A DNA stretch of 64,000 nt from Terrimonas sp. (GTDB lineage Bacteria; Bacteroidota; Bacteroidia; Chitinophagales; Chitinophagaceae), in the NCBI GenBank assembly GCA_016125075.1, contig WGMO01000013.1, positions 62,001 to 126,000 of the forward strand, in the 5' to 3' direction. The translations under genes and the position numbers were made by a program. Below are positions 1 through 64,000 of the stretch, one piece after another. Below the pieces are notes generated by a model. That model was not told the DNA's origin, did not search any database, and worked only from the letters and a program-made list of their open reading frames with translations. Positions within the stretch are counted from its first letter, which is position 1. Every line of letters starts with the position of its first letter.

Positions 1-1
1 T

Positions 2-49
2 ACTTTACAGGCCATAAAAAAATCGGTACCTTATAACACACAAAGCTGA
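2..49 (+). CDS. C-terminal tail of an upstream gene (partial)
   Basis: An open frame enters from the left edge and reads TLQAIKKSVPYNTQS before a TGA at 47-49, one base before the ATG of the next gene. That tight spacing fits the end of an upstream cotranscribed gene. Fifteen codons are too few to name a family, and the frame could be chance. Confidence 0.3.
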   Translation, partial: TLQAIKKSVPYNTQS

Positions 50-50
50 T

Positions 51-932
51 ATGAAACTTTATACCATCAATACGGGCAATTTTAAATTAGACGGGGGCGC
101 CATGTTTGGCGTCGTGCCCAAGAGTATCTGGAACAGGATCAATCCCGCTGATGAAAACAATATGTGTACCTGGGCATTACGTTGCCTGTTGATTGAGGAG
201 GGAAACCGGTTGATCCTGATCGACAACGGCATCGGGAACAAACAGGATGAAAAATTTTTCAGGCATTATTACCTGCATGGTGATGATTCGCTTGACAGTT
301 CACTTGCCAAACAGGGATTTCACCGCGACGATATCACGGATGTTTTCCTGACCCATCTCCATTTTGACCATTGCGGCGGGAGTATCGCCCGGGAGGGTGA
401 GCGGCTGATTCCTGCTTTTAAGAATGCTGTTTACTGGAGTAATAAAGCACATTGGGATTGGGCCGTCAACCCCAATGACCGGGAAAAAGCATCCTTCCTG
501 AAAGAAAATATTTTACCGATAGCCGAGAGTGGCCAACTGAAATTTGTTGAGACTCCAGCCCTGACCGATGCAGGCCAAGGTGTTGAAGAAGGGCCCCTGC
601 CTTTGATCAGCTTTACTGAAAATATCGGTATCCGGACAGTTAACGGGCATACACAAAAAATGATGCTGCCCCAGATACGGTATAAAGAAAAAACCCTGGT
701 GTACATGGCGGACCTGCTGCCATCCCATGGCCATATCCCCATCCCATATGTGATGGCCTATGATATGTTTCCGCTTACCACTTTACAGGAAAAGAAATCC
801 TTTCTCGAGGAGGCCGTCACCCAAGATTATATACTGTATTTCGAGCACGATGCTGCCCGGGAATGTTGCACCCTTGAAAGAACAGAAAAAGGCATCCGGC
901 CAAAAGATTTCCTGTCACTGGCGGAGCTTTGA
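51..932 (+). CDS. Metallo-beta-lactamase-fold hydrolase
   Basis: A 293-residue cytoplasmic protein without signal peptide. The zinc-binding motif HLHFDH lies at residues 102-107, and the later ligands are recognisable as His200 (NGHT), Asp221 (MADLL) and His266 (FEHD), so the two-metal site of the superfamily looks complete. The family hydrolyses thioesters, lactones, phosphodiesters and others; the sequence alone does not fix the substrate. Its stop codon abuts the stop of the convergent DUF3108 gene. Confidence 0.88.
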   Translation: MKLYTINTGNFKLDGGAMFGVVPKSIWNRINPADENNMCTWALRCLLIEEGNRLILIDNGIGNKQDEKFFRHYYLHGDDSLDSSLAKQGFHRDDITDVFLTHLHFDHCGGSIAREGERLIPAFKNAVYWSNKAHWDWAVNPNDREKASFLKENILPIAESGQLKFVETPALTDAGQGVEEGPLPLISFTENIGIRTVNGHTQKMMLPQIRYKEKTLVYMADLLPSHGHIPIPYVMAYDMFPLTTLQEKKSFLEEAVTQDYILYFEHDAARECCTLERTEKGIRPKDFLSLAEL

Positions 933-1742
933 TTATTTCCGCCTGATCAGGGAACTGAGCGGATAGCGAAGGTTTTTATAGCCCATCAGGTCAATTTTTA
1001 CTTTTCCTACCACGATGGGGCTTTCGATGCGGAGGGGTATATGGTTTTGATCATCACTCACCCAAACCGTCATGGTTTCCCCGCCTTTGAAGATAGTGCC
1101 TTCGAGCAGGAGGGGCTTGAATTTAATAGCCCTGAATCTTCCATATTTAGTCCTGATTTCCTCTTTGCCCAGGTAACGGATATACATGTTGAACACTTCA
1201 TTGTCCAGAAACATAGGAAAGGTGATCTTATCCTCCGGCTGAAACTGGTTGAAGTCGATACTCCTGGCATAATAGACTGAACTCAACACATCCTGCACGC
1301 AATCCGGCACTTTAAAGACCCCCTGCGAGGTCACGGCAGAATTCGCATTCCTGTTAAAACTAATATTCTCATATTTTTTAAACCCGCCTTCATTCACATT
1401 CCGCACAAAACGGAGGGGTTGCATGGTAGCCGTATCAACGTAGGATTCATATTTATCCCGCACTTTGTAGATCCAGTCGTAAGAATTATTTGTTTTCCCA
1501 TCACCAATAATATGATAAACGGGCCTGTTGTTCAAGGTCTCCAGGGTATTGCTGAAAATGGCAGTGCCTGCATTGACATAGAGCCCTGCCACCGCATAAA
1601 ATACGGTAAATGTGGCCTCTTCCCCCGATTTGAATGCAGTATTCCTGATCCCGCATTGGTTATCATTGGCCGGCGCATCCGATTCGAATGAAAAAAGGAA
1701 AACACAAAAAACCAAACCCAATATTATTTTTATGCCTTTCAT
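933..1742 (-). CDS. DUF3108 domain-containing exported protein
   Basis: A 269-residue protein with an N-terminal hydrophobic segment (residues 4-18) that looks like a signal peptide, followed by a beta-rich body matching DUF3108. The pattern runs from the FKSGEEATFTVFYAVAGLYV region near residue 38 to the VWVSDDQNHIPLRIES region near the end. DUF3108 proteins are periplasmic or outer-membrane associated and have no settled function. The start overlaps the stop of the upstream flippase-like gene by four bases, so the two are probably cotranscribed and translationally coupled. Confidence 0.85.
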   Translation of the reverse strand: MKGIKIILGLVFCVFLFSFESDAPANDNQCGIRNTAFKSGEEATFTVFYAVAGLYVNAGTAIFSNTLETLNNRPVYHIIGDGKTNNSYDWIYKVRDKYESYVDTATMQPLRFVRNVNEGGFKKYENISFNRNANSAVTSQGVFKVPDCVQDVLSSVYYARSIDFNQFQPEDKITFPMFLDNEVFNMYIRYLGKEEIRTKYGRFRAIKFKPLLLEGTIFKGGETMTVWVSDDQNHIPLRIESPIVVGKVKIDLMGYKNLRYPLSSLIRRK

Positions 1743-2734
1743 TTCTTTTTCTTAAAAATTTTAATTCCTAAAATTAATAAACTGCCGGTTAAAGCAGGAA
1801 TGATCAGGTTGACAAACCATACGGTAGCCGTGGTAAACCCGATTCCAATCGCATTGGCACTAAACAGGCTGACCACTTTCAGGCTAACCTCTCCACGGAT
1901 ACCGAGATCGATCAGCGCGAAACTTGGAATCGCTGCTAATATCAGGAATGTCAAACTCACCGACCAAAAACACTGCCACCAATCCAGGCCCACGTCAAAA
2001 AAAGCAAAAAGCAGGTAATACTGCAACATAAATACGAAAAACCGTATTGCTGATAATGACAATAATTTTAGCAGCAAAGTTGCATCTATCGCCTCTAATT
2101 CCCTGATAAGATAACTGTATTTTTCGCTTTTGGGTAACCGGTCCAGCCATTTGGCAAACAAAGAAAGCCGGAAGTAGAAAAGTGTTAAAATAAACAGAAA
2201 AACCAATGTACCGTAGAGGAATACCTGCACCCAGATCATTGACCATCCCTGGAAGATATCCGACCGGATGATCCGGCCCCTCAGACATACCAGGCCGATA
2301 AACCCCGCGAGCACTGTAATGATTAACTGGCTGATGCTACACAAAATGGTGAGTGAGATGGTGCGAAGCCTGTTCCCTTCATCCATGTAAAGGATACGCC
2401 CCAGGTATTCCCCGGTCCTGTTGGGGGTGGTCACGGAAAATGAAACACCCGACAACACCGCTTTCAAGGCCGTAAAAAAACTGATGGTCTGTACCGGTCT
2501 TACAGCGAGTTTCCATTTAAAGGTTTCAACCGACCAGTTCATGAACATCAGTAACACAACAGTAATGGGTTTCCAAATGGCTGTACTGTTCAACGTATCT
2601 TTGATCCGTTGCCATGAAAGTTCAAGATCCGGTTGCGCTTTGATCTGCCGGTAAATCGACAGGGAAAGCCAAACAAACAAAACCGGTCCGAGAAAGTAAT
2701 TGAGAAAGATTTTGATATTTTTGTTCAGCTTCAT
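1739..2734 (-). CDS. Flippase-like (LPG synthase TM / UPF0104) membrane protein
   Basis: About 331 residues with roughly eight membrane segments. It resembles the transmembrane part of lysylphosphatidylglycerol synthase (UPF0104), proteins thought to move lipid-linked compounds across the inner membrane, and has no synthase domain attached. I chose the ATG at 2734 (MKLNKNIKIF) because the longer frame from 2842 has an atypical N terminus and would run across the divergent ruvC start. The conserved SVTTPNRTGEYLGR stretch, containing the NRxGE pattern, is a hallmark of the family. Confidence 0.8.
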   Translation of the reverse strand: MKLNKNIKIFLNYFLGPVLFVWLSLSIYRQIKAQPDLELSWQRIKDTLNSTAIWKPITVVLLMFMNWSVETFKWKLAVRPVQTISFFTALKAVLSGVSFSVTTPNRTGEYLGRILYMDEGNRLRTISLTILCSISQLIITVLAGFIGLVCLRGRIIRSDIFQGWSMIWVQVFLYGTLVFLFILTLFYFRLSLFAKWLDRLPKSEKYSYLIRELEAIDATLLLKLLSLSAIRFFVFMLQYYLLFAFFDVGLDWWQCFWSVSLTFLILAAIPSFALIDLGIRGEVSLKVVSLFSANAIGIGFTTATVWFVNLIIPALTGSLLILGIKIFKKKK

Positions 2735-2759
2735 TAATCCTGTAAAAATACACAGCCAC

Positions 2760-3338
2760 TTGCAAAAGCCTGAAAAAATAATATTGGGTATTGACCCCGG
2801 AACTGTCATCATGGGGTATGGCGTTATTCGTATAAAAAACAATCAGGTGGAATTGCTGGAACTCGGTGCGCTAAAACCCGGTACGCAAAAAGATATTTAC
2901 AAAAGGCTGCAGATGATTTACGAAACGGTTTGTGGTCTGATCATCAAATACAAGCCCGATGAATTCGCCATTGAAGCACCTTTTTTCGGGAAGAATGTAC
3001 AAAGCATGCTGAAATTAGGACGTGCCCAGGGTGTGGCCATTGCTGCCGCTATGGGAACGGGCATACCCGTTACAGAATATTCACCCAAGAAAGTGAAGCA
3101 ATCCATCACTGGTAACGGGAATGCTAATAAGGAACAGGTATGGAAAATGCTGCAAACCACTTTTCTCCTGGATAAAAAGCCGAGGTATTATGATGCAACG
3201 GATGCCCTGGCGGTTTCTTTATGTCATCATTACCAGCAGCATAAAATTGCGGGAACCGGCTTACCGGCCCGGAAATCAAAAACCAAGAAAGGAAGCTGGG
3301 CCGCATTTGTTGCAAAACATCCCCATAAAGTGATTTAA
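2760..3338 (+). CDS. ruvC: Crossover junction endodeoxyribonuclease RuvC
   Basis: Holliday-junction resolvase acting with RuvAB in recombination and repair. From the TTG at 2760 the protein has 192 residues and begins MQKPEKIILGIDPGT, which fits the family N terminus. The catalytic acids are visible as Asp12 (GIDPGT), Glu72 (AIEAPFFG) and the Asp145/Asp148 pair (DATDAL). No ATG is available upstream in frame; an earlier TTG at 2700 would add 20 unusual residues and overlap the divergent gene. A basic tail (KSKTKKGSW) follows the nuclease core. The stop codon overlaps the convergent HIT gene stop. Confidence 0.92.
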   Translation: MQKPEKIILGIDPGTVIMGYGVIRIKNNQVELLELGALKPGTQKDIYKRLQMIYETVCGLIIKYKPDEFAIEAPFFGKNVQSMLKLGRAQGVAIAAAMGTGIPVTEYSPKKVKQSITGNGNANKEQVWKMLQTTFLLDKKPRYYDATDALAVSLCHHYQQHKIAGTGLPARKSKTKKGSWAAFVAKHPHKVI

Positions 3339-3733
3339 CCCCTGTCCAGGGCAGCGACTATTTTTTCCTGGACCCTTTTCAATTCCTCCGCAGAGCATTT
3401 CTTTTTCTCCTGTACAAAATTGAGATCATTGGCTGTATTGATCGGTATAAGGTGTAAATGTGCATGTGGCACTTCCAGTCCCACTACAGAGATCCCGCAA
3501 CGGTTACAATCAAAAACCGTTTCAATAGCCCTGGCAATGGGTCTTGCAAAGAGGAGCATATTTTGTAAATAGGTGTCGGGCAGATCAAAAATCTTATCGA
3601 CCTCTGTTTTGGGTACCACAAGGGTATGGCCTTCCCGCAAAGGGAAAATATCCAGGAATGCAAAAAACAAATCGTTCTCAGCAATCCTGTAGGCGGGGAT
3701 TTCTCCAGTGATGATTTTTGAAAAAAGGGTCAT
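3335..3733 (-). CDS. HIT family nucleotide-binding hydrolase
   Basis: A histidine-triad protein of about 132 residues from the ATG at 3733 (MTLFSKIITGEIPAY), the usual N terminus of bacterial HIT proteins. The signature HAHLHL falls near residues 90-95 and supplies the catalytic histidine of nucleoside phosphoramidase or dinucleotide hydrolase activity. A longer frame to 3793 adds a stretch not seen in the family. It lies downstream of greA in the same direction, but a terminator separates them. Confidence 0.9.
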   Translation of the reverse strand: MTLFSKIITGEIPAYRIAENDLFFAFLDIFPLREGHTLVVPKTEVDKIFDLPDTYLQNMLLFARPIARAIETVFDCNRCGISVVGLEVPHAHLHLIPINTANDLNFVQEKKKCSAEELKRVQEKIVAALDRG

Positions 3734-3825
3734 AGCGCCAAAATATTTAGAGGTAAAATGATTGAATACACTTAAAAGACGGGGGCGTTTCATAGCCCTA
3801 TAAAATTACAGCCTTTGAAAGGGAA

Positions 3826-3848
3826 TAAAAAAAGCCCCGACCGGGGCT
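3826..3848 (-). terminator. Rho-independent terminator of greA
   Basis: The inverted repeat AGCCCCGACCGGGGCT at 3833-3848 is flanked on the low-coordinate side by a run of A, so minus-strand RNA has a GC-rich hairpin followed by a U tract. It sits 20 bases after the greA stop. Confidence 0.85.
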
Positions 3849-3868
3849 GCCCATAAGCGGGGAACCCC

Positions 3869-4342
3869 TTAAACAGATATATGCTCGATTTTGAATTTGA
3901 TGATACCAGCGGGCGCCTGTACTTCCGCTATTTCACCGATCTTCTTTCCCAGCAAGCCCTTTCCAATGGGAGAGGTAACGGAAATCTTACCCAGTTTCAG
4001 GTCTGCTTCGCTCTCACTCACAATCTGGTAGGTGACCTGTTTTTTGGTATTCAGATTGGTCATCTGCACTTTCGTCAGGATCGAAACCTTACTGGTATCG
4101 ATGGTTGTTTCATCGAGAATACGGGTGTTGGCCAGTACCCCTTCCATCTGGGAGATCCTGGCCTCAAGGAGACCCTGGGCTTCCTTGGCAGCATCATATT
4201 CGGCATTTTCCTTGAGATCCCCCTTCTCCTTGGCTTCTGCAATGGCCTTGGATGCAGCAGGCCGGTCGACTGACTTCATCCGCTGCAGTTCAATCTTCAT
4301 TTGCTCAAAAGTCTCTTTTGTCACGTAATTGATAGCACTCAT
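3869..4342 (-). CDS. greA: Transcription elongation factor GreA
   Basis: A 157-residue protein of normal GreA length. The N-terminal coiled coil (about residues 5-75) contains the family signature around KEKGDLKENAEYDAAKEAQ, with the acidic tip residues that enter the RNA polymerase secondary channel. The C-terminal FKBP-like domain follows (about 80-157, with ISVTSPIGKGLLGKKIGE). It rescues backtracked polymerase by stimulating transcript cleavage. It is monocistronic, with its own terminator downstream. Confidence 0.96.
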   Translation of the reverse strand: MSAINYVTKETFEQMKIELQRMKSVDRPAASKAIAEAKEKGDLKENAEYDAAKEAQGLLEARISQMEGVLANTRILDETTIDTSKVSILTKVQMTNLNTKKQVTYQIVSESEADLKLGKISVTSPIGKGLLGKKIGEIAEVQAPAGIIKFKIEHISV

Positions 4343-4502
4343 AAAACCTCCTTCTTTAATAAACAGAAAAAAATAACAACGCCCCAGAACAGCTGAAGCG
4401 TTGCTACATACTGCAAATATAGAAATTTACTGATTAGTAAAAAATCCCCGGAGCCGGAATTCTTTTCGGTAGAAAAAGCCTTATCCCTTGCAAACCAATG
4501 TT

Positions 4503-4949
4503 CTAGGGCTTTACAAATTCATAGATCCTGTCCCGCCCATATGTATGCTCGGTTCCCCTGATACAGTTCCAGTTATTACGGTAATGAAATTCATCCAGGT
4601 CTAAATAGAATATTTTATTGGTTTGAAAGTTTACCAGGTTGATCCGTAAAAATTTTTCCCGATGGCTACCGGATTGCCCGGCGGCGGCATTAAAATTTCC
4701 GTTGCTATAGAAACCTGCCTCCCAATAACCGGAAAGTGTATCCGTATTACTGGTATATCCGGCAGCACCGCTTTCATAAAAATGGAAGATCCCGTCTTCA
4801 TACCCTGTTTGAAAATAATCCCTTCCAAACAAATCCTTTTTATATGACTTATCCAGTCTCCATTGACCTATTAACCGGTCTTCCACCTGTTTGCGGCAGG
4901 CCATTAATAACAAGGGAAAGAGGAAAAGATAGCGTAGATTTTTTTTCAT
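4503..4949 (-). CDS. Hypothetical lipoprotein
   Basis: A 148-residue protein with a lipoprotein signal peptide: MKKNLRYLFLFPLLLMAC, with Cys18 as the lipidation site. The mature part is rich in aromatic residues and predicted beta structure (LIGQWRLDKSYKKD, LSGYWEAGFYSNG), resembling the lipocalin-like small lipoproteins common in Bacteroidota. I do not recognise a named family. No clear operon partner; 84 bases separate it from the dehydrogenase gene upstream. Confidence 0.7.
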   Translation of the reverse strand: MKKNLRYLFLFPLLLMACRKQVEDRLIGQWRLDKSYKKDLFGRDYFQTGYEDGIFHFYESGAAGYTSNTDTLSGYWEAGFYSNGNFNAAAGQSGSHREKFLRINLVNFQTNKIFYLDLDEFHYRNNWNCIRGTEHTYGRDRIYEFVKP

Positions 4950-5033
4950 ATGCTGCTATTTTTCTAAAAATCGCAAAGAAATCAGCAGTATGATGATAAG
5001 AAAATCTTAATTAACATTTACGCATATGAGAGA

Positions 5034-5957
5034 TCAGATACCCAGCTTTTCAATCAATACTTTACCCATTTTATAAAATGCCTCCTGCGTATACCCGGCA
5101 ATATGGGGCGTAATCATAACTTCAGGGCGGGATAATAGCCATTCCAATTCATCTTTTTCCTGCGAAGAATAAGTCGAAAGTTTTTCGTTTTCGAGTACAT
5201 CGAGTGCGGCACCGGCGATCCTGTTTCCCTGGAGGGCCCGGATCAATGCAGGCGTATCCATTATCTTCCCCCTGGCAGCATTGATGATCCAGGGTTTTCT
5301 TTCCAGCTGATTAAAAAAATCATCGTTCGCCATATGGAAACTTTCTGCTGTCAGCGGAACATGAAAACTGATCACGTCGGCATAACGGCAGACCTGCTCC
5401 ATGCTGGCTTCCCTGATATAATCTTTTGCAAAACCAAACCGGTATTTATCATGTGCCAATACTGTGACATCGAAGGACCCCAATAATTTGGCAAGACTGC
5501 TGCCCGTATTCCCATACCCTATGATGCCCACCGTTTTGCCGCTCAGTTCTGTTCCGCGGTTTTCGTTTCTCAGCCATTTACCTTCTTTCACCTGTAATGC
5601 AGCAAGGTTGATATTATTCATCAGGCTCAGTAATAAACCCAGCACATGTTCTGCCACTGCATTCCGGTTTCCCTCTGGTGAGCTCACACATTTGATGTTC
5701 CGGCTGGCTGCAAAGGCAGTATCGATCTGTTCCATGCCACTCCCCAGCCTGCCAATCCATTGCAATTGTTTTGCCTTTTCCATCAGGGGCTGGTCGACTT
5801 TGACCCGCGTGGTGACAATAAGTCCTTCGGCATCTTCGATGATATTGCATAGTTCATCATAGCGGATCTCCGGCCGGTAAATGACTTCAAGGCCCCTGTG
5901 CTTGAGGTATTCCTGTAAATAATCGTGCGCCGGAGCGGTAATAATAACTTTGCCCAT
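5034..5957 (-). CDS. D-2-hydroxyacid dehydrogenase (PGDH-like)
   Basis: A 307-residue NAD-dependent D-isomer-specific 2-hydroxyacid dehydrogenase. The nucleotide-binding GYGNTG motif lies at residues 147-152, and the catalytic triad is recognisable as Arg229 (NAARG), Glu256 (ALDVLENE) and His285 (TPHIAG). It resembles 3-phosphoglycerate dehydrogenase of serine biosynthesis but is short and lacks the C-terminal ACT domain, so glyoxylate or hydroxypyruvate reductase activity is also possible. It is followed after eight bases, in the opposite transcription sense of priority, by rsmA lying upstream on the same strand, so both may share a transcript. Confidence 0.85.
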
Positions 5958-5965
5958 GTAATTGT

Positions 5966-6724
5966 TTAAAATGCTCTCATCCTGAAAGTCAGGTAACCGA
6001 AATCTTCCACTTTTAATTGTTCTGCCCGTTTGTTGAAGATATCATCGGCCAGTTCCTCCTTAGTAAAAAGATCCTTCACTGCATTCCGTAAAGTCTTTCT
6101 TCGCTGGTTAAATGCTGCTTTTACCAGCATAAAAAAAAGTTTTTCGCTCTGCATGGCGAGGGGTTCTTTTCTGGGGGTTAGCCTGATCACTGCACTTTTC
6201 ACCTTTGGAGGGGGTTGAAAACTATCTTCCCCGACTTCAAACAGGTACCGGGTTTCAAAAAAAGCCTGAACCAGTACGCTTAATACCCCATAAACTTTGG
6301 TACCTTCTTTTGAAACAACCCTTTGGGCCACTTCCTTTTGAAACATCCCCACCATACATTCAACTTCTTCTTTCCATTCCAGTATCTTAAACAGGATCTG
6401 GGAGGAAATGTTGTAAGGGAAATTGCCTACCACCGTAAATTTTCCGGAAAAGGGCTTTGCCATCTCCAGTATGCTTTCATGGATGATCTTTCCCTGTAAG
6501 GCAGGATAGGTTTTGACCAGGTAGTCGACTTTTTCCTGATCCAGTTCCACGGCAAGAAAATCCTTTCCCGGGATCGATATAAGGTATTTTGTCAATGCTC
6601 CACCACCCGGCCCCACTTCCAGCAAACGGGTAAATTCCATTTCCTGCAGGTAACTGATGATCTTCCTGCACACCTCCTCATCTTTCAGGAAATGCTGGCC
6701 CAAGGATTTTTTCAGTGTATACAT
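5966..6724 (-). CDS. rsmA: 16S rRNA dimethyladenosine transferase RsmA (KsgA)
   Basis: A 252-residue SAM-dependent methyltransferase that dimethylates two adjacent adenosines near the 3' end of 16S rRNA. The N-terminal KKSLGQHFL motif, the SAM-binding [12 protein letters not shown] (about residues 34-45) and the catalytic NFPYNISS motif (101-108) are all present. The C-terminal half carries the family pattern [14 protein letters not shown]. It lies eight bases upstream of the dehydrogenase gene on the same strand. Confidence 0.95.
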
Positions 6725-6750
6725 TCCTGCAAATGTAAAGGGAAGTAAAT

Positions 6751-6782
6751 TAAAAAGTCCCTCAACAGGAATGAAGAGGGAC
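6751..6782 (-). terminator. Terminator after the BNR-repeat T9SS gene
   Basis: AGTCCCTC at 6756-6763 pairs with GAGGGACT at 6775-6782, and the minus-strand transcript then runs into a U-rich stretch. It follows the stop of the gene ending at 6826. A second short palindrome (TGCAGGCT/AGCCTGCA, 6783-6799) lies directly before it. Confidence 0.75.
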
Positions 6783-6825
6783 TGCAGGCTCAGCCTGCAA
6801 GTAATAACCAGCTACCGAGTTCAAA

Positions 6826-9711
6826 TTATTTTTTCAATACCTGTTGAGTGAATTTTTGGTTATTGAGTATGGCTTCTACGATATACGTTCCTTTCGATAA
6901 AGCGGATACATTATCGATGATGAAGGTATTGGGGCCCGCCGCACCGGCAAAACTTTCTTTCCGCACAAGACTTCCCTTGCTATCGTATAAGCTCACGGTT
7001 ATCTTTTCAGCGGCAGGAAGATTCATGCCGATCGTAACCTGGTCACCAAAAGGATTGTTCAATACGTTGAATATTTTCTTACCATTCACCTGGAGGGCAA
7101 CGATCCTGGAGTAGGTAAAGGCGCCATCAAGGTCTACCGATTTCAATCGATAATAATAGACAGCTGTGGCGTTGGTGTTGACCGGATCGGTATAAGCATA
7201 ACTGTAAGTTCCCTGCTGGTTACGGGGTGTAATGATTGTTGCAGTTGTAAAATGGGTACCATCAAGGCTTTTTTCCAGTTCATAAGCCCGCAGGTTCCTT
7301 TCATTTTCGGTTGTCCATTGCAGCTTATTCACGCCGGACTGGTGATAGCCGGAGAAAGATGTCAGGGTTACCGGCAGCGTTCCGCTGTACAGGTCACTTC
7401 TGTATATACCCCTTCCATGGGTAGCTGCAATCAATTTATTATTGGCATCCACCTGCAGGTCCATGATCAGGGTGGCATCAGTTAAGCCATTGCTGTAATC
7501 CGTCCAGGTAGCTCCCCTGTCCGGGCTCACATACACGCCAAAATCACAACCGGCATAGATGATACTGGGGTTCACCGGATCGATCAGGATGGCATTAAAG
7601 GGTACATCCGGTAATCCTGTTCCGATCGCCGTCCAGGTAGTACCTCCATTGGGCGTTACATATACATGTGCGGTTCCGAATCCCCCTAAAACCACATACA
7701 CACTGTCGTCGTTGTTTTCACTGATCGCAATATCCATCACAAAGCGGTCGGGTAACGAACCCTTGATACTGGTAAAAGGTGTACCGCCAGTAGTGGTTCT
7801 CAGGAAATTGGGTTGGCCGGTCACATAGAGGTTGTTAACATCATTGTCGTATTGGGCAAATGGGGAAGTCGATACATATACTTTATTGGCATTGGTGGGC
7901 GATACCGCCAGGGCAATAGCCGTCTTATGTTGTGCCTCAATATAATTGGTAGCAGATCCATAGGCATCATTCGAAAAACTGGCGCCACTGTTCGTGCTTT
8001 TGTGCAGATTATCTGAGGCCAGGTATACAGTTGTCGGGCTTGATTTGCTAAAAGCCAGCGGTGCCACAAAAGCAGTCCTGGAATCGGCCACAAATCCCCA
8101 GTAACTGGTCACTGATCCCCCTGTTGACCCACCGTTGGTAGACCTGAAAACCTGCTTGGCATCCCGGCTTGCCAGAATATTATTGTCATTACTGGGATCA
8201 ATGGCACATGCCGTACCATCACCGCCTCCCCAACTGACCGAGGTCCAGCTGGAGCCGTTATAGAGTACCTGGCCATTATCCTGTAATCCCCCGATGATCC
8301 GGTTAGCGTTTGTGGAAGACACCCCCAATGATGCATAAAACTGGACCGCATCCAGACCATTATTGATCTTGGTGAAGGAACTTCCACCATTTGTGCTTTT
8401 ATAGATGCCGCCATCATTGCATACATAAACCCTGCCGCGGATATTAGGATCAAATTTGATATCATGCTGGTCCGCATGGGGGCCGCCCACGGTTGTCTTT
8501 GTAATATTTGAAACCCTGTACCGGTAAAGATTCACCCCTCCAAACATGATTGAATCGGTTGCAAAAGGATTGATCGCAACAGTATGGGCGAACCAGAACT
8601 GGTAGGAGCAATGGTTGGTGGTAGATCCGGATGATGTACCGCCCACTACCGTCCAGGAAGCACCAAAATTAGCGGACTGATAGATCTCCCTGTTGGTGTT
8701 GGCAGTGCTGGAACTGATGCCCACACTGGCAAACAAGGTAGTGCCAACATTGTCTAACTGGATATAGCCTTCAAATGCAGGAAACCCTGTGGCATTATTC
8801 CAGGTCGGTGTGGCATTATTCCCATTGGTGGTATATTTTACCCCTTTCTGTGCATCGGTCATATTGCCATAGCTAACAGCGATCCTGTTTGTATTGGTAT
8901 TATCGATGGCAATATCCCTGCAATAGGTCTGCGACAGGATCTGGCTCCAGGAACTACCGTTATTGGTAGAACGGTAAACCCCATCTGTTGCACAGGCATA
9001 GATGGTATTGCTGTTGGAGGGGTCAAAAGTTAAATTCTGTATACCGAACAGATCGGAGGTGCTTTTTGTCATTACCTGCGACCAGGTGGTGCCGCCATTG
9101 GTGCTTTTAATGATCCCAATTCCATAAGTACCCCTGGCCTTCCACACGTTAAAACCGATGTTGGAATTGCCAGACCTGAGCACTTCACCGGTTCCGGCAT
9201 AAATGACATTGGAATTAGAAGGATCAATGATAATCGTCGAAACACCCAGCACATTCAGGTTGGTTGTTACAGACGACCAGTTGGCACCGGCATCGGTGGA
9301 CTTCCAGATACCCCCGCTGGCAGAACCTGCCCAAAGATTATTACTGTTATTGGGATCAATGGCAATACACAAAATCCTTCCGCCAATTGAACCTACAGGT
9401 CCCAGTGTGGCCCAGTTGGCAGCATTGACCCTTTCATTCCGGGTTAGTGCATTATTTTTAAGTTGCTGATGCTGCGCCCAGGCCCGCTGGTATTTATCCG
9501 TTAGGTAAGTAGGGTCAGGATAGGCCCTTGCCTGGAACCACATGCTGAGTTGCTTATCTGCCCCGCTTTCTCTTTCCTCTTCTTCTTCAAACTCTCCATG
9601 CTCTTCTGATTCGTAACGATTGTTTTCTTTGCTGATATGCTTTGTAAAAAAAAGCAGGGATGTGAATACTGACAGGATGGTAATGCCTGCCACTAGATGA
9701 GACTTTCTCAT
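6826..9711 (-). CDS. T9SS-exported BNR/sortilin-repeat protein
   Basis: A 961-residue secreted protein. A hydrophobic N-terminal segment (about residues 7-23) serves for Sec export. Most of the body is made of repeated beta-propeller blades of the BNR/sortilin type, such as GGIWKSTDAGANW and GVYRSTNNGSSW, each with the Asp-box pattern S-x-D/N-x-G-x-x-W. The last ~80 residues form a type A T9SS sorting domain ending KGTYIVEAILNN...FTQQVLKK. It is expected on the cell surface or outside the cell; substrate unknown. Family members include glycan-binding and protease-like proteins, and I see no catalytic motif. Confidence 0.88.
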   Translation of the reverse strand: MRKSHLVAGITILSVFTSLLFFTKHISKENNRYESEEHGEFEEEEERESGADKQLSMWFQARAYPDPTYLTDKYQRAWAQHQQLKNNALTRNERVNAANWATLGPVGSIGGRILCIAIDPNNSNNLWAGSASGGIWKSTDAGANWSSVTTNLNVLGVSTIIIDPSNSNVIYAGTGEVLRSGNSNIGFNVWKARGTYGIGIIKSTNGGTTWSQVMTKSTSDLFGIQNLTFDPSNSNTIYACATDGVYRSTNNGSSWSQILSQTYCRDIAIDNTNTNRIAVSYGNMTDAQKGVKYTTNGNNATPTWNNATGFPAFEGYIQLDNVGTTLFASVGISSSTANTNREIYQSANFGASWTVVGGTSSGSTTNHCSYQFWFAHTVAINPFATDSIMFGGVNLYRYRVSNITKTTVGGPHADQHDIKFDPNIRGRVYVCNDGGIYKSTNGGSSFTKINNGLDAVQFYASLGVSSTNANRIIGGLQDNGQVLYNGSSWTSVSWGGGDGTACAIDPSNDNNILASRDAKQVFRSTNGGSTGGSVTSYWGFVADSRTAFVAPLAFSKSSPTTVYLASDNLHKSTNSGASFSNDAYGSATNYIEAQHKTAIALAVSPTNANKVYVSTSPFAQYDNDVNNLYVTGQPNFLRTTTGGTPFTSIKGSLPDRFVMDIAISENNDDSVYVVLGGFGTAHVYVTPNGGTTWTAIGTGLPDVPFNAILIDPVNPSIIYAGCDFGVYVSPDRGATWTDYSNGLTDATLIMDLQVDANNKLIAATHGRGIYRSDLYSGTLPVTLTSFSGYHQSGVNKLQWTTENERNLRAYELEKSLDGTHFTTATIITPRNQQGTYSYAYTDPVNTNATAVYYYRLKSVDLDGAFTYSRIVALQVNGKKIFNVLNNPFGDQVTIGMNLPAAEKITVSLYDSKGSLVRKESFAGAAGPNTFIIDNVSALSKGTYIVEAILNNQKFTQQVLKK

Positions 9712-9768
9712 TCGGTAGGTGGTTTTTTACGTTATTGGATTATAATTCTAAAAACAAAATAAGCATTT

Positions 9769-12171
9769 CTACTCATTTTTTATAATAAACTGCCTGATAA
9801 AACTACCGTCGCCTGAACTGATCTGGATCACATAACTTCCTGAAGGATAACGGTTCAGGTTTTCAAGAAGAATATTATTTTCGCCTGCTATCAGGTTCAG
9901 CTTTTGGATTTCCAGCAATACACCCTGCAGGTTCATCAACCTCAGGGTCCCCGGTTGATTGAGCGTGGAATGAATAGCCAGAGAAGCGATATTCCTGACC
10001 GGGTTGGGGGTAACCTCAAACCCGATATTTTTCTTGACATTAATTGTTTTAACTGCACTGTATTTTTCAGCACTGCCATCCGTTTTCCGCGTGATCCTGA
10101 TCCTGTAAAAGGATTGGCCATTTAAGACCGCATTATCCGTAAAGCCATATTGCTGGTCGCCCTGTTGGTTACGGGCAGCCACCCGGCCGATCTCCTGCCA
10201 GTCTGACCCGTTGGCACTGCGTTCGATCACATATTGACCTACATTATTTTCATGGGTTGTTTTCCAATCCAGTTTTACTGCATTGTCATTCAAAAGTTTT
10301 GCATCAAAATATAAGAGGTCGACCGGTAACACGCTGGACACCATGACCTGGTAATCTTCCACCTCCCCATCGTAATAATAACCAGTAGGGTTAGCTGTGG
10401 TCATACCCTTACTGGCAGATGTGATCCTGACACGGAGGTAGGTGGATTGTCCAATCAGTAAAGGCGTATTGATCCCCCACCACACCAGGTTGATGGGTTG
10501 CAGGGATGCACTGCTACTGATAGTGGTGACCAATCCTTCTGAAGCATCAAACACGCCATTACCGTTATAATCGAGCCAGGCAGCCACAGTCGCATTGGCT
10601 CCGGTGTTATTATATGCATCGATTGTGATCAGGTAATTAAAATTACCCGTATCCAGTGTTGGAACCGTTGCAATTCCATCTTCATCAGCACCATCTGCAT
10701 TAGCACCCGCAGATGATGTTTTCACCCACTCATTATCCCAGGTAGCCCCCAGTCTTAAATTATCGGAATTTTCATGTACCGCTGGACTAGTGGCTACCGG
10801 ATCGTAAGAAGCCGGCGCATCTCCAAAATCACATTTAGGACGGAAACTTTCAGAAGCATCACCTGCTCCACCCGGCCAGGCTGGCCCACTTCCAATCAAA
10901 GTTATATCAATGGGTGCGCTGTTATTGCCGGCTCCGTCGTAATAGCCTACACCTGAATTACCAGCTGTAGTTTCCCTGAAATAATAAAGATCTCCAGACC
11001 AGGTCAATGCACCCTGCCCATTCCATATAGTGGTTCCGGGATTAACATACACCGCATCCATATTACCGGTCATCAGATTATAATGATGATATTTGCTTTC
11101 GCTATAATTACTGCTGTTACGAGCCGTATTAAAATCAATCAGGATGCCATCCTTCACAATAAAATCGCCCCAGTCATGTATAGAAGTATTTGAAGCATTC
11201 AGGTAAGCATCTGTGGCAAAAACCTGGTAGGCATTAATCGGGTTCAAACTACCATCCAGATCGATCCTCCAGATGATGGTCTCCCTTGTCCGGTCATTAG
11301 TTGTTCCGCTGACATCATATTTCCCCCCTTCTATGCCCATATAGATCGCCCCGTCGTAAAATGCAGCCCCGGCAGATTCAACCCCTGAATTCATCGTGGG
11401 AATACCGAGTGTGGTACTGATATCCGCTACCAATGTTGTAATAGTTCCAGTTGTGAAATCATATCTTTTTAGAGCCTTATTATTCGCATCCAGGGAAACA
11501 TTTTCAGAGATATAGTACAATAACCTGTTATATGGATCGTAAGCAAAAGAATTGACATAGGTCCTTGCTGCATCAGTAAATAACCATCTCGCCTGCGCAG
11601 TTAGCGGATCCACCATGTACACCGAATTATTATCGGGCGTTACCAGGAAATAATCCGGTTGATTCCCTGCAGGTCCGGTAAAGGGTTGGTTATTGCCCGT
11701 CTTCTGATAATTTGCTGGAAAACTTCCCGTTACACAGGCATTAATATCAGAAAGCCAGAACACCGGATCGGAGCCTATCGTGGAAATTGTCAATGTAATT
11801 GTCTTAACAGGACCGGTTACAGAGATGGTTGCTGAACCGGTATTAACGTTATTTGCTAATGCTGTATTCGCTGATGTAATTGTTGTGGGCAGAGGAAAGA
11901 TGCCACCGATTGTTAAAATAGTACCGGCCTGTGTGGTTATATTCACCACCTGGGGAACAGCAAGGGCATTTGTTGCTGCTACACTGATGACCTGGGTCTT
12001 GTCAATATCATACAAAGTAAAATTGGCATTTTTCACTTCTGTATTGAAAGTTATAGTAATGGTTTGTCCGTTTGATGTAGGATTAAACTGAACATCTTCA
12101 CCCGTATACCCTGCTAATTCACCGGTATGCGATGCATTTTCTGCGCTATTGCCGGAGCCAGGAGCTACCAT
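9769..12171 (-). CDS. T9SS GEVED-domain surface protein, signal peptide out of frame
   Basis: The frame gives 800 residues from the ATG at 12171, but homology with the next gene shows that the true protein begins further upstream. In-frame codons before this ATG encode CGAGYTQAQLNWDNLDFYW, matching the paralogue. The coding body has an N-terminal beta region, a propeller-like middle (FLVTPDNNSVYMVDPLTAQA), a GEVED domain (FGDAPASYDP to GEVEDYQVMV, about 490-615) and a T9SS type A sorting domain at the C terminus. The upstream ATG at 12415 starts a good signal peptide in a different frame, so expression needs a frameshift correction. Likely an adhesin or structural surface protein. Confidence 0.8.
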   Translation of the reverse strand: MVAPGSGNSAENASHTGELAGYTGEDVQFNPTSNGQTITITFNTEVKNANFTLYDIDKTQVISVAATNALAVPQVVNITTQAGTILTIGGIFPLPTTITSANTALANNVNTGSATISVTGPVKTITLTISTIGSDPVFWLSDINACVTGSFPANYQKTGNNQPFTGPAGNQPDYFLVTPDNNSVYMVDPLTAQARWLFTDAARTYVNSFAYDPYNRLLYYISENVSLDANNKALKRYDFTTGTITTLVADISTTLGIPTMNSGVESAGAAFYDGAIYMGIEGGKYDVSGTTNDRTRETIIWRIDLDGSLNPINAYQVFATDAYLNASNTSIHDWGDFIVKDGILIDFNTARNSSNYSESKYHHYNLMTGNMDAVYVNPGTTIWNGQGALTWSGDLYYFRETTAGNSGVGYYDGAGNNSAPIDITLIGSGPAWPGGAGDASESFRPKCDFGDAPASYDPVATSPAVHENSDNLRLGATWDNEWVKTSSAGANADGADEDGIATVPTLDTGNFNYLITIDAYNNTGANATVAAWLDYNGNGVFDASEGLVTTISSSASLQPINLVWWGINTPLLIGQSTYLRVRITSASKGMTTANPTGYYYDGEVEDYQVMVSSVLPVDLLYFDAKLLNDNAVKLDWKTTHENNVGQYVIERSANGSDWQEIGRVAARNQQGDQQYGFTDNAVLNGQSFYRIRITRKTDGSAEKYSAVKTINVKKNIGFEVTPNPVRNIASLAIHSTLNQPGTLRLMNLQGVLLEIQKLNLIAGENNILLENLNRYPSGSYVIQISSGDGSFIRQFIIKNE

Positions 12172-12376
12172 GGTACTGGAACTGGTAGCGATCGTTAAAT
12201 AATTCGATCCAATAGCGAACTTTTGTGTTTGCTGGTTGGCATTGCTGATATAGTTCTGGTATGGTCCGTTGCCCGTACTATTCCAATAAAAGTCAAGATT
12301 ATCCCAGTTTAACTGGGCCTGTGTATAACCTGCACCGCATTGCGCCGAAACTCGGTTACCGCAAAAGGTAAGAAGG

Positions 12377-12415
12377 AAAAGAAAAACATATGGTCGCCAG
12401 GTAAAATTTTTTCAT
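12377..12415 (-). other. Frameshifted signal-peptide start of the GEVED gene
   Basis: On the minus strand the ATG at 12415-12413 reads MKKFYLATICFSF and then stops at a TAA after 19 codons. Removing one T from the T5 run (A5 on plus at 12382-12386) or the neighbouring T4 run (12377-12380) would give MKKFYLATICFLFLLTFC, then GNRVSAQ, and join the mature frame. This is either a sequencing or assembly error in a homopolymer, or slippage-prone DNA controlling expression. Confidence 0.75.
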
Positions 12416-12760
12416 CAGGATGGATTTTTGACCTTCATCAGGGCTTGGATTTAATGTTAATACTGTGCCAAATTAATAGTATCTACTTATTAATTCAAGC
12501 CATTCGTATTTTTTCATTAATATCTAAGTATAAATACTTATTCTACTTAGGTAAATATTAAAACGAATTTTATACTGATTTATTTTATTCAGTAAGTGTA
12601 AATACATATCTACGCATAAGTGGGGGACTAAAAACCGGAATGCCTTTTAAAACTTTCTGACTAACAAATAGGATAGAAGGGATAGGAATAGTTGTATGTA
12701 GAACGATATCTTACCGAAATAGGTTTTTACCGTTGGTATGGAAAATTGTGTGCGTGAATT
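12416..12760. other. AT-rich intergenic region between GEVED paralogues
   Basis: About 345 bases, strongly AT-rich, between two tandem minus-strand paralogues. The stretch just before the first paralogue (CAGGGCTTGGATTT near 12440) resembles the equivalent leader of the second (CAGGGTTTGGATTT near 15423), which suggests a duplicated 5' leader. I see no RNA gene, no convincing coding region and no clear terminator. Confidence 0.5.
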
Positions 12761-15361
12761 TTACTGTAAAAGCAATTGTTTTACCTGGTTGCCGACCCTG
12801 CTTTTGAGGAATAGCAGGTAATTGCCTTTGGGGTAAAGATCAAGATCATTCAGCTGGATTGCGTTAGTGCCCTTCTTCAATTCCCTTTGCCAGGTTTTCA
12901 AAACCATACCCTGCATATTGAGCATGCTGATCTCAACCGGTTGTACCACCGTTGATGAAATGAGGATGGCGATATCTTTTTTTGCCGGGTTGGGCATGAT
13001 TGCAAAATCACCTTTTTCATTGAATAGTACTGATTGTACAGCACTGAATTTTTCTGTACTGCCATCTTCTTTACGGGTAACCCCCAACCTGTAAAATGAT
13101 TTACCGGTTAATGGCTGGCTGTCTGTAAAAAGATAGGATTGATTTCCACCCTGATTTCTTGCAGGAACAGATCCAATATTCATCCAGTGATAGCCATCGT
13201 TACTGCGCTCCACTTCATAAGCGCCGGTATTCCCTTCGTTTTCTGTTTTCCAACTGAGTTGTACGGCATTATCGGTATTGATCCCTGCATCAAAATATAT
13301 CAGGCTCACCGGCAACACAGATCCGATCATGACCTGGTAATCCTCCACCTCACCCACATCATAGTATCCTGTGGGATTGGCAGCCGTCATCCCTTTAGCA
13401 GCCGAAGTGATCCGAACCCGGAGATAGGTTGATTGCCCGATCAGTAAGGGAGTATTGATTCCCCACCACACCAGGTTCACCGTTTGCATCGAGGCGCTGC
13501 TGCTGATCGTAGCCGTTAAGCCCTCAGCAGCATCAAAAACCCCGTTTCCATTATAATCCAGCCAGGCAGCCACGGTGGCGTTGGCCCCGGAATTATTATA
13601 AGCATCGATCGTAATGAGATAATTAAAATTCCCGGTATCCAGCGTTGGTACCGTGGCGATCCCGTCTTCATCAGTGCCATCAGCATTAGCACCGGCAGAA
13701 GCTGTTTTTACCCACTCATTATCCCAGGTAAGTCCCAGCCGCAAACTATCATAACGTTCATGTACAGCCGGGCTGGTCGGCACCGGGTCATAAGATGAGG
13801 GTGCATCGCCGAAATCACATTTGGGGCGGAAATTTTCTGAAGCGTCGCCGGCCCCGCCCGGCCAGGCGGGTCCTCCCCCCACCAGGGTAATATTGGTTGT
13901 GGCGCCGCAATTGCCGGACTCATCATAAGTGCCAATCACTGAGGTGGTTCCTCCTGCGGACCTGAAATAATACAATTGGCCTGTCCAGGTCATACCGGCC
14001 TGCCCGTTCCAGGCAGTTGTTCCGGGATTGGAGTACAAGGCATCCAGGTTACCCGTCATCAGGTTATAGTGATGGTACTTGCTCTGGCTGTAATCACTTC
14101 CATTACGGGCAGTATTGAAATCATAAATGATCCCGTTCTTGATCACAAAATCGCCCCAATCATGAATGGAGGTAGATGATGCATTAATATAGGCATCGGT
14201 GGCAAAAACCTGGTAAGCATCAACCGGGTTCAGGCTGCCATCCAGCACAATCCGCCAGATAATCGTTTCCCGGGTCCTGTCATTCGAAGAACCTGAAGGG
14301 TCATATTTCCCCCCTTCGATTCCCATATATAAGGCCCCGTCATAATAAGCCGCTCCGGCGGACTCCACCCCTGAGTTCATGGTTGGAATACCTAATGTTG
14401 TACTAATATCCGCCACCAGTGTGCTGATCGTTCCCGTGGAAAAATCATACCGTTTCAGGGTCTTGTTACTGGCGTTCACTGCAGCATTTTCAGATATATA
14501 ATACAGTAAGTGGTTATAGGGGTCATATCCAAAGGAATTGACATAACTTTTTGAGGCATCTGTAAAAAGCCACCTTGCATTACCCGTTGCCGGGTCAACC
14601 ATATAAACAGAACTGTTATCGGGTGTCACAATAAAATAATCCGGCTGGTTACCGGCCGGTCCTGTAAAAGGCTGGCTATTCGGGGCCTGGTTATAATTTG
14701 AAGGGAAACTACCCGTTACACAGGCATTGATATCAGAAAGCCAAAAAACAGGATTAGATCCTACTGTCGTTACTGTAATCGTAATTTGTTTTACCGGTCC
14801 GGCTATAGCAACGGTAACAGATCCATTGTTGGAGGCCGTTCCCTGGTCAGATCCCGTAGAGGTAACATAAGGGGTAGCAGTTCCATTCAAAAATGCAGTC
14901 AGCGAAGTGCCGGCCTGCAGAGTCATATTGATCAGTTGAGGAACCGATAGTGCATTTTGAGCAGCAAAGTCTACCCTAGCTCCCCCATCAACATCATATA
15001 AAGTGAAATTAACATTGGCGACTTCATTATTAAACGTAATCGTGATATTCTGGCCATTGGTAGTAGGGTTAAACTGTACGTCTTCTCCTGTATAGCCTGC
15101 CAGATCACCGGTATGGGTTGCATTTTCCGCACTCACACCCGAGCCGGGGTTTACCACTGCATTTGAACTGGTAGCGATGGTGAGGAAATTAGAGCCAATG
15201 GCAAATTTTTGGGTCTGTTCCCGGGTGTCATTGATATAATTCTCATAAGGCCCTGATCCGCCGCTGTTCCAGTAAAAGTCAAGATTGTCCCAGTTAAGCT
15301 GGGCCTGTGTATATCCAACACCACATTGTGCAATTGATTGGTCCGAGATGGAAAGGATCAA
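12761..15361 (-). CDS. T9SS GEVED-domain surface protein
   Basis: An 866-residue paralogue of the downstream gene with the same order: N-terminal beta region (GYTQAQLNWDNLDFYW), propeller-like middle, GEVED domain (FGDAPSSYDP to GEVEDYQVMI) and T9SS sorting domain. The given start is a TTG at 15361, which leaves only part of a signal peptide. The open frame continues upstream to an ATT at 15400-15398 that would begin IKKPFLICTITLVLILSIS, a complete signal peptide ending SIAQ|C. So initiation at ATT, or loss of an original ATG, should be considered. Tandem duplication with the neighbour is evident. Confidence 0.82.
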   Translation of the reverse strand: MILSISDQSIAQCGVGYTQAQLNWDNLDFYWNSGGSGPYENYINDTREQTQKFAIGSNFLTIATSSNAVVNPGSGVSAENATHTGDLAGYTGEDVQFNPTTNGQNITITFNNEVANVNFTLYDVDGGARVDFAAQNALSVPQLINMTLQAGTSLTAFLNGTATPYVTSTGSDQGTASNNGSVTVAIAGPVKQITITVTTVGSNPVFWLSDINACVTGSFPSNYNQAPNSQPFTGPAGNQPDYFIVTPDNSSVYMVDPATGNARWLFTDASKSYVNSFGYDPYNHLLYYISENAAVNASNKTLKRYDFSTGTISTLVADISTTLGIPTMNSGVESAGAAYYDGALYMGIEGGKYDPSGSSNDRTRETIIWRIVLDGSLNPVDAYQVFATDAYINASSTSIHDWGDFVIKNGIIYDFNTARNGSDYSQSKYHHYNLMTGNLDALYSNPGTTAWNGQAGMTWTGQLYYFRSAGGTTSVIGTYDESGNCGATTNITLVGGGPAWPGGAGDASENFRPKCDFGDAPSSYDPVPTSPAVHERYDSLRLGLTWDNEWVKTASAGANADGTDEDGIATVPTLDTGNFNYLITIDAYNNSGANATVAAWLDYNGNGVFDAAEGLTATISSSASMQTVNLVWWGINTPLLIGQSTYLRVRITSAAKGMTAANPTGYYDVGEVEDYQVMIGSVLPVSLIYFDAGINTDNAVQLSWKTENEGNTGAYEVERSNDGYHWMNIGSVPARNQGGNQSYLFTDSQPLTGKSFYRLGVTRKEDGSTEKFSAVQSVLFNEKGDFAIMPNPAKKDIAILISSTVVQPVEISMLNMQGMVLKTWQRELKKGTNAIQLNDLDLYPKGNYLLFLKSRVGNQVKQLLLQ

Positions 15362-15400
15362 TACAAGGGTGATTGTACAAATGAGAAAAGGCTTTTTAAT

Positions 15401-15617
15401 GGTTCGGACCTTAGGTCATACACAGGGTTTGGATTTGAGACAATGAAAATATTTATATATACGCAGGTATGCAAGCATATAGTTTACATTAACTTCTGAT
15501 TAAGTATTAATTTTTTTTAAACTAAGTATTTACTATTAGGAACCTAAAATTCAGGCTCTAAGTATTGCTCATGCCGGGTTCTCCAATCTTAAGTATATTT
15601 ACAGTTATATTTATATC
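15401..15617. other. Divergent intergenic region before pdxA
   Basis: 217 AT-rich bases between the divergent GEVED gene and pdxA. They should carry both promoters. I could not place a convincing -7/-33 pair for either gene. Confidence 0.4.
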
Positions 15618-16709
15618 ATGAATACAAATTCCAAACCTGTCATTGGCATTTCCTGCGGCGACCTGAATGGCATCGGGATCGAAGTGATTATCAAGACCCT
15701 ATCGGATAACCGTTTGCTGGACCACTGCACACCGGTCATATTTGCCTCCAATAAGGTCATCAACTTTTACAGGAAATCAGTCCCCGACCTGAACTTCAAC
15801 TACTCGAGTGTAAAGGAACTGAACCGGCTCAACCCTAGACAGATCAATGTTTATCATTGCTGGGAAGAGGATGTCAATATCACGCCCGGCCTGATCAATG
15901 AGGTAGGGGGAAAATATGCCGTCATATCGCTAGTGGCGACAGCGCATGCGCTGAAAAGCAAGGAAGTAGATTGCCTGGTTACGGCTCCTATCCATAAGAA
16001 AAATGTACAATCAGAACAGTTCAATTATACAGGTCATACCCCCTTTCTGAAAAATTTCTTTGCAGCCGATGAAGTCCTGATGATGCTTTTTTCGAATGAT
16101 TTCAGGGTAGCCCTGCTGACCGAACATATTCCGGTATCTGATATTGCAAACAAGATCACCAAACAGCATATCCTGACCAAACTTCTCATCCTGAATGATA
16201 GTTTAAAGAAGGATTTTGGCATCGACAAACCCAGGATTGCCATACTGGGGTTAAATCCCCATGCAGGCGATGAAGGCCTGATCGGCAATGAGGAAGAAAC
16301 GATCATCAAACCCGCCATCAAGGAAGCAAAACAAAGCCATAATATCCTGGCGGTTGGCCCCTATAGCGCCGATGCATTTTTTGCCCGCGGATACCAGCAT
16401 CGTTTTGATGCCGTGCTGGCCATGTACCACGACCAGGGTCTGATCCCTTTCAAGACATTAGCAGCAGGGGAAGGGGTAAATTTCACAGCAGGCTTGCCGG
16501 TGATCCGAACATCCCCCGACCATGGAACAGCCTTTGATATTGCCGGAAAGAATAAAGCCGATGAATCTTCTTTCCGGGCTGCGCTTTTTGAATGTATTGA
16601 TATTTACCGCCGCAGGAACGGATTCCAGGAGATGCGAAAAAATCCATTGCGGAAACAAACGGCAGAGATACTGGCCAATGCCGAAGACGAGAAAATCGAG
16701 GAGATCTAA
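15618..16709 (+). CDS. pdxA: 4-hydroxythreonine-4-phosphate dehydrogenase PdxA
   Basis: A 363-residue enzyme of the DXP-dependent pyridoxal 5'-phosphate pathway. It oxidises 4-phosphohydroxy-L-threonine, and the product decarboxylates to 3-amino-1-hydroxyacetone phosphate. The PdxA signatures are present: GISCGDLNGIGIEVI at the N terminus, the metal-ligand histidine regions TAPIHKKNV and TGHTPFL, MYHDQGLIPFK and TSPDHGTAFDIAG. Length is slightly above the usual ~330-350. It is the only plus-strand gene between 3.3 and 38.5 kb and ends five bases before the convergent LolA-like gene. Confidence 0.93.
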   Translation: MNTNSKPVIGISCGDLNGIGIEVIIKTLSDNRLLDHCTPVIFASNKVINFYRKSVPDLNFNYSSVKELNRLNPRQINVYHCWEEDVNITPGLINEVGGKYAVISLVATAHALKSKEVDCLVTAPIHKKNVQSEQFNYTGHTPFLKNFFAADEVLMMLFSNDFRVALLTEHIPVSDIANKITKQHILTKLLILNDSLKKDFGIDKPRIAILGLNPHAGDEGLIGNEEETIIKPAIKEAKQSHNILAVGPYSADAFFARGYQHRFDAVLAMYHDQGLIPFKTLAAGEGVNFTAGLPVIRTSPDHGTAFDIAGKNKADESSFRAALFECIDIYRRRNGFQEMRKNPLRKQTAEILANAEDEKIEEI

Positions 16710-16714
16710 ACGCT

Positions 16715-17404
16715 TTAGTTGAAAATCCCTTCCGGGATCCCTTTATTGATCGAATAGGAAGAATAACTGATTTCTACGGTTCCCTTTTTATCTTTTGTCT
16801 TTTCCGATTCTTTTTCCGCCGAACCGTTGTCATAATCAAATGTCACCCCTTTGGGAAGTTTATAATCACGGGTATTAAAAGTGAACCTCACCTTATCGGG
16901 CAAACCATAGTTTGCATACCGGCCATAAAACATATCCAGTTCATAAGTCCCGTTTTCTTTAGTGGTTGTTTTTGACCGTAATACCAGTAATTGAGCCTCA
17001 TCAATATACAAAGTGGATAAGACAACGTCTGATTGCTCATCATCGGGTAATATCTTGATCACCCTTGTATTTCTGCCATTCACCATTTCCGTGCCCGCAT
17101 CAATCGCGGCATAGTGGCTCATCGTAAAAATATTACCCATATTCACATTCACCGAACCCCGGGGGATAAAGGAAATACCCGACTCATTCCTGATCTTCAG
17201 CTGATCAGGATTTTTATAATAGACTTTAATATTCGCCACCGGTGCCTTAATGAAAACCACATTCGTTTTCATTTTTGCATTGGCCTCGTAATCTTTCACC
17301 GCATTGTATTTCCCCTTTATCTTTTCTACCAATGCGCCCGCATCCTGGGCCTTTACACCGTACAGAAGTACCATACAAAATATGATCAGACCTGATTTCT
17401 TCAT
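16715..17404 (-). CDS. LolA-like outer-membrane lipoprotein-sorting protein
   Basis: A 229-residue exported protein with signal peptide MKKSGLIIFCMVLLYGVKAQ. The body follows the LolA/LolB-like half-barrel pattern (VEKIKGKYNAVKDYEANAKM, then KIRNESGISFIP and a late IEISYSSYSIN-type strand). Such proteins carry lipoproteins or lipids across the periplasm. It is five bases downstream of the ABC-2 permease gene and probably cotranscribed with it, which may mean it assists that exporter. Confidence 0.75.
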   Translation of the reverse strand: MKKSGLIIFCMVLLYGVKAQDAGALVEKIKGKYNAVKDYEANAKMKTNVVFIKAPVANIKVYYKNPDQLKIRNESGISFIPRGSVNVNMGNIFTMSHYAAIDAGTEMVNGRNTRVIKILPDDEQSDVVLSTLYIDEAQLLVLRSKTTTKENGTYELDMFYGRYANYGLPDKVRFTFNTRDYKLPKGVTFDYDNGSAEKESEKTKDKKGTVEISYSSYSINKGIPEGIFN

Positions 17405-17409
17405 ATCAC

Positions 17410-18294
17410 TTAACTTAATATATCTTTTCTCTTGAATGAAATTACACCGAGCAACAGAAAGAACAGCGTATATCCTGTTAAAACGAGGCCACTTTTCAGG
17501 ATGGCCCCTGTGTTTTCTACCGATCCCCTGATGGTCTGGTTTTCATCGGTTGCCATCACGTAAAAAAACCCTTTCCAGCCGAGCATATGGGTTGTAAAAA
17601 GGTAAGGGCTGGCATATTCCTGGAACATCGGGACCTGCAACTGCTGAACAATGGTAAAAACGATCACAATACAGACCGTGGCCACAATGGGACCGATCGA
17701 ATTTTCAGCAAAAACAGAAAGCATAAAAGCAAGGGACGCGATACAAATAAGCGCCAGAGTTGCGAATAAAAAGGCAGCCATAAACCGCCACAACACATCA
17801 CCGCTGCTGATGATATGGAAACCGGTTTCTTTGATCACAACCAGGTCATTGGTGCCAAAGAGCAAAATACTGCCGAAGAGGGAAAGTACCGCCATCCACA
17901 ATAGCAACATAACCACATACACCACAGAGGCCCCGAATTTGGAAAACATCAGCATCTCACGGCTCACAGGTTTTGAAACCAATAGCCGCAGGGTACCCAT
18001 ATTGGCTTCCCCGGCAACCAGGTCACCGGCAATCAGGGCAACCAGCAGGGGTACATGAATCAATAAAGTGTTCAGGATAAAATAACAGACAAAATAACCG
18101 TTCAGGATCTTAGCCGGGTCATAATCAAATGTACTGTTCTGGCTCCCCAGGAAAAAATTGATCAGTTCCGTACCCTGTACTTTGATGGCGAGCTGTATGA
18201 GGATGATCATAACAGCAATGGCGCCAAAAGAGATATAGGTCCTGGGCTTTCTGAAGATTTTAAATAATTCAATCCTGAGTATCGTGATGAACAT
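17410..18294 (-). CDS. ABC-2 type transporter permease
   Basis: A 294-residue integral membrane protein with about six membrane segments. The first segment follows the short cytoplasmic start MFITILRIELFKIFRKPRTY, typical of ABC-2 permeases such as those of the NatB and gliding (GldF) type. The stretch LVAGEANMGTLRLLVSKPVSR is the conserved loop between helices. It lies six bases after the ATPase gene and forms a two-component exporter with it. Substrate unknown. Confidence 0.87.
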   Translation of the reverse strand: MFITILRIELFKIFRKPRTYISFGAIAVMIILIQLAIKVQGTELINFFLGSQNSTFDYDPAKILNGYFVCYFILNTLLIHVPLLVALIAGDLVAGEANMGTLRLLVSKPVSREMLMFSKFGASVVYVVMLLLWMAVLSLFGSILLFGTNDLVVIKETGFHIISSGDVLWRFMAAFLFATLALICIASLAFMLSVFAENSIGPIVATVCIVIVFTIVQQLQVPMFQEYASPYLFTTHMLGWKGFFYVMATDENQTIRGSVENTGAILKSGLVLTGYTLFFLLLGVISFKRKDILS

Positions 18295-18300
18295 CCTGCA

Positions 18301-19206
18301 CTAAGTTGTTAATGATAAAAAATAGTCCTCCAAACTATGACGGGGCCGCAGCGACAAAACCTGGACCTGCTGTTGTACCAGGAAAGTATTGAAGGCAGGA
18401 ACGGCATGGGTCCCAAATTCAAGCAGGATCTTTCCTTCCTCCTGTTTTTTGTAATAGTCCCCCCAGGAAGAACCCTGTATGAGTTGTGTAACGGCATTGA
18501 TATCCTTTGTTTCGAGTTCAATAACCATTTTATCCGGATTCAATAATGATTTTACCGGCCCTTCCACAATCTTCTTTCCTTTATCGATGATCAGCATATG
18601 ATCGGCCACCATTTCCATCTCTGCCAGCAGGTGGGAGGAAACAAAGACCGTCTTTTTCTCTTCCTTACTCAGGTGGATGATCAGTTTCCGGATATCTGCG
18701 ATACCCTGCGGATCGAGACCATTCACCGGCTCATCGAGAATGACCAGTTCGGGATCATGTACCAGGGCAATGGCAATACCCAGCCTTTGTTTCATACCCT
18801 GTGAAAAGGTCTTGACCTTACTCCCTGCTCTTGCTGCCAGGCCCACTTTATCCAGTTTTTCCATCAATTGCATCCGGCTTGGGTGCACGCCACCCAATTT
18901 GGCAAACAAACGGATATTGTCCAGTGCAGAAAGGTATTTGTAGAGGTCGGGCTTTTCTATGACAGCTCCGGTATTTTTGAGGATCTGTTGCCGGTGGCGT
19001 TGTAAACTGAGCCCGAAAATTTCAATATCCCCCGAAGAAGGTTCAATAAGAGTCAGCAGCATCCGGATGGTCGTTGATTTCCCCGCACCATTCTGGCCGA
19101 GAAAGCCATATACGCATCCCTGTGGAACAGAAAAGGAAAGATCATTGACGGCAGTGAGATCCTTAAACGATTTGCTGAGGTGCTGAACCCTGATGATATC
19201 CGGCAT
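18301..19206 (-). CDS. ABC transporter ATP-binding protein
   Basis: A 301-residue ATPase with Walker A GQNGAGKST (about residues 37-45), signature motif FSQGMKQRLGIA, Walker B LVILDEPVNGLDP and the switch histidine in VFVSSHLLAEME. The ~90-residue C-terminal extension is usual for ATPases paired with ABC-2 permeases. It forms an export system with the following permease. The nearest better-known relatives are in bacteriocin-immunity and gliding-type exporters; I cannot tell the cargo. Confidence 0.9.
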   Translation of the reverse strand: MPDIIRVQHLSKSFKDLTAVNDLSFSVPQGCVYGFLGQNGAGKSTTIRMLLTLIEPSSGDIEIFGLSLQRHRQQILKNTGAVIEKPDLYKYLSALDNIRLFAKLGGVHPSRMQLMEKLDKVGLAARAGSKVKTFSQGMKQRLGIAIALVHDPELVILDEPVNGLDPQGIADIRKLIIHLSKEEKKTVFVSSHLLAEMEMVADHMLIIDKGKKIVEGPVKSLLNPDKMVIELETKDINAVTQLIQGSSWGDYYKKQEEGKILLEFGTHAVPAFNTFLVQQQVQVLSLRPRHSLEDYFLSLTT

Positions 19207-19277
19207 GACTGATTAACAGTCAAAATTAGTAAAGGTTGGGAAGCTTTAGCGCCTGCAAACGACTTTTATTCAGGAAT

Positions 19278-19562
19278 TCAATTTCCCAGGTAGGACTGCA
19301 GGTTTTTTACATATTGTTCGAAGGCGATGATCCCCTGTTTGGTGATCTTACAGGTAGTGAGCGGATAATTATCCTTGAATTTTTTTACCACTTCAATATA
19401 GCCGGCCTCTTTCAGCTTCTGCACCTGGACGCTGAGGTTGCCGGCAGTGGCATTGGTTTTTTCCCGGATAAATGTAAAATCAGCTTCTTTGACGCTGATC
19501 AACAGCGACATCACCGCCAGCCTTAACTGGGAATGTAATATGGGGTCCAGTTCCTTAAACAT
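19278..19562 (-). CDS. Small winged-helix transcriptional regulator
   Basis: 94 residues forming a single winged-helix DNA-binding domain, of the PF13601-like type: LDPILHSQLRLAVMSLL as the first helix, then ATAGNLSVQVQKLKEAGYIEV as the recognition helix and start of the wing. There is no effector domain. Its start overlaps the upstream membrane-protein gene by eight bases, so the two are coupled. The ABC exporter follows after 71 bases, making it the likely local regulator of this group. Confidence 0.83.
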   Translation of the reverse strand: MFKELDPILHSQLRLAVMSLLISVKEADFTFIREKTNATAGNLSVQVQKLKEAGYIEVVKKFKDNYPLTTCKITKQGIIAFEQYVKNLQSYLGN

Positions 19563-20238
19563 GGGCCCTTCTTGCTTTGAGGTAGTTCTTGCGTAAAATA
19601 AAACCCGGAATCAGCCAGGCTGCTATCCCGGCAATACCGGCAAAAAGCATATCATATTCGGAAACCGTGAAACAGGAAATCACAAAAAGGATATAACAGA
19701 TCACGGCACCGATCACCATCGGCCGGCATTTTTCAGTTATTCCGGTTACCAATGTTGGGAAGGCATAGATCAATAAAAAAACAGAACCGAGACTGGGGAT
19801 AAACGGGCTGATTTTTTCATCCGGCTGATTGCCGGAACTAAAATGTTTCACCAGGCCCCAACCCTCCCCGCTAATAATATGCTCAGTAGCACCCGGCACA
19901 ATATTGCCATAGAAAATCAGTCCGAAGATGGTAATTCCAAAAGTGATCCACACGGCATCAGTGGCGATATCGGTATATGATTTGAATTTCTTTTTTTTCC
20001 CCTCGCGGATGGCAATGATCACCTGGGGAATAATTGCCAGTAATACAATCAGCCAGATATCAAACCCGATGGAAAAACCGAAATGGCGTTCCAGGAAACT
20101 CACAATGCCCGCTATACCCACAACTGACCCCCATAAGAGGGCGCTGGTGCCGCTTTCATGATAATCACTTTTTACCCTTTGAATCATTTCATGAATGATT
20201 GAAAGGCTTTCCTGTTCGCTCATTTTATTTTGTTCCAT
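19555..20238 (-). CDS. Conserved membrane protein of unknown function
   Basis: 227 residues: a short charged N-terminal region with a helix (SLSIIHEMIQRVKSDYHESG), then about five or six hydrophobic segments. The N terminus has the same layout as the next protein upstream (SLELIQSMIDKAKDSLSHN), so the two look like distant paralogues. An alternative start at Met6 is possible. The gene overlaps the winged-helix regulator by eight bases, suggesting a regulator/membrane-sensor pair. No function can be assigned. Confidence 0.7.
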   Translation of the reverse strand: MEQNKMSEQESLSIIHEMIQRVKSDYHESGTSALLWGSVVGIAGIVSFLERHFGFSIGFDIWLIVLLAIIPQVIIAIREGKKKKFKSYTDIATDAVWITFGITIFGLIFYGNIVPGATEHIISGEGWGLVKHFSSGNQPDEKISPFIPSLGSVFLLIYAFPTLVTGITEKCRPMVIGAVICYILFVISCFTVSEYDMLFAGIAGIAAWLIPGFILRKNYLKARRAHV

Positions 20239-20257
20239 ATTTCAGATTGAAAATGTT

Positions 20258-20842
20258 TTATTCCTTTATAGATGCATCTTTCAACAAATGCCCGGGAATG
20301 ATATAACTGAAAAGAATGGCAGCAGCCGCAAAGATCATCTGGAAATCAAAGGGGAACCAGATCGCTGTGATGGCCAGGGCCCAATTGGTCATACCCCCGA
20401 TGACCAGCGGTGTAAAATTGAGCATCCGGCCCGAAACAAAGGTACCCAGCCCGTACATGAGGATAAAAAAGGGGTAACAGTTTTCCCAACCCATTTTTAC
20501 AAAAAGCATACACATGACAAAAAAACTGATCCCCATACCCAGCCAGAGAATGGACATACTCTCTTCAACATAGGTTTTCACTTTCCGTTTCCTGTTCTGT
20601 TTGGAAGAATAGTAGATACTGATGCCGGCACCCACAAAAGTCAGGAACCAAACATAATAATGATGGGGGTATTGCCATACCACTTTCAATAAGAACTGTC
20701 CGATGATCGCCGTAAAGGTGATCCATCCCCATAGCAGAAAATAAAACCGGTTGTGGCTGAGACTGTCCTTGGCTTTATCGATCATCGACTGGATCAGTTC
20801 CAGGCTTCGTTGCGGAGAAATGGCATTTTGATCATTTTGCAT
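20258..20842 (-). CDS. Conserved membrane protein of unknown function
   Basis: About 194 residues from the ATG at 20842 (MQNDQNAISPQRSLEL); the longer frame from 20884 would begin with a TTG inside the terminator hairpin before it. A cytoplasmic helix is followed by about five membrane segments. It resembles the downstream membrane protein in its N-terminal helix and overall plan. No named family recognised. Confidence 0.7.
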   Translation of the reverse strand: MQNDQNAISPQRSLELIQSMIDKAKDSLSHNRFYFLLWGWITFTAIIGQFLLKVVWQYPHHYYVWFLTFVGAGISIYYSSKQNRKRKVKTYVEESMSILWLGMGISFFVMCMLFVKMGWENCYPFFILMYGLGTFVSGRMLNFTPLVIGGMTNWALAITAIWFPFDFQMIFAAAAILFSYIIPGHLLKDASIKE

Positions 20843-20864
20843 AATCGGGAGATATGGGTTTATG

Positions 20865-20894
20865 AAAAAAGGAACCGTATTCAATTACGGTTCC
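20865..20894 (-). terminator. Terminator after the 219-residue protein gene
   Basis: A perfect nine-base stem, GGAACCGTA (20871-20879) with TACGGTTCC (20886-20894), is followed on the minus strand by six U. It ends the transcript of the gene at 20902-21561, or attenuates read-through into the membrane-protein genes. Confidence 0.85.
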
Positions 20895-20901
20895 CGACCT
20901 A

Positions 20902-21561
20902 CTAAAATTGGGTGAGAAAATAATTCACCTGGCTTCTTCCCCAATCCGGGTGAATAGGGCTGGCAGGTTTGAATATCTCAAATTCCTTATAGGCTTTCAG
21001 GAACAATTCTTTTGCTTCTGTCTTACTGCCCCCAAACTGCTCCGGGGTATAGAACTTGTCCTGCGCTTCCAGGATATAAACCCGGGGGTTATCGGGACTC
21101 AGTGCTTTTGCCCTGGCCAGGGCCGTGGCGGCAACAGGGCCATAAGTCATATACCGGTTCATGGGGTCGGCCATCATCCGCAGGGAGGCGATCATTTTCT
21201 TAACGACAAAGATCTCTGAGTTATCTTTTTCCATCGCTTCCGCCGCATTCAACAGTTTTTCTGCCTTATCGGCCAGCGGGTCAGTTTTTTCGGGGTCTCC
21301 GCCCATGGCATTGCCGCTACCCATCATATAGCCGGCCATTACATTACTGAAAGCAGCATAATAATAAGGAAGCCATTGGGTTTTTTCCGCATTGGCGATC
21401 CTTTCAAAAGCATTGGCCATATCGATCCAGCCCTCCGCCGTTTGGATGGAATCCAGCATAGCAACTTTTGATTCCATAGCCTTGACAAATTTATCCGGCA
21501 TCTGTGAGTAAGCGATTTGCGTGAGCAGTGCCAGGAGAACGAAAGCAATAATTTTGCGCAT
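20902..21561 (-). CDS. Exported helical-repeat protein of unknown function
   Basis: 219 residues with a signal peptide (MRKIIAFVLLALLTQIAYSQ). The mature part is mainly helical, with TPR-like features (YYAAFSNVMAGYMMGSG, KAEKLLNAAEAMEKDNSEIF, ALARAKALSPDNPRVYILEA). It probably acts in the periplasm as a scaffold. It lies 16 bases after the 2TM gene in a likely operon headed by the TonB-dependent receptor. Confidence 0.72.
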   Translation of the reverse strand: MRKIIAFVLLALLTQIAYSQMPDKFVKAMESKVAMLDSIQTAEGWIDMANAFERIANAEKTQWLPYYYAAFSNVMAGYMMGSGNAMGGDPEKTDPLADKAEKLLNAAEAMEKDNSEIFVVKKMIASLRMMADPMNRYMTYGPVAATALARAKALSPDNPRVYILEAQDKFYTPEQFGGSKTEAKELFLKAYKEFEIFKPASPIHPDWGRSQVNYFLTQF

Positions 21562-21577
21562 GATTGTCGTTTTAATA

Positions 21578-21877
21578 TTAAAGTTGATTGTTTTCTTTTT
21601 TCAGTTTTTCATATTTCTTATCTACCAGGTTGGCCCTGGGAAAGACATAGGCGCTGGCATAATGAAATGCAAGGCCAACACCCCATCCCAGCGCCGGCCA
21701 TACCGGCCAGGGGATTCCCCGGTGATTGACATGCTCACCATTAAAATACCACAACACCCAAAAAAACAGGTTGATGATAATATAGGTGACAAGGTTGCTT
21801 TTAAAGGAAGCCCTCCGCTGAGCAATTTCCCATAGCTGGGGATCTTTTCCTTCGGGGACTTGTTTGTAGCGTGACAT
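21578..21877 (-). CDS. 2TM domain-containing protein
   Basis: 99 residues with two membrane segments (about 30-46 and 58-75) separated by a short loop, preceded by the EIAQRRASFKSNL motif and followed by a charged helical tail (NLVDKKYEKLKKEN). This is the pattern of the 2TM domain (PF13239) family, found in Bacteroidota alone or attached to LytTR-type sensors. Sixteen or seventeen bases separate it from each neighbour, fitting an operon. Confidence 0.85.
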   Translation of the reverse strand: MSRYKQVPEGKDPQLWEIAQRRASFKSNLVTYIIINLFFWVLWYFNGEHVNHRGIPWPVWPALGWGVGLAFHYASAYVFPRANLVDKKYEKLKKENNQL

Positions 21878-21893
21878 AATCGTATTTTTTTAT

Positions 21894-24149
21894 TTAGAGA
21901 TTCATATTAATAACATCATCACTCCTGTCCACACCAAAGCTGATGAACATGCCGATAAACACAAAAGTTTTGGAAGGAGGAACAATCCTTTGTTTACGCA
22001 TACCATCAAATGAATACTGGTAACCATAGGTCTGGTCAAAACCAAAAACATTACTGACTGAAAGGACCAATACCGTAAATTTTTTGGCATTTGTGTTGTT
22101 CAGGTTCGGCAGGTAATTCAGGCTGAAACTGAAATTTTGATAGGCGGGTGTTTTCCCCCTGTCTTTAAACTGGTAACTGCTGGTAGCCCCATCATATCCA
22201 ATATAGTAATAGGGCCTGCCCGTTGCAAAATTATAGGCCGCATTGAAACCGGTTTTCCATTGGCTGACGAATTTCTTTATGATCAGGGAAGCAGTGTGTT
22301 TGGCTGCGAAACTGGGTTGAATGGCATAAGGGAAATTAAGATAATCCCGCTTGGTATCGAGGTAAGAATAGGAAATCCAGTAATCCACATTCTTCAGTGT
22401 TTTCTTGTCCCGCCAGAAAAAATCAAACCCACGGGCATCTCCAAAACCGTTGTTACTGCTGGCTGATTCAGCAGTTCCATTGGAAGCTGTCTTAATAAGG
22501 TCATTGTATCGCTTATAAAATATCTCTCCTCTGAGGGTATAGTCTTTTGACACCAATTGGTACTGGGCGATATAATGTGTTGCCTTCATAAAGGTCAGGG
22601 GTGCAGTGGCCGGCAGGTACCTTCTTTCCGGATTTTGGTAGAATATGCCATAGGCCACAGAAGCCTGGCTTGTTTTACCCGTTTTATAGGCAAGGGAAAG
22701 CCTGGGAGCGATATTTGATTTTTGAAACAATGAAGAATGCTCATAACGACCACCGATCTTGGCGGCAATAGCATTGGTAAGGTAGATATCGGTTTCGGCA
22801 AATGCAGCCCCCAGGTTTTCCCTGATCAGGCCGGGGTACCGGCTATTATCGTAAGCCGTATACATGGAATGATCATCACTAAAGTTATACTCCCCGCCAA
22901 AACGAAGAACAGACAGTCCGGTAAACCTTTTTTCAACCACCATTTTGGCATTGAAGTAATGGCCTTTCAGGTCCAGGGCATAATTCTTAAACTCGAGCCC
23001 GCTGACGACCGTATTGGTATTATCGGCATCCTGCAGGCCCCCCGCTAATTGATCCCTGTTATTTGTGTAGGAAACCCCGGTTTCCAACCGCCATTTATTG
23101 GCAATCTTTTCTTTCCAGGAAAGATTGTGGTACATATTGATATTCTTGAGCCGGAAAATATCCTTATAAGTCAGGGTATCCAGGCTGTTGGTCCGAAAGC
23201 CCAGTTTTTGAGAACCGAATGTTGAATAATATTTCAGGATACCCGTTTTGGATGTTTTAATCCGGAAATTAGCATCTGCATTATGCAGGATGGGCACTTT
23301 GAAATAGTCCTGTCTTTGTTTAATCAGGGCAAAAGCCAGCGAAAGGTCGGTATACCCATAATCAATTCCCCAGGATGATTTTTTATTTTTCGCCAATTGC
23401 TGAAAACCGCCACTGAGTCCGATCACGGAAACCCCCAGGTTGGCAGACGACTGTTCGGGCAGGTCAATAGATTCGAGGATCAGGGCCGAAGAAAGCGCCT
23501 GCCCGTACAAAGCAGAATAACCCCCGGTACTAAAAACAGTTCCTTTAAAAAGAAAAGGGGAAAACCTACCCCGGGATGCGATGTTTGGAGAGCCGGTGTA
23601 AAAAAAGTTATTCACCAGGGTACCATCAATAAAAATTTTTGTCTCCCCGGCAGTGCCTCCTCTTACAAATAATCCCTCCGATTCACCGATCTGCTGGGCA
23701 CCGGGCAGGGATTTCAGGGCTTCGGTAATATCGCCGTTACCGCTTGCTGTTGTTACGATATCGATAGGGCCCAGTACGGTTACCTTTTTTTTATCACTCG
23801 CTTCAAATGTTCCTGCCGTCACCGTTACCGCAGTCAGCTCTGTTATTTCCTCTTTTAAAAGGATATCAATGGTCAGGGTGCCAGGCTCGAGTTTAACCAT
23901 TTGTTCAAAGGGTTTATAACCGATAGCGGAGGCAGTCAATACAAATTCTCCTTTTTCCGTGGTTGTAAAACTATAATGACCGGCAGAGTCGGAAGTGGCA
24001 CCATCATAAGTGTCTTTTAAAGATATGCTTACGCCGGCAATCCCGTTTTTCTTATCCGTTACCCTTCCTTTTATAGTTGTTTGAGCGGATGCCAAATACT
24101 GAAAAGCAGATAAAATTGTGATAATCAATATTTTTTGAGAATATTTCAT
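21894..24149 (-). CDS. TonB-dependent receptor
   Basis: A 751-residue outer-membrane receptor. A signal peptide (about 1-22) is followed by a carboxypeptidase-regulatory-like beta-sandwich (TTIKGRVTDKKNGIAGVSISLK, in two parts, to about residue 105), a plug domain (about 115-225, with GLFVRGGTAGETKIFIDGTLV) and a beta barrel ending in a short aromatic-poor tail. No SusD partner is present, so siderophore, metal or peptide import are more likely than glycan uptake. It heads a run of same-strand genes reaching the winged-helix regulator. Confidence 0.88.
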   Translation of the reverse strand: MKYSQKILIITILSAFQYLASAQTTIKGRVTDKKNGIAGVSISLKDTYDGATSDSAGHYSFTTTEKGEFVLTASAIGYKPFEQMVKLEPGTLTIDILLKEEITELTAVTVTAGTFEASDKKKVTVLGPIDIVTTASGNGDITEALKSLPGAQQIGESEGLFVRGGTAGETKIFIDGTLVNNFFYTGSPNIASRGRFSPFLFKGTVFSTGGYSALYGQALSSALILESIDLPEQSSANLGVSVIGLSGGFQQLAKNKKSSWGIDYGYTDLSLAFALIKQRQDYFKVPILHNADANFRIKTSKTGILKYYSTFGSQKLGFRTNSLDTLTYKDIFRLKNINMYHNLSWKEKIANKWRLETGVSYTNNRDQLAGGLQDADNTNTVVSGLEFKNYALDLKGHYFNAKMVVEKRFTGLSVLRFGGEYNFSDDHSMYTAYDNSRYPGLIRENLGAAFAETDIYLTNAIAAKIGGRYEHSSLFQKSNIAPRLSLAYKTGKTSQASVAYGIFYQNPERRYLPATAPLTFMKATHYIAQYQLVSKDYTLRGEIFYKRYNDLIKTASNGTAESASSNNGFGDARGFDFFWRDKKTLKNVDYWISYSYLDTKRDYLNFPYAIQPSFAAKHTASLIIKKFVSQWKTGFNAAYNFATGRPYYYIGYDGATSSYQFKDRGKTPAYQNFSFSLNYLPNLNNTNAKKFTVLVLSVSNVFGFDQTYGYQYSFDGMRKQRIVPPSKTFVFIGMFISFGVDRSDDVINMNL

Positions 24150-24210
24150 AGTCGTTTCTTATAAACAGGAAACAAAAATAAAGTAGTTTATAATATAAAC
24201 CAAATTAATT

Positions 24211-24241
24211 AAAATAAAGCCAGATATAGAAATACCCGGCT
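24211..24241 (-). terminator. Terminator after T9SS gene ending at 24275
   Basis: A ten-pair stem with some G-U pairs, AGCCAGATAT (24218-24227) with ATACCCGGCT (24232-24241) on the plus strand, is followed in the minus-strand transcript by a U-rich tail. Confidence 0.6.
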
Positions 24242-24274
24242 TTTTATTGATACCCTAAAAGTGAAATTCTTCTA

Positions 24275-25582
24275 TCAGTTCTTGATAATTTTTTGTTGGA
24301 CCGACAAGGAATCCATTGTAGCCCTGATTATATATAAACCGGGATTGAGGTCATACATATTAATATTTTCTGTTTGGCTGGCGTTGCTGTTTCGTACTGA
24401 TTTAACCAGGCTGCCCTTTACATTATAAACCTGGTAGGTAACTTCCTTCCCCTGCCAGGCTGCCGGCAGGGTAACATGTAAATCGCTTGATACAGGGTTG
24501 GGATAGGCGTCGATGGAAAGGGACTGATTGCCTTTATCGATCCTGATCATCCTGACATTTGAATAAACATAAGTTCCATCCATATCCTGCATTTTAAGCC
24601 GGTAATAAAGGATACCGGAAGAAATTGCTGAAACATCATCATTAAATGTATATTCCTTAGGCTGTGAACTGTTGCCATAGGCAAACACAAGTGCGGCGTC
24701 CTGGTAGTGCTTCCCGTCCAGGCTTTTCTCCACTACAAAATGGCTTACATTGATTTCAGAGGCTGTTGACCATTTGAGATTGGCTTTATCTTTATTCAGC
24801 TCAGCTGAAAAAGACATGAGGGTAACCGGTAAGGTATGTGTTGACAAATCAAATTCTTTGAACCAAAAAGAGTTCATGCGCATACCTGCAGAGGTGGCAG
24901 CCCCATTTGTATTGGCACCAATCCTGAAACTGATATGATCTTTTCCAGTGAAAGAATAGGTAGCCATAACTGATGTAGCTGTTGTATCAATATCCTTGAA
25001 ATTAGCAACCGGCCCGCTTATTTTATGATCCTCTCCATTGTTATTGGGATCCGTAAAGTCAGATACCACATTTAAAACATTATCCAATAATAAAGTATTG
25101 GAAGAGTAGGAAATTTTATCAATCCGGTTCATCATGATCCACTCATTCAATGAGGATCCATCGCCGTCGATATCCAGCCCCGTGATCTTGAAACTGCTGA
25201 TAGCAGCTTTATCAAAAGTCCCTGTTTTATAAAAGTGTAAATTAAAATCAACCCACCAGCTCTGACCGGCAGCTACATTTCCAGGAATACCCACTTCAGG
25301 CTGCAATGCTTTACCAAAACCCACACTGGTCATGTCAATGCTATTAACCACAACATTGGGAGCAGACCTGCCTTTTATTTCCAATACGGCATCTATCCCG
25401 GTCGTGACATTGGAAAACCGGTAGGTGGCGGAGTCATGTCCGGCGATACCGGACTCCAGCACTGGATTCTGGAAAACCAATTCAGGAACGGTTTGTGACA
25501 AAGCGGAAAATCCAGGTATTAGTGTAATGAATACAAGGAAGATCTTTACCCGTTTTAAGGGATGTTTACAATAAGTTTTCAT
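24275..25582 (-). CDS. T9SS type A sorting-domain protein
   Basis: A 435-residue secreted protein. After the signal peptide (to about residue 29) comes a beta-rich domain of ~230 residues that also occurs in the next protein upstream (VFQNPVLESGIAGHDSATYRFSNV here, SFTNPVLVSGTDLQVGAVYRFSNV there). A fibronectin-like linker follows, then the T9SS sorting domain (IDAYPNPVSSDLHVTLP to LYIIRATMDS...QQKIIKN). No catalytic residues seen; probably a structural or adhesive surface protein. Confidence 0.85.
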   Translation of the reverse strand: MKTYCKHPLKRVKIFLVFITLIPGFSALSQTVPELVFQNPVLESGIAGHDSATYRFSNVTTGIDAVLEIKGRSAPNVVVNSIDMTSVGFGKALQPEVGIPGNVAAGQSWWVDFNLHFYKTGTFDKAAISSFKITGLDIDGDGSSLNEWIMMNRIDKISYSSNTLLLDNVLNVVSDFTDPNNNGEDHKISGPVANFKDIDTTATSVMATYSFTGKDHISFRIGANTNGAATSAGMRMNSFWFKEFDLSTHTLPVTLMSFSAELNKDKANLKWSTASEINVSHFVVEKSLDGKHYQDAALVFAYGNSSQPKEYTFNDDVSAISSGILYYRLKMQDMDGTYVYSNVRMIRIDKGNQSLSIDAYPNPVSSDLHVTLPAAWQGKEVTYQVYNVKGSLVKSVRNSNASQTENINMYDLNPGLYIIRATMDSLSVQQKIIKN

Positions 25583-25733
25583 AACATAATCTTTAGGGTC
25601 AATGAATTAAAAATTGCCCATAGGATATTCTAAGATTATGTTTTTCGCAGGCTGTGGATACAACTGACTAATAAGCCAGTTAGTTTTGGTTGTTTCTGGA
25701 GATATAAGATTTACACCGGGCGATGATTTAAAA

Positions 25734-25758
25734 CATCCCGGACCTTTTAGGGTCCGGG
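25734..25758 (-). terminator. Terminator after T9SS gene ending at 25786
   Basis: CCCGGACC (25737-25744) pairs perfectly with GGTCCGGG (25751-25758) around a six-base loop, 28 bases after the stop codon. The following U tract on the minus strand is short. Confidence 0.7.
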
Positions 25759-25785
25759 TATGTTTTTACCCTTAGTGAAAAGATG

Positions 25786-27066
25786 CTAATTCTTGATGAT
25801 CTTCTGCTGAGCCACTTCACTACCCTGCTGCACTTTCACGACATAAAAGCCCCTCGAAAGATCATTCATATTAATTATTTCGGTCTGGCTGGCATTGCTG
25901 TTCCTCACTGTTTTCACCATGCTGCCACCCATATTATAGATCTGGTAACTGACTTCCTTTCCCTGCCAGTTGGCCGGAACGGTAATCCTAACATCATTGA
26001 CAACAGGATTAGGATAAGTCGATACATTTAAAGATTCATTCTGTTTGCCGATCCTGATCACCCTGATATCGGAATAACCATATTTGCCATCATTATCCAT
26101 CAGCTTTAAGCGGTAGTAGATGATGCCGGTCGTTTCTGCATTGATAATATCGGTATAACTGTAGTTTGTTTTGAAGTCGGAATTACCAACACCAAATACG
26201 ATACCGGTCTCTTTGAATTCTTTACCATCCAGGCTTTTTTCGATCTCAAAATGACTCAGGTTCTTTTCCCAGAGTGTAACCCAGTTCAGTTCCACATTAT
26301 TCTTCTTCATCATGGCGCCAAAGCTTAACAACTCCAGGGGAAGGGTGGCTGGATTAGGAATGGCAAACCCCTTCATATACAGGCTAAACTTTCTGGTTGC
26401 ATTACCATTACTCGTTTGGCTAATGCCATAATTGATCGAAAAAGAAGATATGGATGTATTGGTTGCCGTGAACATGTTTTCATAGGCACTGGTATCAATA
26501 CCCGCCTTATCAACACCCATCATATCAATACCAAAGAATTCGCCGGGAACCGGTTGTGAAATCGAAATAGAAGTGGTCGTGCTCATATAGGTGGCGAGAC
26601 CACCCTGGCCTACTTTAATTTTGGCAAATTCATATAAAGAGCCGGAGCCATCCACATCCAGGGCCGTGGCATTCAAAGTACTGATGATAGTCGGAACATT
26701 AGTTCCCGTTAAGTAAAATTGAAAAGTAAAGACTGCATAAGACATACCCGCATTACCTGATTTAATAGAAGGTTGAAAGGCATCCTTATAACCGGATCCA
26801 TTTCCATTATCGTCCAGGGTTTGAAGAGTTGCCCCGTTTACCAGGCTATCGATACGCACGGTGGCATCGGTAACAAGATCAACATTTGAAAACCTGTAAA
26901 CAGCACCTACCTGCAGATCAGTTCCGGAAACTAATACAGGATTTGTGAAGCTAAGCCCGCTGCTGAGCATACTTGTCTGTGCCTGTATAGTATTAAAGGA
27001 AAGCAGGATTACTGCCAGAGCAGCAATAAACAGTGCAGAAACTTTTAAGGGTACAAATGCTTTCAT
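25786..27066 (-). CDS. T9SS type A sorting-domain protein
   Basis: A 426-residue paralogue of the downstream protein: signal peptide to about residue 29, the shared N-terminal beta domain with SFTNPVLVSGTDLQVGAVYR, a linker (LPLELLSFGAMMKKNNVELNW) and the sorting domain (STYPNPVVNDVRITVPANW to GFYVVKVQQGSEVAQQKIIKN). Its start is preceded, 91 bases upstream, by a 37-bp element identical to the one before the next T9SS gene. The role is unknown. Confidence 0.85.
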   Translation of the reverse strand: MKAFVPLKVSALFIAALAVILLSFNTIQAQTSMLSSGLSFTNPVLVSGTDLQVGAVYRFSNVDLVTDATVRIDSLVNGATLQTLDDNGNGSGYKDAFQPSIKSGNAGMSYAVFTFQFYLTGTNVPTIISTLNATALDVDGSGSLYEFAKIKVGQGGLATYMSTTTSISISQPVPGEFFGIDMMGVDKAGIDTSAYENMFTATNTSISSFSINYGISQTSNGNATRKFSLYMKGFAIPNPATLPLELLSFGAMMKKNNVELNWVTLWEKNLSHFEIEKSLDGKEFKETGIVFGVGNSDFKTNYSYTDIINAETTGIIYYRLKLMDNDGKYGYSDIRVIRIGKQNESLNVSTYPNPVVNDVRITVPANWQGKEVSYQIYNMGGSMVKTVRNSNASQTEIINMNDLSRGFYVVKVQQGSEVAQQKIIKN

Positions 27067-27156
27067 CTCAAAGGGTATACGTGATCAAATCGGTTTTCAC
27101 TTAGGATCTTGAAAAACTTGAAGCGGATGGTGACCGTATTTCTTCAAATCTGATGT

Positions 27157-27193
27157 AAAAATATACTGCGTTTTTTTACGATGCAAGTTTTTA
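27157..27193 (-). promoter_or_regulatory. Promoter element, copy 1 of a 37-bp repeat
   Basis: Identical over 37 bases to 29698-29734, and both lie 91 bases before an ATG. On the minus strand it contains TTG, 18 bases, then TATATTTT, close to the Bacteroidota -33/-7 pattern (TTTG and TAnnTTTG). It predicts an untranslated leader of about 80 bases. The leaders also share short blocks such as ACCGTATTT and AGGATCT. Confidence 0.65.
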
Positions 27194-27360
27194 CAGGGAA
27201 TTTCCGTAAATATATACGTATTTTATGCATATTTAATTACAAATTAATGTAAATCAATTATTTACAAATAGAAAAATATTCGATAATTATTAAGAAATAG
27301 TAATTTTCAGCCTGATTACCGGTGATTTTTTCCGTGAAAATACGTGGAGAATATGACCAA

Positions 27361-27390
27361 AAATCAAAACCCGGGTAGTATCCCCGGGCT
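27361..27390 (-). terminator. Terminator after glycine-rich T9SS gene
   Basis: CCCGGG at 27370-27375 pairs with CCCGGG at 27383-27388 around a short loop, and the minus-strand transcript continues into a U-rich stretch. It lies 25 bases after the stop of the gene ending at 27415. Confidence 0.75.
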
Positions 27391-27414
27391 TTGGATTGAA
27401 TGAAAAGGCCTGAT

Positions 27415-29607
27415 TTAATACTTGATAATTTTTTGATTGATCACCCCGGAAGCCGAGCTGACCCTGATGATATAGATACCGCTGGAAAGATCACTGATAT
27501 TGATCCTCTCCGAAGCAGAACTGTTGCTTTGGCGGACGGTCTTCACCATATTGCCGGATGTATTACAGATATCCATCCTGGTTTCCTGGCCCTGGAACTG
27601 ATTGGGGAGGTCAACGCGTATCATATCGGTTGCAGGATTAGGATAAACGGTCATCACGGCATCTGTTTTTGTCTGGCGGATGGATTGCACACCCGAATAT
27701 GTGAAGGAACCATTGCTGTTGATGATCTTTAGCCGGTAATATATAACAGCACTACCCAAATCAGGCTGATAATCGGTATGATGATATTGCATGACGGATG
27801 CTGTATTAGTCGCCCTGACGGAACCGGAAACAGGCGAAAAATGGATACCATCCGTACTTTTTTCCACTTCAAAACGATCTAAATTGGATTCATTGGCGGT
27901 TCGCCAGTTGAGCTCAACAACCTTGCTGTGAAGTGAGGCATCGAATGATAATAAGGATAAGGGTAAAATAAATCCGATTTCATTACAGGCATTCACATCA
28001 ATAAAGGATTTGGTGACAATGGTTCCATTATTGCCTTTTGTGGCCCCGTTGGGTAAGAATTCCGTTACATGTGTGGAATAAGAAAGACCATTGGCCCCAC
28101 CATTCACCAGGCGGGATACACTCGTGGATGTCGTGGCAATATAACCACCGCCACCGCCACCACCCGGACCTTCGGCTTCCCCGGTAAGATAGGTCTGGTC
28201 TCCACCCACACCGCCATTGGCAGTTATGCTGACACCGGTAATCGTACCGCTGGCCATGATTTGGATGGCACCGCCACCCCCGCCGCCGCCGGCTGCATCA
28301 ATAAAACTGTTTTGGGTGGAATACCCGTCTTGTCCGTTGGCCGTAATCGTTCCGGTACCGGAAATATTTCCATTACTCAACAGGAAAACGAGACCACCCC
28401 CGTTTCCGCCATTGCCGGCAGATGAATTATTACCGTCACCGGCTCCACCACCACCCCCGAAAAACAAGCGGGTATTGCCGTTATAGTCCAGTGGCCTTCC
28501 CCCAAATCCACCCACATTCATACGGCGGTTCCCACCCCAGATACTATTTCCGGGGCCGTATACCAATGCATCCTGGTTGGAATTGGAGAAGGAATAGCCT
28601 CCCCTTCCACCGCCCATTGAAATATCAGTGGCAAAACCTGCTGCTTCCAAATTCCAGGCAGTATTCCAGGATGTACCGGAAATATCTTTTAGCCCTGTAC
28701 CATTCCAGGGAGTCAACACTCCGTTTGTACCGGCATTGGATCCACCACCACCACCTGAATTATGGCCATTACCCCCTCCACCACCATTGGCAGGAGCCCC
28801 TCTTCCGCATGAACCGGTTAATAATGTTTCATAATCTGTTGCATTCCCGGCAATACTTTCACCCTTCTGGGCGTCATTGGTGGAAGCCACTGTACTGGTA
28901 TAAATAGTGTTGGTATAAATAGAAGCATTTATGGATACGGTAATATCATCTACCCCACCCCTGAATCCGATATCGTTGGCAGAAATATTACCCGTAACCG
29001 TGGCATTAGCACTCATTTCGAGGGCTACAATTCCACCGGTACTGCCATTCCAGGGCATACCGGTAATCGTTACCCCGGAACCGATCAGCAGACTGGACAG
29101 GCGGGGAATCCTGACCACCTGTGTCCTGTTCCGGCCACCCTGTGAATAGCTATTGGTAAGGCCTTCACAGAAATAAATGGTATTGCCTGAAACATTATAC
29201 ACTGTTTTCAACTCATAGTTCCCGGTATTATTATAACTGGTGATTGCACCATAAGCTGCCGTATTGGAGGTAGTGATGTCAGCACCCTGCACCTGAATGA
29301 TCAGTACCAGGTCACCGTTACTCAAAGCATCATTTGCATAGGGATTAACGGATTTGGAAAAAGACATGGACCCGTTCAGGTCGGCTATATTGGAAACAGA
29401 CAGGGATAAGGTACCGGCACTGACGGAAGCAGAAAGTGTTGCATACCGGTTGAGGACATAAGAACCTGCCGTGGTATAACTTTTACTGCCATCCCGGCCT
29501 TTATAACTTTGAGCATCAGCATTTGCGGAAAGTAGAAGCAAAAACAGGTTTACAACAGAGAAATGCTGTAAAATGCTACGGACATAAGGATTAATAGTTT
29601 TCATCAT
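27415..29607 (-). CDS. Glycine-rich T9SS type A sorting-domain protein
   Basis: A 730-residue secreted protein. Signal peptide to about residue 32, then a ~500-residue region with many glycine-rich turns (NGGGGGNGHNSGGGGGSNAG, FGGGGGAGDGNNSSAGNGGN) of the kind seen in parallel beta-roll or adhesin proteins. A linker and the T9SS sorting domain follow (VYPNPATDMIRVDLPNQ to GIYIIRVSSASG...NQKIIKY). Likely a surface adhesin or matrix protein. The GC-rich glycine codons create long open frames on the other strand, which I discount. Confidence 0.85.
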   Translation of the reverse strand: MMKTINPYVRSILQHFSVVNLFLLLLSANADAQSYKGRDGSKSYTTAGSYVLNRYATLSASVSAGTLSLSVSNIADLNGSMSFSKSVNPYANDALSNGDLVLIIQVQGADITTSNTAAYGAITSYNNTGNYELKTVYNVSGNTIYFCEGLTNSYSQGGRNRTQVVRIPRLSSLLIGSGVTITGMPWNGSTGGIVALEMSANATVTGNISANDIGFRGGVDDITVSINASIYTNTIYTSTVASTNDAQKGESIAGNATDYETLLTGSCGRGAPANGGGGGNGHNSGGGGGSNAGTNGVLTPWNGTGLKDISGTSWNTAWNLEAAGFATDISMGGGRGGYSFSNSNQDALVYGPGNSIWGGNRRMNVGGFGGRPLDYNGNTRLFFGGGGGAGDGNNSSAGNGGNGGGLVFLLSNGNISGTGTITANGQDGYSTQNSFIDAAGGGGGGGAIQIMASGTITGVSITANGGVGGDQTYLTGEAEGPGGGGGGGYIATTSTSVSRLVNGGANGLSYSTHVTEFLPNGATKGNNGTIVTKSFIDVNACNEIGFILPLSLLSFDASLHSKVVELNWRTANESNLDRFEVEKSTDGIHFSPVSGSVRATNTASVMQYHHTDYQPDLGSAVIYYRLKIINSNGSFTYSGVQSIRQTKTDAVMTVYPNPATDMIRVDLPNQFQGQETRMDICNTSGNMVKTVRQSNSSASERINISDLSSGIYIIRVSSASGVINQKIIKY

Positions 29608-29697
29608 TAGGGTATTACGAATTAATAACTACGGACTGTTTTTCTTCAGGATCTGGACTCCGATTCGGTCAGGTACCGTATTTATTCGGATGAGGAC

Positions 29698-29734
29698 AAA
29701 AATATACTGCGTTTTTTTACGATGCAAGTTTTTA
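29698..29734 (-). promoter_or_regulatory. Promoter element, copy 2 of a 37-bp repeat
   Basis: Identical 37-bp copy of 27157-27193, again 91 bases before a T9SS gene ATG (29607). It carries the same TTG and TATATTTT boxes with 18-base spacing on the minus strand. Confidence 0.65.
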
Positions 29735-29823
29735 GCGTAAATTAACGAGTAAATCACCGTAATTTTTACATTAAATTATACAACAAATTGAATATCATTT
29801 CTTTTTTTGAAATATTCGACAAT

Positions 29824-29850
29824 AAAAAAACCCCGATTGAATCGGGGTTT
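29824..29850 (-). terminator. Terminator after atpA
   Basis: AAACCCCGATT (29828-29838) and AATCGGGGTTT (29840-29850) form a strong hairpin with an A run on one side and T on the other, so it may work in both directions. It lies 26 bases after the atpA stop and closes the ATP synthase operon there. Confidence 0.88.
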
Positions 29851-29876
29851 TACCATCAACAATAAATTCGATCTAA

Positions 29877-31460
29877 TTATTTCGCTTTATACTGTGGTAT
29901 TAATCCATTGGCCATTTCCACCATTTTCTTAATGCCTTCTTCGGGAAGATTGCCTTTTTTAAACTCAGCCAGCAATTCCGGCATCTTGTTCTCCATCTCC
30001 ATCAGGAAATGGTCTTCGAACTGTTTCACTTTATTAACAGGAACATCTTTGATAAGACCATTGGTACCCAGATAGATGATGGCCACTTGTTTTTCCACCG
30101 GGAAGGGTGAATACTGGGGTTGTTTCAGGATTTCCACGTTTCGGGCTCCCTTATCCAGTACATTCTTGGTTGCAGCATCCAGGTCACCCCCGAATTTAGA
30201 GAAGGCCTCCATTTCACGGTAAAGTGCCTGGTCAAGCTTCAGCGTACCGGCAACCTTCTTCATGGATTTGATCTGAGCATTACCGCCCACACGACTCACG
30301 GAGATACCAACGTTAATGGCGGGACGGATACCGGAGTTGAAGAGGTTGGTCTCCAAAAATATCTGTCCGTCTGTAATGGAAATTACGTTGGTTGGGATAT
30401 AGGCAGATACGTCACCAGCCTGTGTTTCGATAATAGGAAGCGCAGTCAGCGATCCCCCGCCTTTCACCAGGTGCCTGATCGAATCGGGCACATCATTCAT
30501 ATTCTTGGCCACATTATCATCACTGATCACTTTGGCAGCCCTTTCCAGTAAACGGCTGTGAAGATAGAATACATCCCCGGGATAGGCCTCACGACCGGGT
30601 GGGCGACGCAGCAATAATGAAACCTCACGGTAAGCCACAGCCTGTTTGGAAAGATCATCATAAATGATCAAGGCCGGACGCCCGGTATCCCGGAAAAATT
30701 CCCCGATAGCTGCCCCGGAAAATGGCGCATAGAACTGCAGGGGAGCGGGATCTGAGGCTGAAGCCGCAACGATCGTAGTATAGGCCATGGCCCCGGCATC
30801 GGTCAGGGTTTTCATGACCCCCGCAACGGTAGAGGCTTTTTGGCCGATGGCTACATATATACAGTAAACCGGTTTGCCGGCATCATAAAATTCTTTCTGG
30901 TTGATGATCGTATCGATACAGATAGCGGTTTTACCGGTCTGGCGGTCACCAATGACCAATTCCCGCTGCCCCCTACCGATCGGGATCATGGCATCAATGG
31001 CTTTGATACCCGTTTGCAAAGGTTCTTTTACCGGTTCCCGAAAAATTACACCTGGCGCCTTACGCTCCAGGGGCATTTCATATCTTTCGCCGGTGATGGG
31101 TCCTTTACCATCGATGGGTTCCCCCAGGGTATTGACCACTCTTCCCACCATTCCTTCTCCCACTTTGATAGAAGCGATCTGGCCGGTACGGCGTACTTTG
31201 GAGCCTTCTTCGATTTTGCCGGTCTCCCCCATTAAAACCACCCCTACATTATCTTCTTCAAGATTCAGTGCAATGGCCCTCACCCCGTTTTCAAATTCCA
31301 CCAGTTCTCCATACCGCACATTCCCCAAACCGTATACACGGGCAATACCATCACCCACCTGTAATACCGAACCTACTTCTTCGAGCTCGGCACTTGCATT
31401 AAAGTTGCTCAGCTGCTGGCGCAGGATGGCACTTATTTCATCTGGTTTAATTTCTACCAT
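29877..31460 (-). CDS. atpA: ATP synthase F1 subunit alpha
   Basis: A 527-residue subunit of F1. The P-loop GDRQTGKT lies at about 171-178, and the alpha/beta signature region [17 protein letters not shown] near 365-381. This subunit carries non-catalytic nucleotide sites and contributes the arginine finger to the beta subunit. It is the last gene of the operon here: a terminator follows and atpG, which usually comes next, is absent. Confidence 0.97.
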
Positions 31461-31544
31461 TTTATATTCAGTTTATCGTTTTTTTATTCCTGTCCGAATG
31501 CACCCCAAAAAACAGCATGCGCCGGGATGGGGTATATCCGGCAT

Positions 31545-32108
31545 CTATCTTATCTTATAAATAAAGTCGTTGTTCTCAAATTGCCTGGCAATATCCTTCA
31601 GGTCATAGGCGATACTGGCATCTACCAACTGGTCGTCTACCTGTAAAACAAATCCCCCGATAATATTCTCTTTCACCGTTGTTTCCAGTTCAATATGCTG
31701 CATGGAAGTGGTGTTTCTCAAATGCGCCAGTAACTGCTCCTTCATCCCCTCACTGACAGGCATAGCCGTAGTGAGATGTACCGAATAGATATTTTTCTGT
31801 TTTTTATACTGACTGATGAATGCGTTAATGATTTCCGGCAGGTTACTTTCCCTTCCCTTGGTAATCAGCAAACGGGTGAAAGCAGCGACCAGTTCCCCGA
31901 TCTTCCCGGTGGTGACTGCGTCCACAATCTTTTTCTTCGTACCCGGTTTTATGACAGGGCTTTTCAGTAAGGCCTCGAAATCAGGGTTACCCTTGCATAT
32001 TTGCTGCATCACCTGCATGTCTGCAAACACCGGTTCCAGCTGGCCTCTTTCATTGGCCAGGTCGATGAGTGCTTTCGCGTATCGTGTTGCTAATCGTGGA
32101 TTGGTCAT
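31545..32108 (-). CDS. atpH: ATP synthase F1 subunit delta
   Basis: A 187-residue delta (OSCP) subunit of the peripheral stalk, linking F1 alpha to the b subunits. The N-terminal helical domain starts with NPRLATRYAKALIDLA, and the conserved C-terminal IIGGFVLQVDDQLVDASIAYDL block is present. It lies between atpF (22 bases) and atpA (84 bases). Confidence 0.93.
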   Translation of the reverse strand: MTNPRLATRYAKALIDLANERGQLEPVFADMQVMQQICKGNPDFEALLKSPVIKPGTKKKIVDAVTTGKIGELVAAFTRLLITKGRESNLPEIINAFISQYKKQKNIYSVHLTTAMPVSEGMKEQLLAHLRNTTSMQHIELETTVKENIIGGFVLQVDDQLVDASIAYDLKDIARQFENNDFIYKIR

Positions 32109-32130
32109 ATGCCTTATTGGTGACGTTGAA

Positions 32131-32625
32131 TCAATTTAATTTCACTTCCTCAACCAGTTCCTTGATATAATTCTCCTGGGCCTCCTTGTTAGCTAATTCC
32201 CTCCTGAGTATCTTCTCCGTCACTTCAATGACCAGTTTACCTACCTGGTTCTTCACATCGGTGATCGCCGCCATTTTCTGCGTATTGATGGCCTGCTGGG
32301 CATCCAGGATGATCTTATTGGCTTCTTCCTTAGCCTGGTTTTTGGCTTCATTGATGATCTTATCCTTGGTTTCTCTTGCCTCTTTCATCATCTGTGCCCT
32401 TTCTTCACGGGCCTGTGCCAGGAGGGCCTCATTTTCACTTTTCATCTGTGCCATTTCCGCCTTCACCATTTCGGCAGTGGCCAGGGAATCACTGATGGAT
32501 TGTTCCCTTTCCTTTAATCCCTTGATGATCGCGGGCCAGGCAAATTTGGCCAGGATAAAGAATACAAAAAGAAAGGCGACCAGGGTCCAGATCAGCAATC
32601 CAAATTCGGGGGTAAGAAGTTCCAT
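32131..32625 (-). CDS. atpF: ATP synthase F0 subunit b
   Basis: A 164-residue subunit with one N-terminal membrane segment (about residues 8-28) and a long alpha-helical, charged stalk rich in Glu, Lys and Ala (ERAQMMKEARETKDKIINEA). This is the normal shape of subunit b, which forms the peripheral stalk. It lies between atpE and atpH. Confidence 0.94.
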   Translation of the reverse strand: MELLTPEFGLLIWTLVAFLFVFFILAKFAWPAIIKGLKEREQSISDSLATAEMVKAEMAQMKSENEALLAQAREERAQMMKEARETKDKIINEAKNQAKEEANKIILDAQQAINTQKMAAITDVKNQVGKLVIEVTEKILRRELANKEAQENYIKELVEEVKLN

Positions 32626-32713
32626 CTATTTTACAATTTCATTTTTAGTTTAAAATACTGCATCCTCCGCCCTGTGCTTCGGATGCAGTACGATTTTCTT
32701 GCAATTGATATGA

Positions 32714-34146
<1,433 letters not shown>

Positions 34147-34230
34147 ACCCGTCCTTAAATTTTGCGCAAAGATAGGGAGCGGTGGTTAAAAACCAGAAAA
34201 TTGAAGGAAAGAAAGTTTAATAAAAACCGG

Positions 34231-36000
34231 TCAGGCCACCCTCGATTGTTTTTCGAATTGCAACTGGTAAAGTTTATGATAATACCCCCCCCTGGCCATC
34301 AATTCATCGTGGGTGCCTATCTCCCGGAGCTCCCCTTTTTCGAGCACAATGATCTTATCGGCCTTCCGGATGGTTGACAACCGGTGGGCGATGACAATTG
34401 AGGTGCGTCCGGCAATCAGTTTGTCGATAGCATTTTGTATAAACTGTTCGCTCTCAGTATCGATAGATGATGTGGCCTCATCCAGTATCAGTATGGATGG
34501 GTTATAAAGCAGGGCCCTTATAAAAGAAAGCAACTGGCGCTGACCCAGGGAAAGGGTGGCCCCCCTTTCCATTACATTGTAATCATAGCCCCCGGGCAAT
34601 TGCATGATAAAATCGTGCATGTCAATCAATTTTGCGGCTTCAATCACTTTCTCCCTGTCAATGGAAGGATTGCGGAGGGTAATATTGTCCAGGATGGATC
34701 CGGAAAACAGGAAAACGTCCTGTAATACAACACCAATATGCTGCCGCAACCGGTCCAGCCGGTATTCATTGATATCAACATCGTCAATCCTGATCTTCCC
34801 CTGTTGGATATGGTACATCCTGTTCAATAAACTGATAATCGTTGTTTTCCCGCTACCTGTATGCCCCACTATGGCGACCGTTTCGCCCGGCTGAACGGCA
34901 AACGACAGGTCCTTTAAAACGGTACGGTCTTTTGTATAGGCAAAACTGACCTGTTCAAATTCGATCTTCCCTTTTATTTGTTCAGGTGAAAATTGACCGT
35001 CTTCCCGGATAAAATCATCGTTGTCCAGCACCTTAAAAACTCTTTCACTCGCCACCATACCCATCTGCAGTACATTGAACTTATCGGCGATCACCCGGAG
35101 GGGCCGAAAGATCAGGTTCAAACAAAGGATAAATGCCATCAGGGTACCCTGCTGGCTGTGCTGTAACAGGTGGGCCTGTTCGGAGGTTTTCCATACGATC
35201 AACCCCATCGAAGTTGCGAGGATGATCTCCACCACAGGAAAGAAAACCGAATAAGCAAATATGGCCTTGATATTGGCGTTCCGGTGTTCCCTGTTGATGC
35301 TCCTGAACTTGTTATATTCTTTATCTTCTGCCGCAAATGCCTGTACGATTGCCATTCCGGTGAGGTGCTCCTGTACAAAGGCATTCAAATGCGCAACCGC
35401 ATTCCGGACCCGGTGAAAGGATTTGTTGACCGATTCCTTAAAATAATAGGTAGCCAGGATCAATATGGGAAATGGGATCAGCGCGATAAGGGTCAGCTGC
35501 CAGTCCTGCCAGAACATATAGCCCAGCACACAAATGATGGACAGCAGGTCGGCAATGATCGGGATCAGCCCGTCGGAAAAAATATCATTGATCCTTTCAA
35601 TATCATCCACCGTCCTGGTGGTGAGGGTTCCGATGGGCGTTTTGTCAAACTGCGAAAGGTTAAGATGCAATACCTTGTTAAAGACCTTTACCCGCATATC
35701 CTTGACCACTGTTTGCCCCAGCCAGGAAGTGATATAGGAAAAATAAAAACGAAGACCCGTTTCCAGGAATAAAAAAAGAATCTGGATGATGGTGATATAG
35801 ATGACCCAGTTATAATTGTTCTCTGCAATATACTTATCGACCGTTTTTTGAATCAGCAGGGGGCGAACAGGGGTGAACACAGCAAGTACCACGGCAAGGA
35901 TAACCGACAGCCAGAACCTCCGCTTATAAGGGGATGCAAACTGAATCACCCGGTTCAGCAGGTCAAAATCAAAAAATCTGGTTTTACTTATCGTTGGCAC
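34231..36000 (-). CDS. ABC exporter, fused permease/ATPase (MsbA-like)
   Basis: About 589 residues from the GTG at 36000 (MPTISKTRFFDFDLLNRV); the frame to 36018 begins with a TTG. Six membrane helices (about 30-320) precede a nucleotide-binding domain with Walker A GHTGSGKTT, signature LSLGQRQL and Walker B ILILDEA. This is a homodimeric or heterodimeric exporter of the lipid A/multidrug type. No partner half-transporter is adjacent, so it likely acts as a homodimer. Confidence 0.9.
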   Translation of the reverse strand: MPTISKTRFFDFDLLNRVIQFASPYKRRFWLSVILAVVLAVFTPVRPLLIQKTVDKYIAENNYNWVIYITIIQILFLFLETGLRFYFSYITSWLGQTVVKDMRVKVFNKVLHLNLSQFDKTPIGTLTTRTVDDIERINDIFSDGLIPIIADLLSIICVLGYMFWQDWQLTLIALIPFPILILATYYFKESVNKSFHRVRNAVAHLNAFVQEHLTGMAIVQAFAAEDKEYNKFRSINREHRNANIKAIFAYSVFFPVVEIILATSMGLIVWKTSEQAHLLQHSQQGTLMAFILCLNLIFRPLRVIADKFNVLQMGMVASERVFKVLDNDDFIREDGQFSPEQIKGKIEFEQVSFAYTKDRTVLKDLSFAVQPGETVAIVGHTGSGKTTIISLLNRMYHIQQGKIRIDDVDINEYRLDRLRQHIGVVLQDVFLFSGSILDNITLRNPSIDREKVIEAAKLIDMHDFIMQLPGGYDYNVMERGATLSLGQRQLLSFIRALLYNPSILILDEATSSIDTESEQFIQNAIDKLIAGRTSIVIAHRLSTIRKADKIIVLEKGELREIGTHDELMARGGYYHKLYQLQFEKQSRVA

Positions 36001-36055
36001 CTTAAAAATTAAACGCAAATGTAATCAGAAGCTTTGTGGCGGTGGCCACCGGTTA

Positions 36056-38290
36056 TCAATTTGTTTTGGAAAGATAACCCTGTTGCTTGCTCATGGCAAT
36101 CTTATACCCTTTTATAAAAATGGCTCCCAGGTTTTTATACGGAGGAATATAATCATCAAATTTTTCCTTGGCAGCCGCATTCTTGCTAAACCGAATAGCC
36201 AGTTGCTGCCACATGCCGATCCAGTCAATATCCCTGCCTTCCAATAAAGAGCTGTTGATCGCTTCAAGAATCGGTTCATTGACCGTTTTTGTACCCACCT
36301 GTTTTGAGGAAATGATATGGGCATCTGCACTGATGGATAACACATCATTTAGGTTATTGTAACCGCCGCAGGAACCCAATACCACAATCTCAGCCGAAGG
36401 CGACATCTTATCCAGGGTTGATTTGAGGTGGTAGCTATGCCCCCGGTGAATGACTACTGAAGGATGAAGATTATTTTTTGCCAGGTATTCCACCAACTTG
36501 TCCTGGGCTTCCTCGTCGGGGTCATTATCGCCATATTTCGGTTTATTGGCAAAGATCCAAACAGGCCGGCCCTTCAGGGACTTTATGGTTACCCAATAAT
36601 CATTTTCCGTGATACTCCAGTCGTTCCTGTTCCGGAACATCGCCATAAAATTGATAAAAGACAGCTGCCCGTCCTGGTCCTCATCGCCATAAAAGAAGAC
36701 CTGTTGTATGACCCTTGAACTGTCATCGGCCAGGTTCTTATACCCCATGGTATAGACAGGTGGGATACCCAGTTCCTTTGAAAGATCGATTTTATTGGCC
36801 GTATCGGCCGACAGGAAAAGCTTGTATAAAAGATCATAAATGACCGTTCCCCTTTTATTGTTGAGGTTAAAATTTTTCCGGTAATTCAACCTGACATTGG
36901 CAATCATATCATCCGCGACCACCTTGTTAGTTTCTGTAATGCTCGCATAGGAGTCCGCCACATCCACCCCATCTTCCAGGCCTTCACCGTTTTCCAATCC
37001 GTTGACAAAGGCGGTCATGAGTGTTTGTGCATCCTGGTGATCAGGGAAACTGCCAAGGAAATCACTCAGGGTGTTATACCCCGCTGCCATTTTGATAAAT
37101 TTCCTGAACTTATCAAATTTCACCAGCATGAGCAGGGAATCGGGACGGTTATTCACCTTGCTCATCATCAGGGGATATACGCCTTTCACATAACTGGAGG
37201 TATAGATTTCCCCGTCGCTGAGCACGGAGAGGTAATATAATTCTTCGGCATTCAACTGCTGGATCACTTTGAAGCGAACCGCATCGGGCTGGTCATGCAA
37301 TCCGTTGATCACATTAATAAAGGCTTCCGTTGCTTTTTTCTTCAGCATACTGGCCAGTGCATGAAAACCATAGGTCGTATCTTTTCGCATGGCTCTTTCC
37401 ACATAACTGATACGGGTTTTGACAAGCAGCTTATAATATTGTTCGGGATCATTTTTAACCTGGTCAACATCCTGCTGGGTGATCTTACCGTTGATGATAT
37501 TGTCGAGAAAGGGGAAATACAACTGACCGCTACCCCCGCTCATGGCCATCCTGGTAATGGTCTGAATAAGAGGATCATCAATTTTCCGGATCCGGTTGCT
37601 CAGCCCGTTATTGGCGGCTGCATAATCATATAAACTCATAGGATACCGATAAGCGGCCACTTTAATCAGGCTGTCAGCAAAAGGGAGGTCCGGATTTTGC
37701 CGCAGGGTGATAAAGACCTCATCAGGATAAAGGCCACAGTATTTCCTGATCAGGATTTGGCGGCAGGTGCGGATGGATACATTCAGGTCAAAAGCACCGC
37801 TCCTGATCAAGGGCAAGGCGACGGGATAGGGCAGTTTGTTCACGAGGCCGTCGATAGGAAGGTTGTCCATATCCTTCGCAATACAGGCTTCGTAAGCATC
37901 CAGTACGGCCGGAAGATGCAGGGCGGCCATCCTAGACCTGCTGGTGTCGGCATTCAGGTTTTTGAGTATCTCCTCGAGCCCACGGATATACCTGACCTTA
38001 ATGGGATGAGGGTAGACCGAATCTTTTTCAAACCGGTATTGCAGTTCGTCAATCCTCCGGGTCAGGGCATCGGTCACTAAAAAGTTGATGTCATCATTTT
38101 TGGAGATCACGAGTTTTTTGTCTGATTGCCCGTCTGAAGCCAGCGCAATTGTTTGCTGCCGGTCCACATAATCGTGATAAAGCGCCCGCCTGATATCAGG
38201 TTTCAGGTTTTCATCCTGGGCAGCGGCCCTGGAAACAATAAGGAAGAGGGCCAGGGAAAGACAGGCAATATTTCGGATATTTTTTATCAT
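36056..38290 (-). CDS. Large exported protein with possible caspase-like C terminus
   Basis: About 744 residues from the ATG at 38290 (MIKNIRNIACLSLALFLIVS), with a signal peptide to about residue 24. The long middle is mostly helical with no recognised domain. Near residue 555 lies a calcium-loop-like DEDQDGQLSF. The last ~170 residues contain VVIHRGHSYH (His at about 618) and, 23 residues later, IVVLGSCGGYNN (Cys641), the order and spacing of the His and Cys dyad of clan CD cysteine peptidases. I infer a cysteine-peptidase-like fold; activity and target are unknown. 190 bases separate it from the upstream regulator gene on the other strand. Confidence 0.65.
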   Translation of the reverse strand: MIKNIRNIACLSLALFLIVSRAAAQDENLKPDIRRALYHDYVDRQQTIALASDGQSDKKLVISKNDDINFLVTDALTRRIDELQYRFEKDSVYPHPIKVRYIRGLEEILKNLNADTSRSRMAALHLPAVLDAYEACIAKDMDNLPIDGLVNKLPYPVALPLIRSGAFDLNVSIRTCRQILIRKYCGLYPDEVFITLRQNPDLPFADSLIKVAAYRYPMSLYDYAAANNGLSNRIRKIDDPLIQTITRMAMSGGSGQLYFPFLDNIINGKITQQDVDQVKNDPEQYYKLLVKTRISYVERAMRKDTTYGFHALASMLKKKATEAFINVINGLHDQPDAVRFKVIQQLNAEELYYLSVLSDGEIYTSSYVKGVYPLMMSKVNNRPDSLLMLVKFDKFRKFIKMAAGYNTLSDFLGSFPDHQDAQTLMTAFVNGLENGEGLEDGVDVADSYASITETNKVVADDMIANVRLNYRKNFNLNNKRGTVIYDLLYKLFLSADTANKIDLSKELGIPPVYTMGYKNLADDSSRVIQQVFFYGDEDQDGQLSFINFMAMFRNRNDWSITENDYWVTIKSLKGRPVWIFANKPKYGDNDPDEEAQDKLVEYLAKNNLHPSVVIHRGHSYHLKSTLDKMSPSAEIVVLGSCGGYNNLNDVLSISADAHIISSKQVGTKTVNEPILEAINSSLLEGRDIDWIGMWQQLAIRFSKNAAAKEKFDDYIPPYKNLGAIFIKGYKIAMSKQQGYLSKTN

Positions 38291-38429
38291 AAGGATCGAA
38301 AAGCAAAAGTAATAACAGACCGGCACTTTTCCGATATTGTATTAAGGTCAGTTGCCAGACATAAAAGGCTGCATCTCAGTTTATTTAACTTTGTTAAAAA
38401 AACGCATCTGCTTTAACATATATTGCTTT

Positions 38430-38458
38430 TATTAATTTTATATTAAGTCTGTGTTATG
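38430..38458 (+). promoter_or_regulatory. 11-bp-period repeat array before the PhoB-like gene
   Basis: Seven-base units TATTAAT (38430), TATTAAG (38441) and TGTTATG (38452) repeat at exactly 11 bases. A perfect TAnnTTTG box (TAGGTTTG, 38495-38502) follows with no good -33 box, as expected for an activator-dependent promoter. It suggests autoregulation of the two-component system. Confidence 0.45.
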
Positions 38459-38494
38459 TGATAAATGAAAAAAGGTCTTCAAAACAATTTACTT

Positions 38495-38502
38495 TAGGTT
38501 TG
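38495..38502 (+). promoter_or_regulatory. -7 promoter box of the response regulator gene
   Basis: TAGGTTTG matches the Bacteroidota TAnnTTTG box exactly. Transcription would begin near 38509, just before the ATG at 38521, which supports that start over the longer frame from 38458. Confidence 0.55.
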
Positions 38503-38520
38503 CGCAAACAAAACCTGAAA

Positions 38521-39201
38521 ATGGCTGACACCAATACAAGAAAAGTGTTAATTGCGGATGATGAGCCGGATATTCTTGAAATTTTGAAATATAACCTGGT
38601 GAACGAAGGTTACCAGGTGTATACAGCAAAAGATGGTGACGAGGCCATTGAAAGGGCAAAATTTGCCCAACCCGACCTGGTAGTGCTCGATATCATGATG
38701 CCAAAAAAGACGGGGGTGGAGGTTTGCAAGATTTTACGGACCCAGGCCGCTTTTAAAGATACTTTGATTCTTTTCCTTACAGCCTTAAGTGATGAAGAGA
38801 CCCAGATAAAGGGACTTGAAACCGGTGCAGATGATTATATCAGTAAACCCATCAGCCCCAAGGTATTCATCAGCCGGGTCAATGCCCTGTTCCGGAGGTT
38901 AAACAAAACAGAAATAAAAACGATCAAGGTCAATGGGCTCACCATCGATCCCGAAAAATTCCTGATCCAGCTGGATGGTAAGGAGATCATACTGGCTAAA
39001 AAAGAATTTGAACTGCTTCACCTGCTGGCCTCCAAACCCGGCCGTGTTTTCCTCAGAAATGAGATCCTGAGCCAGGTTTGGGGTAATGATGTGATCGTTG
39101 GCGACCGTACCATTGATGTCCATATCCGCAAGATCAGGCAAAAGCTGGGTATCGACTGCATCACTACCGTAAAGGGAGTGGGCTATAAATTTGAATTGTA
39201 A
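38521..39201 (+). CDS. PhoB/OmpR-type response regulator
   Basis: 226 residues from the ATG at 38521. Receiver domain: acidic pair Asp13/Asp14, phospho-acceptor Asp57 (VVLDIMMP), Thr87 and Lys109 (SKP). C-terminal OmpR winged-helix domain from about residue 130, with FELLHLLASKPGRVFLRNEIL and the recognition helix RTIDVHIRKIRQKLG. A histidine kinase gene follows after 44 bases. Sequence and context (phosphonate operon, PiT, Pho-box-like arrays) make it a PhoB candidate; sequence alone cannot separate PhoB from other OmpR-type regulators. Confidence 0.9.
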   Translation: MADTNTRKVLIADDEPDILEILKYNLVNEGYQVYTAKDGDEAIERAKFAQPDLVVLDIMMPKKTGVEVCKILRTQAAFKDTLILFLTALSDEETQIKGLETGADDYISKPISPKVFISRVNALFRRLNKTEIKTIKVNGLTIDPEKFLIQLDGKEIILAKKEFELLHLLASKPGRVFLRNEILSQVWGNDVIVGDRTIDVHIRKIRQKLGIDCITTVKGVGYKFEL

Positions 39202-39245
39202 AGTCACGCAAAAATTAATTACCCTACACGCCGTAGCTTTGCCGG

Positions 39246-40295
39246 ATGTTTGACACAAAAAACCTGTCACCCAAACAATTATCTTCCTTCACAGCCCTCG
39301 TGCTTTCCATTCCGGTTGCCCTGGGTATTTACTGGCTGACGAAGGACTGGAAAACCACCGGCATTGCTTTCCTCATCCTGCTGGCCGGCAGTTATGGCCT
39401 GATCCTTTTCACCCTGGAAAAGTTCATCTACAGGAAGATCAAACTCATTTATAAATTCATACACCAGACCAAGGCCAGTAAAAGGGAAGAAACCTATTAC
39501 AAATATATCTTACCCAAAAAGAGCATCGATGAGGTCAGGGAGGATGTTGAAGCCTGGGCGGAACAACAGAAGAAGGAAATCGAGTTGTTAAAAAAGAATG
39601 AACAGTTCAGGAAGGAATTCCTGCAGAACCTGGCGCATGAATTCAAAACCCCTGTATTTGCCATACAGGGTTATGTTGATACCCTGCTGGGAGGGGCTAT
39701 GCAAAACCCTGAGGTGAACAGGGCCTTTTTGGAAAAGACTTCAAGGAATGTGGACAGGATGACCAGCCTGCTCAATGATCTGGACGAGATCTCAAAACTG
39801 GAAAGGGGCGAGATCATGCTCTATAAAGAAAATTTTGTGATCCAGGACTTGTCGAAGGAAGTGTTTGAAAGCCTGTCGCTAAAGGCTGAAAAGAAAAATA
39901 TAAAATACAGCATTAAAAAAGGATGCGAATCCCCGCTGGTCGTATTCGCCGACCGGGAAAAGATCCGGCAGGTGTTATCCAACCTCGTCGAAAACTCCAT
40001 CAAATACGGCAAACAGGGAGGCAATATCACAGCGAGTTTTTATAAAACAGACGGCAAGCGGATCCTGATTGAAGTGAGTGATGATGGAATCGGCATCCAG
40101 GAAAAACATCTTCCCCGCATTTTTGAAAGATTTTACAGGACCGAAAGAGGAAGAAGCATCGATGTGACAGGCACGGGGTTAGGGCTCGCTATCTGCAAAC
40201 ATATCGTGGAAGCACATGGGCAAACGATCCATGTACGAAGTACCGAAAACGTAGGCACCACGATTGGGTTTACCCTCCGGGCCAGGAAAGAGTAG
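39246..40295 (+). CDS. PhoR-like sensor histidine kinase
   Basis: A 349-residue membrane kinase with two N-terminal helices (about 12-31 and 38-57) and almost no periplasmic domain, like PhoR proteins that sense through partner proteins. The phospho-acceptor His131 sits in NLAHEFKTP. ATP-binding boxes are present: NLVENSIKYG (N), DDGIGI (G1), GTGLGLAI (G2). No PAS domain is visible. Its stop lies two bases from the convergent oxidoreductase gene of the phosphonate locus. Confidence 0.88.
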   Translation: MFDTKNLSPKQLSSFTALVLSIPVALGIYWLTKDWKTTGIAFLILLAGSYGLILFTLEKFIYRKIKLIYKFIHQTKASKREETYYKYILPKKSIDEVREDVEAWAEQQKKEIELLKKNEQFRKEFLQNLAHEFKTPVFAIQGYVDTLLGGAMQNPEVNRAFLEKTSRNVDRMTSLLNDLDEISKLERGEIMLYKENFVIQDLSKEVFESLSLKAEKKNIKYSIKKGCESPLVVFADREKIRQVLSNLVENSIKYGKQGGNITASFYKTDGKRILIEVSDDGIGIQEKHLPRIFERFYRTERGRSIDVTGTGLGLAICKHIVEAHGQTIHVRSTENVGTTIGFTLRARKE

Positions 40296-40297
40296 TG

Positions 40298-41416
40298 TTA
40301 ACGGCCCGCAATGATTTGTTCTGCTAACCCAAAACCGAGGGTCATGCCTGCCCCACCCAAACCATTTATGATCATCACGCCCTGTTCGGGTTGTATAACC
40401 ATATCATTTTTTCCATTCATCAACTTGGGATAGATGCCATTCCAGGTTTCGATAACCTGGTCATTTTCCAGGTTCATAAATTGTTGCAGATAATCTAAAA
40501 TCATCTGGTTAATGCATTGCCTGTCAAAAGGGTCATGGGTTAATCCGTATTCATGGGAATCACCAACGGTCAATTCTCCCGATTCATTTTGCGAGACCAT
40601 GACATGTATCCCCCATTGAACATATAACGGCATTTCCGCTTCGATTTTTTTGCGGAGCAGAGATTGTGAAACAGCCGCTTTAAAACTTTGATAATGCAAC
40701 AGGGAAAGGCCCCCGCATAATGCCGGCCCTATCCTGGATTGACCGGGAGGAGCAGCCAGCCGCATCATTTGTAACTTGCACTTTGAAATATCCGTAGCAA
40801 TAAATAATTCGGGATACAACGTTTCAAAGTCGGCCCCACTACAAACATAAATCTCATCCGCTTCCCAGGTATCTTTACCTGCATATACGGCAGGGTAGGC
40901 AATATCCGTTATCGCTTTATTCCAGATGAACTGGACCCCGTATTTTTCATTCAGCCATCGCGGTAATGCAGCAATGGCTTTTCGGGGATCGACGATCATC
41001 TCATCAGGACTGTACAGACCGCCCCGGAGTCCCTCCTGCACGATAAAAGATGATTTAGCCCGAACGGCATCCGGTTGCAGCAATGCATAATTCCGGTGCG
41101 CATAAATTTCTGATAATTCTTCCAGCACCTGCCATTCTTCATTTGTATAGGCCACATGCATTGACCCAACCGGATCATACCAGATATTTGCATCCTTACA
41201 AACCTGCTCCCAAATTCCCCGGGATAAGATCGCTCTTTCAAACATTTCACCATCCGGCTGACCCACGGGCCAAATCATACCGAAATTCCGGACCGAAGCG
41301 CCGATGGCTTTTCCGGTTCTTTCAAAAACGGTAACATCATAACCTCTTACAGCAAGTGCCCTTGCTGTTGCCAGACCGGCGATTCCGGTTCCAATAACTA
41401 TTGCACTTTCAGGCAT
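40298..41416 (-). CDS. FAD-dependent oxidoreductase, TIGR03364-like, phosphonate-linked
   Basis: A 372-residue amino-acid-oxidase-like flavoprotein (DAO fold). The Rossmann motif is GTGIAG (residues 9-14) with Glu32 for the adenosine ribose; ASVRNFGMIWPVGQ follows, typical of TIGR03364. That family is known to lie beside phosphonatase-like HAD enzymes and phosphonate transporters and is proposed to oxidise an aminophosphonate to its aldehyde. Here the HAD partner and transporter are the next genes, and the start overlaps the transporter stop by eight bases. Substrate (aminoethylphosphonate, its N-methyl or 1-hydroxy form) is inference. Confidence 0.85.
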   Translation of the reverse strand: MPESAIVIGTGIAGLATARALAVRGYDVTVFERTGKAIGASVRNFGMIWPVGQPDGEMFERAILSRGIWEQVCKDANIWYDPVGSMHVAYTNEEWQVLEELSEIYAHRNYALLQPDAVRAKSSFIVQEGLRGGLYSPDEMIVDPRKAIAALPRWLNEKYGVQFIWNKAITDIAYPAVYAGKDTWEADEIYVCSGADFETLYPELFIATDISKCKLQMMRLAAPPGQSRIGPALCGGLSLLHYQSFKAAVSQSLLRKKIEAEMPLYVQWGIHVMVSQNESGELTVGDSHEYGLTHDPFDRQCINQMILDYLQQFMNLENDQVIETWNGIYPKLMNGKNDMVIQPEQGVMIINGLGGAGMTLGFGLAEQIIAGR

Positions 41417-42704
41417 ATTTCATATTTAGAGGGTCAGAAAACTGAAGTTGGTATCTCTTTTTAAAATACAAAACGGAAAAGAAGGTCAGCAGGATACCCA
41501 TTACGGACAGGATCATGATCATTTGTATAAAAAAGTTGGTCCAGGACATAGACATACCTGAAAAATTTTTCACCAGCAATATGATATCACTGCCGAGGTA
41601 TCCAAAGGAATCAGCCACATAAATAATAAACCCGGCCGTGCTTACATATTTAAATGATGCAATCAGTCTTTCAAAAAGCATGCAATTAAATGGAACATAC
41701 CCCAAATAAAGGCCCGTGCCTGTCAAGGTCATCCACCAGAATGGGCTTACCCAATGAGCAGAAAAAAGGATGGTACTCACCATAGCAATAAAAAAACCGA
41801 TGATGACCAGGGTGTGATTGATAAACAGCGCCCTGATGTTATTCCGGATCATGATCATCAAAGACATGATCAGTAATACGGTAACCGAAGGAATCAGTTC
41901 GCTCCGGGTAAAGACGGCTGTATCATTTCCCAATCCCAGCTCGTTCCAGATATCGGCTGCAAAATTGCTCCGGTAATCCCTGATGACCGTTAACAGGACG
42001 TAGGTGATGATCAACAAAACAAGACCGGGATAGAAAGCACGGATGAATTGTCTTCTTTCTTTCCGGTTCATCATTTTCCTTTCCGTTCTTAATTCCATAT
42101 CCTGTTGACTGGGTGCAGGAGTCTGTTCCAGTAACCAGGCAAATAACAGCAGCGGGGGAAAAAACAGCAACCCTGTAATGAACGGCATCCACCAGGTACC
42201 TGTATGCCATTCCAGCAAAATATATTTCCCGGCACTTTGTGTAAACCCGGATGCAAAAATAAAACTGGCAGAAAGGACAGCGCCCAAAAACTCGGTCGTT
42301 TTCCTCCCTTCCAGGTAACTGAATACGAGACCATAGATAACGCCAAGGGGAAACCCGTTCAGGAGCAGGAAAATAATATTGTAAGGAGCGGGCACAAGGG
42401 CAAAAAAGAAGAGTGCCGACCAGGCAATCCCGATATTGATGATGATAAAAGGAAAACGGTTCTTCTTTTTCACTTCCGCGATGAAACGGATTCCGAAAAA
42501 TTTACTGCCCGTATAACCAATCGTCTGTGCAATGACGAGCCATATCTTGTAATCAATATGTAAAAACTGAAGGGATCCGTAGTTTGCTGCGGTAAAGGGT
42601 TTACGGAAGGCATACATGCAGGTATATACGCAAAATGCCGCTACTGCCGAGATTAGTGTATATACACCGGGAGAAGCCTTTTGGAGACCGGGCCTGAACT
42701 TCAA
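41409..42704 (-). CDS. DUF5690/MFS-type transporter of the phosphonate locus
   Basis: 431 residues and about twelve membrane segments in the layout of a major facilitator protein; it resembles the Bacteroidota family DUF5690. The start appears to be a TTG at 42704 (MKFRPGLQKASPGVYTLISA), as no ATG lies close by. It sits between the HAD hydrolase (5 bases) and the oxidoreductase (overlap of 8 bases). I infer inner-membrane uptake of the organophosphorus compound whose C-P bond is broken by the neighbours. Confidence 0.8.
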   Translation of the reverse strand: MKFRPGLQKASPGVYTLISAVAAFCVYTCMYAFRKPFTAANYGSLQFLHIDYKIWLVIAQTIGYTGSKFFGIRFIAEVKKKNRFPFIIINIGIAWSALFFFALVPAPYNIIFLLLNGFPLGVIYGLVFSYLEGRKTTEFLGAVLSASFIFASGFTQSAGKYILLEWHTGTWWMPFITGLLFFPPLLLFAWLLEQTPAPSQQDMELRTERKMMNRKERRQFIRAFYPGLVLLIITYVLLTVIRDYRSNFAADIWNELGLGNDTAVFTRSELIPSVTVLLIMSLMIMIRNNIRALFINHTLVIIGFFIAMVSTILFSAHWVSPFWWMTLTGTGLYLGYVPFNCMLFERLIASFKYVSTAGFIIYVADSFGYLGSDIILLVKNFSGMSMSWTNFFIQMIMILSVMGILLTFFSVLYFKKRYQLQFSDPLNMKYA

Positions 42705-42709
42705 TAGGT

Positions 42710-43390
42710 TTATTTTAAAATGGTGATAAGTTCTGAAAGGCTGTCTATAAGATGGGTTGGTCCAAGATCCAGTAATTCTTCTTTTGTTCCCGAACCGGTA
42801 GTGACCGCAATTACATAATAACAGCCTGCCTTTTGACCTTCTTCAATATCAACCGTTGTGTCTCCGACCTTTGCAACCAGCATGGGGTCATCGATACCCG
42901 CCCTGTACATCAGTTGTTCTATCATCAGCGAAGCAGGCCGGCCATTTTCAACTTCATCGCTGGCGATATAATCATCCACGAGGTTCCTGTCCATCCACTG
43001 AAACCGCTTGACGATCGTGTCGGCGATCACTTTCGGAAAACCGGTATTCAGGGAAATGCGCATACCCTTTTCCTTTAGTAATTCAAAAACGGCTTCTGTA
43101 TCGTTAAATGGTTTTACAGAAGGATCATATTCATAAAAATCTATCATTGCATTGACGAAATCTTCATGTATATTTTCTACCTGGTCGTCATTGAATTTTG
43201 CCCCCAATTCTTCCAGCATCATCCTCACGGCCACAATCTTCTTGACCCCCATATATGGATGGGTGTCTTGGATTGAAATAGGATATCCATTCTTTACAAA
43301 AGCATTTTTAAAGGCATTGGCTACAAAACCATCATCGGTTAAGGTGGTACCGGCGATATCAAACACAACAAGTTTTACAGGCATAATCAT
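42710..43390 (-). CDS. Phosphonatase-like HAD hydrolase (PhnX-like)
   Basis: A 226-residue HAD enzyme of the TIGR03351/PhnX type. Motif I is FDIAGTT with the nucleophile Asp11. The cap has Lys51 in YMGVKKIVAVR, which aligns with the Schiff-base lysine of phosphonoacetaldehyde hydrolase (MGLLKI there). Motif III has Arg in NGRPASLM instead of Lys, and motif IV is KVGDTTVDIEEG. Retention of these residues predicts cleavage of a 2-oxoethylphosphonate, giving phosphate and an aldehyde. ATGs at 43390 and 43384 are both possible starts. Confidence 0.88.
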   Translation of the reverse strand: MIMPVKLVVFDIAGTTLTDDGFVANAFKNAFVKNGYPISIQDTHPYMGVKKIVAVRMMLEELGAKFNDDQVENIHEDFVNAMIDFYEYDPSVKPFNDTEAVFELLKEKGMRISLNTGFPKVIADTIVKRFQWMDRNLVDDYIASDEVENGRPASLMIEQLMYRAGIDDPMLVAKVGDTTVDIEEGQKAGCYYVIAVTTGSGTKEELLDLGPTHLIDSLSELITILK

Positions 43391-43467
43391 TTTTTTGAAA
43401 GGTAATGGTAATGTGTGCGGGCCTTATTTTTCCGGGATGAAGAAAACTTTAAATCTGGATGAAGTGT

Positions 43468-44046
43468 TTATGAACGGTTTAGTAAATGCCGGTAGGCCAT
43501 TTCCCGGTACCGATCCAGTGATGGCAAGGGCAGGTGCTCCATCTTAGCCAGGTCATCCCATTCCCGGAGTTTTATAAAGAGATTATGCCATTCTTCCTTT
43601 TCAAATGCCTGGGCTTCCCTTTCATTCATCACCCCGCCTTGTTTTTCGAGTGTAATCTTACTGGCAGATGATAATTTATCATAATAGTCAGGAAATTTAT
43701 AAGTGAGATACCTTTTTGCAGCCACATGGCTTTGGACAAGGGAAGTCAGCCGTTCAGAAAAACCTTTATCCCGCAAATACCCGGCCCCCAGGCGCTCATG
43801 ATCCATGACGCCCAGTCCATCCATCAAACGGACAGGAAGGATGTGTTCGCATAAATGGCCGATGTCGTGAAAAAAAGCAGCAAGGACCACTTCATCATCA
43901 TATCCTTCCTTTTCCGCCAGTGCGGCTGCCTGGCACATATGCTCGATCTGTGATACAGGTTCCCCGATATAATCGGAAGAACCGTATTTTTCGTAGAGTC
44001 CGAAAACTTCTTCAATGATACTGGCTGCTTTTTCACTTTCCATCAT
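43468..44046 (-). CDS. phnZ: PhnZ-like HD-domain phosphonate oxygenase
   Basis: 191-192 residues from the tandem ATGs at 44046/44043; the longer frame to 44277 is a shadow over the next gene. Counting from 44043, the HD-domain mixed-valent di-iron ligands match PhnZ: His35, His59, Asp60, His82, His106 and Asp163, plus Tyr25 and Glu28 (YIGE) and Lys110, each one or two positions from PhnZ Y24, E27, H34, H58, D59, H80, H104, K108, D161. PhnZ uses oxygen to split 1-hydroxy-2-aminoethylphosphonate into glycine and phosphate. A TmpB-like substrate (trimethylated) is an alternative. No PhnY-type dioxygenase lies in the window. Confidence 0.9.
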   Translation of the reverse strand: MMESEKAASIIEEVFGLYEKYGSSDYIGEPVSQIEHMCQAAALAEKEGYDDEVVLAAFFHDIGHLCEHILPVRLMDGLGVMDHERLGAGYLRDKGFSERLTSLVQSHVAAKRYLTYKFPDYYDKLSSASKITLEKQGGVMNEREAQAFEKEEWHNLFIKLREWDDLAKMEHLPLPSLDRYREMAYRHLLNRS

Positions 44047-44053
44047 ACCATAT

Positions 44054-45148
44054 TTAATGTAAGGGAATTGATTTGGCCACTGCATGGTCAGTTTGGAATT
44101 CCTCGCCCAGCAATTCTGCAATCGTTTGTGCGATCTGTTTCTGAAAGAGCTGCTGTTCCTGCTTAATTTCTCCGGCCGGTTGGATATGAGGACCAACAAT
44201 AGCCATCCAGGTTTCAGAAGAACCTCCCACCAACATACCATGTTTGGACCACTTGCTTTCTCTTCTGCCCCTTCCATGGTCTGTAGTGATGATCATGGTT
44301 GTATTATCCTTGTAACCGGGCGTAGTTTGAATCCAGTGCCAGAGTTCAGCGATCATCCCGTCTACTGCATGGGCCTGTTCCAGGTAAAGGTCATAGCGCG
44401 ACTGGTGTGCAAATTCATCGGTTTCACCTAAACCCAGGAACATTACTTTTGGCTGGTGCTGCTCCAGGTATTCCCGGGCAGCGAGAAATGTTAGCCGGTC
44501 ATGCCTTGTTGACAGGGATGGCTTTTGCAGTGAAGCCTGTACTTCATTGATGAGGCTGGCACCAGCCGTTTCCGCTTCCATGGATTCATAACCGCTGTTC
44601 ACAGGAAAACCATTCTCTTTTTCATTCAAAATATATGGAAATACATCCCAGGAGGTGAAAGCCACGACCTTGCCTTTGTATTTTTCTGTTTCGTTCAAAT
44701 AGGTCAGCACATTGGTATTGTTGTTGAAAATTTTATCATTGGATGCCACTGAAAGCCCTGTTTTACCGGTAAATATTTCATGGTACCCGGGATAAGAAAT
44801 CGAATAGATATTGGCAACATTCACTTTGTTGTCGTAAAACCTGTTCCCGAAAACCTGTCCTTTCCCTGCAACCACCTTCCAAAAAAAAGGCATGAGCATT
44901 TTTCTTCTTTTCTCCGGTTGCTCATCCCAATAGAGCATCTTCATCGTTTCCGCATCGGGTGTTACAGACGCATCATTGATCAAAAGGGAATCGGCACCTA
45001 AAAATAGTTCCTGCCAGCGGAAACCATCAGTTGTAATGATAAAAAGGTTTTCTGCAGGCTGAATAGTTTTAGCGGGTTGTATTTGTTTTTCCCGGATGGG
45101 TGTATAGACCGTCATCAGCAGGATAACGCAGATCGTATAATTTTTCAT
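44054..45148 (-). CDS. Exported alkaline-phosphatase-superfamily hydrolase 1
   Basis: About 364 residues from the ATG at 45148, with an N-terminal export segment (MKNYTICVILLMTVYTPI). Superfamily metal-site residues are recognisable: Asp41 (TTDGFRW), Ser118 in ISYPGYHEIFTG as probable nucleophile, Asp244/His248 (ETDEFAH), Asp290-His291 (TTDHGRG) and His303 (SKHGM). It is a paralogue of the next gene upstream. Members act as phosphodiesterases, phosphomutases or phosphonoacetate hydrolases. Within this locus I infer release of a phosphonate or phosphate from a larger ester in the periplasm. Confidence 0.8.
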   Translation of the reverse strand: MKNYTICVILLMTVYTPIREKQIQPAKTIQPAENLFIITTDGFRWQELFLGADSLLINDASVTPDAETMKMLYWDEQPEKRRKMLMPFFWKVVAGKGQVFGNRFYDNKVNVANIYSISYPGYHEIFTGKTGLSVASNDKIFNNNTNVLTYLNETEKYKGKVVAFTSWDVFPYILNEKENGFPVNSGYESMEAETAGASLINEVQASLQKPSLSTRHDRLTFLAAREYLEQHQPKVMFLGLGETDEFAHQSRYDLYLEQAHAVDGMIAELWHWIQTTPGYKDNTTMIITTDHGRGRRESKWSKHGMLVGGSSETWMAIVGPHIQPAGEIKQEQQLFQKQIAQTIAELLGEEFQTDHAVAKSIPLH

Positions 45149-45227
45149 CAGTGCGGAAAATAGGTTATACAAAGCAAGCTGATCTATATGAACAGCATGT
45201 TAACCTAACATTATCCCAGGGTTATGT

Positions 45228-46298
45228 TTAATACAATACCGATTTAACCGGGGGCATCACCGGGTGATCCGTTTTAAAATCCATTCCGAAAAAAGAAGCA
45301 ATTGTTGCAGCAATTTGTGCCTGGTACAGATGTTCGCCCGATTTAATTTCTCCGGATGGGGGGGTATCAGGTCCCATTACGGCCATCCATATCTCATGAG
45401 AATCTTCAATCCGGGTACCATGATGCTGCCAGTTCTCCTTATCCTTATCACCCCTGCCATGATCACAGGTAACAATCAAAGTTGTTTTATCCTTGTAAAG
45501 CGGCATAGACTGTATCGTCTTCCAGAGATCGGCGATCATATTATCTTCGGCGAACGCACTTTTCAGGTACTGATCATACATCCCGCCATGAGCAAAATCA
45601 TCAGTCTCGTCGAAAGCGATATACAAGACCCTGGGTTGATACGCTTTCAGGTATTCCCTGGCGGCGAAATAGGTGAGTACATCGGGCCGCACATCAATGG
45701 GCCTGGTGGTGAGGAACTGCATGTCATTGATCAATGACAGAGTTGCAGAAGGAAACCGGAGGGTATCAACATCAGCATTCACATAAATACCACTCCTGGG
45801 CGCGTTCAGGATATAGGGAAAAACATCCCAGGTGGTAAAGGCTGCCACTTTCCCTTTGAAAGCTTTTTGCCGGTTGATATATTCCAGGACATTGATGTTC
45901 TTGTTATAGATCTTATCATTTGAATTGATCGCCGTATCGGGATATCCGGTAAATATTTCATTATATCCGGGATAAGAAAACCAATAAGGATTGGCATTAT
46001 CCATTTTGTTTCCCAGGAACCGGTTGCCGTATAACTGCCCCTTCCCGGATACGGTTCCCCATAAAAAGGGAAATAACTTCTGCCGCCGTTCTGCCGGTGT
46101 TGCTGCCCAGAACTTATTCTTCATCCCTTCGATATCCCTGTTATAAACGGAATCATTTAACAGAAATTCGTCAACGCCCTTAAAGACTTCCTGCCAGCGC
46201 ATGCCATCCAGTGTGACAATGACCAGGTTCTCCGTTTTTCGCTGAGCCTGAGCCAGCATTGTGAAAAATATCAGTAACAACGGTAATATCCTTTTCAT
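45228..46298 (-). CDS. Exported alkaline-phosphatase-superfamily hydrolase 2
   Basis: 356 residues with a clean signal peptide (MKRILPLLLIFFTMLAQAQ). The same superfamily residues are visible: Asp31 (TLDGMRW), the Ser of FSYPGYNEIFTG, ETDDFAH, TCDHGRG and HHGT. It is clearly paralogous to the next gene yet diverged, so the pair may have split substrate preference. It lies 93 bases after susD, separated by a hairpin. Confidence 0.8.
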   Translation of the reverse strand: MKRILPLLLIFFTMLAQAQRKTENLVIVTLDGMRWQEVFKGVDEFLLNDSVYNRDIEGMKNKFWAATPAERRQKLFPFLWGTVSGKGQLYGNRFLGNKMDNANPYWFSYPGYNEIFTGYPDTAINSNDKIYNKNINVLEYINRQKAFKGKVAAFTTWDVFPYILNAPRSGIYVNADVDTLRFPSATLSLINDMQFLTTRPIDVRPDVLTYFAAREYLKAYQPRVLYIAFDETDDFAHGGMYDQYLKSAFAEDNMIADLWKTIQSMPLYKDKTTLIVTCDHGRGDKDKENWQHHGTRIEDSHEIWMAVMGPDTPPSGEIKSGEHLYQAQIAATIASFFGMDFKTDHPVMPPVKSVLY

Positions 46299-46318
46299 AA
46301 TATTATTTTGAATGTAGT

Positions 46319-46350
46319 AAAAAAAGGGGGTAAGATGGATATCTCACCCC
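46319..46350 (-). terminator. Intra-operon hairpin between susD and hydrolase genes
   Basis: GGGGTAAGAT (46327-46336) and ATCTCACCCC (46341-46350) form a stem with one mismatch, and the minus-strand RNA then has seven U. It would terminate part of the transcripts after susCD, giving more receptor than enzymes, as in many Sus-like operons. Confidence 0.7.
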
Positions 46351-46392
46351 GTTCATGAGAAAACTTGCTGCTTATGCTGTAAAAGAAAATCC

Positions 46393-47976
46393 TTATTTTA
46401 AGATCCACATCAATGCATTAATATCATCCTGGCCGCCGTATTGCGATTGAAGGGCTGCCTGATAATTACTGGTATTGGCCGTGGTTTCCGAACCGAAATA
46501 CTGAAACCTTTTTGCAATCCTTGTACCGTTGCCGGTTCCGGGTCCGGTGGTAAATGCCGGTACCCCCGTACGGCGGTTCTGGTAATACCCTTCCAGGCCG
46601 GAATGCCTGAAAAGGGAAATATACTTTTGGATCAATATCTGGTTGAGCCCATTCGCATTATTCCCTGCATATTGAACACCCACCTGGCTGTAAAAGGTAT
46701 TGAAATCAACTGCGACACTAAATTTGTTATAGGCGGCATTGGTTCCCGGTGTTCCGGACTGAAGAAAATTGACCTCTAAATTGCCGGATTCTGGGATCCC
46801 ATAAAATCCCATAGAAGCCCTGATACCTGCTTTATAATGCGACTCGGCATCACCGAGCGGTCCGGAACTGATCCATCCGCGGTTAATGGCTTCTGCGATA
46901 TTGAATAACATTTCCGGGTAACCGATCTGGATACTGGGTTCTCCGGTATAGGTTTGGTAATAGCGGTAACGGTTGATGAGGGAGTACTGACCGCTATTGG
47001 CTTTCACATACATGGTACCGAGGTCTTCTCCGGGAGATGCCCCCACGAAAGCACTAAAACTGGTCGGACTCATACCACCGGAAACAAGTGCCGTGGCGGG
47101 CTCGGCGGTCACAAAAACCCTTGGGTCATTATTTTGGGTGAGCAAACTGATATAGGTGGCAGAAGTGTTGTAGCGCAAAGCGTCAAACCCAAAATTTCCG
47201 GGGTTCATCGGGTAATCATTGGTAGGATGAACAAATCGGTAAGTAAGATTATCATCCATGCTTTCCATAACCGGGTAATTCGTGTGATCTGATACGATCG
47301 TGGAAAACTGTTGTTTGATATTCAGGTCTGCATCCGATTCTTTCTTACTGAGCTCTATGAGTAACCTTAACCGAAGGGTATTCACAGCCTTTCGCCATTT
47401 TGTGAGGTCATTATCATAATAGATATCGCCGGCCAGTGTGAAATTGTTAGCCGCAATCAGCTGCGCCAGCTCCGAGTTGGCACTATCCAGCCAGGCAAAA
47501 GAACGGCGGAAAACCTCTTTCTGTGGGTCATAGGCCGGAAGCAGGTTTTCGGCACCCTTGAGGGCTTCTGTCATGGGGATATCGCCCATCTGCATACTCA
47601 TTTTCGTAAACAGGTAAGCTTTGAAGAATTTGGCCAGTGCCCCGTAAGGGTTGATAACACCCGCCCCATTCCTGATCGCTTCCTCTTCCATTTTGGTAAC
47701 ATTCTTCAAGGTGGAATAATAATTGGTGCCGGAACCGAAATCATAGCGGTTATTACCATAATAATCATAATTACAGCAGAAATATTGTCCCCACCTTTCA
47801 TACATGGAATAGGGCTGGTCAGTCATATCATTGAGCACCCCGTTAAACAGAAGGGAAGCCGGAACACTCGAGGGCTTGTTCTCATTAACATTGAGCTCCT
47901 GGAATGACTTTTTGCATCCTGTGATGATACTGGCCGAAAGGGCTGTCAGGAAAAAGATATAATAAATACGTTTCAT
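46393..47976 (-). CDS. SusD/RagB-like outer-membrane lipoprotein
   Basis: A 527-residue surface lipoprotein: signal MKRIYYIFFLTALSASIITGC with Cys21 as the lipidation site. The body has the SusD-like helical (TPR) pattern with KSFQELNVNENKPSSVP at the start and the end motif DINALMWILK, of the SusD_like_2 type. It caps the SusC barrel and captures substrate. In this locus the substrate is more likely a phosphonate- or phosphate-containing compound than a polysaccharide, since no glycoside hydrolase is present. Confidence 0.9.
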   Translation of the reverse strand: MKRIYYIFFLTALSASIITGCKKSFQELNVNENKPSSVPASLLFNGVLNDMTDQPYSMYERWGQYFCCNYDYYGNNRYDFGSGTNYYSTLKNVTKMEEEAIRNGAGVINPYGALAKFFKAYLFTKMSMQMGDIPMTEALKGAENLLPAYDPQKEVFRRSFAWLDSANSELAQLIAANNFTLAGDIYYDNDLTKWRKAVNTLRLRLLIELSKKESDADLNIKQQFSTIVSDHTNYPVMESMDDNLTYRFVHPTNDYPMNPGNFGFDALRYNTSATYISLLTQNNDPRVFVTAEPATALVSGGMSPTSFSAFVGASPGEDLGTMYVKANSGQYSLINRYRYYQTYTGEPSIQIGYPEMLFNIAEAINRGWISSGPLGDAESHYKAGIRASMGFYGIPESGNLEVNFLQSGTPGTNAAYNKFSVAVDFNTFYSQVGVQYAGNNANGLNQILIQKYISLFRHSGLEGYYQNRRTGVPAFTTGPGTGNGTRIAKRFQYFGSETTANTSNYQAALQSQYGGQDDINALMWILK

Positions 47977-47997
47977 TGTACTGCTTTTAAAAATGAT

Positions 47998-50900
47998 TTA
48001 AAAAACTACATTGATATTAAAGCCAAACCTGCGTGTTGTCGGTGACTGTAATCCTGTACCACTTGTTGAATAATTATACTGGTCAAGATCCACATCTTTA
48101 AACCGCTTATCCTTATAGAAATAGATGAGGTTACGCCCAACCAATGAAAGGCTGATCTTATTGATGAAAGACCTGCCCAGCCATTTTTCCGGTAAATCAT
48201 ATGATAATGTGACCTCTCTCAGTTTGGCAAATGTCTTATCCATCAGGTTGGCTTCGTTAATGCCATAGAACTTACTGATATAATCCTGTACCTGGGTTAC
48301 CTTGGTATTGGGGGAAAACTGCAGGTCTTTATAATTCAGGATAGCCCCGGTGGTACCATCATAGTTGATAGACACGCCATTGGATACCACCACACCCTGT
48401 CCTACATAAATACCCTGGTAGTTAGGGTCACCTGCATGGTCATTATCAGACTTCCGGGCAATACCGAATAACCCTTCAACTGTTTCAATATTTCTTCCTC
48501 CCCGCATGGTTTTATTGTGCATATAATCGGTGGTCACACCCCCCACACTTCCATCAAACTGGAAACCGAATGTGAATCCCTTCCAGCTAAACCTGTTGTA
48601 AAAACTCCATTGAAAATCTGCATTCAGGTATCCCAGGAACTGCGCCTTAGGATTGGCAAGTGGTTTACCGGCAGCATCATGAATGATCTGCCCATCTTCA
48701 GTTTTCACAAAAGCAGAAGAATAGAATTTATCAACCCGGTCACCTTTTTTAAAGAAAGTATTATAAACAGTCTGCCCGGGAGGCAGTTCATCATATTTAT
48801 CCTGGAAAGTAGATACGTTCACCAACACATCCCAGTTCAATCCATTCCTGGTTTTGACAGGGGTGCCTGAGATGGAGAACTCATATCCTGTCTTTCTTGT
48901 CTTCAGCGCATTCAGGAAATAATAGTTATACCCTGTTGCTGAGGATATGGGATTTTGCAGGATACGGGGGCCATCGATATACTGGAATGCTGTGGCACTT
49001 AACCCTATCCTGTTCTGTAAAAACTTGATATCAAACCCTTCTTCATAATTCACCCGGTTAAATGTCTTGATGTTCGGGTCATAAAGATTGCTGCTATAGT
49101 AAGCCGCTGACTGGCCATTATATGGCTTGGAAGTTGAATAGGCTGCAGCCAGAGAATAATCAGGACCGCCGTAGGGTGATAGATAGTTGTTACCATAATC
49201 CAGCGGATAATCATACAGGGAATTACCGGAGGGCGTATTTCCAAATGCCGATATGGTTGAGAAAGGCGCCAATCCTACTGTGGCAGAAGTCGCATCGCCA
49301 TGCACCGTTGCATAGGATCCTCTCAGTTTCAGGAAAGAAATGATTTCCGGAAGTTGAACATAATCTGAAATCACGGATGAAAGAGAGATACTTGGATAAA
49401 AATAGCTGCTGTTGTTCTGCGGGAGTGCTGACGATTTATCCACCCTTCCTGTAATCGAAATAGTCGCATACTTGCTTAAAGAGGCATCCAGTGCATAATA
49501 GGCACTGAAGACCCGCATATCGGAGGCAAAACTGTTGGCCTGTACCGGGTTCAGAGAATTGCTGAAACTATATACATTGGGAACATTCATGTAATCGGTG
49601 GAAGTAAAAGTTGAATTATACATGAATGACCTGATATTTCCGCCCACCAGGCCGGAAAGGTTCAGGAATTTTTTAACCTGGTAGTTATAGTTCAACAGCA
49701 CTTCCGTATTATTTTCAAAAAGGTTCCGGGAATCTTCGCGGTAGTCGCCTAAATTTCCTTCGCGGCTGTAAGGGTGTGCTGAAAAAGGCATTTTTTCCGT
49801 ACGCAGCAGATTATAAGTAGTCATCTGTGTGCGGAAGGTTGTATTCAAATGTTCATTGATCTTGTAATTACCGGAGATGTACCCATAGATATCATTCTTA
49901 TAATGTCCCCGTAACCATTCATTCACCATGAACCAGGGGTTATGATATCGCTGGTATTCGGCAAATACATTTTGAATACCCACTTTGCCGGGCTGCCACT
50001 CCCCTTTGATCAGGGGTGATTGTACATCCCAGTCGGCACCGGTCCAGACAGCTATATTATAAATAAGACTATTCGGCCCATAATCCACATCCGGAAAATT
50101 AGGTGTGTACTGACGGTTATAGTTGAGGTTTGCTTCAATCTTCAGTCTCTTGGAAGGCTGATAAGCACCATACATGTTGAAATCGGTGATATTCAGATCC
50201 ATATTCGGGATGATGCTTTGCTGATAAGAATGCGAAAGAGAGAATCGCATATTGTAATTATCACCTGCCGCGCTCAATGATATATTATTGGTCGACTGAA
50301 AACCCGCTCTCAAAAACCTGTTAAGGTTATCCTTTCCACGGGCCACCCAGGGGGTAGGCTTGATATTGCCGGTGTACACATAGCCACCCGGAAAAGTAGT
50401 GGTATAGGTGGTATTGGGATCGTATTCGCCATCCCATTGCGGGATCATCTGCCCTTCAAACCGCGGGCCCCAAACGTCATAGTCTGCATCATTGAGTCCA
50501 CCACCCAGTCCATTGCCAAACGCATACAAAGCATTTTCACCGGGCCCGTATTCATCCTGTACGCGGGGAAAGGCAAGAAATCCTTTATCAATCGAATTGG
50601 TAGAATTGAATTCAACTGTAAAACCCTTACGGTTTTTATTTCCCTTTTTAGTGGTGATCAGGATGGCACCATATTGTGCCCTGCTTCCATATAATGATGC
50701 AGCGGTTGGACCTTTTAAGATGGTATAGGATTCAATATCATCAGGACTGATATTCCAGGTATCGGAGCTGATCGGAATCCCGTCCACTACATACAGGGTA
50801 ATTTCGTTACCCCTTAACAAAACGGTCGGCTTTCTTAATAATTCAGCTGAAGGTCCGACAGAAAGACCTGCCACTTTACCCGTCAATCCGGAGATGGGAT

Positions 50901-51315
50901 TCTGGTCCCTGGCTTTGACAAGGTCCTCACCTTTCACTTCCTGTACGGCATAACCAATACGTTTCACTTCCTTTTTAATACCAAAAGCCGTCACCACCAC
51001 TTCCGATAAGTTTTTCCCATCGGGCGAAAGCGTGATCGTGGAAGCTGATCCGGCTTTTGTTTCCAGGGGAGAATATCCGATATAACTGATCTGGAGTACA
51101 TCCTCCGCCCCTGCCTTGATACTGAACGAACCGTTGGCATCGGTAACGGTCCGCTGCCGGGTCCCCTTTAGTGAAATAGTGGCTCCTGGTAAGGGTTGGC
51201 CGTTCTCGTTTAATACTTTTCCATTGATAATACCCTGTGCCCATAATGTGCAGCTCATATAGAAAACTGCGGCCAGGGTAAGCATGCATTTACGCATGAA
51301 AGATGTTGTTCCCAT
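47998..51315 (-). CDS. SusC/RagA-type TonB-linked outer-membrane transporter
   Basis: About 1105 residues from the ATG at 51315 (MGTTSFMRKC); an ATG at 51297 is equally possible, while the TTG at 51357 lies inside the predicted promoter. Signal peptide, then a carboxypeptidase-like domain (INGKVLNENGQPLPGATISL), the plug with the SusC pattern VVTAFGIKKEVKRIGYAVQE and GAILITTKKG, and a 22-strand-type barrel. Paired with SusD 21 bases downstream. Energised import of the ligand across the outer membrane for the phosphonate enzymes encoded next. Confidence 0.92.
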   Translation of the reverse strand: MGTTSFMRKCMLTLAAVFYMSCTLWAQGIINGKVLNENGQPLPGATISLKGTRQRTVTDANGSFSIKAGAEDVLQISYIGYSPLETKAGSASTITLSPDGKNLSEVVVTAFGIKKEVKRIGYAVQEVKGEDLVKARDQNPISGLTGKVAGLSVGPSAELLRKPTVLLRGNEITLYVVDGIPISSDTWNISPDDIESYTILKGPTAASLYGSRAQYGAILITTKKGNKNRKGFTVEFNSTNSIDKGFLAFPRVQDEYGPGENALYAFGNGLGGGLNDADYDVWGPRFEGQMIPQWDGEYDPNTTYTTTFPGGYVYTGNIKPTPWVARGKDNLNRFLRAGFQSTNNISLSAAGDNYNMRFSLSHSYQQSIIPNMDLNITDFNMYGAYQPSKRLKIEANLNYNRQYTPNFPDVDYGPNSLIYNIAVWTGADWDVQSPLIKGEWQPGKVGIQNVFAEYQRYHNPWFMVNEWLRGHYKNDIYGYISGNYKINEHLNTTFRTQMTTYNLLRTEKMPFSAHPYSREGNLGDYREDSRNLFENNTEVLLNYNYQVKKFLNLSGLVGGNIRSFMYNSTFTSTDYMNVPNVYSFSNSLNPVQANSFASDMRVFSAYYALDASLSKYATISITGRVDKSSALPQNNSSYFYPSISLSSVISDYVQLPEIISFLKLRGSYATVHGDATSATVGLAPFSTISAFGNTPSGNSLYDYPLDYGNNYLSPYGGPDYSLAAAYSTSKPYNGQSAAYYSSNLYDPNIKTFNRVNYEEGFDIKFLQNRIGLSATAFQYIDGPRILQNPISSATGYNYYFLNALKTRKTGYEFSISGTPVKTRNGLNWDVLVNVSTFQDKYDELPPGQTVYNTFFKKGDRVDKFYSSAFVKTEDGQIIHDAAGKPLANPKAQFLGYLNADFQWSFYNRFSWKGFTFGFQFDGSVGGVTTDYMHNKTMRGGRNIETVEGLFGIARKSDNDHAGDPNYQGIYVGQGVVVSNGVSINYDGTTGAILNYKDLQFSPNTKVTQVQDYISKFYGINEANLMDKTFAKLREVTLSYDLPEKWLGRSFINKISLSLVGRNLIYFYKDKRFKDVDLDQYNYSTSGTGLQSPTTRRFGFNINVVF

Positions 51316-51354
51316 AATTCCCGGTTTTGATGAAGTAATTTTTCTAACCCGGGG

Positions 51355-51384
51355 CAAATCTATTTTTGCAATGTGAAGAGAAAA
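51355..51384 (-). promoter_or_regulatory. Promoter of the susCD-phosphonate operon
   Basis: On the minus strand TAGATTTG (51362-51355) matches TAnnTTTG exactly, and TTTT lies 18 bases upstream in place of the -33 TTTG. Transcription would start near 51348, leaving a 33- to 51-base leader. Confidence 0.6.
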
Positions 51385-51393
51385 TGAGCGGAG

Positions 51394-51450
51394 TGTTAAG
51401 CTAATCTTATGATTTAATAAATATTAAACTTCTATTAAGTATTTGTAAAC
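51394..51450 (-). promoter_or_regulatory. 11-bp-period repeats upstream of susC
   Basis: Plus-strand units TGTTAAG (51394) and TCTTATG (51405), then TATTAAA (51422), TATTAAG (51433) and TGTAAAC (51444), are spaced by 11 bases within each group. They lie just upstream of the predicted promoter and look like the arrays before the PiT operon and the PhoB-like gene. The region is AT-rich, so chance is a real alternative. Confidence 0.35.
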
Positions 51451-51461
51451 TTCATGCGTGA

Positions 51462-52034
51462 TCAGGAAAAGAAATAAAAAACCAGTAGTTTGGCTTCAGT
51501 CTTCCCGCTGTTTTTCAACCGATGCCTTACTCTCCCGTCAAAGAAGATAACATCTCCAGGCTCCAGGTTGTAAGTATTATTCTCTATCTGGTAGGCCACC
51601 GTGCCGGATAAAACATATTTACATTCAAAAGCTTCGGTCTTAATATATTTTTTTCTGGCAGCGCCGGGTTTTATTTCAATCAGCACAATATCAATGGTCT
51701 GCGACAGGATGTTTTTTGTGAGCAGGCGTTTATATTTCAAACCCTTTTCCGGTTCTTTCTGAAAAACGGTTCCCTGGTTGTTCCGGATGATGATCACATG
51801 TTCATTGGAAAAATAATCTTCCATCTCCTCAAAAAAATCTTTCACGCCCACATCCAGTGAATGGATCAGCGCCAGCAAAACCGGCAAGGATGGCACGACC
51901 CGGTTGTTTTCGATTTGTGAGATCAGGCTTTTCGAAACAGCCGCTTTCCCCGCCAGCTGGTCGAGGGTGAAATTCTTCCGGGCCCGGAGGCTTTTAATCC
52001 TTTCTCCGATCAGTAATATTAATTCTTCACTCAT
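51462..52034 (-). CDS. XRE-family regulator with cupin domain
   Basis: 190 residues: an XRE helix-turn-helix domain (about residues 8-64, with TLDQLAGKAAVSKSLISQIE) and a C-terminal cupin_2 domain (about 112-190, with LEPGDVIFFDGRVRHRLKN). Such regulators sense a small molecule through the cupin. It stands upstream of susC on the same strand and probably controls the phosphonate operon in response to the imported compound; the 146 bases between them carry the susC promoter. Confidence 0.88.
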   Translation of the reverse strand: MSEELILLIGERIKSLRARKNFTLDQLAGKAAVSKSLISQIENNRVVPSLPVLLALIHSLDVGVKDFFEEMEDYFSNEHVIIIRNNQGTVFQKEPEKGLKYKRLLTKNILSQTIDIVLIEIKPGAARKKYIKTEAFECKYVLSGTVAYQIENNTYNLEPGDVIFFDGRVRHRLKNSGKTEAKLLVFYFFS

Positions 52035-52121
52035 ACTATGATGATATCATTTGGGAATACAATATAATTATAAAGAGCATGCAGTTCTTCTATTGAAATG
52101 TACCGATTAATTTTCTCAACG

Positions 52122-52172
52122 CTTTACAATTCCGTAACAATAAAATAGTATTCAAATAACAATTCCGTAATC
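52122..52172 (+). promoter_or_regulatory. 11-bp-period repeat array between XRE regulator and PlcP-like gene
   Basis: Units CTTTACA (52122), CGTAACA (52133), AATAGTA (52144), AATAACA (52155) and CGTAATC (52166) are spaced at exactly 11 bases. A 12-base direct repeat, ACAATTCCGTAA, occurs at 52126 and 52159, 33 bases apart. The arrangement resembles a Pho box and could regulate either divergent gene. Confidence 0.45.
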
Positions 52173-52216
52173 TTTGGGTAAAAGCTGTTAACAAGCTTTG
52201 TAAAATTCACATCCCC

Positions 52217-53059
52217 ATGGAAAAAAGACATATTGATGTTGCAGTGCTCTCCGATCTTCACCTGGGAACTTACGGTTGCCGCGCCAAAGAAATTGTTACC
52301 TACCTGAAAAGTATCTCCCCCCGTATCCTCATCCTGAATGGCGATATCATCGACATCTGGCAGATCTCCAAAAGATATTTTCCGGCTTCACATGCAGCCG
52401 TATTAAAAGAGATTATCAGCCTGATTACAAAAGGGACCAAGGTTGTATATATCACAGGCAACCATGATGAAATCCTCCGGCGCTACACGGACCTCAGCAT
52501 GGGTAATTTCCAGCTCACCGACAAACTGATCATCGAGATCGATAAAAAGATGACCTGGATCTTTCATGGCGATGTATTTGACAATACCACGAAAGGCACG
52601 GCCAAACTCTGGGCCAAAATGGGCAGCAATGGATATGCCGTACTGCTGCAGTTCAACAAGCTCATCAATTTCTTTATGAAGCTGATCGGCCGGGAAAGGG
52701 TTTCTCTCTCAAAGAAAGTCATGGCCAGCGTGAACAAGGCCGTCATCAAGATCAATGATTTTGAAACCACGGCTGCAGAGATCGCCATTGAAAAGAAATA
52801 TGATTATGTGATCTGCGGTCATATTCACCAGCCCCAGAAAAGAGTGATCAGCAATGACCAGGGCAGTGTGGTGTACCTGAACAGCGGCGACTGGGTGGAA
52901 CACCTGACCGCGCTGGAATATTATGAAAACGACTGGCATATTTATACCTATGATGAAGCGATCATGAAAACAGTTGAACCCAGGGAACTCAAGATCAAAA
53001 CCGAAACAGATGTCATTACCGCTGAAATTGCCTTGTACCTGCATTCCCTCGGAGCATAA
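52217..53059 (+). CDS. PlcP-like metallophosphoesterase (phospholipase C)
   Basis: A 280-residue calcineurin-type phosphoesterase: DLHLG (DxH), LNGDIID (GDxxD), ITGNHDE (GNHD/E), FHGDVFD and CGHIHQP are all present. General annotation would say LpxH-like, but the SDLHLGTYGCRAKE start and SGDWVEHLTALEYY end match the phosphate-limitation phospholipase PlcP, which removes the head group from phospholipids to leave diacylglycerol. A glycosyltransferase gene follows after 27 bases, as in plcP-agt pairs. LpxH activity is not excluded. Confidence 0.75.
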   Translation: MEKRHIDVAVLSDLHLGTYGCRAKEIVTYLKSISPRILILNGDIIDIWQISKRYFPASHAAVLKEIISLITKGTKVVYITGNHDEILRRYTDLSMGNFQLTDKLIIEIDKKMTWIFHGDVFDNTTKGTAKLWAKMGSNGYAVLLQFNKLINFFMKLIGRERVSLSKKVMASVNKAVIKINDFETTAAEIAIEKKYDYVICGHIHQPQKRVISNDQGSVVYLNSGDWVEHLTALEYYENDWHIYTYDEAIMKTVEPRELKIKTETDVITAEIALYLHSLGA

Positions 53060-53086
53060 GGAATATACAGCAACAAAATACCTGTT

Positions 53087-54130
53087 ATGAAAATATTCTA
53101 TGCGGTTCAGGCAACCGGAAACGGTCATATCAGCAGGGCCATGGAATTATTGCCCCACCTGGAAAAACTGGGTACGGTCGATATTTTCCTGAGCGGCAGC
53201 AACAGTACCCTGGCCATTGATGCACCCGTAAAATACAGGAGCCAGGGTCTTAGCCTTTTTTATAAATGTGATGGCGGTCTGGATTACTGGAAAATAATGA
53301 GATCATTTTCGCCCCTGCAACTCCGCAAAGAGGTTCAACAACTACCCGTGGAAAAATATGACCTTGTCCTCAACGATTTTGAGTATATCACGGCAGCTGC
53401 CTGCGCCAAAAAAGGGATACCCTCTATCAATTTCGGCCACCAGGCCAGTTTCATGTCGGACCAAACACCCCGGCCCGAACATAAAAACAGGATTGGCGAG
53501 TGGGTATTGAAGAACTATGCCAAAGCCACCGATTATGCCGGTCTGCATTTTGAAAAATACGACGATTTCATTTTTACCCCGGTCATCAAACAGGCCATCC
53601 TGGATGCCGAACCCAAAGACGAAAACTATATCACGGTTTACCTGCCCTCGTATTGTGAACCGCAACTGACGGCCGCCTTTGCCCCCTTGCAGGAATCCAG
53701 GTTCCAGATCTTTTCAAGAGAAAGTTCCACAACCCGGGAAAGTGGAAATATCAGGTTTATCCCGGTCGATAAGCAGCTTTTTAACAAGAGCCTGGTCAAT
53801 TGCAGCGGTATCATTACCGGTGGCGGCTTCGAAACACCTGCTGAGGCCCTACACCTGGGCAAGAAAATACTGACCATCCCCATTCGCGGTCAATATGAAC
53901 AACAATGTAATGCGGCGGCATTGGAAAGACTGGGCATTGACGCCCTGCAAAAACTGGAAGAACTGACCCCTGATTTTTTCTACCATTGGATAAACGGTAA
54001 ACAAAGCCTGCGTTTGGACTATAGCCATACAGTGCGGGAACTGATGGAATACCTGTGCGCTACAATAAACTCACCCGCTGAAAAACATCCATTACCCCTT
54101 GCATCGAACTTAGCCGGGATCGAAGAATAA
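53087..54130 (+). CDS. GT-B glycosyltransferase, probably for membrane glycolipid
   Basis: A 347-residue soluble glycosyltransferase of the MurG/UGT-like type (PF13528-like). The N-terminal loop is QATGNGHISRAMELLPHL. The donor-binding C-terminal motif is TGGGFETPAEALHLGKK followed by PIRGQYEQQCNAA. Cotranscribed with the PlcP-like gene; I infer transfer of a sugar to the diacylglycerol made by that enzyme, replacing phospholipids under phosphate limitation. Confidence 0.75.
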   Translation: MKIFYAVQATGNGHISRAMELLPHLEKLGTVDIFLSGSNSTLAIDAPVKYRSQGLSLFYKCDGGLDYWKIMRSFSPLQLRKEVQQLPVEKYDLVLNDFEYITAAACAKKGIPSINFGHQASFMSDQTPRPEHKNRIGEWVLKNYAKATDYAGLHFEKYDDFIFTPVIKQAILDAEPKDENYITVYLPSYCEPQLTAAFAPLQESRFQIFSRESSTTRESGNIRFIPVDKQLFNKSLVNCSGIITGGGFETPAEALHLGKKILTIPIRGQYEQQCNAAALERLGIDALQKLEELTPDFFYHWINGKQSLRLDYSHTVRELMEYLCATINSPAEKHPLPLASNLAGIEE

Positions 54131-54156
54131 AAAAGCCCCGGAAAATCTTCCGGGGC
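54129..54156 (+). terminator. Hairpin after the glycosyltransferase gene
   Basis: A perfect nine-base stem, GCCCCGGAA (54135-54143) with TTCCGGGGC (54148-54156), starts five bases after the stop. An A run precedes it, but there is no U run after it on the plus strand, so termination strength is uncertain. Confidence 0.55.
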
Positions 54157-54420
54157 AAACTGCAGGAGCATCAGCTCTTACCCTGTCTGGTACGGTTTAA
54201 TCCCCCCGGGGATGGGGGGACTTTGCTATAAACGGATATAAAGAACTGGGACAAATGTCCCCCTGCTATATGAACCCCGGTTTACTGAATCATTACCTTA
54301 CTATTAAATCCCCTCTCCCATATTGGGCCAAATACTTTTCCCATTTATTTTGATGGCCAAAAATTTAATATTACCTTATTGTTAAGTTTTTGTAACTTTA
54401 ATGTTACCAGATCGAACCCC
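54157..54420. other. Intergenic region before the transglutaminase-like gene
   Basis: 264 bases with a C- and G-run segment near 54200-54220 (CCCCCCGGGGATGGGGGG) that can form a hairpin, followed by AT-rich sequence. No gene or clear promoter identified. Confidence 0.4.
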
Positions 54421-55629
54421 TTGAAAAGGTATTACCTTATATTATCCCTTTTTTGCATCATGCATTTGCCTTTCCCGCAAGCCTGGTCACAGGCCGAGGT
54501 AAAGGATATTCATTTTAATTTTTACGGGGAATCGATTGATTTACAGACAGATAATTCATTCCTGGTCGATTACCAGGGGCCTTTGTCTGAAGCTTCCATA
54601 CTGTCATTTTACCAGGAAATCAATACTTCCCGTTACGAGCCAGTAACCAGGGCGCTTTCGCGTTATAAGGAATTATACAAGCTGGATGACTGGCTTTTTT
54701 ACCAGCTGATCCGGCAGACAGCCCAGCGTTTTAGCCCCAAAATGGATAATTATATCCGCTATACCCTGTACAAATGGTTCCTGCTCAGTAAAACCGGGTA
54801 TAATGCCATGCTGACCATTGCTGGTGACCAGATCTTATTTTATGTTCAAAGCGATGAGAATGTCTATAATATACCTTACCGGGTTCAGGATGGTAAACAG
54901 TTTGTTTGCCTGAATTACCATGACTATGGCAGTATCAACTTCGACAAGGTGAAATTTTCACCAGTCAGGATTCCTGTACCGGGTGCCGAAAGAGGTTTTA
55001 CCTATAAGATCACCCAGTTGCCGGATTTTGACCTGGCCGATTATACCGAAAAAGATATCCAGTTCGATTATTACCAGGAGCATTATGATTTTAAAGTGAA
55101 GCTCAATCCCGATATCCAGAAGATCTTTGCCAATTACCCCGTGGTAGATTATAGCTATTATTTCAATATCCCCCTGAGCAAAGGCACTTATGAATCCCTG
55201 ATCCCCGAACTGAAAAAAGTCGTGAAGGGCATGCGTACAAAAAATGGGGTGGATTATCTCATGCATTTTACCCGTTATGCCTTCCTTTTCAAACCCGACA
55301 CAGAGGTATTTGGTGCGGAAAAAAGATTGTCGCCGGAAGAAACCCTATTATATAAGGAAAGTGATTGTGATGACAGGGCAGCCCTGTTCTTCTTCCTGAT
55401 CAAAGAAATCTATGACCTGCCCATGATCGTGCTGTCCTACCCAAAACATGTGACGATCGCCGTTAATTTTGACAAACCCATTGGGAATACGATTGTGTAC
55501 AACGGGAAAAAATATTCAGTTTGTGAACCGACACCCCAGCGAATGGACCTGCCCATTGGAAAAATGCTGCCACAACTCCGCAAATCAACCTACGAAGTGG
55601 CCTATGAATACAGGCCGGGGAACAAATAA
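54421..55629 (+). CDS. Exported transglutaminase-like protein
   Basis: About 402 residues from a TTG at 54421, which gives a normal signal peptide MKRYYLILSLFCIMHLPF; the longer frame from 54379 adds a polar stretch before it. The C-terminal part has the transglutaminase/peptidase-like triad pattern: Cys in KESDCDDRAALF, His in YPKHVTIAVNF and an acidic residue in VCEPTP. It could cleave or cross-link peptides in the periplasm. The N-terminal domain is not recognised. Confidence 0.72.
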   Translation: MKRYYLILSLFCIMHLPFPQAWSQAEVKDIHFNFYGESIDLQTDNSFLVDYQGPLSEASILSFYQEINTSRYEPVTRALSRYKELYKLDDWLFYQLIRQTAQRFSPKMDNYIRYTLYKWFLLSKTGYNAMLTIAGDQILFYVQSDENVYNIPYRVQDGKQFVCLNYHDYGSINFDKVKFSPVRIPVPGAERGFTYKITQLPDFDLADYTEKDIQFDYYQEHYDFKVKLNPDIQKIFANYPVVDYSYYFNIPLSKGTYESLIPELKKVVKGMRTKNGVDYLMHFTRYAFLFKPDTEVFGAEKRLSPEETLLYKESDCDDRAALFFFLIKEIYDLPMIVLSYPKHVTIAVNFDKPIGNTIVYNGKKYSVCEPTPQRMDLPIGKMLPQLRKSTYEVAYEYRPGNK

Positions 55630-55656
55630 CCAATACTGCTGATCTCGCTGCAACCC

Positions 55657-56199
55657 CTATTTATGGTCCTTATCTTTCCCTGGAACAAGGGCGCTATCCA
55701 CCGTATGGGTGCCATTGATAAAATCGTAACGGCTTCTGACCAGGAAGGTAGCCAGGGGTAAGGTTTTTCGCATCAGGATTTCCGGTTGGCCTTCCCGGGT
55801 AAATGTAATCAGGGAATCTGAAATCTTTTTATAAGCAAAGGCCGGACTTCCCTTACCATCGATCCATTTGGATGAGGTTGAATCCACTGATGATAATTCG
55901 AAACTCCCATCTTCAAGCGACCATTGAATCTTTCCGCCGTTCTGCCGGATAAAGCTTAAATGACTGGAAGCAGAATCCCCCTTTTCGATACTGTACTGAT
56001 AAACATGAAACAATTCATCCCCCATCCTGCTGAAGTATTGATAAACCGTATCCTTACCGGTAATCTTTTGCCAGTTGGCCACTTCAAAAACATTTTCCAG
56101 CCGGTCAAATTGTTCTTTTACCGTCATCCTGTTCCTGGATGATTGGCAGGAGATCAATACAATACCAGAAAAGAGGAGCAGGGTAATAATTTTTTGCAT
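55657..56199 (-). CDS. Hypothetical lipoprotein
   Basis: A 180-residue lipoprotein: MQKIITLLLFSGIVLISC with Cys18 as lipidation site. The body is beta-rich with pattern WQKITGKDTVYQYFSRMGDE and SFELSSVDSTSSKWID, of the calycin-like small lipoproteins of Bacteroidota. No named family recognised. It is convergent with the transglutaminase-like gene. Confidence 0.7.
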   Translation of the reverse strand: MQKIITLLLFSGIVLISCQSSRNRMTVKEQFDRLENVFEVANWQKITGKDTVYQYFSRMGDELFHVYQYSIEKGDSASSHLSFIRQNGGKIQWSLEDGSFELSSVDSTSSKWIDGKGSPAFAYKKISDSLITFTREGQPEILMRKTLPLATFLVRSRYDFINGTHTVDSALVPGKDKDHK

Positions 56200-56228
56200 G
56201 GTTAAAATTAAAATATAATTAGGTTGAT

Positions 56229-56256
56229 AAAAAAACCGCCCCAGTCATGAGGCGGT
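56229..56256 (-). terminator. Terminator after the beta-helix lipoprotein gene
   Basis: ACCGCC (56235-56240) pairs with GGCGGT (56251-56256); seven A precede it on the plus strand, giving a U tail on the minus strand. It lies 24 bases after the stop at 56280. Confidence 0.75.
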
Positions 56257-56279
56257 CAGTCTAATCGTTCATAAGAAAA

Positions 56280-57689
56280 TTAGCTACCGAATTTTGTCCA
56301 GTTCTTCCACCAGGTATCATTAGCAGAACAAGCACCGATATAGGTTACCTGTTCAAATCCGGCCAGTTTGCTGTTGGAAAAGCTTGCCCCTGAACTGGCA
56401 GGAGATCCTGAACCAGGATTGAAATCAGGAGCAGCATAATTGAAAGGTGCATTTAGTTTTACATCCGAACAATTGGTCAGGATAGCATTACCGTATGCAC
56501 CCGTATTGAACCAGCTGATGATATCAGCCTGTGTCCAGGAACCATGAACGGGTGTTGTACTGTTTGTACCCCGGCTGAATATAACAGGATTCGGGCAACC
56601 CGCAATGATGGTATTCTGCACAAATAATGAATTGGGGATATTGTCATCGGTGGGTGTACCCTTGGTGGCATCGATATAAAGGCCATTCGGATAACCCATG
56701 ATGATTGAGTTGAACAGGGACAAGGATGAATTCCTCCTGATCTGTGCACCCCAAACAAAAAGGCTGTTACCGACATTGTTTAGTGTGGCTTTGGGACCCA
56801 TTACGGTCATATTGGAGAAAACAGCACTGGTCTGCGGTGTCAGTGAACTTCCGTTGGCATCATTATCACTTTCAAAAGCTTCACTTTTTGAAATATCGGC
56901 CGCGGCAGAATCCCTGAGTGAAATACCAAACTGCACTTTCCCGGCAAAACCGTTATCTGTATCAAAATCATCATCCAGGGTCCTGTAACTGATCAGGTGT
57001 TTACAATTCACCGTACCGCCAAACCACTCAAAAGAATCGTCATTGGCATAAGAAACCTGTACATTATCGATGATGGTACCGGATCCCACGCCACCAAAGG
57101 TCAAGCCATTGATTTCATTATCGGGCAGAAAAGCATACCCTGCATATTCAATCCTTACATAGCGTAAGATACCGCTGTTGTCAGCAGGATTCTGGCCCTG
57201 AGATGAAGGTGTGCCATACAGACCGAGGCCATCACTGTTGTTGATGCCCCCTTCAACCGCTCCAACACCCTGTACGCCGTTGAAAGAAGAGTTCGTGGGA
57301 GCCTGTCCTAATAATACAAGACCGGCCCAGTCACCCCGCTGGGGCGTAGTAGCTTCTGAGGTAAATACAATTGGCTTATCCACTGTACCGTCTGCAATGA
57401 TCTTACATCCACGGGTAATGATCAGACCACCCTGCTTTCCATTTTCACCCACAATCTTTGTTCCGGGTTCAATGGTCAGAATAGCTCCATTGGTAACATA
57501 TACCAACCCGCGAAGCTTGTAAGTATACTGTGCACTTAATGTACGGTTAGCCGTTATCCTTCCTTCCAGGATAGTGTTTTCTGTGGTTGTGGGTGGCGTA
57601 ACAGTTGTTGTCGACCCATCAATCTCAATTTTCCGACATCCGGTGGAAAGTAATCCAGCAAAAGCCGCAAGGATAAATACCTTTTTCAT
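56280..57689 (-). CDS. Beta-helix lipoprotein partner of a TonB receptor
   Basis: 469 residues with lipoprotein signal MKKVFILAAFAGLLSTGC (Cys18), a threonine-rich linker (STTTVTPPTTTENT), then a body of repeated short strands typical of a right-handed parallel beta-helix (LRYVRIEYAGYAFLPDN, IIDNVQVSYANDDSFEWFGG, CKHLISYRTLDDDFDTDNG). It follows the TonB-dependent receptor gene by 24 bases, so it probably binds the receptor's substrate at the cell surface. Ligand unknown. No catalytic site seen. Confidence 0.72.
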   Translation of the reverse strand: MKKVFILAAFAGLLSTGCRKIEIDGSTTTVTPPTTTENTILEGRITANRTLSAQYTYKLRGLVYVTNGAILTIEPGTKIVGENGKQGGLIITRGCKIIADGTVDKPIVFTSEATTPQRGDWAGLVLLGQAPTNSSFNGVQGVGAVEGGINNSDGLGLYGTPSSQGQNPADNSGILRYVRIEYAGYAFLPDNEINGLTFGGVGSGTIIDNVQVSYANDDSFEWFGGTVNCKHLISYRTLDDDFDTDNGFAGKVQFGISLRDSAAADISKSEAFESDNDANGSSLTPQTSAVFSNMTVMGPKATLNNVGNSLFVWGAQIRRNSSLSLFNSIIMGYPNGLYIDATKGTPTDDNIPNSLFVQNTIIAGCPNPVIFSRGTNSTTPVHGSWTQADIISWFNTGAYGNAILTNCSDVKLNAPFNYAAPDFNPGSGSPASSGASFSNSKLAGFEQVTYIGACSANDTWWKNWTKFGS

Positions 57690-57713
57690 ACTGTATTTGT
57701 TTATTGTTTTTTT

Positions 57714-60506
57714 TTATTTGATGTTATAAGAGAATGAAATATTGACCGTGGTACCGTACTTCCGCCTGATGGTAAGATCGTCGGTACCCTTATCATATTT
57801 ACTGTTGTTGTTATTGTCGTAATAATAATCAGCCCGCTTATTCATGATATCGGAGATATTCAGCTTGATTTCCCCTTTGTCGCCGATGATCTTTTTGGCG
57901 ATCTGGAAATCCAGCAAGGGGCGTGTCTTCTCAAATACCGGAGGTATACCATTTCCACCCACATAGAAAATCCTGTCGCCAACCTGGTTATACAACAAGG
58001 TGGTGTTTAAACCTGCTTTCTGGATATCATATTGTAAACCAAAATTGATCACATAAGGGCTCTGTCCCTGCATCGGGCGGTCAAGACTGGCATTATCACG
58101 TGTCACCCTGTTATAGATGTAAGAAAGGTTGGATTGCAAAACAAAATTCTGGAACCCTTCGATAAAGTCGAGTTTCTTACGCATTTCAAATTCCACACCA
58201 TATCCTGTCGCTTTATCGGCATTGATATAGTTAAAGGTGCTGGAGCTACCGGCGCCGGTCTGGTTAAAGAACAGCTCAATCGGCTTCTCAAAGTATTTAT
58301 AGAAAACACCCAGTGTAAATAATTCACCGGCCCTGGGATAAATCTCATAACGAAGGTCGGCGTTGGTCACCTTGGTGCGCTCAAGTGTCTTATCACCGGT
58401 GATACTGGCAAACATATCAAAATCAAAGAAGGCAAAAGTGCTTAACTCCCTGAACTCCGGCCTGATCACGGTTTGAGAACCGGAAAGACGAAGGTTCGCT
58501 TTTGGTGTCACTTTATAAGTAAGGTTAAGACCCGGCAGGAAATCCCTCACCTGGGTATAAGAATACCGGGGATCACTTTGTTTTACACTACCCATTAACT
58601 GGTCATAATCCTCTACCCGCAAACCCCAGGTCGCTTTGAATTTTTCTGAGAATTCATTTTCAAACTGGAGAAAAACAGCATTCAGGATGGTGTTGGCCAG
58701 GTACCGGTATTGTGAACCACTCAGGTCATTAAAGGCAAACTTATTATCCGTACCATTTCCGAAATTTTCAGGAGCAAAGACCTGGCTGGCCGGCAGATGT
58801 GTCAATGCCGGGTTATCAGAGGGCAGGTAGATCGCAAATGGCCTTGAATCAAATAACCTGTCTTTGATCTGTAATAAATAGCCGACTTTTACTGTCTGGT
58901 TTTTACCAAACATCCTCCAGGAATAAGAAAGGTCGCCTCCTGTTGTATAGATATAATCACTTAAAAAGCCATAATAACGACTGCCCGTCTGCTGGGAATT
59001 ACCGGATGCACCAATCAGGAGTACATAGGGATTGTTCGGATTGGAAGCATCCTGGTTATACTGTATCCTGCGCTGGTCAGGGATATACTGGTCGAGAATA
59101 TTAAAACTTCCATACCAGTGAAATTTCGTATTGATAGCACTGATATTATGCTCACCAGAAAGCTGGGTGGTGAAGAAGGTATTGGATTTCAGGGCCAGTT
59201 CCGTCGCCATCACATTAAAGCCGGCATCATCCTGCCCTCTTCTCTCGGTGGCATAATTGGTGGAATTGACGTTGATGATATTCTTTAACGATATTTTATT
59301 GTTCGCCCCGATCTTCAGCGATACATTCGCCAGAGCGTCTGCCAGCACATCACGGCTGTACTTTTCATCTTCATACACCGAATTGGAACCGATCGGTCTG
59401 ATATTATTGATGGTGGTGCGCTTATTGGATTCGTTATAGGTTACGGCAAAGGTGGCTCCGAGTGATGATTTTTTTCCGACTGATTTATTAAATCCCCCGC
59501 TCAGTTCAAATTTCCTGTTGAGCAGCGGAAAGAAGTTGGAAGAAGTTTTGTTGGTTGACCAGACGTTCTCGAATAATTTTCCATATTCCGTTTTCGCAGC
59601 ACGGTCCAGTTCACTGAAAGATGTCTTTAACGGCAGGGAAGAGGGAAGGGCCCTGGTTCCGTCATCAATACCCAGCCAATCCAGTTTACCACCCTTATAG
59701 GTATAAAAATCCTTGCCAAGGGTCTGGGTATTAAAACCCGTTCCGATCTGTACATTCAAAAAGCCTTTGGAAGGAACATCCTTGGTATTGATCTGCACCA
59801 GGCCACCGGCCCACTCGCCGGGAAACTCGGGAACAAATGCCTTGTTTACGATAATATTGTCAATGATCGTGGAAGGGAAAATATCAAAGGAAAATGTCTT
59901 CCTGTCGGGCTCGGTACTGGTCAGCGGCACCCCATTCAATAAAGCCAGGTTATACCGATCGCTCAGCCCCCTGACCACCAGGTATTTTCCTTCCTGGATA
60001 GAAGTGCCGGGTATCCGTTTCAACACTTCACCGGTGTTCTTATCCGGAGACCTGCGAATGGTTTCTGCAGAAATGACCGAAGCCACCGTATTGGTGTTTT
60101 TCTGGAAAGCGATGATTGAATTGACTGATTCCAGCCGGGCTGATGAACGGGTGGTCTTGACTACAATACCTTCCAGTTCTTTCGCCGCTACTTTTAAAAC
60201 AACGTTCAGCTCATTTACCTGGTTATTGGTCACTTCAACTTCATCCAGGATCTTGGTATCAAAACCGATGGCCGAAAAGCTGATCTCATATTTCTTACCG
60301 GGGGTAAGGCTGAGGGAGTAATTACCATCTACATCGGTGGTGGTACCGGTGCCTGTTGTGCCAATTTTAATACTAACTCCGGGAATACCTTTATTGGATT
60401 CATTGATTACTTTACCCGTAAGTTTTACAGATTGTCCCAGGACACTCAACGAAAGGCCCATAATAACAGCAGGTAAAATAAGTCTTGACAGAATTTTTTG
60501 CAGCAT
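57714..60506 (-). CDS. TonB-dependent receptor (carboxypeptidase-like N terminus)
   Basis: A 930-residue outer-membrane receptor: signal peptide to about residue 24, carboxypeptidase-regulatory-like domain (VKLTGKVINESNKGIPGVSIKI), plug (about 125-235, with GEVLKRIPGTSIQEGKYLVVRGLSDRYN split by loops) and barrel ending NISFSYNIK. It is not SusC-type and its partner is the beta-helix lipoprotein. It is divergent from the DUF47-PiT operon with an 11-bp-period repeat array just upstream, which suggests a role in phosphorus uptake, but this is inference. Confidence 0.87.
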   Translation of the reverse strand: MLQKILSRLILPAVIMGLSLSVLGQSVKLTGKVINESNKGIPGVSIKIGTTGTGTTTDVDGNYSLSLTPGKKYEISFSAIGFDTKILDEVEVTNNQVNELNVVLKVAAKELEGIVVKTTRSSARLESVNSIIAFQKNTNTVASVISAETIRRSPDKNTGEVLKRIPGTSIQEGKYLVVRGLSDRYNLALLNGVPLTSTEPDRKTFSFDIFPSTIIDNIIVNKAFVPEFPGEWAGGLVQINTKDVPSKGFLNVQIGTGFNTQTLGKDFYTYKGGKLDWLGIDDGTRALPSSLPLKTSFSELDRAAKTEYGKLFENVWSTNKTSSNFFPLLNRKFELSGGFNKSVGKKSSLGATFAVTYNESNKRTTINNIRPIGSNSVYEDEKYSRDVLADALANVSLKIGANNKISLKNIINVNSTNYATERRGQDDAGFNVMATELALKSNTFFTTQLSGEHNISAINTKFHWYGSFNILDQYIPDQRRIQYNQDASNPNNPYVLLIGASGNSQQTGSRYYGFLSDYIYTTGGDLSYSWRMFGKNQTVKVGYLLQIKDRLFDSRPFAIYLPSDNPALTHLPASQVFAPENFGNGTDNKFAFNDLSGSQYRYLANTILNAVFLQFENEFSEKFKATWGLRVEDYDQLMGSVKQSDPRYSYTQVRDFLPGLNLTYKVTPKANLRLSGSQTVIRPEFRELSTFAFFDFDMFASITGDKTLERTKVTNADLRYEIYPRAGELFTLGVFYKYFEKPIELFFNQTGAGSSSTFNYINADKATGYGVEFEMRKKLDFIEGFQNFVLQSNLSYIYNRVTRDNASLDRPMQGQSPYVINFGLQYDIQKAGLNTTLLYNQVGDRIFYVGGNGIPPVFEKTRPLLDFQIAKKIIGDKGEIKLNISDIMNKRADYYYDNNNNSKYDKGTDDLTIRRKYGTTVNISFSYNIK

Positions 60507-60542
60507 TTCTCTATTTATTTCGCTGCAAAAGAACTTAGGTAA

Positions 60543-60582
60543 TGTTACCGCCTCGTTACGGCATCATTAAGGAATTGTTAAG
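60543..60582 (-). promoter_or_regulatory. Pho-box-like four-unit repeat array
   Basis: Units TGTTACC (60543), CGTTACG (60554), CATTAAG (60565) and TGTTAAG (60576) are spaced at exactly 11 bases with four-base spacers. This is the architecture of a Pho box (7 + 4 bases). It lies 37 bases before the TonB receptor ATG, and the -7 box (TTCTTTTG on minus, 60533-60526) lies just downstream with no -33 box, fitting activator-dependent transcription. Confidence 0.55.
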
Positions 60583-60646
60583 CAAATAGTGTTAATCACA
60601 ACAGCCTGGCGGATCGCACCGGGAATGGAAAATAAGGCCCCTCCAA

Positions 60647-60664
60647 TGTTAAGTTATCATTAAT
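60647..60664 (+). promoter_or_regulatory. Pho-box-like two-unit repeat before the PiT operon
   Basis: TGTTAAG (60647) and CATTAAT (60658) are 11 bases apart, about 30 bases upstream of a -7 box (TACCTTTA, 60694-60701). The same unit types occur in the four-unit array on the other side of this divergent region. Confidence 0.5.
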
Positions 60665-60723
60665 TTATATTGTTTACCCTGCTTCTTAACCCGTACCTTT
60701 ATTTTTGCCAAAACTGATTAAAA

Positions 60724-61371
60724 ATGGGCCTGAATTCTTTTTTAAAAATCTTTACCCCTTCCAACCGGGTATTCTTTGAGTTATTTGAAAAAGTGGCTGA
60801 TAATGTGGCTACGATGGGCCAAAAACTGAAGGATATTGTCGCCGAGCCCGATTTTGATAAGCGGGCGGCTATCATTGCAGAGGTGGAGGACCTGGAACAT
60901 GCCAATGATGACCTGACCCATAAGATCTTCACAGAACTGGGCAGGAACTTCATCACCCCCTTCGACCGGGAGGATATACACTACCTGGCCACTTCCCTGG
61001 ATGATATAGCCGACTATATTTATGCTTCCTCTAAAAAAATAAATTTTTACCGGGTCAATCCCAACGACAGCGGGATGCGCAAGTTTGCTGATATGATCGA
61101 ACAGGGAACCGTTCATGTAAGAAAAGCGGTGGGCGGTCTAAGGGATATGAAAAACCTGCGGCAGATCACCGAATCGCTGGTCAAGATCAACAGCCTGGAA
61201 AACCAGGCGGATGATGTTTTCGACATGAGTATCGAAAGGTTATTCGCTACGGAGCCCGATGCGAAAGAAGTGATCAAGAAAAGGGAGATCTACCAGGTAA
61301 TGGAAATCGTAACGGATAAATGCGAGGATGCCAGCAATGTGATCGAATCCATCATTATCAAATATGCATAA
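60724..61371 (+). CDS. DUF47 (PhoU-like) protein
   Basis: A 215-residue all-helical protein of the DUF47/TIGR00153 family, related to PhoU. Recognisable parts are AEVEDLEHANDDLTHKIFTEL, FITPFDREDIHYLATSLDDIADYIYASS and DKCEDASNVIESIIIKYA, with the conserved D/E pairs that bind metal. These proteins usually sit before PiT genes and adjust the transporter; here pit follows after 46 bases. Confidence 0.93.
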   Translation: MGLNSFLKIFTPSNRVFFELFEKVADNVATMGQKLKDIVAEPDFDKRAAIIAEVEDLEHANDDLTHKIFTELGRNFITPFDREDIHYLATSLDDIADYIYASSKKINFYRVNPNDSGMRKFADMIEQGTVHVRKAVGGLRDMKNLRQITESLVKINSLENQADDVFDMSIERLFATEPDAKEVIKKREIYQVMEIVTDKCEDASNVIESIIIKYA

Positions 61372-61417
61372 CTTAATTAGCTGATCGGCTAATTAGCAAA
61401 TCTGCTCATTCATAACC

Positions 61418-62614
61418 ATGACACTTCTTATCGTCATTATTGTTCTGGCCCTGATATTTGATTATATCAATGGTTTTCATGATGCCGCCAATTCGATCGC
61501 CACAGTTGTTTCCACCAAGGTATTAACGCCATTCCAGGCCGTACTCTGGGCGGCCCTTTTTAATTTTGTAGCCTATTTCATCTTTAAGGATCACGGTGTA
61601 GCCAATACGATTTCCAAGACGGTAAAGCAGGATTTTATCACACTGCCCGTGATATTCTCTGCACTGATCGCCGCCATTATCTGGAACCTTTTTACCTGGT
61701 GGTATGGAATTCCCTCTTCCTCTTCTCATACGCTGATCGGTGGGTTTGCCGGTGCCGCGATCGCCAATGCCGGCAGTTTCAGTTCTGTGAATTCAGACCC
61801 GGTATTAAAGACAGTGAGTTTTATTTTCCTGGCTCCGCTGATCGGTATGATCATGGCCTTTATCATTTCCCTGTGGTTCATCCATTCGTTCCGAAAAGGG
61901 ATGATGCCCAAGCTTGTATCGCTGATCATCATCATCGGCGTAGTCATCTTCCTGTATTTCAATCTTGAATTTGACCCGGAAAAATTAAAAACCCATTACG
62001 AGTCTTACCCGCTGAAAGTGATCTTTTTTTCCAAAAATTTCAAATGGCTGCTCCTTGCACTCATCCTTATTGTGATGGCAGTATTTACGATATTCCTGAA
62101 TAACCTGAATGCCAACAAGGCCAATTCCTGGTTCAAAAGGTTGCAATTGGTATCCTCAGCCGCATTCAGTATAGGCCATGGAGGCAATGATGCCCAAAAA
62201 GTGATGGGCATTATCACTGCGGCGCTGATCGCACAGGGCAATATCAGCGAGTTTTCACAAATGCCGGTATGGGTACCCATTTCCTGCTATACGGCCATTG
62301 CATTCGGTACCATGAGCGGGGGATGGAAGATCGTCAAGACCATGGGAACCCGCATCACCAAAGTAACACCCTTTGAAGGGGTGGCAGCAGAAACAGCGGG
62401 CGCCATCACCTTGTTTGTAACAGAAGCATTGAAAATACCCGTAAGCACAACGCATACGATCACGGGTTCCATTATCGGGGTCGGGGCCACGAAAAGGCTT
62501 TCTGCCGTTCGATGGGGCGTAACCGTAAACCTGCTCTGGGCCTGGATATTGACCATCCCGGTGAGTGGTTTACTGGCAGCCGGTATCTATTCCATTGTCC
62601 GTCTTTTTTTATAG
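61418..62614 (+). CDS. pit: Low-affinity inorganic phosphate transporter (PiT)
   Basis: A 398-residue inner-membrane transporter with two copies of the PiT signature: DYINGFHDAANSIATVVSTK in the first half and SIGHGGNDAQKVMG with STTHTITGSIIG in the second. About ten to twelve membrane helices. Imports phosphate coupled to protons or sodium. Together with the DUF47 protein it makes the operon; the four-unit repeat array and the TonB receptor are on the other side. Confidence 0.95.
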   Translation: MTLLIVIIVLALIFDYINGFHDAANSIATVVSTKVLTPFQAVLWAALFNFVAYFIFKDHGVANTISKTVKQDFITLPVIFSALIAAIIWNLFTWWYGIPSSSSHTLIGGFAGAAIANAGSFSSVNSDPVLKTVSFIFLAPLIGMIMAFIISLWFIHSFRKGMMPKLVSLIIIIGVVIFLYFNLEFDPEKLKTHYESYPLKVIFFSKNFKWLLLALILIVMAVFTIFLNNLNANKANSWFKRLQLVSSAAFSIGHGGNDAQKVMGIITAALIAQGNISEFSQMPVWVPISCYTAIAFGTMSGGWKIVKTMGTRITKVTPFEGVAAETAGAITLFVTEALKIPVSTTHTITGSIIGVGATKRLSAVRWGVTVNLLWAWILTIPVSGLLAAGIYSIVRLFL

Positions 62615-62665
62615 AGATTTCATTTCTAATAAAAATTGCTGATTTTTGCCGGAATAAAAATGTTT

Positions 62666-63721
62666 ATGGCTAAAATTCTTGTCACTGGCGGTTGCGGTTA
62701 TATTGGTACACATACTTTAGTAGACCTGATTGAAAACGGCTATGATGTTATCTCTGTGGATAATAATTCCAGGTCAAATTTTCATATGCTGGAAGGGGTG
62801 GAAAAGATCACCGGAAAAAAAATCAAGAATTACAAGGTTGACCTCTGCAATTTTGATGACAGTTTTGCCATTTTCCAGGAAAACCCCGACCTGACCGGCA
62901 TCATCCATTTTGCTGCCTATAAATCAGTGGGGGAGTCTGTCGAACAGCCCCTGATGTATTTTGAAAACAACCTCATGTCGCTGATCAACCTGCTGAAATG
63001 TGTGCAGGAATTCAATACCCCGCATTTTGTATTTTCATCCTCCTGTACTGTTTATGGAGAACCCGATGAAATCCCGGTTACAGAACGAACCCCTCCCAAA
63101 CCTGCCGCTTCCCCCTATGGCTATACCAAACAAATGGGAGAGCAAATCGTGAATGAATTTGCAAAAAGCGTGGATATCAGTTGCATTCTTTTACGCTATT
63201 TTAACCCGGTTGGCGCCCATCCTTCCAACCTGATTGGAGAAGTACCCGTTGGAAAACCACAAAACCTGTTTCCAGCCATCACGCAGACGGCGATCGGCAA
63301 ACTGCCGCAAATGGTTGTGTATGGTGATGATTATCCCACCCGTGATGGCTCCTGCCTCAGGGATTTTGTACATGTAAGCGATCTTGCCCATGCCCATACC
63401 CTTGCCTTACAATACCTCGAAGCAGGAAAGAATGATAAGAAATGCGAGGTGTTTAACCTTGGTACCGGAAATGGTGTTACCGTTCTGGAAGCGATAAAGA
63501 CCTTTGAAAAAGTTAGCGGTCAAAAACTGAACTACAAAATCGGTCCGCGACGCCCGGGCGATATCATGGCCATTTATGCGAACAATGATCTGGCAAAGGA
63601 TATCCTGGGATGGGAAACAAAATATGATCTTGAAGATATGGTCAGCACCGCCTGGAAATGGGAATTATTTTTAAAACAGGATGAAAACGTTTATAACGGC
63701 AATCAATCCAAACTGAATTAA
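62666..63721 (+). CDS. galE: UDP-glucose 4-epimerase GalE
   Basis: A 351-residue short-chain dehydrogenase-type epimerase from the ATG at 62666 (MAKILVTGGCGYIGTHT); the frame to 62636 begins with TTG, and an ATG at 62660 would add two residues. NAD-binding TGGCGYIG, catalytic Ser in FSSSCTVYGEP and the YxxxK pair in YGYTKQMG are present. Interconverts UDP-glucose and UDP-galactose, perhaps supplying donor sugars for the nearby glycosyltransferase, though galE is a housekeeping gene. Confidence 0.94.
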   Translation: MAKILVTGGCGYIGTHTLVDLIENGYDVISVDNNSRSNFHMLEGVEKITGKKIKNYKVDLCNFDDSFAIFQENPDLTGIIHFAAYKSVGESVEQPLMYFENNLMSLINLLKCVQEFNTPHFVFSSSCTVYGEPDEIPVTERTPPKPAASPYGYTKQMGEQIVNEFAKSVDISCILLRYFNPVGAHPSNLIGEVPVGKPQNLFPAITQTAIGKLPQMVVYGDDYPTRDGSCLRDFVHVSDLAHAHTLALQYLEAGKNDKKCEVFNLGTGNGVTVLEAIKTFEKVSGQKLNYKIGPRRPGDIMAIYANNDLAKDILGWETKYDLEDMVSTAWKWELFLKQDENVYNGNQSKLN

Positions 63722-63792
63722 TTATCCACTTTTATCTTTACTGTTGGCTGGCCAAACCTTAAAACTTACTTTTGCGGCATTAAATTTTTCTA

Positions 63793-64000
63793 ATGCTCAA
63801 AGACATTCAACCCACAGGAAAGAAAGATACCAGAAGCGGATTTGGAGACGGCATCCTTGAAGCGGCCAGAAAAAATCCAGACATTGTTGCTTTGACGGCT
63901 GACCTGGCCGGTTCCCTCAAATTGCACCCTTTTATCAAGGAGTTTCCTGACCGGTTTTTTCAATGCGGTATTGCAGAAGCCAATATGATTGGCATTGCGG
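63793..64000 (+). CDS. Transketolase C-terminal subunit (partial)
   Basis: The ATG at 63793 opens a frame running off the window edge. The first 69 residues include DTRSGFGDGILEAARKNPDI, VALTADLAGSLKLHPF and FFQCGIAEANMIGIA, typical of the pyrimidine-binding domain of split transketolases. The glutamate in GIAEANM is the cofactor-activating residue. The N-terminal half subunit would be encoded elsewhere; usually it is adjacent upstream, but here galE precedes it. Confidence 0.88.
   Translation, partial: MLKDIQPTGKKDTRSGFGDGILEAARKNPDIVALTADLAGSLKLHPFIKEFPDRFFQCGIAEANMIGIA

Follow-up and report, generated by a model that had tools for sequence, protein, structure and literature searches.

A recurring SusCD-linked gene set in Bacteroidota that points to the scavenging of aminophosphonates

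The window, a 64,000-nucleotide stretch of a Terrimonas sp. contig, contains a row of nine minus-strand genes (Table 1). An earlier note had described this row, and all nine genes were found where it had placed them; only the start of the PhnZ-like gene was corrected, a longer open reading frame overlapping APb being dropped in favour of the ATG at 44046. The open reading frames lie close together, with gaps of 21 (SusC-SusD), 94 (SusD-APa), 55 (APa-APb), 7 (APb-PhnZ), 77 (PhnZ-PhnX) and 5 bases (PhnX-DUF5690), and the DUF5690 and FAD genes overlap by 8. The true start of SusC is probably the ATG near 51315 or 51297, and the N-terminal region of SusD carries a lipobox-like IITGC, read by eye. 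The hairpin scan returned 14 sites against 12.0 expected, so the hairpin after SusD is weak taken alone; a similar hairpin lies no more than 150 bases downstream of 44 of 85 SusD genes, versus 20 of 302 DUF5690, PhnX or AP genes, and the one here is perhaps a partial terminator lowering downstream expression. Annotation commonly treats SusCD pairs as importers of glycans. Of the defining components of a polysaccharide utilisation locus (PUL), the SusC/SusD pair is present and carbohydrate-active enzymes are not, a profile search having assigned none of the nine genes to a glycoside hydrolase family, in line with the earlier note. The locus may work in a PUL-like manner and is not classed here as a PUL.

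Table 1. Features of the locus, with positions in the window
Feature	Position	Strand	Evidence
XRE-cupin regulator	51462..52034	-	HTH_19 + Cupin_2; PuuR-like, below cut-off
SusC/RagA TonB-dependent outer-membrane transporter	47998..51357	-	TIGR04056 446 bits, cut-off 368
SusD-like surface lipoprotein	46393..47976	-	PF12771 207 bits
Terminator-like hairpin + T-run, between SusD and hydrolases	46327..46350	-	hairpin scan
APa, exported alkaline-phosphatase-superfamily phosphoesterase	45228..46298	-	PF01663; Ser nucleophile S108
APb, second AP-superfamily phosphoesterase	44054..45172	-	PF01663; catalytic motifs same as APa
PhnZ-like HD-domain oxygenase	43468..44046	-	TIGR03276 209 bits, cut-off 214.6
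PhnX-like HAD phosphonatase	42710..43390	-	TIGR03351 183 bits, cut-off 218.9
DUF5690 inner-membrane MFS transporter	41409..42704	-	PF18943 545 bits
FAD oxidoreductase, family TIGR03364/HpnW	40298..41416	-	TIGR03364 415.3 bits, cut-off 285.1

Both exported hydrolases scored about 30 bits against PF01663 (cut-off 23), and APb is 48% identical to APa. The predicted APa model (pLDDT 91.7) was closest by VIA-align to the solved fold of PafA (Z 29.7), followed by NPP (Z 26). Together with this fold, the seven two-metal and nucleophile residues that mark the AP superfamily were found (D31, S108, D233, H237, D279, H280 and H293), and they were kept in 54 of 54 relatives. In PafA, the Lys/Arg pair K162/R164 favours monoesters; the matched PafA structure carries the K162/R164 mutant in its name and was compared at fold level. 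Because the AP-type enzymes are nearest in fold to an alkaline phosphatase, ordinary phosphate esters may be the phosphate source. In the proposed pathway, APa and APb would cleave a phosphonate ester bond, freeing the aminophosphonate. Elsewhere the ester-cleaving slot holds unrelated hydrolases in place of, or in addition to, the AP-type pair: NPP-like and PhoD-like proteins, phospholipase C, and proteins with weak metallo-beta-lactamase similarity; a phospholipase C gene follows the FAD gene in 17 loci (833 bits in locus L157, cut-off 580).

With a score above the curated cut-off, the FAD enzyme counts as a full member of the PbfD-type family TIGR03364. The available sections of PMC10590968 describe PbfD1 as annotated with TIGR03364, report enzymatic assays of PbfD proteins in which PbfD2 converted M1AEP and 2-aminoethylphosphonate (AEP) to phosphonoacetaldehyde, and quote a TIGR03364 description that already mentions synteny with phosphonatase-like enzymes. 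By analogy, we propose that the FAD enzyme converts (N-methyl)AEP to phosphonoacetaldehyde. No PhnW above the cut-off was detected by profile search in the organism's own genome (best 46 bits, cut-off 361). The PhnX-like protein scored below the cut-offs of TIGR03351 (183.3 versus 218.9 bits) and of the phosphonatase family TIGR01422 (108.1 versus 220 bits). It could be aligned with phosphonatase structures, K51 falling on the phosphonatase Lys; D11 was present in 88 of 88 relatives and K51 in 87 of 88, the former being the nucleophile Asp and the latter the Schiff-base Lys. Judged by its counterparts, the protein probably converts phosphonoacetaldehyde to acetaldehyde and phosphate. The oxygenase fell 5.6 bits short of the TIGR03276 Phn-HD cut-off (209.0 versus 214.6) and is hence called PhnZ-like only; in the PDB it matched the PhnZ structure 4mlm (E 1.9e-44) and TmpB (E 3.7e-30). 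Nine positions conserved with PhnZ (Y36, E39, H70, D71, H74, H93, H117, K121 and D174; the IEHM-motif His was left out of the count) were retained in 71 of 71 relatives, and these comprise the di-iron ligands and the substrate Tyr, Glu and Lys. By analogy, the enzyme probably converts (R)-1-hydroxy-2-aminoethylphosphonate to glycine and phosphate.

The predicted DUF5690 model (pLDDT 90.9) has an MFS fold, matching 380 PDB chains at E up to 0.001. Human SLC37A4/G6PT, the glucose-6-phosphate transporter, ranked top (Z 32.9, rmsd 3.0, 359 residues), with sialin and NorA close behind. Comparison with GlpT and UhpT by hhalign was borderline (E 0.067 and 0.012, probabilities 0.8 and 3.6%; controls EmrD 0.41 and LacY 0.58). 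Three basic residues, R34, K68 and R242, were invariant in 155 of 155 related sequences; R34 and K68 are in register with the GlpT motifs YxxRKxF and SKF, UhpT being aligned only at the first, and R242 was placed by eye. In GlpT, the basic residues that bind phosphate are R45, K80 and R269. The window protein had no NCBIfam match up to E 1, and DUF5690 is mentioned by name nowhere in the literature searched. From its gene context we propose that this MFS-fold protein is an aminophosphonate importer.

Recurrence was assessed in 155 distinct DUF5690 loci and in 395 evenly drawn Bacteroidota genomes, 43 of them with DUF5690 (45 loci); C-P enzyme genes within 6.5 kb of DUF5690 were counted as nearby. 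Among the conditions that the earlier note had named as refuting its reading was that the homologous genes would lie apart in relatives; they were found together. The counts showed a C-P gene in 118 of the 155 loci, SusC and SusD in 84 and both in 77, with SusCD, a C-P gene and a phosphoesterase together in 67. The gene set is found in many genera, and the arrangement is therefore not chance. In the even phylum sample, a C-P gene was present in 34 of 45 DUF5690 loci, SusCD in only 15. TIGR03364 exceeded its cut-off in 32 of the 395 genomes, comprising 29 of 43 with DUF5690 versus 3 of 352 others (Fisher p 4e-30, kinship uncorrected); 24 of 32 TIGR03364 places, our own genome included, lie within 11 kb of DUF5690 and 8 are not beside it (lists matched by eye). 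An XRE-cupin gene was counted in 80 of the 155 loci; among the 118 C-P loci the number is 73. With contig ends scored as misses, 24 of the 118 C-P loci had neither SusC nor either of two other receptor types sought, and 34 had none of three phosphoesterase types sought. The 37 loci lacking a nearby C-P gene fall largely in separate clades, so a link of DUF5690 to phosphonates does not hold throughout the family.

In other loci, the cytoplasmic slot holds representatives of the textbook AEP enzymes PhnW (493 bits, cut-off 401), PhnX (350, 220), the phosphonoacetaldehyde dehydrogenase PhnY (655, 636), PhnA (500, 408) and PbfA (634 and 629, 525). Among the 118 C-P loci, PbfA occurred in 8, PhnZ in 71 and both in none (p 4e-4, kinship uncorrected), a mutual exclusion of two enzymes acting on 1-hydroxy-AEP that agrees with PMC8154272. 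The earlier assignment to phosphonate utilisation is borne out, and the enzyme set points to AEP-type aminophosphonates (PMC10590968, PMC8154272). In a within-genus comparison at the same chromosomal site, SusC was only 33% and SusD 30% identical, marking an exchanged pair, versus 69% for the FAD enzyme, 67% for DUF5690 and 72% for the PhnX-like protein. An exchange of SusCD beside these three retained genes is what a single pathway supplied by different carriers would lead one to expect.

The cytoplasmic route is already known. The PbfD-PhnX pathway (Zangelmi et al. 2023, PMC10590968) likewise has a TIGR03364-type FAD oxidase adjoining a phosphonatase, without PhnW; it differs in that SusCD, exported phosphodiesterases and DUF5690 were not found in the available parts of its description, the main text of which has no occurrence of "Bacteroid" or "outer membrane", and the phosphonatase here is of a TIGR03351-like form. 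As in the PhnY*Z oxidative pathway and TmpB, an HD-domain oxygenase has the nine checked PhnZ positions, but no PhnY* partner lies among the nine genes; the substrate of the PhnZ-like enzyme would need to arrive 1-hydroxylated or be made elsewhere. According to the portions of Murphy et al. 2021 (PMC8316502) available, AepP, a GlpT-like MFS permease for AEP, resembles DUF5690 as an inner-membrane MFS gene beside AEP catabolism genes and in its GlpT-type phosphate-binding residues (candidate in DUF5690), whereas DUF5690 forms its own Pfam family with only borderline profile similarity to GlpT/UhpT. The Flavobacterium PusCD systems (Lidbury et al. 2020, PMC8115612) also combine SusCD with periplasmic phosphoesterases rather than CAZymes, and their gene content, SusCD plus an exported phosphoesterase, is present here; in the sections available, no C-P enzyme was found and induction is by Pi depletion, whereas here an XRE-cupin gene leads the operon.

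We favour, with moderate confidence, the reading that the locus is a substrate-inducible operon scavenging AEP-type aminophosphonates from larger molecules; most likely it draws phosphorus, and perhaps nitrogen as well, from lipids or glycans carrying aminophosphonates. The catabolic half of the pathway is well supported. An ester, lipid or glycan, rather than free aminophosphonate, is inferred as the imported substrate from indirect evidence: exported phosphodiesterase-type enzymes sit in the locus and are swapped for or joined by other hydrolases elsewhere. SusCD would capture an aminophosphonate ester (a phosphonolipid head-group fragment or phosphonoglycan) and move it through the outer membrane, APa and APb would, judging by fold and catalytic residues, cut it, and DUF5690 would take the freed aminophosphonate across the inner membrane. 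There, PbfD may stand in for the transaminase PhnW in forming phosphonoacetaldehyde from N-methyl-AEP or AEP, the PhnX-like hydrolase would cleave the C-P bond, and the PhnZ-like oxygenase would process (R)-1-hydroxy-AEP, each by analogy. The XRE-cupin protein probably responds to substrate and would turn the operon on or off.

One rival reading has SusCD importing AEP, methyl-AEP or hydroxy-AEP as small free molecules, with the AP-type enzymes acting on a different source of organic phosphorus; this is unlikely. Free aminophosphonates are the substrates of the cytoplasmic part, 34 C-P loci have none of the phosphoesterases sought, and monomers can be SusD-type cargo, as the accessible part of PMC3969230 describes for the sialic-acid pair NanOU; however, many loci place a phosphoesterase between SusD and the C-P genes, its family varying while the slot stays constant, and 17 add phospholipase C to the row. 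We consider it similarly improbable that AEP serves as a nitrogen (and carbon) source with phosphate as a by-product. The XRE-cupin regulator does suggest induction by substrate, and P. putida uses AEP as a nitrogen source insensitively to Pi (PMC8316502, available sections), but two exported phosphoesterases and PhoB-like neighbours (a pair below the PhoB/PhoR cut-offs) fit phosphorus supply; the two mechanisms are compatible. A general organic-phosphorus locus, with SusCD and AP enzymes serving phosphate diesters of lipids and nucleic acids and phosphonates as a second substrate class, appears quite improbable: the precedent in Flavobacterium, where Pi-inducible SusCD genes go with periplasmic PDE/PME (PMC8115612, as far as available), the closeness of the APa model to PafA and NPP, and the flanking PhoB/PhoR-like two-component pair, below cut-offs, speak for it, whereas the operon is headed by an XRE-cupin-type regulator and 77 of 84 distinct SusCD-bearing DUF5690 loci have C-P genes, a figure from loci picked by DUF5690 that says nothing on SusCD generally. 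That a glycan utilisation locus lies beside unrelated phosphonate genes by chance is very improbable, glycans being the usual SusCD cargo but 77 distinct loci with SusCD beside C-P genes, and nine genes without a glycoside hydrolase, contradicting it.

Beyond the scavenging operon favoured here, we suggest tentatively, with somewhat less than even confidence, that Bacteroidota have a class of modular phosphonate utilisation loci. In these, exchangeable SusCD pairs would capture lipids or glycans that carry aminophosphonates, and a hydrolase of varying type (AP/NPP, phospholipase C, PhoD or metallo-beta-lactamase) would release the head group while it is still outside the cytoplasm. DUF5690 would form a new OPA-like branch of MFS carriers, importing aminophosphonates and, in the clades where its gene stands alone, other phosphorylated head groups. 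We know of no route by which Gram-negative bacteria acquire phosphonates bound in lipids and glycans. With such a recurrent locus, SusCD would gain a role in phosphonate use and the transporter family DUF5690 a function, and some SusCD pairs may be miscounted as glycan systems. The locus would also tie Bacteroidota to the turnover of phosphonolipids and phosphonoglycans.

Gene-by-gene inspection confirmed the nine-gene minus-strand locus described in the earlier note, and none of the nine genes encodes a glycoside hydrolase. The phosphonate-utilisation reading was well supported by the enzyme families and by recurrence: a gene for a carbon-phosphorus catabolic enzyme (C-P gene) was found within 6.5 kb in 118 of 155 distinct loci carrying DUF5690 (PF18943). 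Co-location in relatives, one of the points on which the earlier note could have been refuted, held as well, with SusCD plus a C-P gene in 77 of the 155. Chance adjacency was rejected on the recurrence of this gene set, and a glycan utilisation locus on the same recurrence together with the missing glycoside hydrolases.

Coordinates of the locus and neighbouring features in the window
Feature	Position	Strand	Basis or remark
Nine-gene locus: XRE-cupin, SusC, SusD, APa, APb, PhnZ-like, PhnX-like, DUF5690, FAD	40298-52034	-	
FAD gene (TIGR03364, PbfD-type oxidoreductase)	40298-41416	-	
DUF5690 gene	41409-42704	-	
APa/APb tandem (exported AP-superfamily hydrolases)	44054-46298	-	APb 44054-45172; APa 45228-46298
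Terminator-like hairpin, SusD/hydrolase gap	46350-46327	-	hairpin scan
PhoB-like response regulator and PhoR/PnpS-like kinase	38458-40295	+	both under curated cut-offs

DUF5690 was detected in 43 of 395 genomes drawn evenly from the phylum Bacteroidota (42 over the cut-off); within the family to which the window belongs, 89 of 195 genomes had it. We collected 80 DUF5690 neighbourhoods no longer than 20 kb, another 80 loci from named organisms and the window itself; removal of identical DUF5690 copies reduced these 161 to 155, and loci cut by a contig end were scored as misses. The named loci were the best 80 of 592 confirmed and thus not random; L100-L134 (L-numbers denote DUF5690 loci of other genomes) were 35 family loci, mainly higher-scoring and on longer contigs, again not random; and L055-L099 came from the even draw, where genomes other than the window's own had 46 places over the cut-off, 45 of them used and one (genome G336) omitted by oversight. 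The C-P genes were of FAD (103), PhnX (87), PhnZ (71), PhnW (13), PbfA (8) and PhnA (3) type. SusC and SusD occurred together in 84/155 loci, a phosphoesterase of three types in 87/155 and an XRE-cupin gene in 80/155, while SusCD accompanied by both a C-P gene and a phosphoesterase was found in 67. Within the even phylum sample, a C-P gene was present in 34/45 and SusCD in 15/45. Of all 118 C-P loci, 24 lacked a receptor of the types sought. Carriers of C-P loci included Mucilaginibacter, Pedobacter, Chitinophaga oryziterrae, Fulvivirga, Roseivirga and Lysobacter enzymogenes. Mucilaginibacter aquaedulcis (L157) and Pedobacter psychrotolerans (L166) are examples of cultured organisms with a complete locus. 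In the reverse test, TIGR03364 exceeded its cut-off in 32/395 genomes. Comparison by eye, with the own genome counted, put 24 of these 32 places within 11 kb of DUF5690; the remaining genomes had DUF5690 elsewhere (5) or none (3). Sub-cut-off TIGR03364 matches, which appeared in 395/395 genomes and 14/14 controls, were not used.

Because inter-ORF gaps are at most 94 bases all along from SusC to the FAD gene, these genes are likely to form one operon, perhaps interrupted by the hairpin 3' of SusD. The whole hairpin scan found 14 such sites against 12.0 expected, which is no excess. Among related loci, a hairpin with a T-run was detected within 150 bases 3' of 44/85 SusD genes (base composition uncontrolled), compared with 20/302 for DUF5690, PhnX and AP genes in the same test; this enrichment suggests that SusCD may be expressed more highly than the enzymes. 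These hairpins differ in sequence from one another. The promoter scan returned 45 sigma-70 matches against 26.5 expected, with a consensus ill-suited to this phylum. The PhoB/PhoR-like pair is convergent with the operon. Several relatives also have it flanking this site, and in some of them Pit and PhoU genes are close by, a few genes off.

The FAD protein passed the TIGR03364 cut-off (415 bits; cut-off 285). Excerpts of PMC10590968 report that Acinetobacter baumannii PbfD1 is annotated as a member of this family, that PbfD1 and PbfD2 (Mariniblastus fucicola) oxidise N-methyl-2-aminoethylphosphonate and 2-aminoethylphosphonate (AEP) to phosphonoacetaldehyde, that PbfD2 can replace PhnW, and that the family description mentions synteny with enzymes of phosphonatase type, its guess at the substrate being 1-hydroxy-AEP. 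No PhnW over the cut-off was found in the own genome (best 46 bits; cut-off 361). The HAD protein was closest to TIGR03351 and phosphonatase, yet under both curated cut-offs; its Asp nucleophile is retained, as is a Lys aligning with the phosphonatase Lys. The HD protein fell 5.6 bits short of TIGR03276, matched PhnZ structures (E 1.9e-44) and has retained nine PhnZ positions, each unchanged across 71/71 relatives. A PhnY* search of the own genome returned a single candidate, a PhyH-family protein on another contig with no NCBIfam assignment at E 1e-10. In Achromobacter, HpnW and PhnHD are reported to adjoin PhnX, and their functions are called open (PMC11203657, in part).

In other loci, representatives of the enzyme slot exceeded curated cut-offs for PhnW (AEP transaminase), PbfA ((R)-1-hydroxy-AEP ammonia-lyase), phosphonoacetaldehyde dehydrogenase, PhnA (phosphonoacetate hydrolase) and true phosphonatase PhnX; representatives of every enzyme cluster were run against curated profiles, and the remaining members were assigned by HMMs built here. 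PbfA and PhnZ occurred together in 0/118 C-P loci, an exclusion described for other bacteria in an excerpt of PMC8154272. PhnW and the FAD enzyme also tend to exclude each other, the FAD gene being present in 6/13 PhnW loci versus 97/105 others (p 1e-4, uncorrected for kinship). Taken together, the slot enzymes and the two exclusions point to AEP together with its methyl and hydroxy derivatives as probable pathway substrates.

Both exported hydrolases keep the AP-superfamily residue set including the Ser nucleophile, and the N-terminus, judged by eye, is signal-like in APa and less clear in APb. The two are 48% identical; among the 32 loci with this cluster, no other has two copies. The APa model (pLDDT 91.7) was closest to PafA in VIA-align (Z 29.7, rmsd 2.8, 294 residues), followed among the matches listed by NPP (Z 26) and by ENPP6/7 and phosphonate monoester hydrolases (Z 24.6-25.6); Foldseek ranked YejM, sulfatases and LtaP first. 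Against PDB, the APa sequence had no match at 0.001 and the AP profile reached E 0.01-0.09 only. Elsewhere the slot is occupied by NPP-like, PF04185-propeller or PhoD-like (L099) proteins, or by a metallo-beta-lactamase-like protein (weak match, E 0.0013, under the Pfam cut-off). A beta-propeller fused with a PF04185 phosphoesterase domain (L110:9923-12349 and cluster c12) lies inside or beside C-P loci. In 17 loci (11 Mucilaginibacter, one Pedobacter and five others including MAGs), the gene directly 3' of the FAD gene and co-oriented with it encodes a phospholipase C homologue; two of these genes are incomplete or split (L165, L187). The L157 protein (L157:12723-15317), the one run against NCBIfam, scored 833 bits (cut-off 580); the others were called from their similarity to that of L190. 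This arrangement is the best hint at phosphonolipids as possible substrates; the window itself has no phospholipase C gene.

The DUF5690 model (pLDDT 90.9) has a predicted MFS fold, and its closest solved structure was human SLC37A4/G6PT (Foldseek E 7.5e-8; VIA-align Z 32.9), an antiporter linked to phosphate, with sialin and NorA close behind (both E 8.9e-8; NorA Z 31.6). Profile comparison was borderline for UhpT (E 0.012) and GlpT (E 0.067), with controls EmrD at 0.41 and LacY at 0.58; the TM1 YxxRKxF motif aligned in register with both GlpT and UhpT, and SKF with GlpT alone. The known AEP permease AepP is GlpT-like (PMC8316502, in part). The DUF5690 profile matched no PDB sequence up to E 1, and 42 DUF5690 proteins matched no NCBIfam transporter family (scattered weak matches, best E 0.007). 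R34, K68 and R242 were invariant in 155/155 related sequences, including those of lone loci.

C-P genes were absent near DUF5690 in 37/155 loci, mostly in separate clades (14 state changes on the tree), one of them formed by Dyella/Rhodanobacter and another by Chitinophaga loci that have just XRE-SusC-SusD-DUF5690; some lie near Pit- and PhoU-like genes. DUF5690 transport is therefore probably not restricted to a single phosphorus compound. L140-L144 are Chitinophaga loci of the latter kind, perhaps serving another phosphorus substrate or having their enzymes dispersed. In Dyella/Rhodanobacter, L190, L193 and L214 (3/7) have a phospholipase C homologue no more than 8 kb away, and L194, L199, L206 and L210 (4/7) have none in that range. 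No single rule emerged for a shared partner of the lone loci.

A locus of the same genus (genome G292) lacks PhnZ and is bordered on both sides by the gene clusters that also flank the window's locus; the window was 69% identical to it in FAD, 67% in DUF5690 and 72% in the PhnX-like protein, compared with 33% in SusC and 30% in SusD. The window SusC (76%) and SusD (63-64%) were closer to the L105/L108 pairs, whose FAD proteins were 55% identical. The capture module has been exchanged and the pathway retained.

The word DUF5690 was not found in the literature searched, nor was SusCD tied to phosphonate catabolism in the titles and abstract openings listed (subscription papers and preprints lay outside both searches), and the main text of one review (PMC10574752) lacks the terms Bacteroid and TonB. 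The nearest precedent is the Pi-inducible SusCD systems with phosphoesterases described in part of PMC8115612. Our best but unproven reading is that SusCD captures an aminophosphonate lipid, glycan or ester, which the exported phosphoesterases would cleave at the ester. We propose that the locus joins a known AEP pathway and a known SusCD strategy to a newly proposed transporter family, DUF5690.
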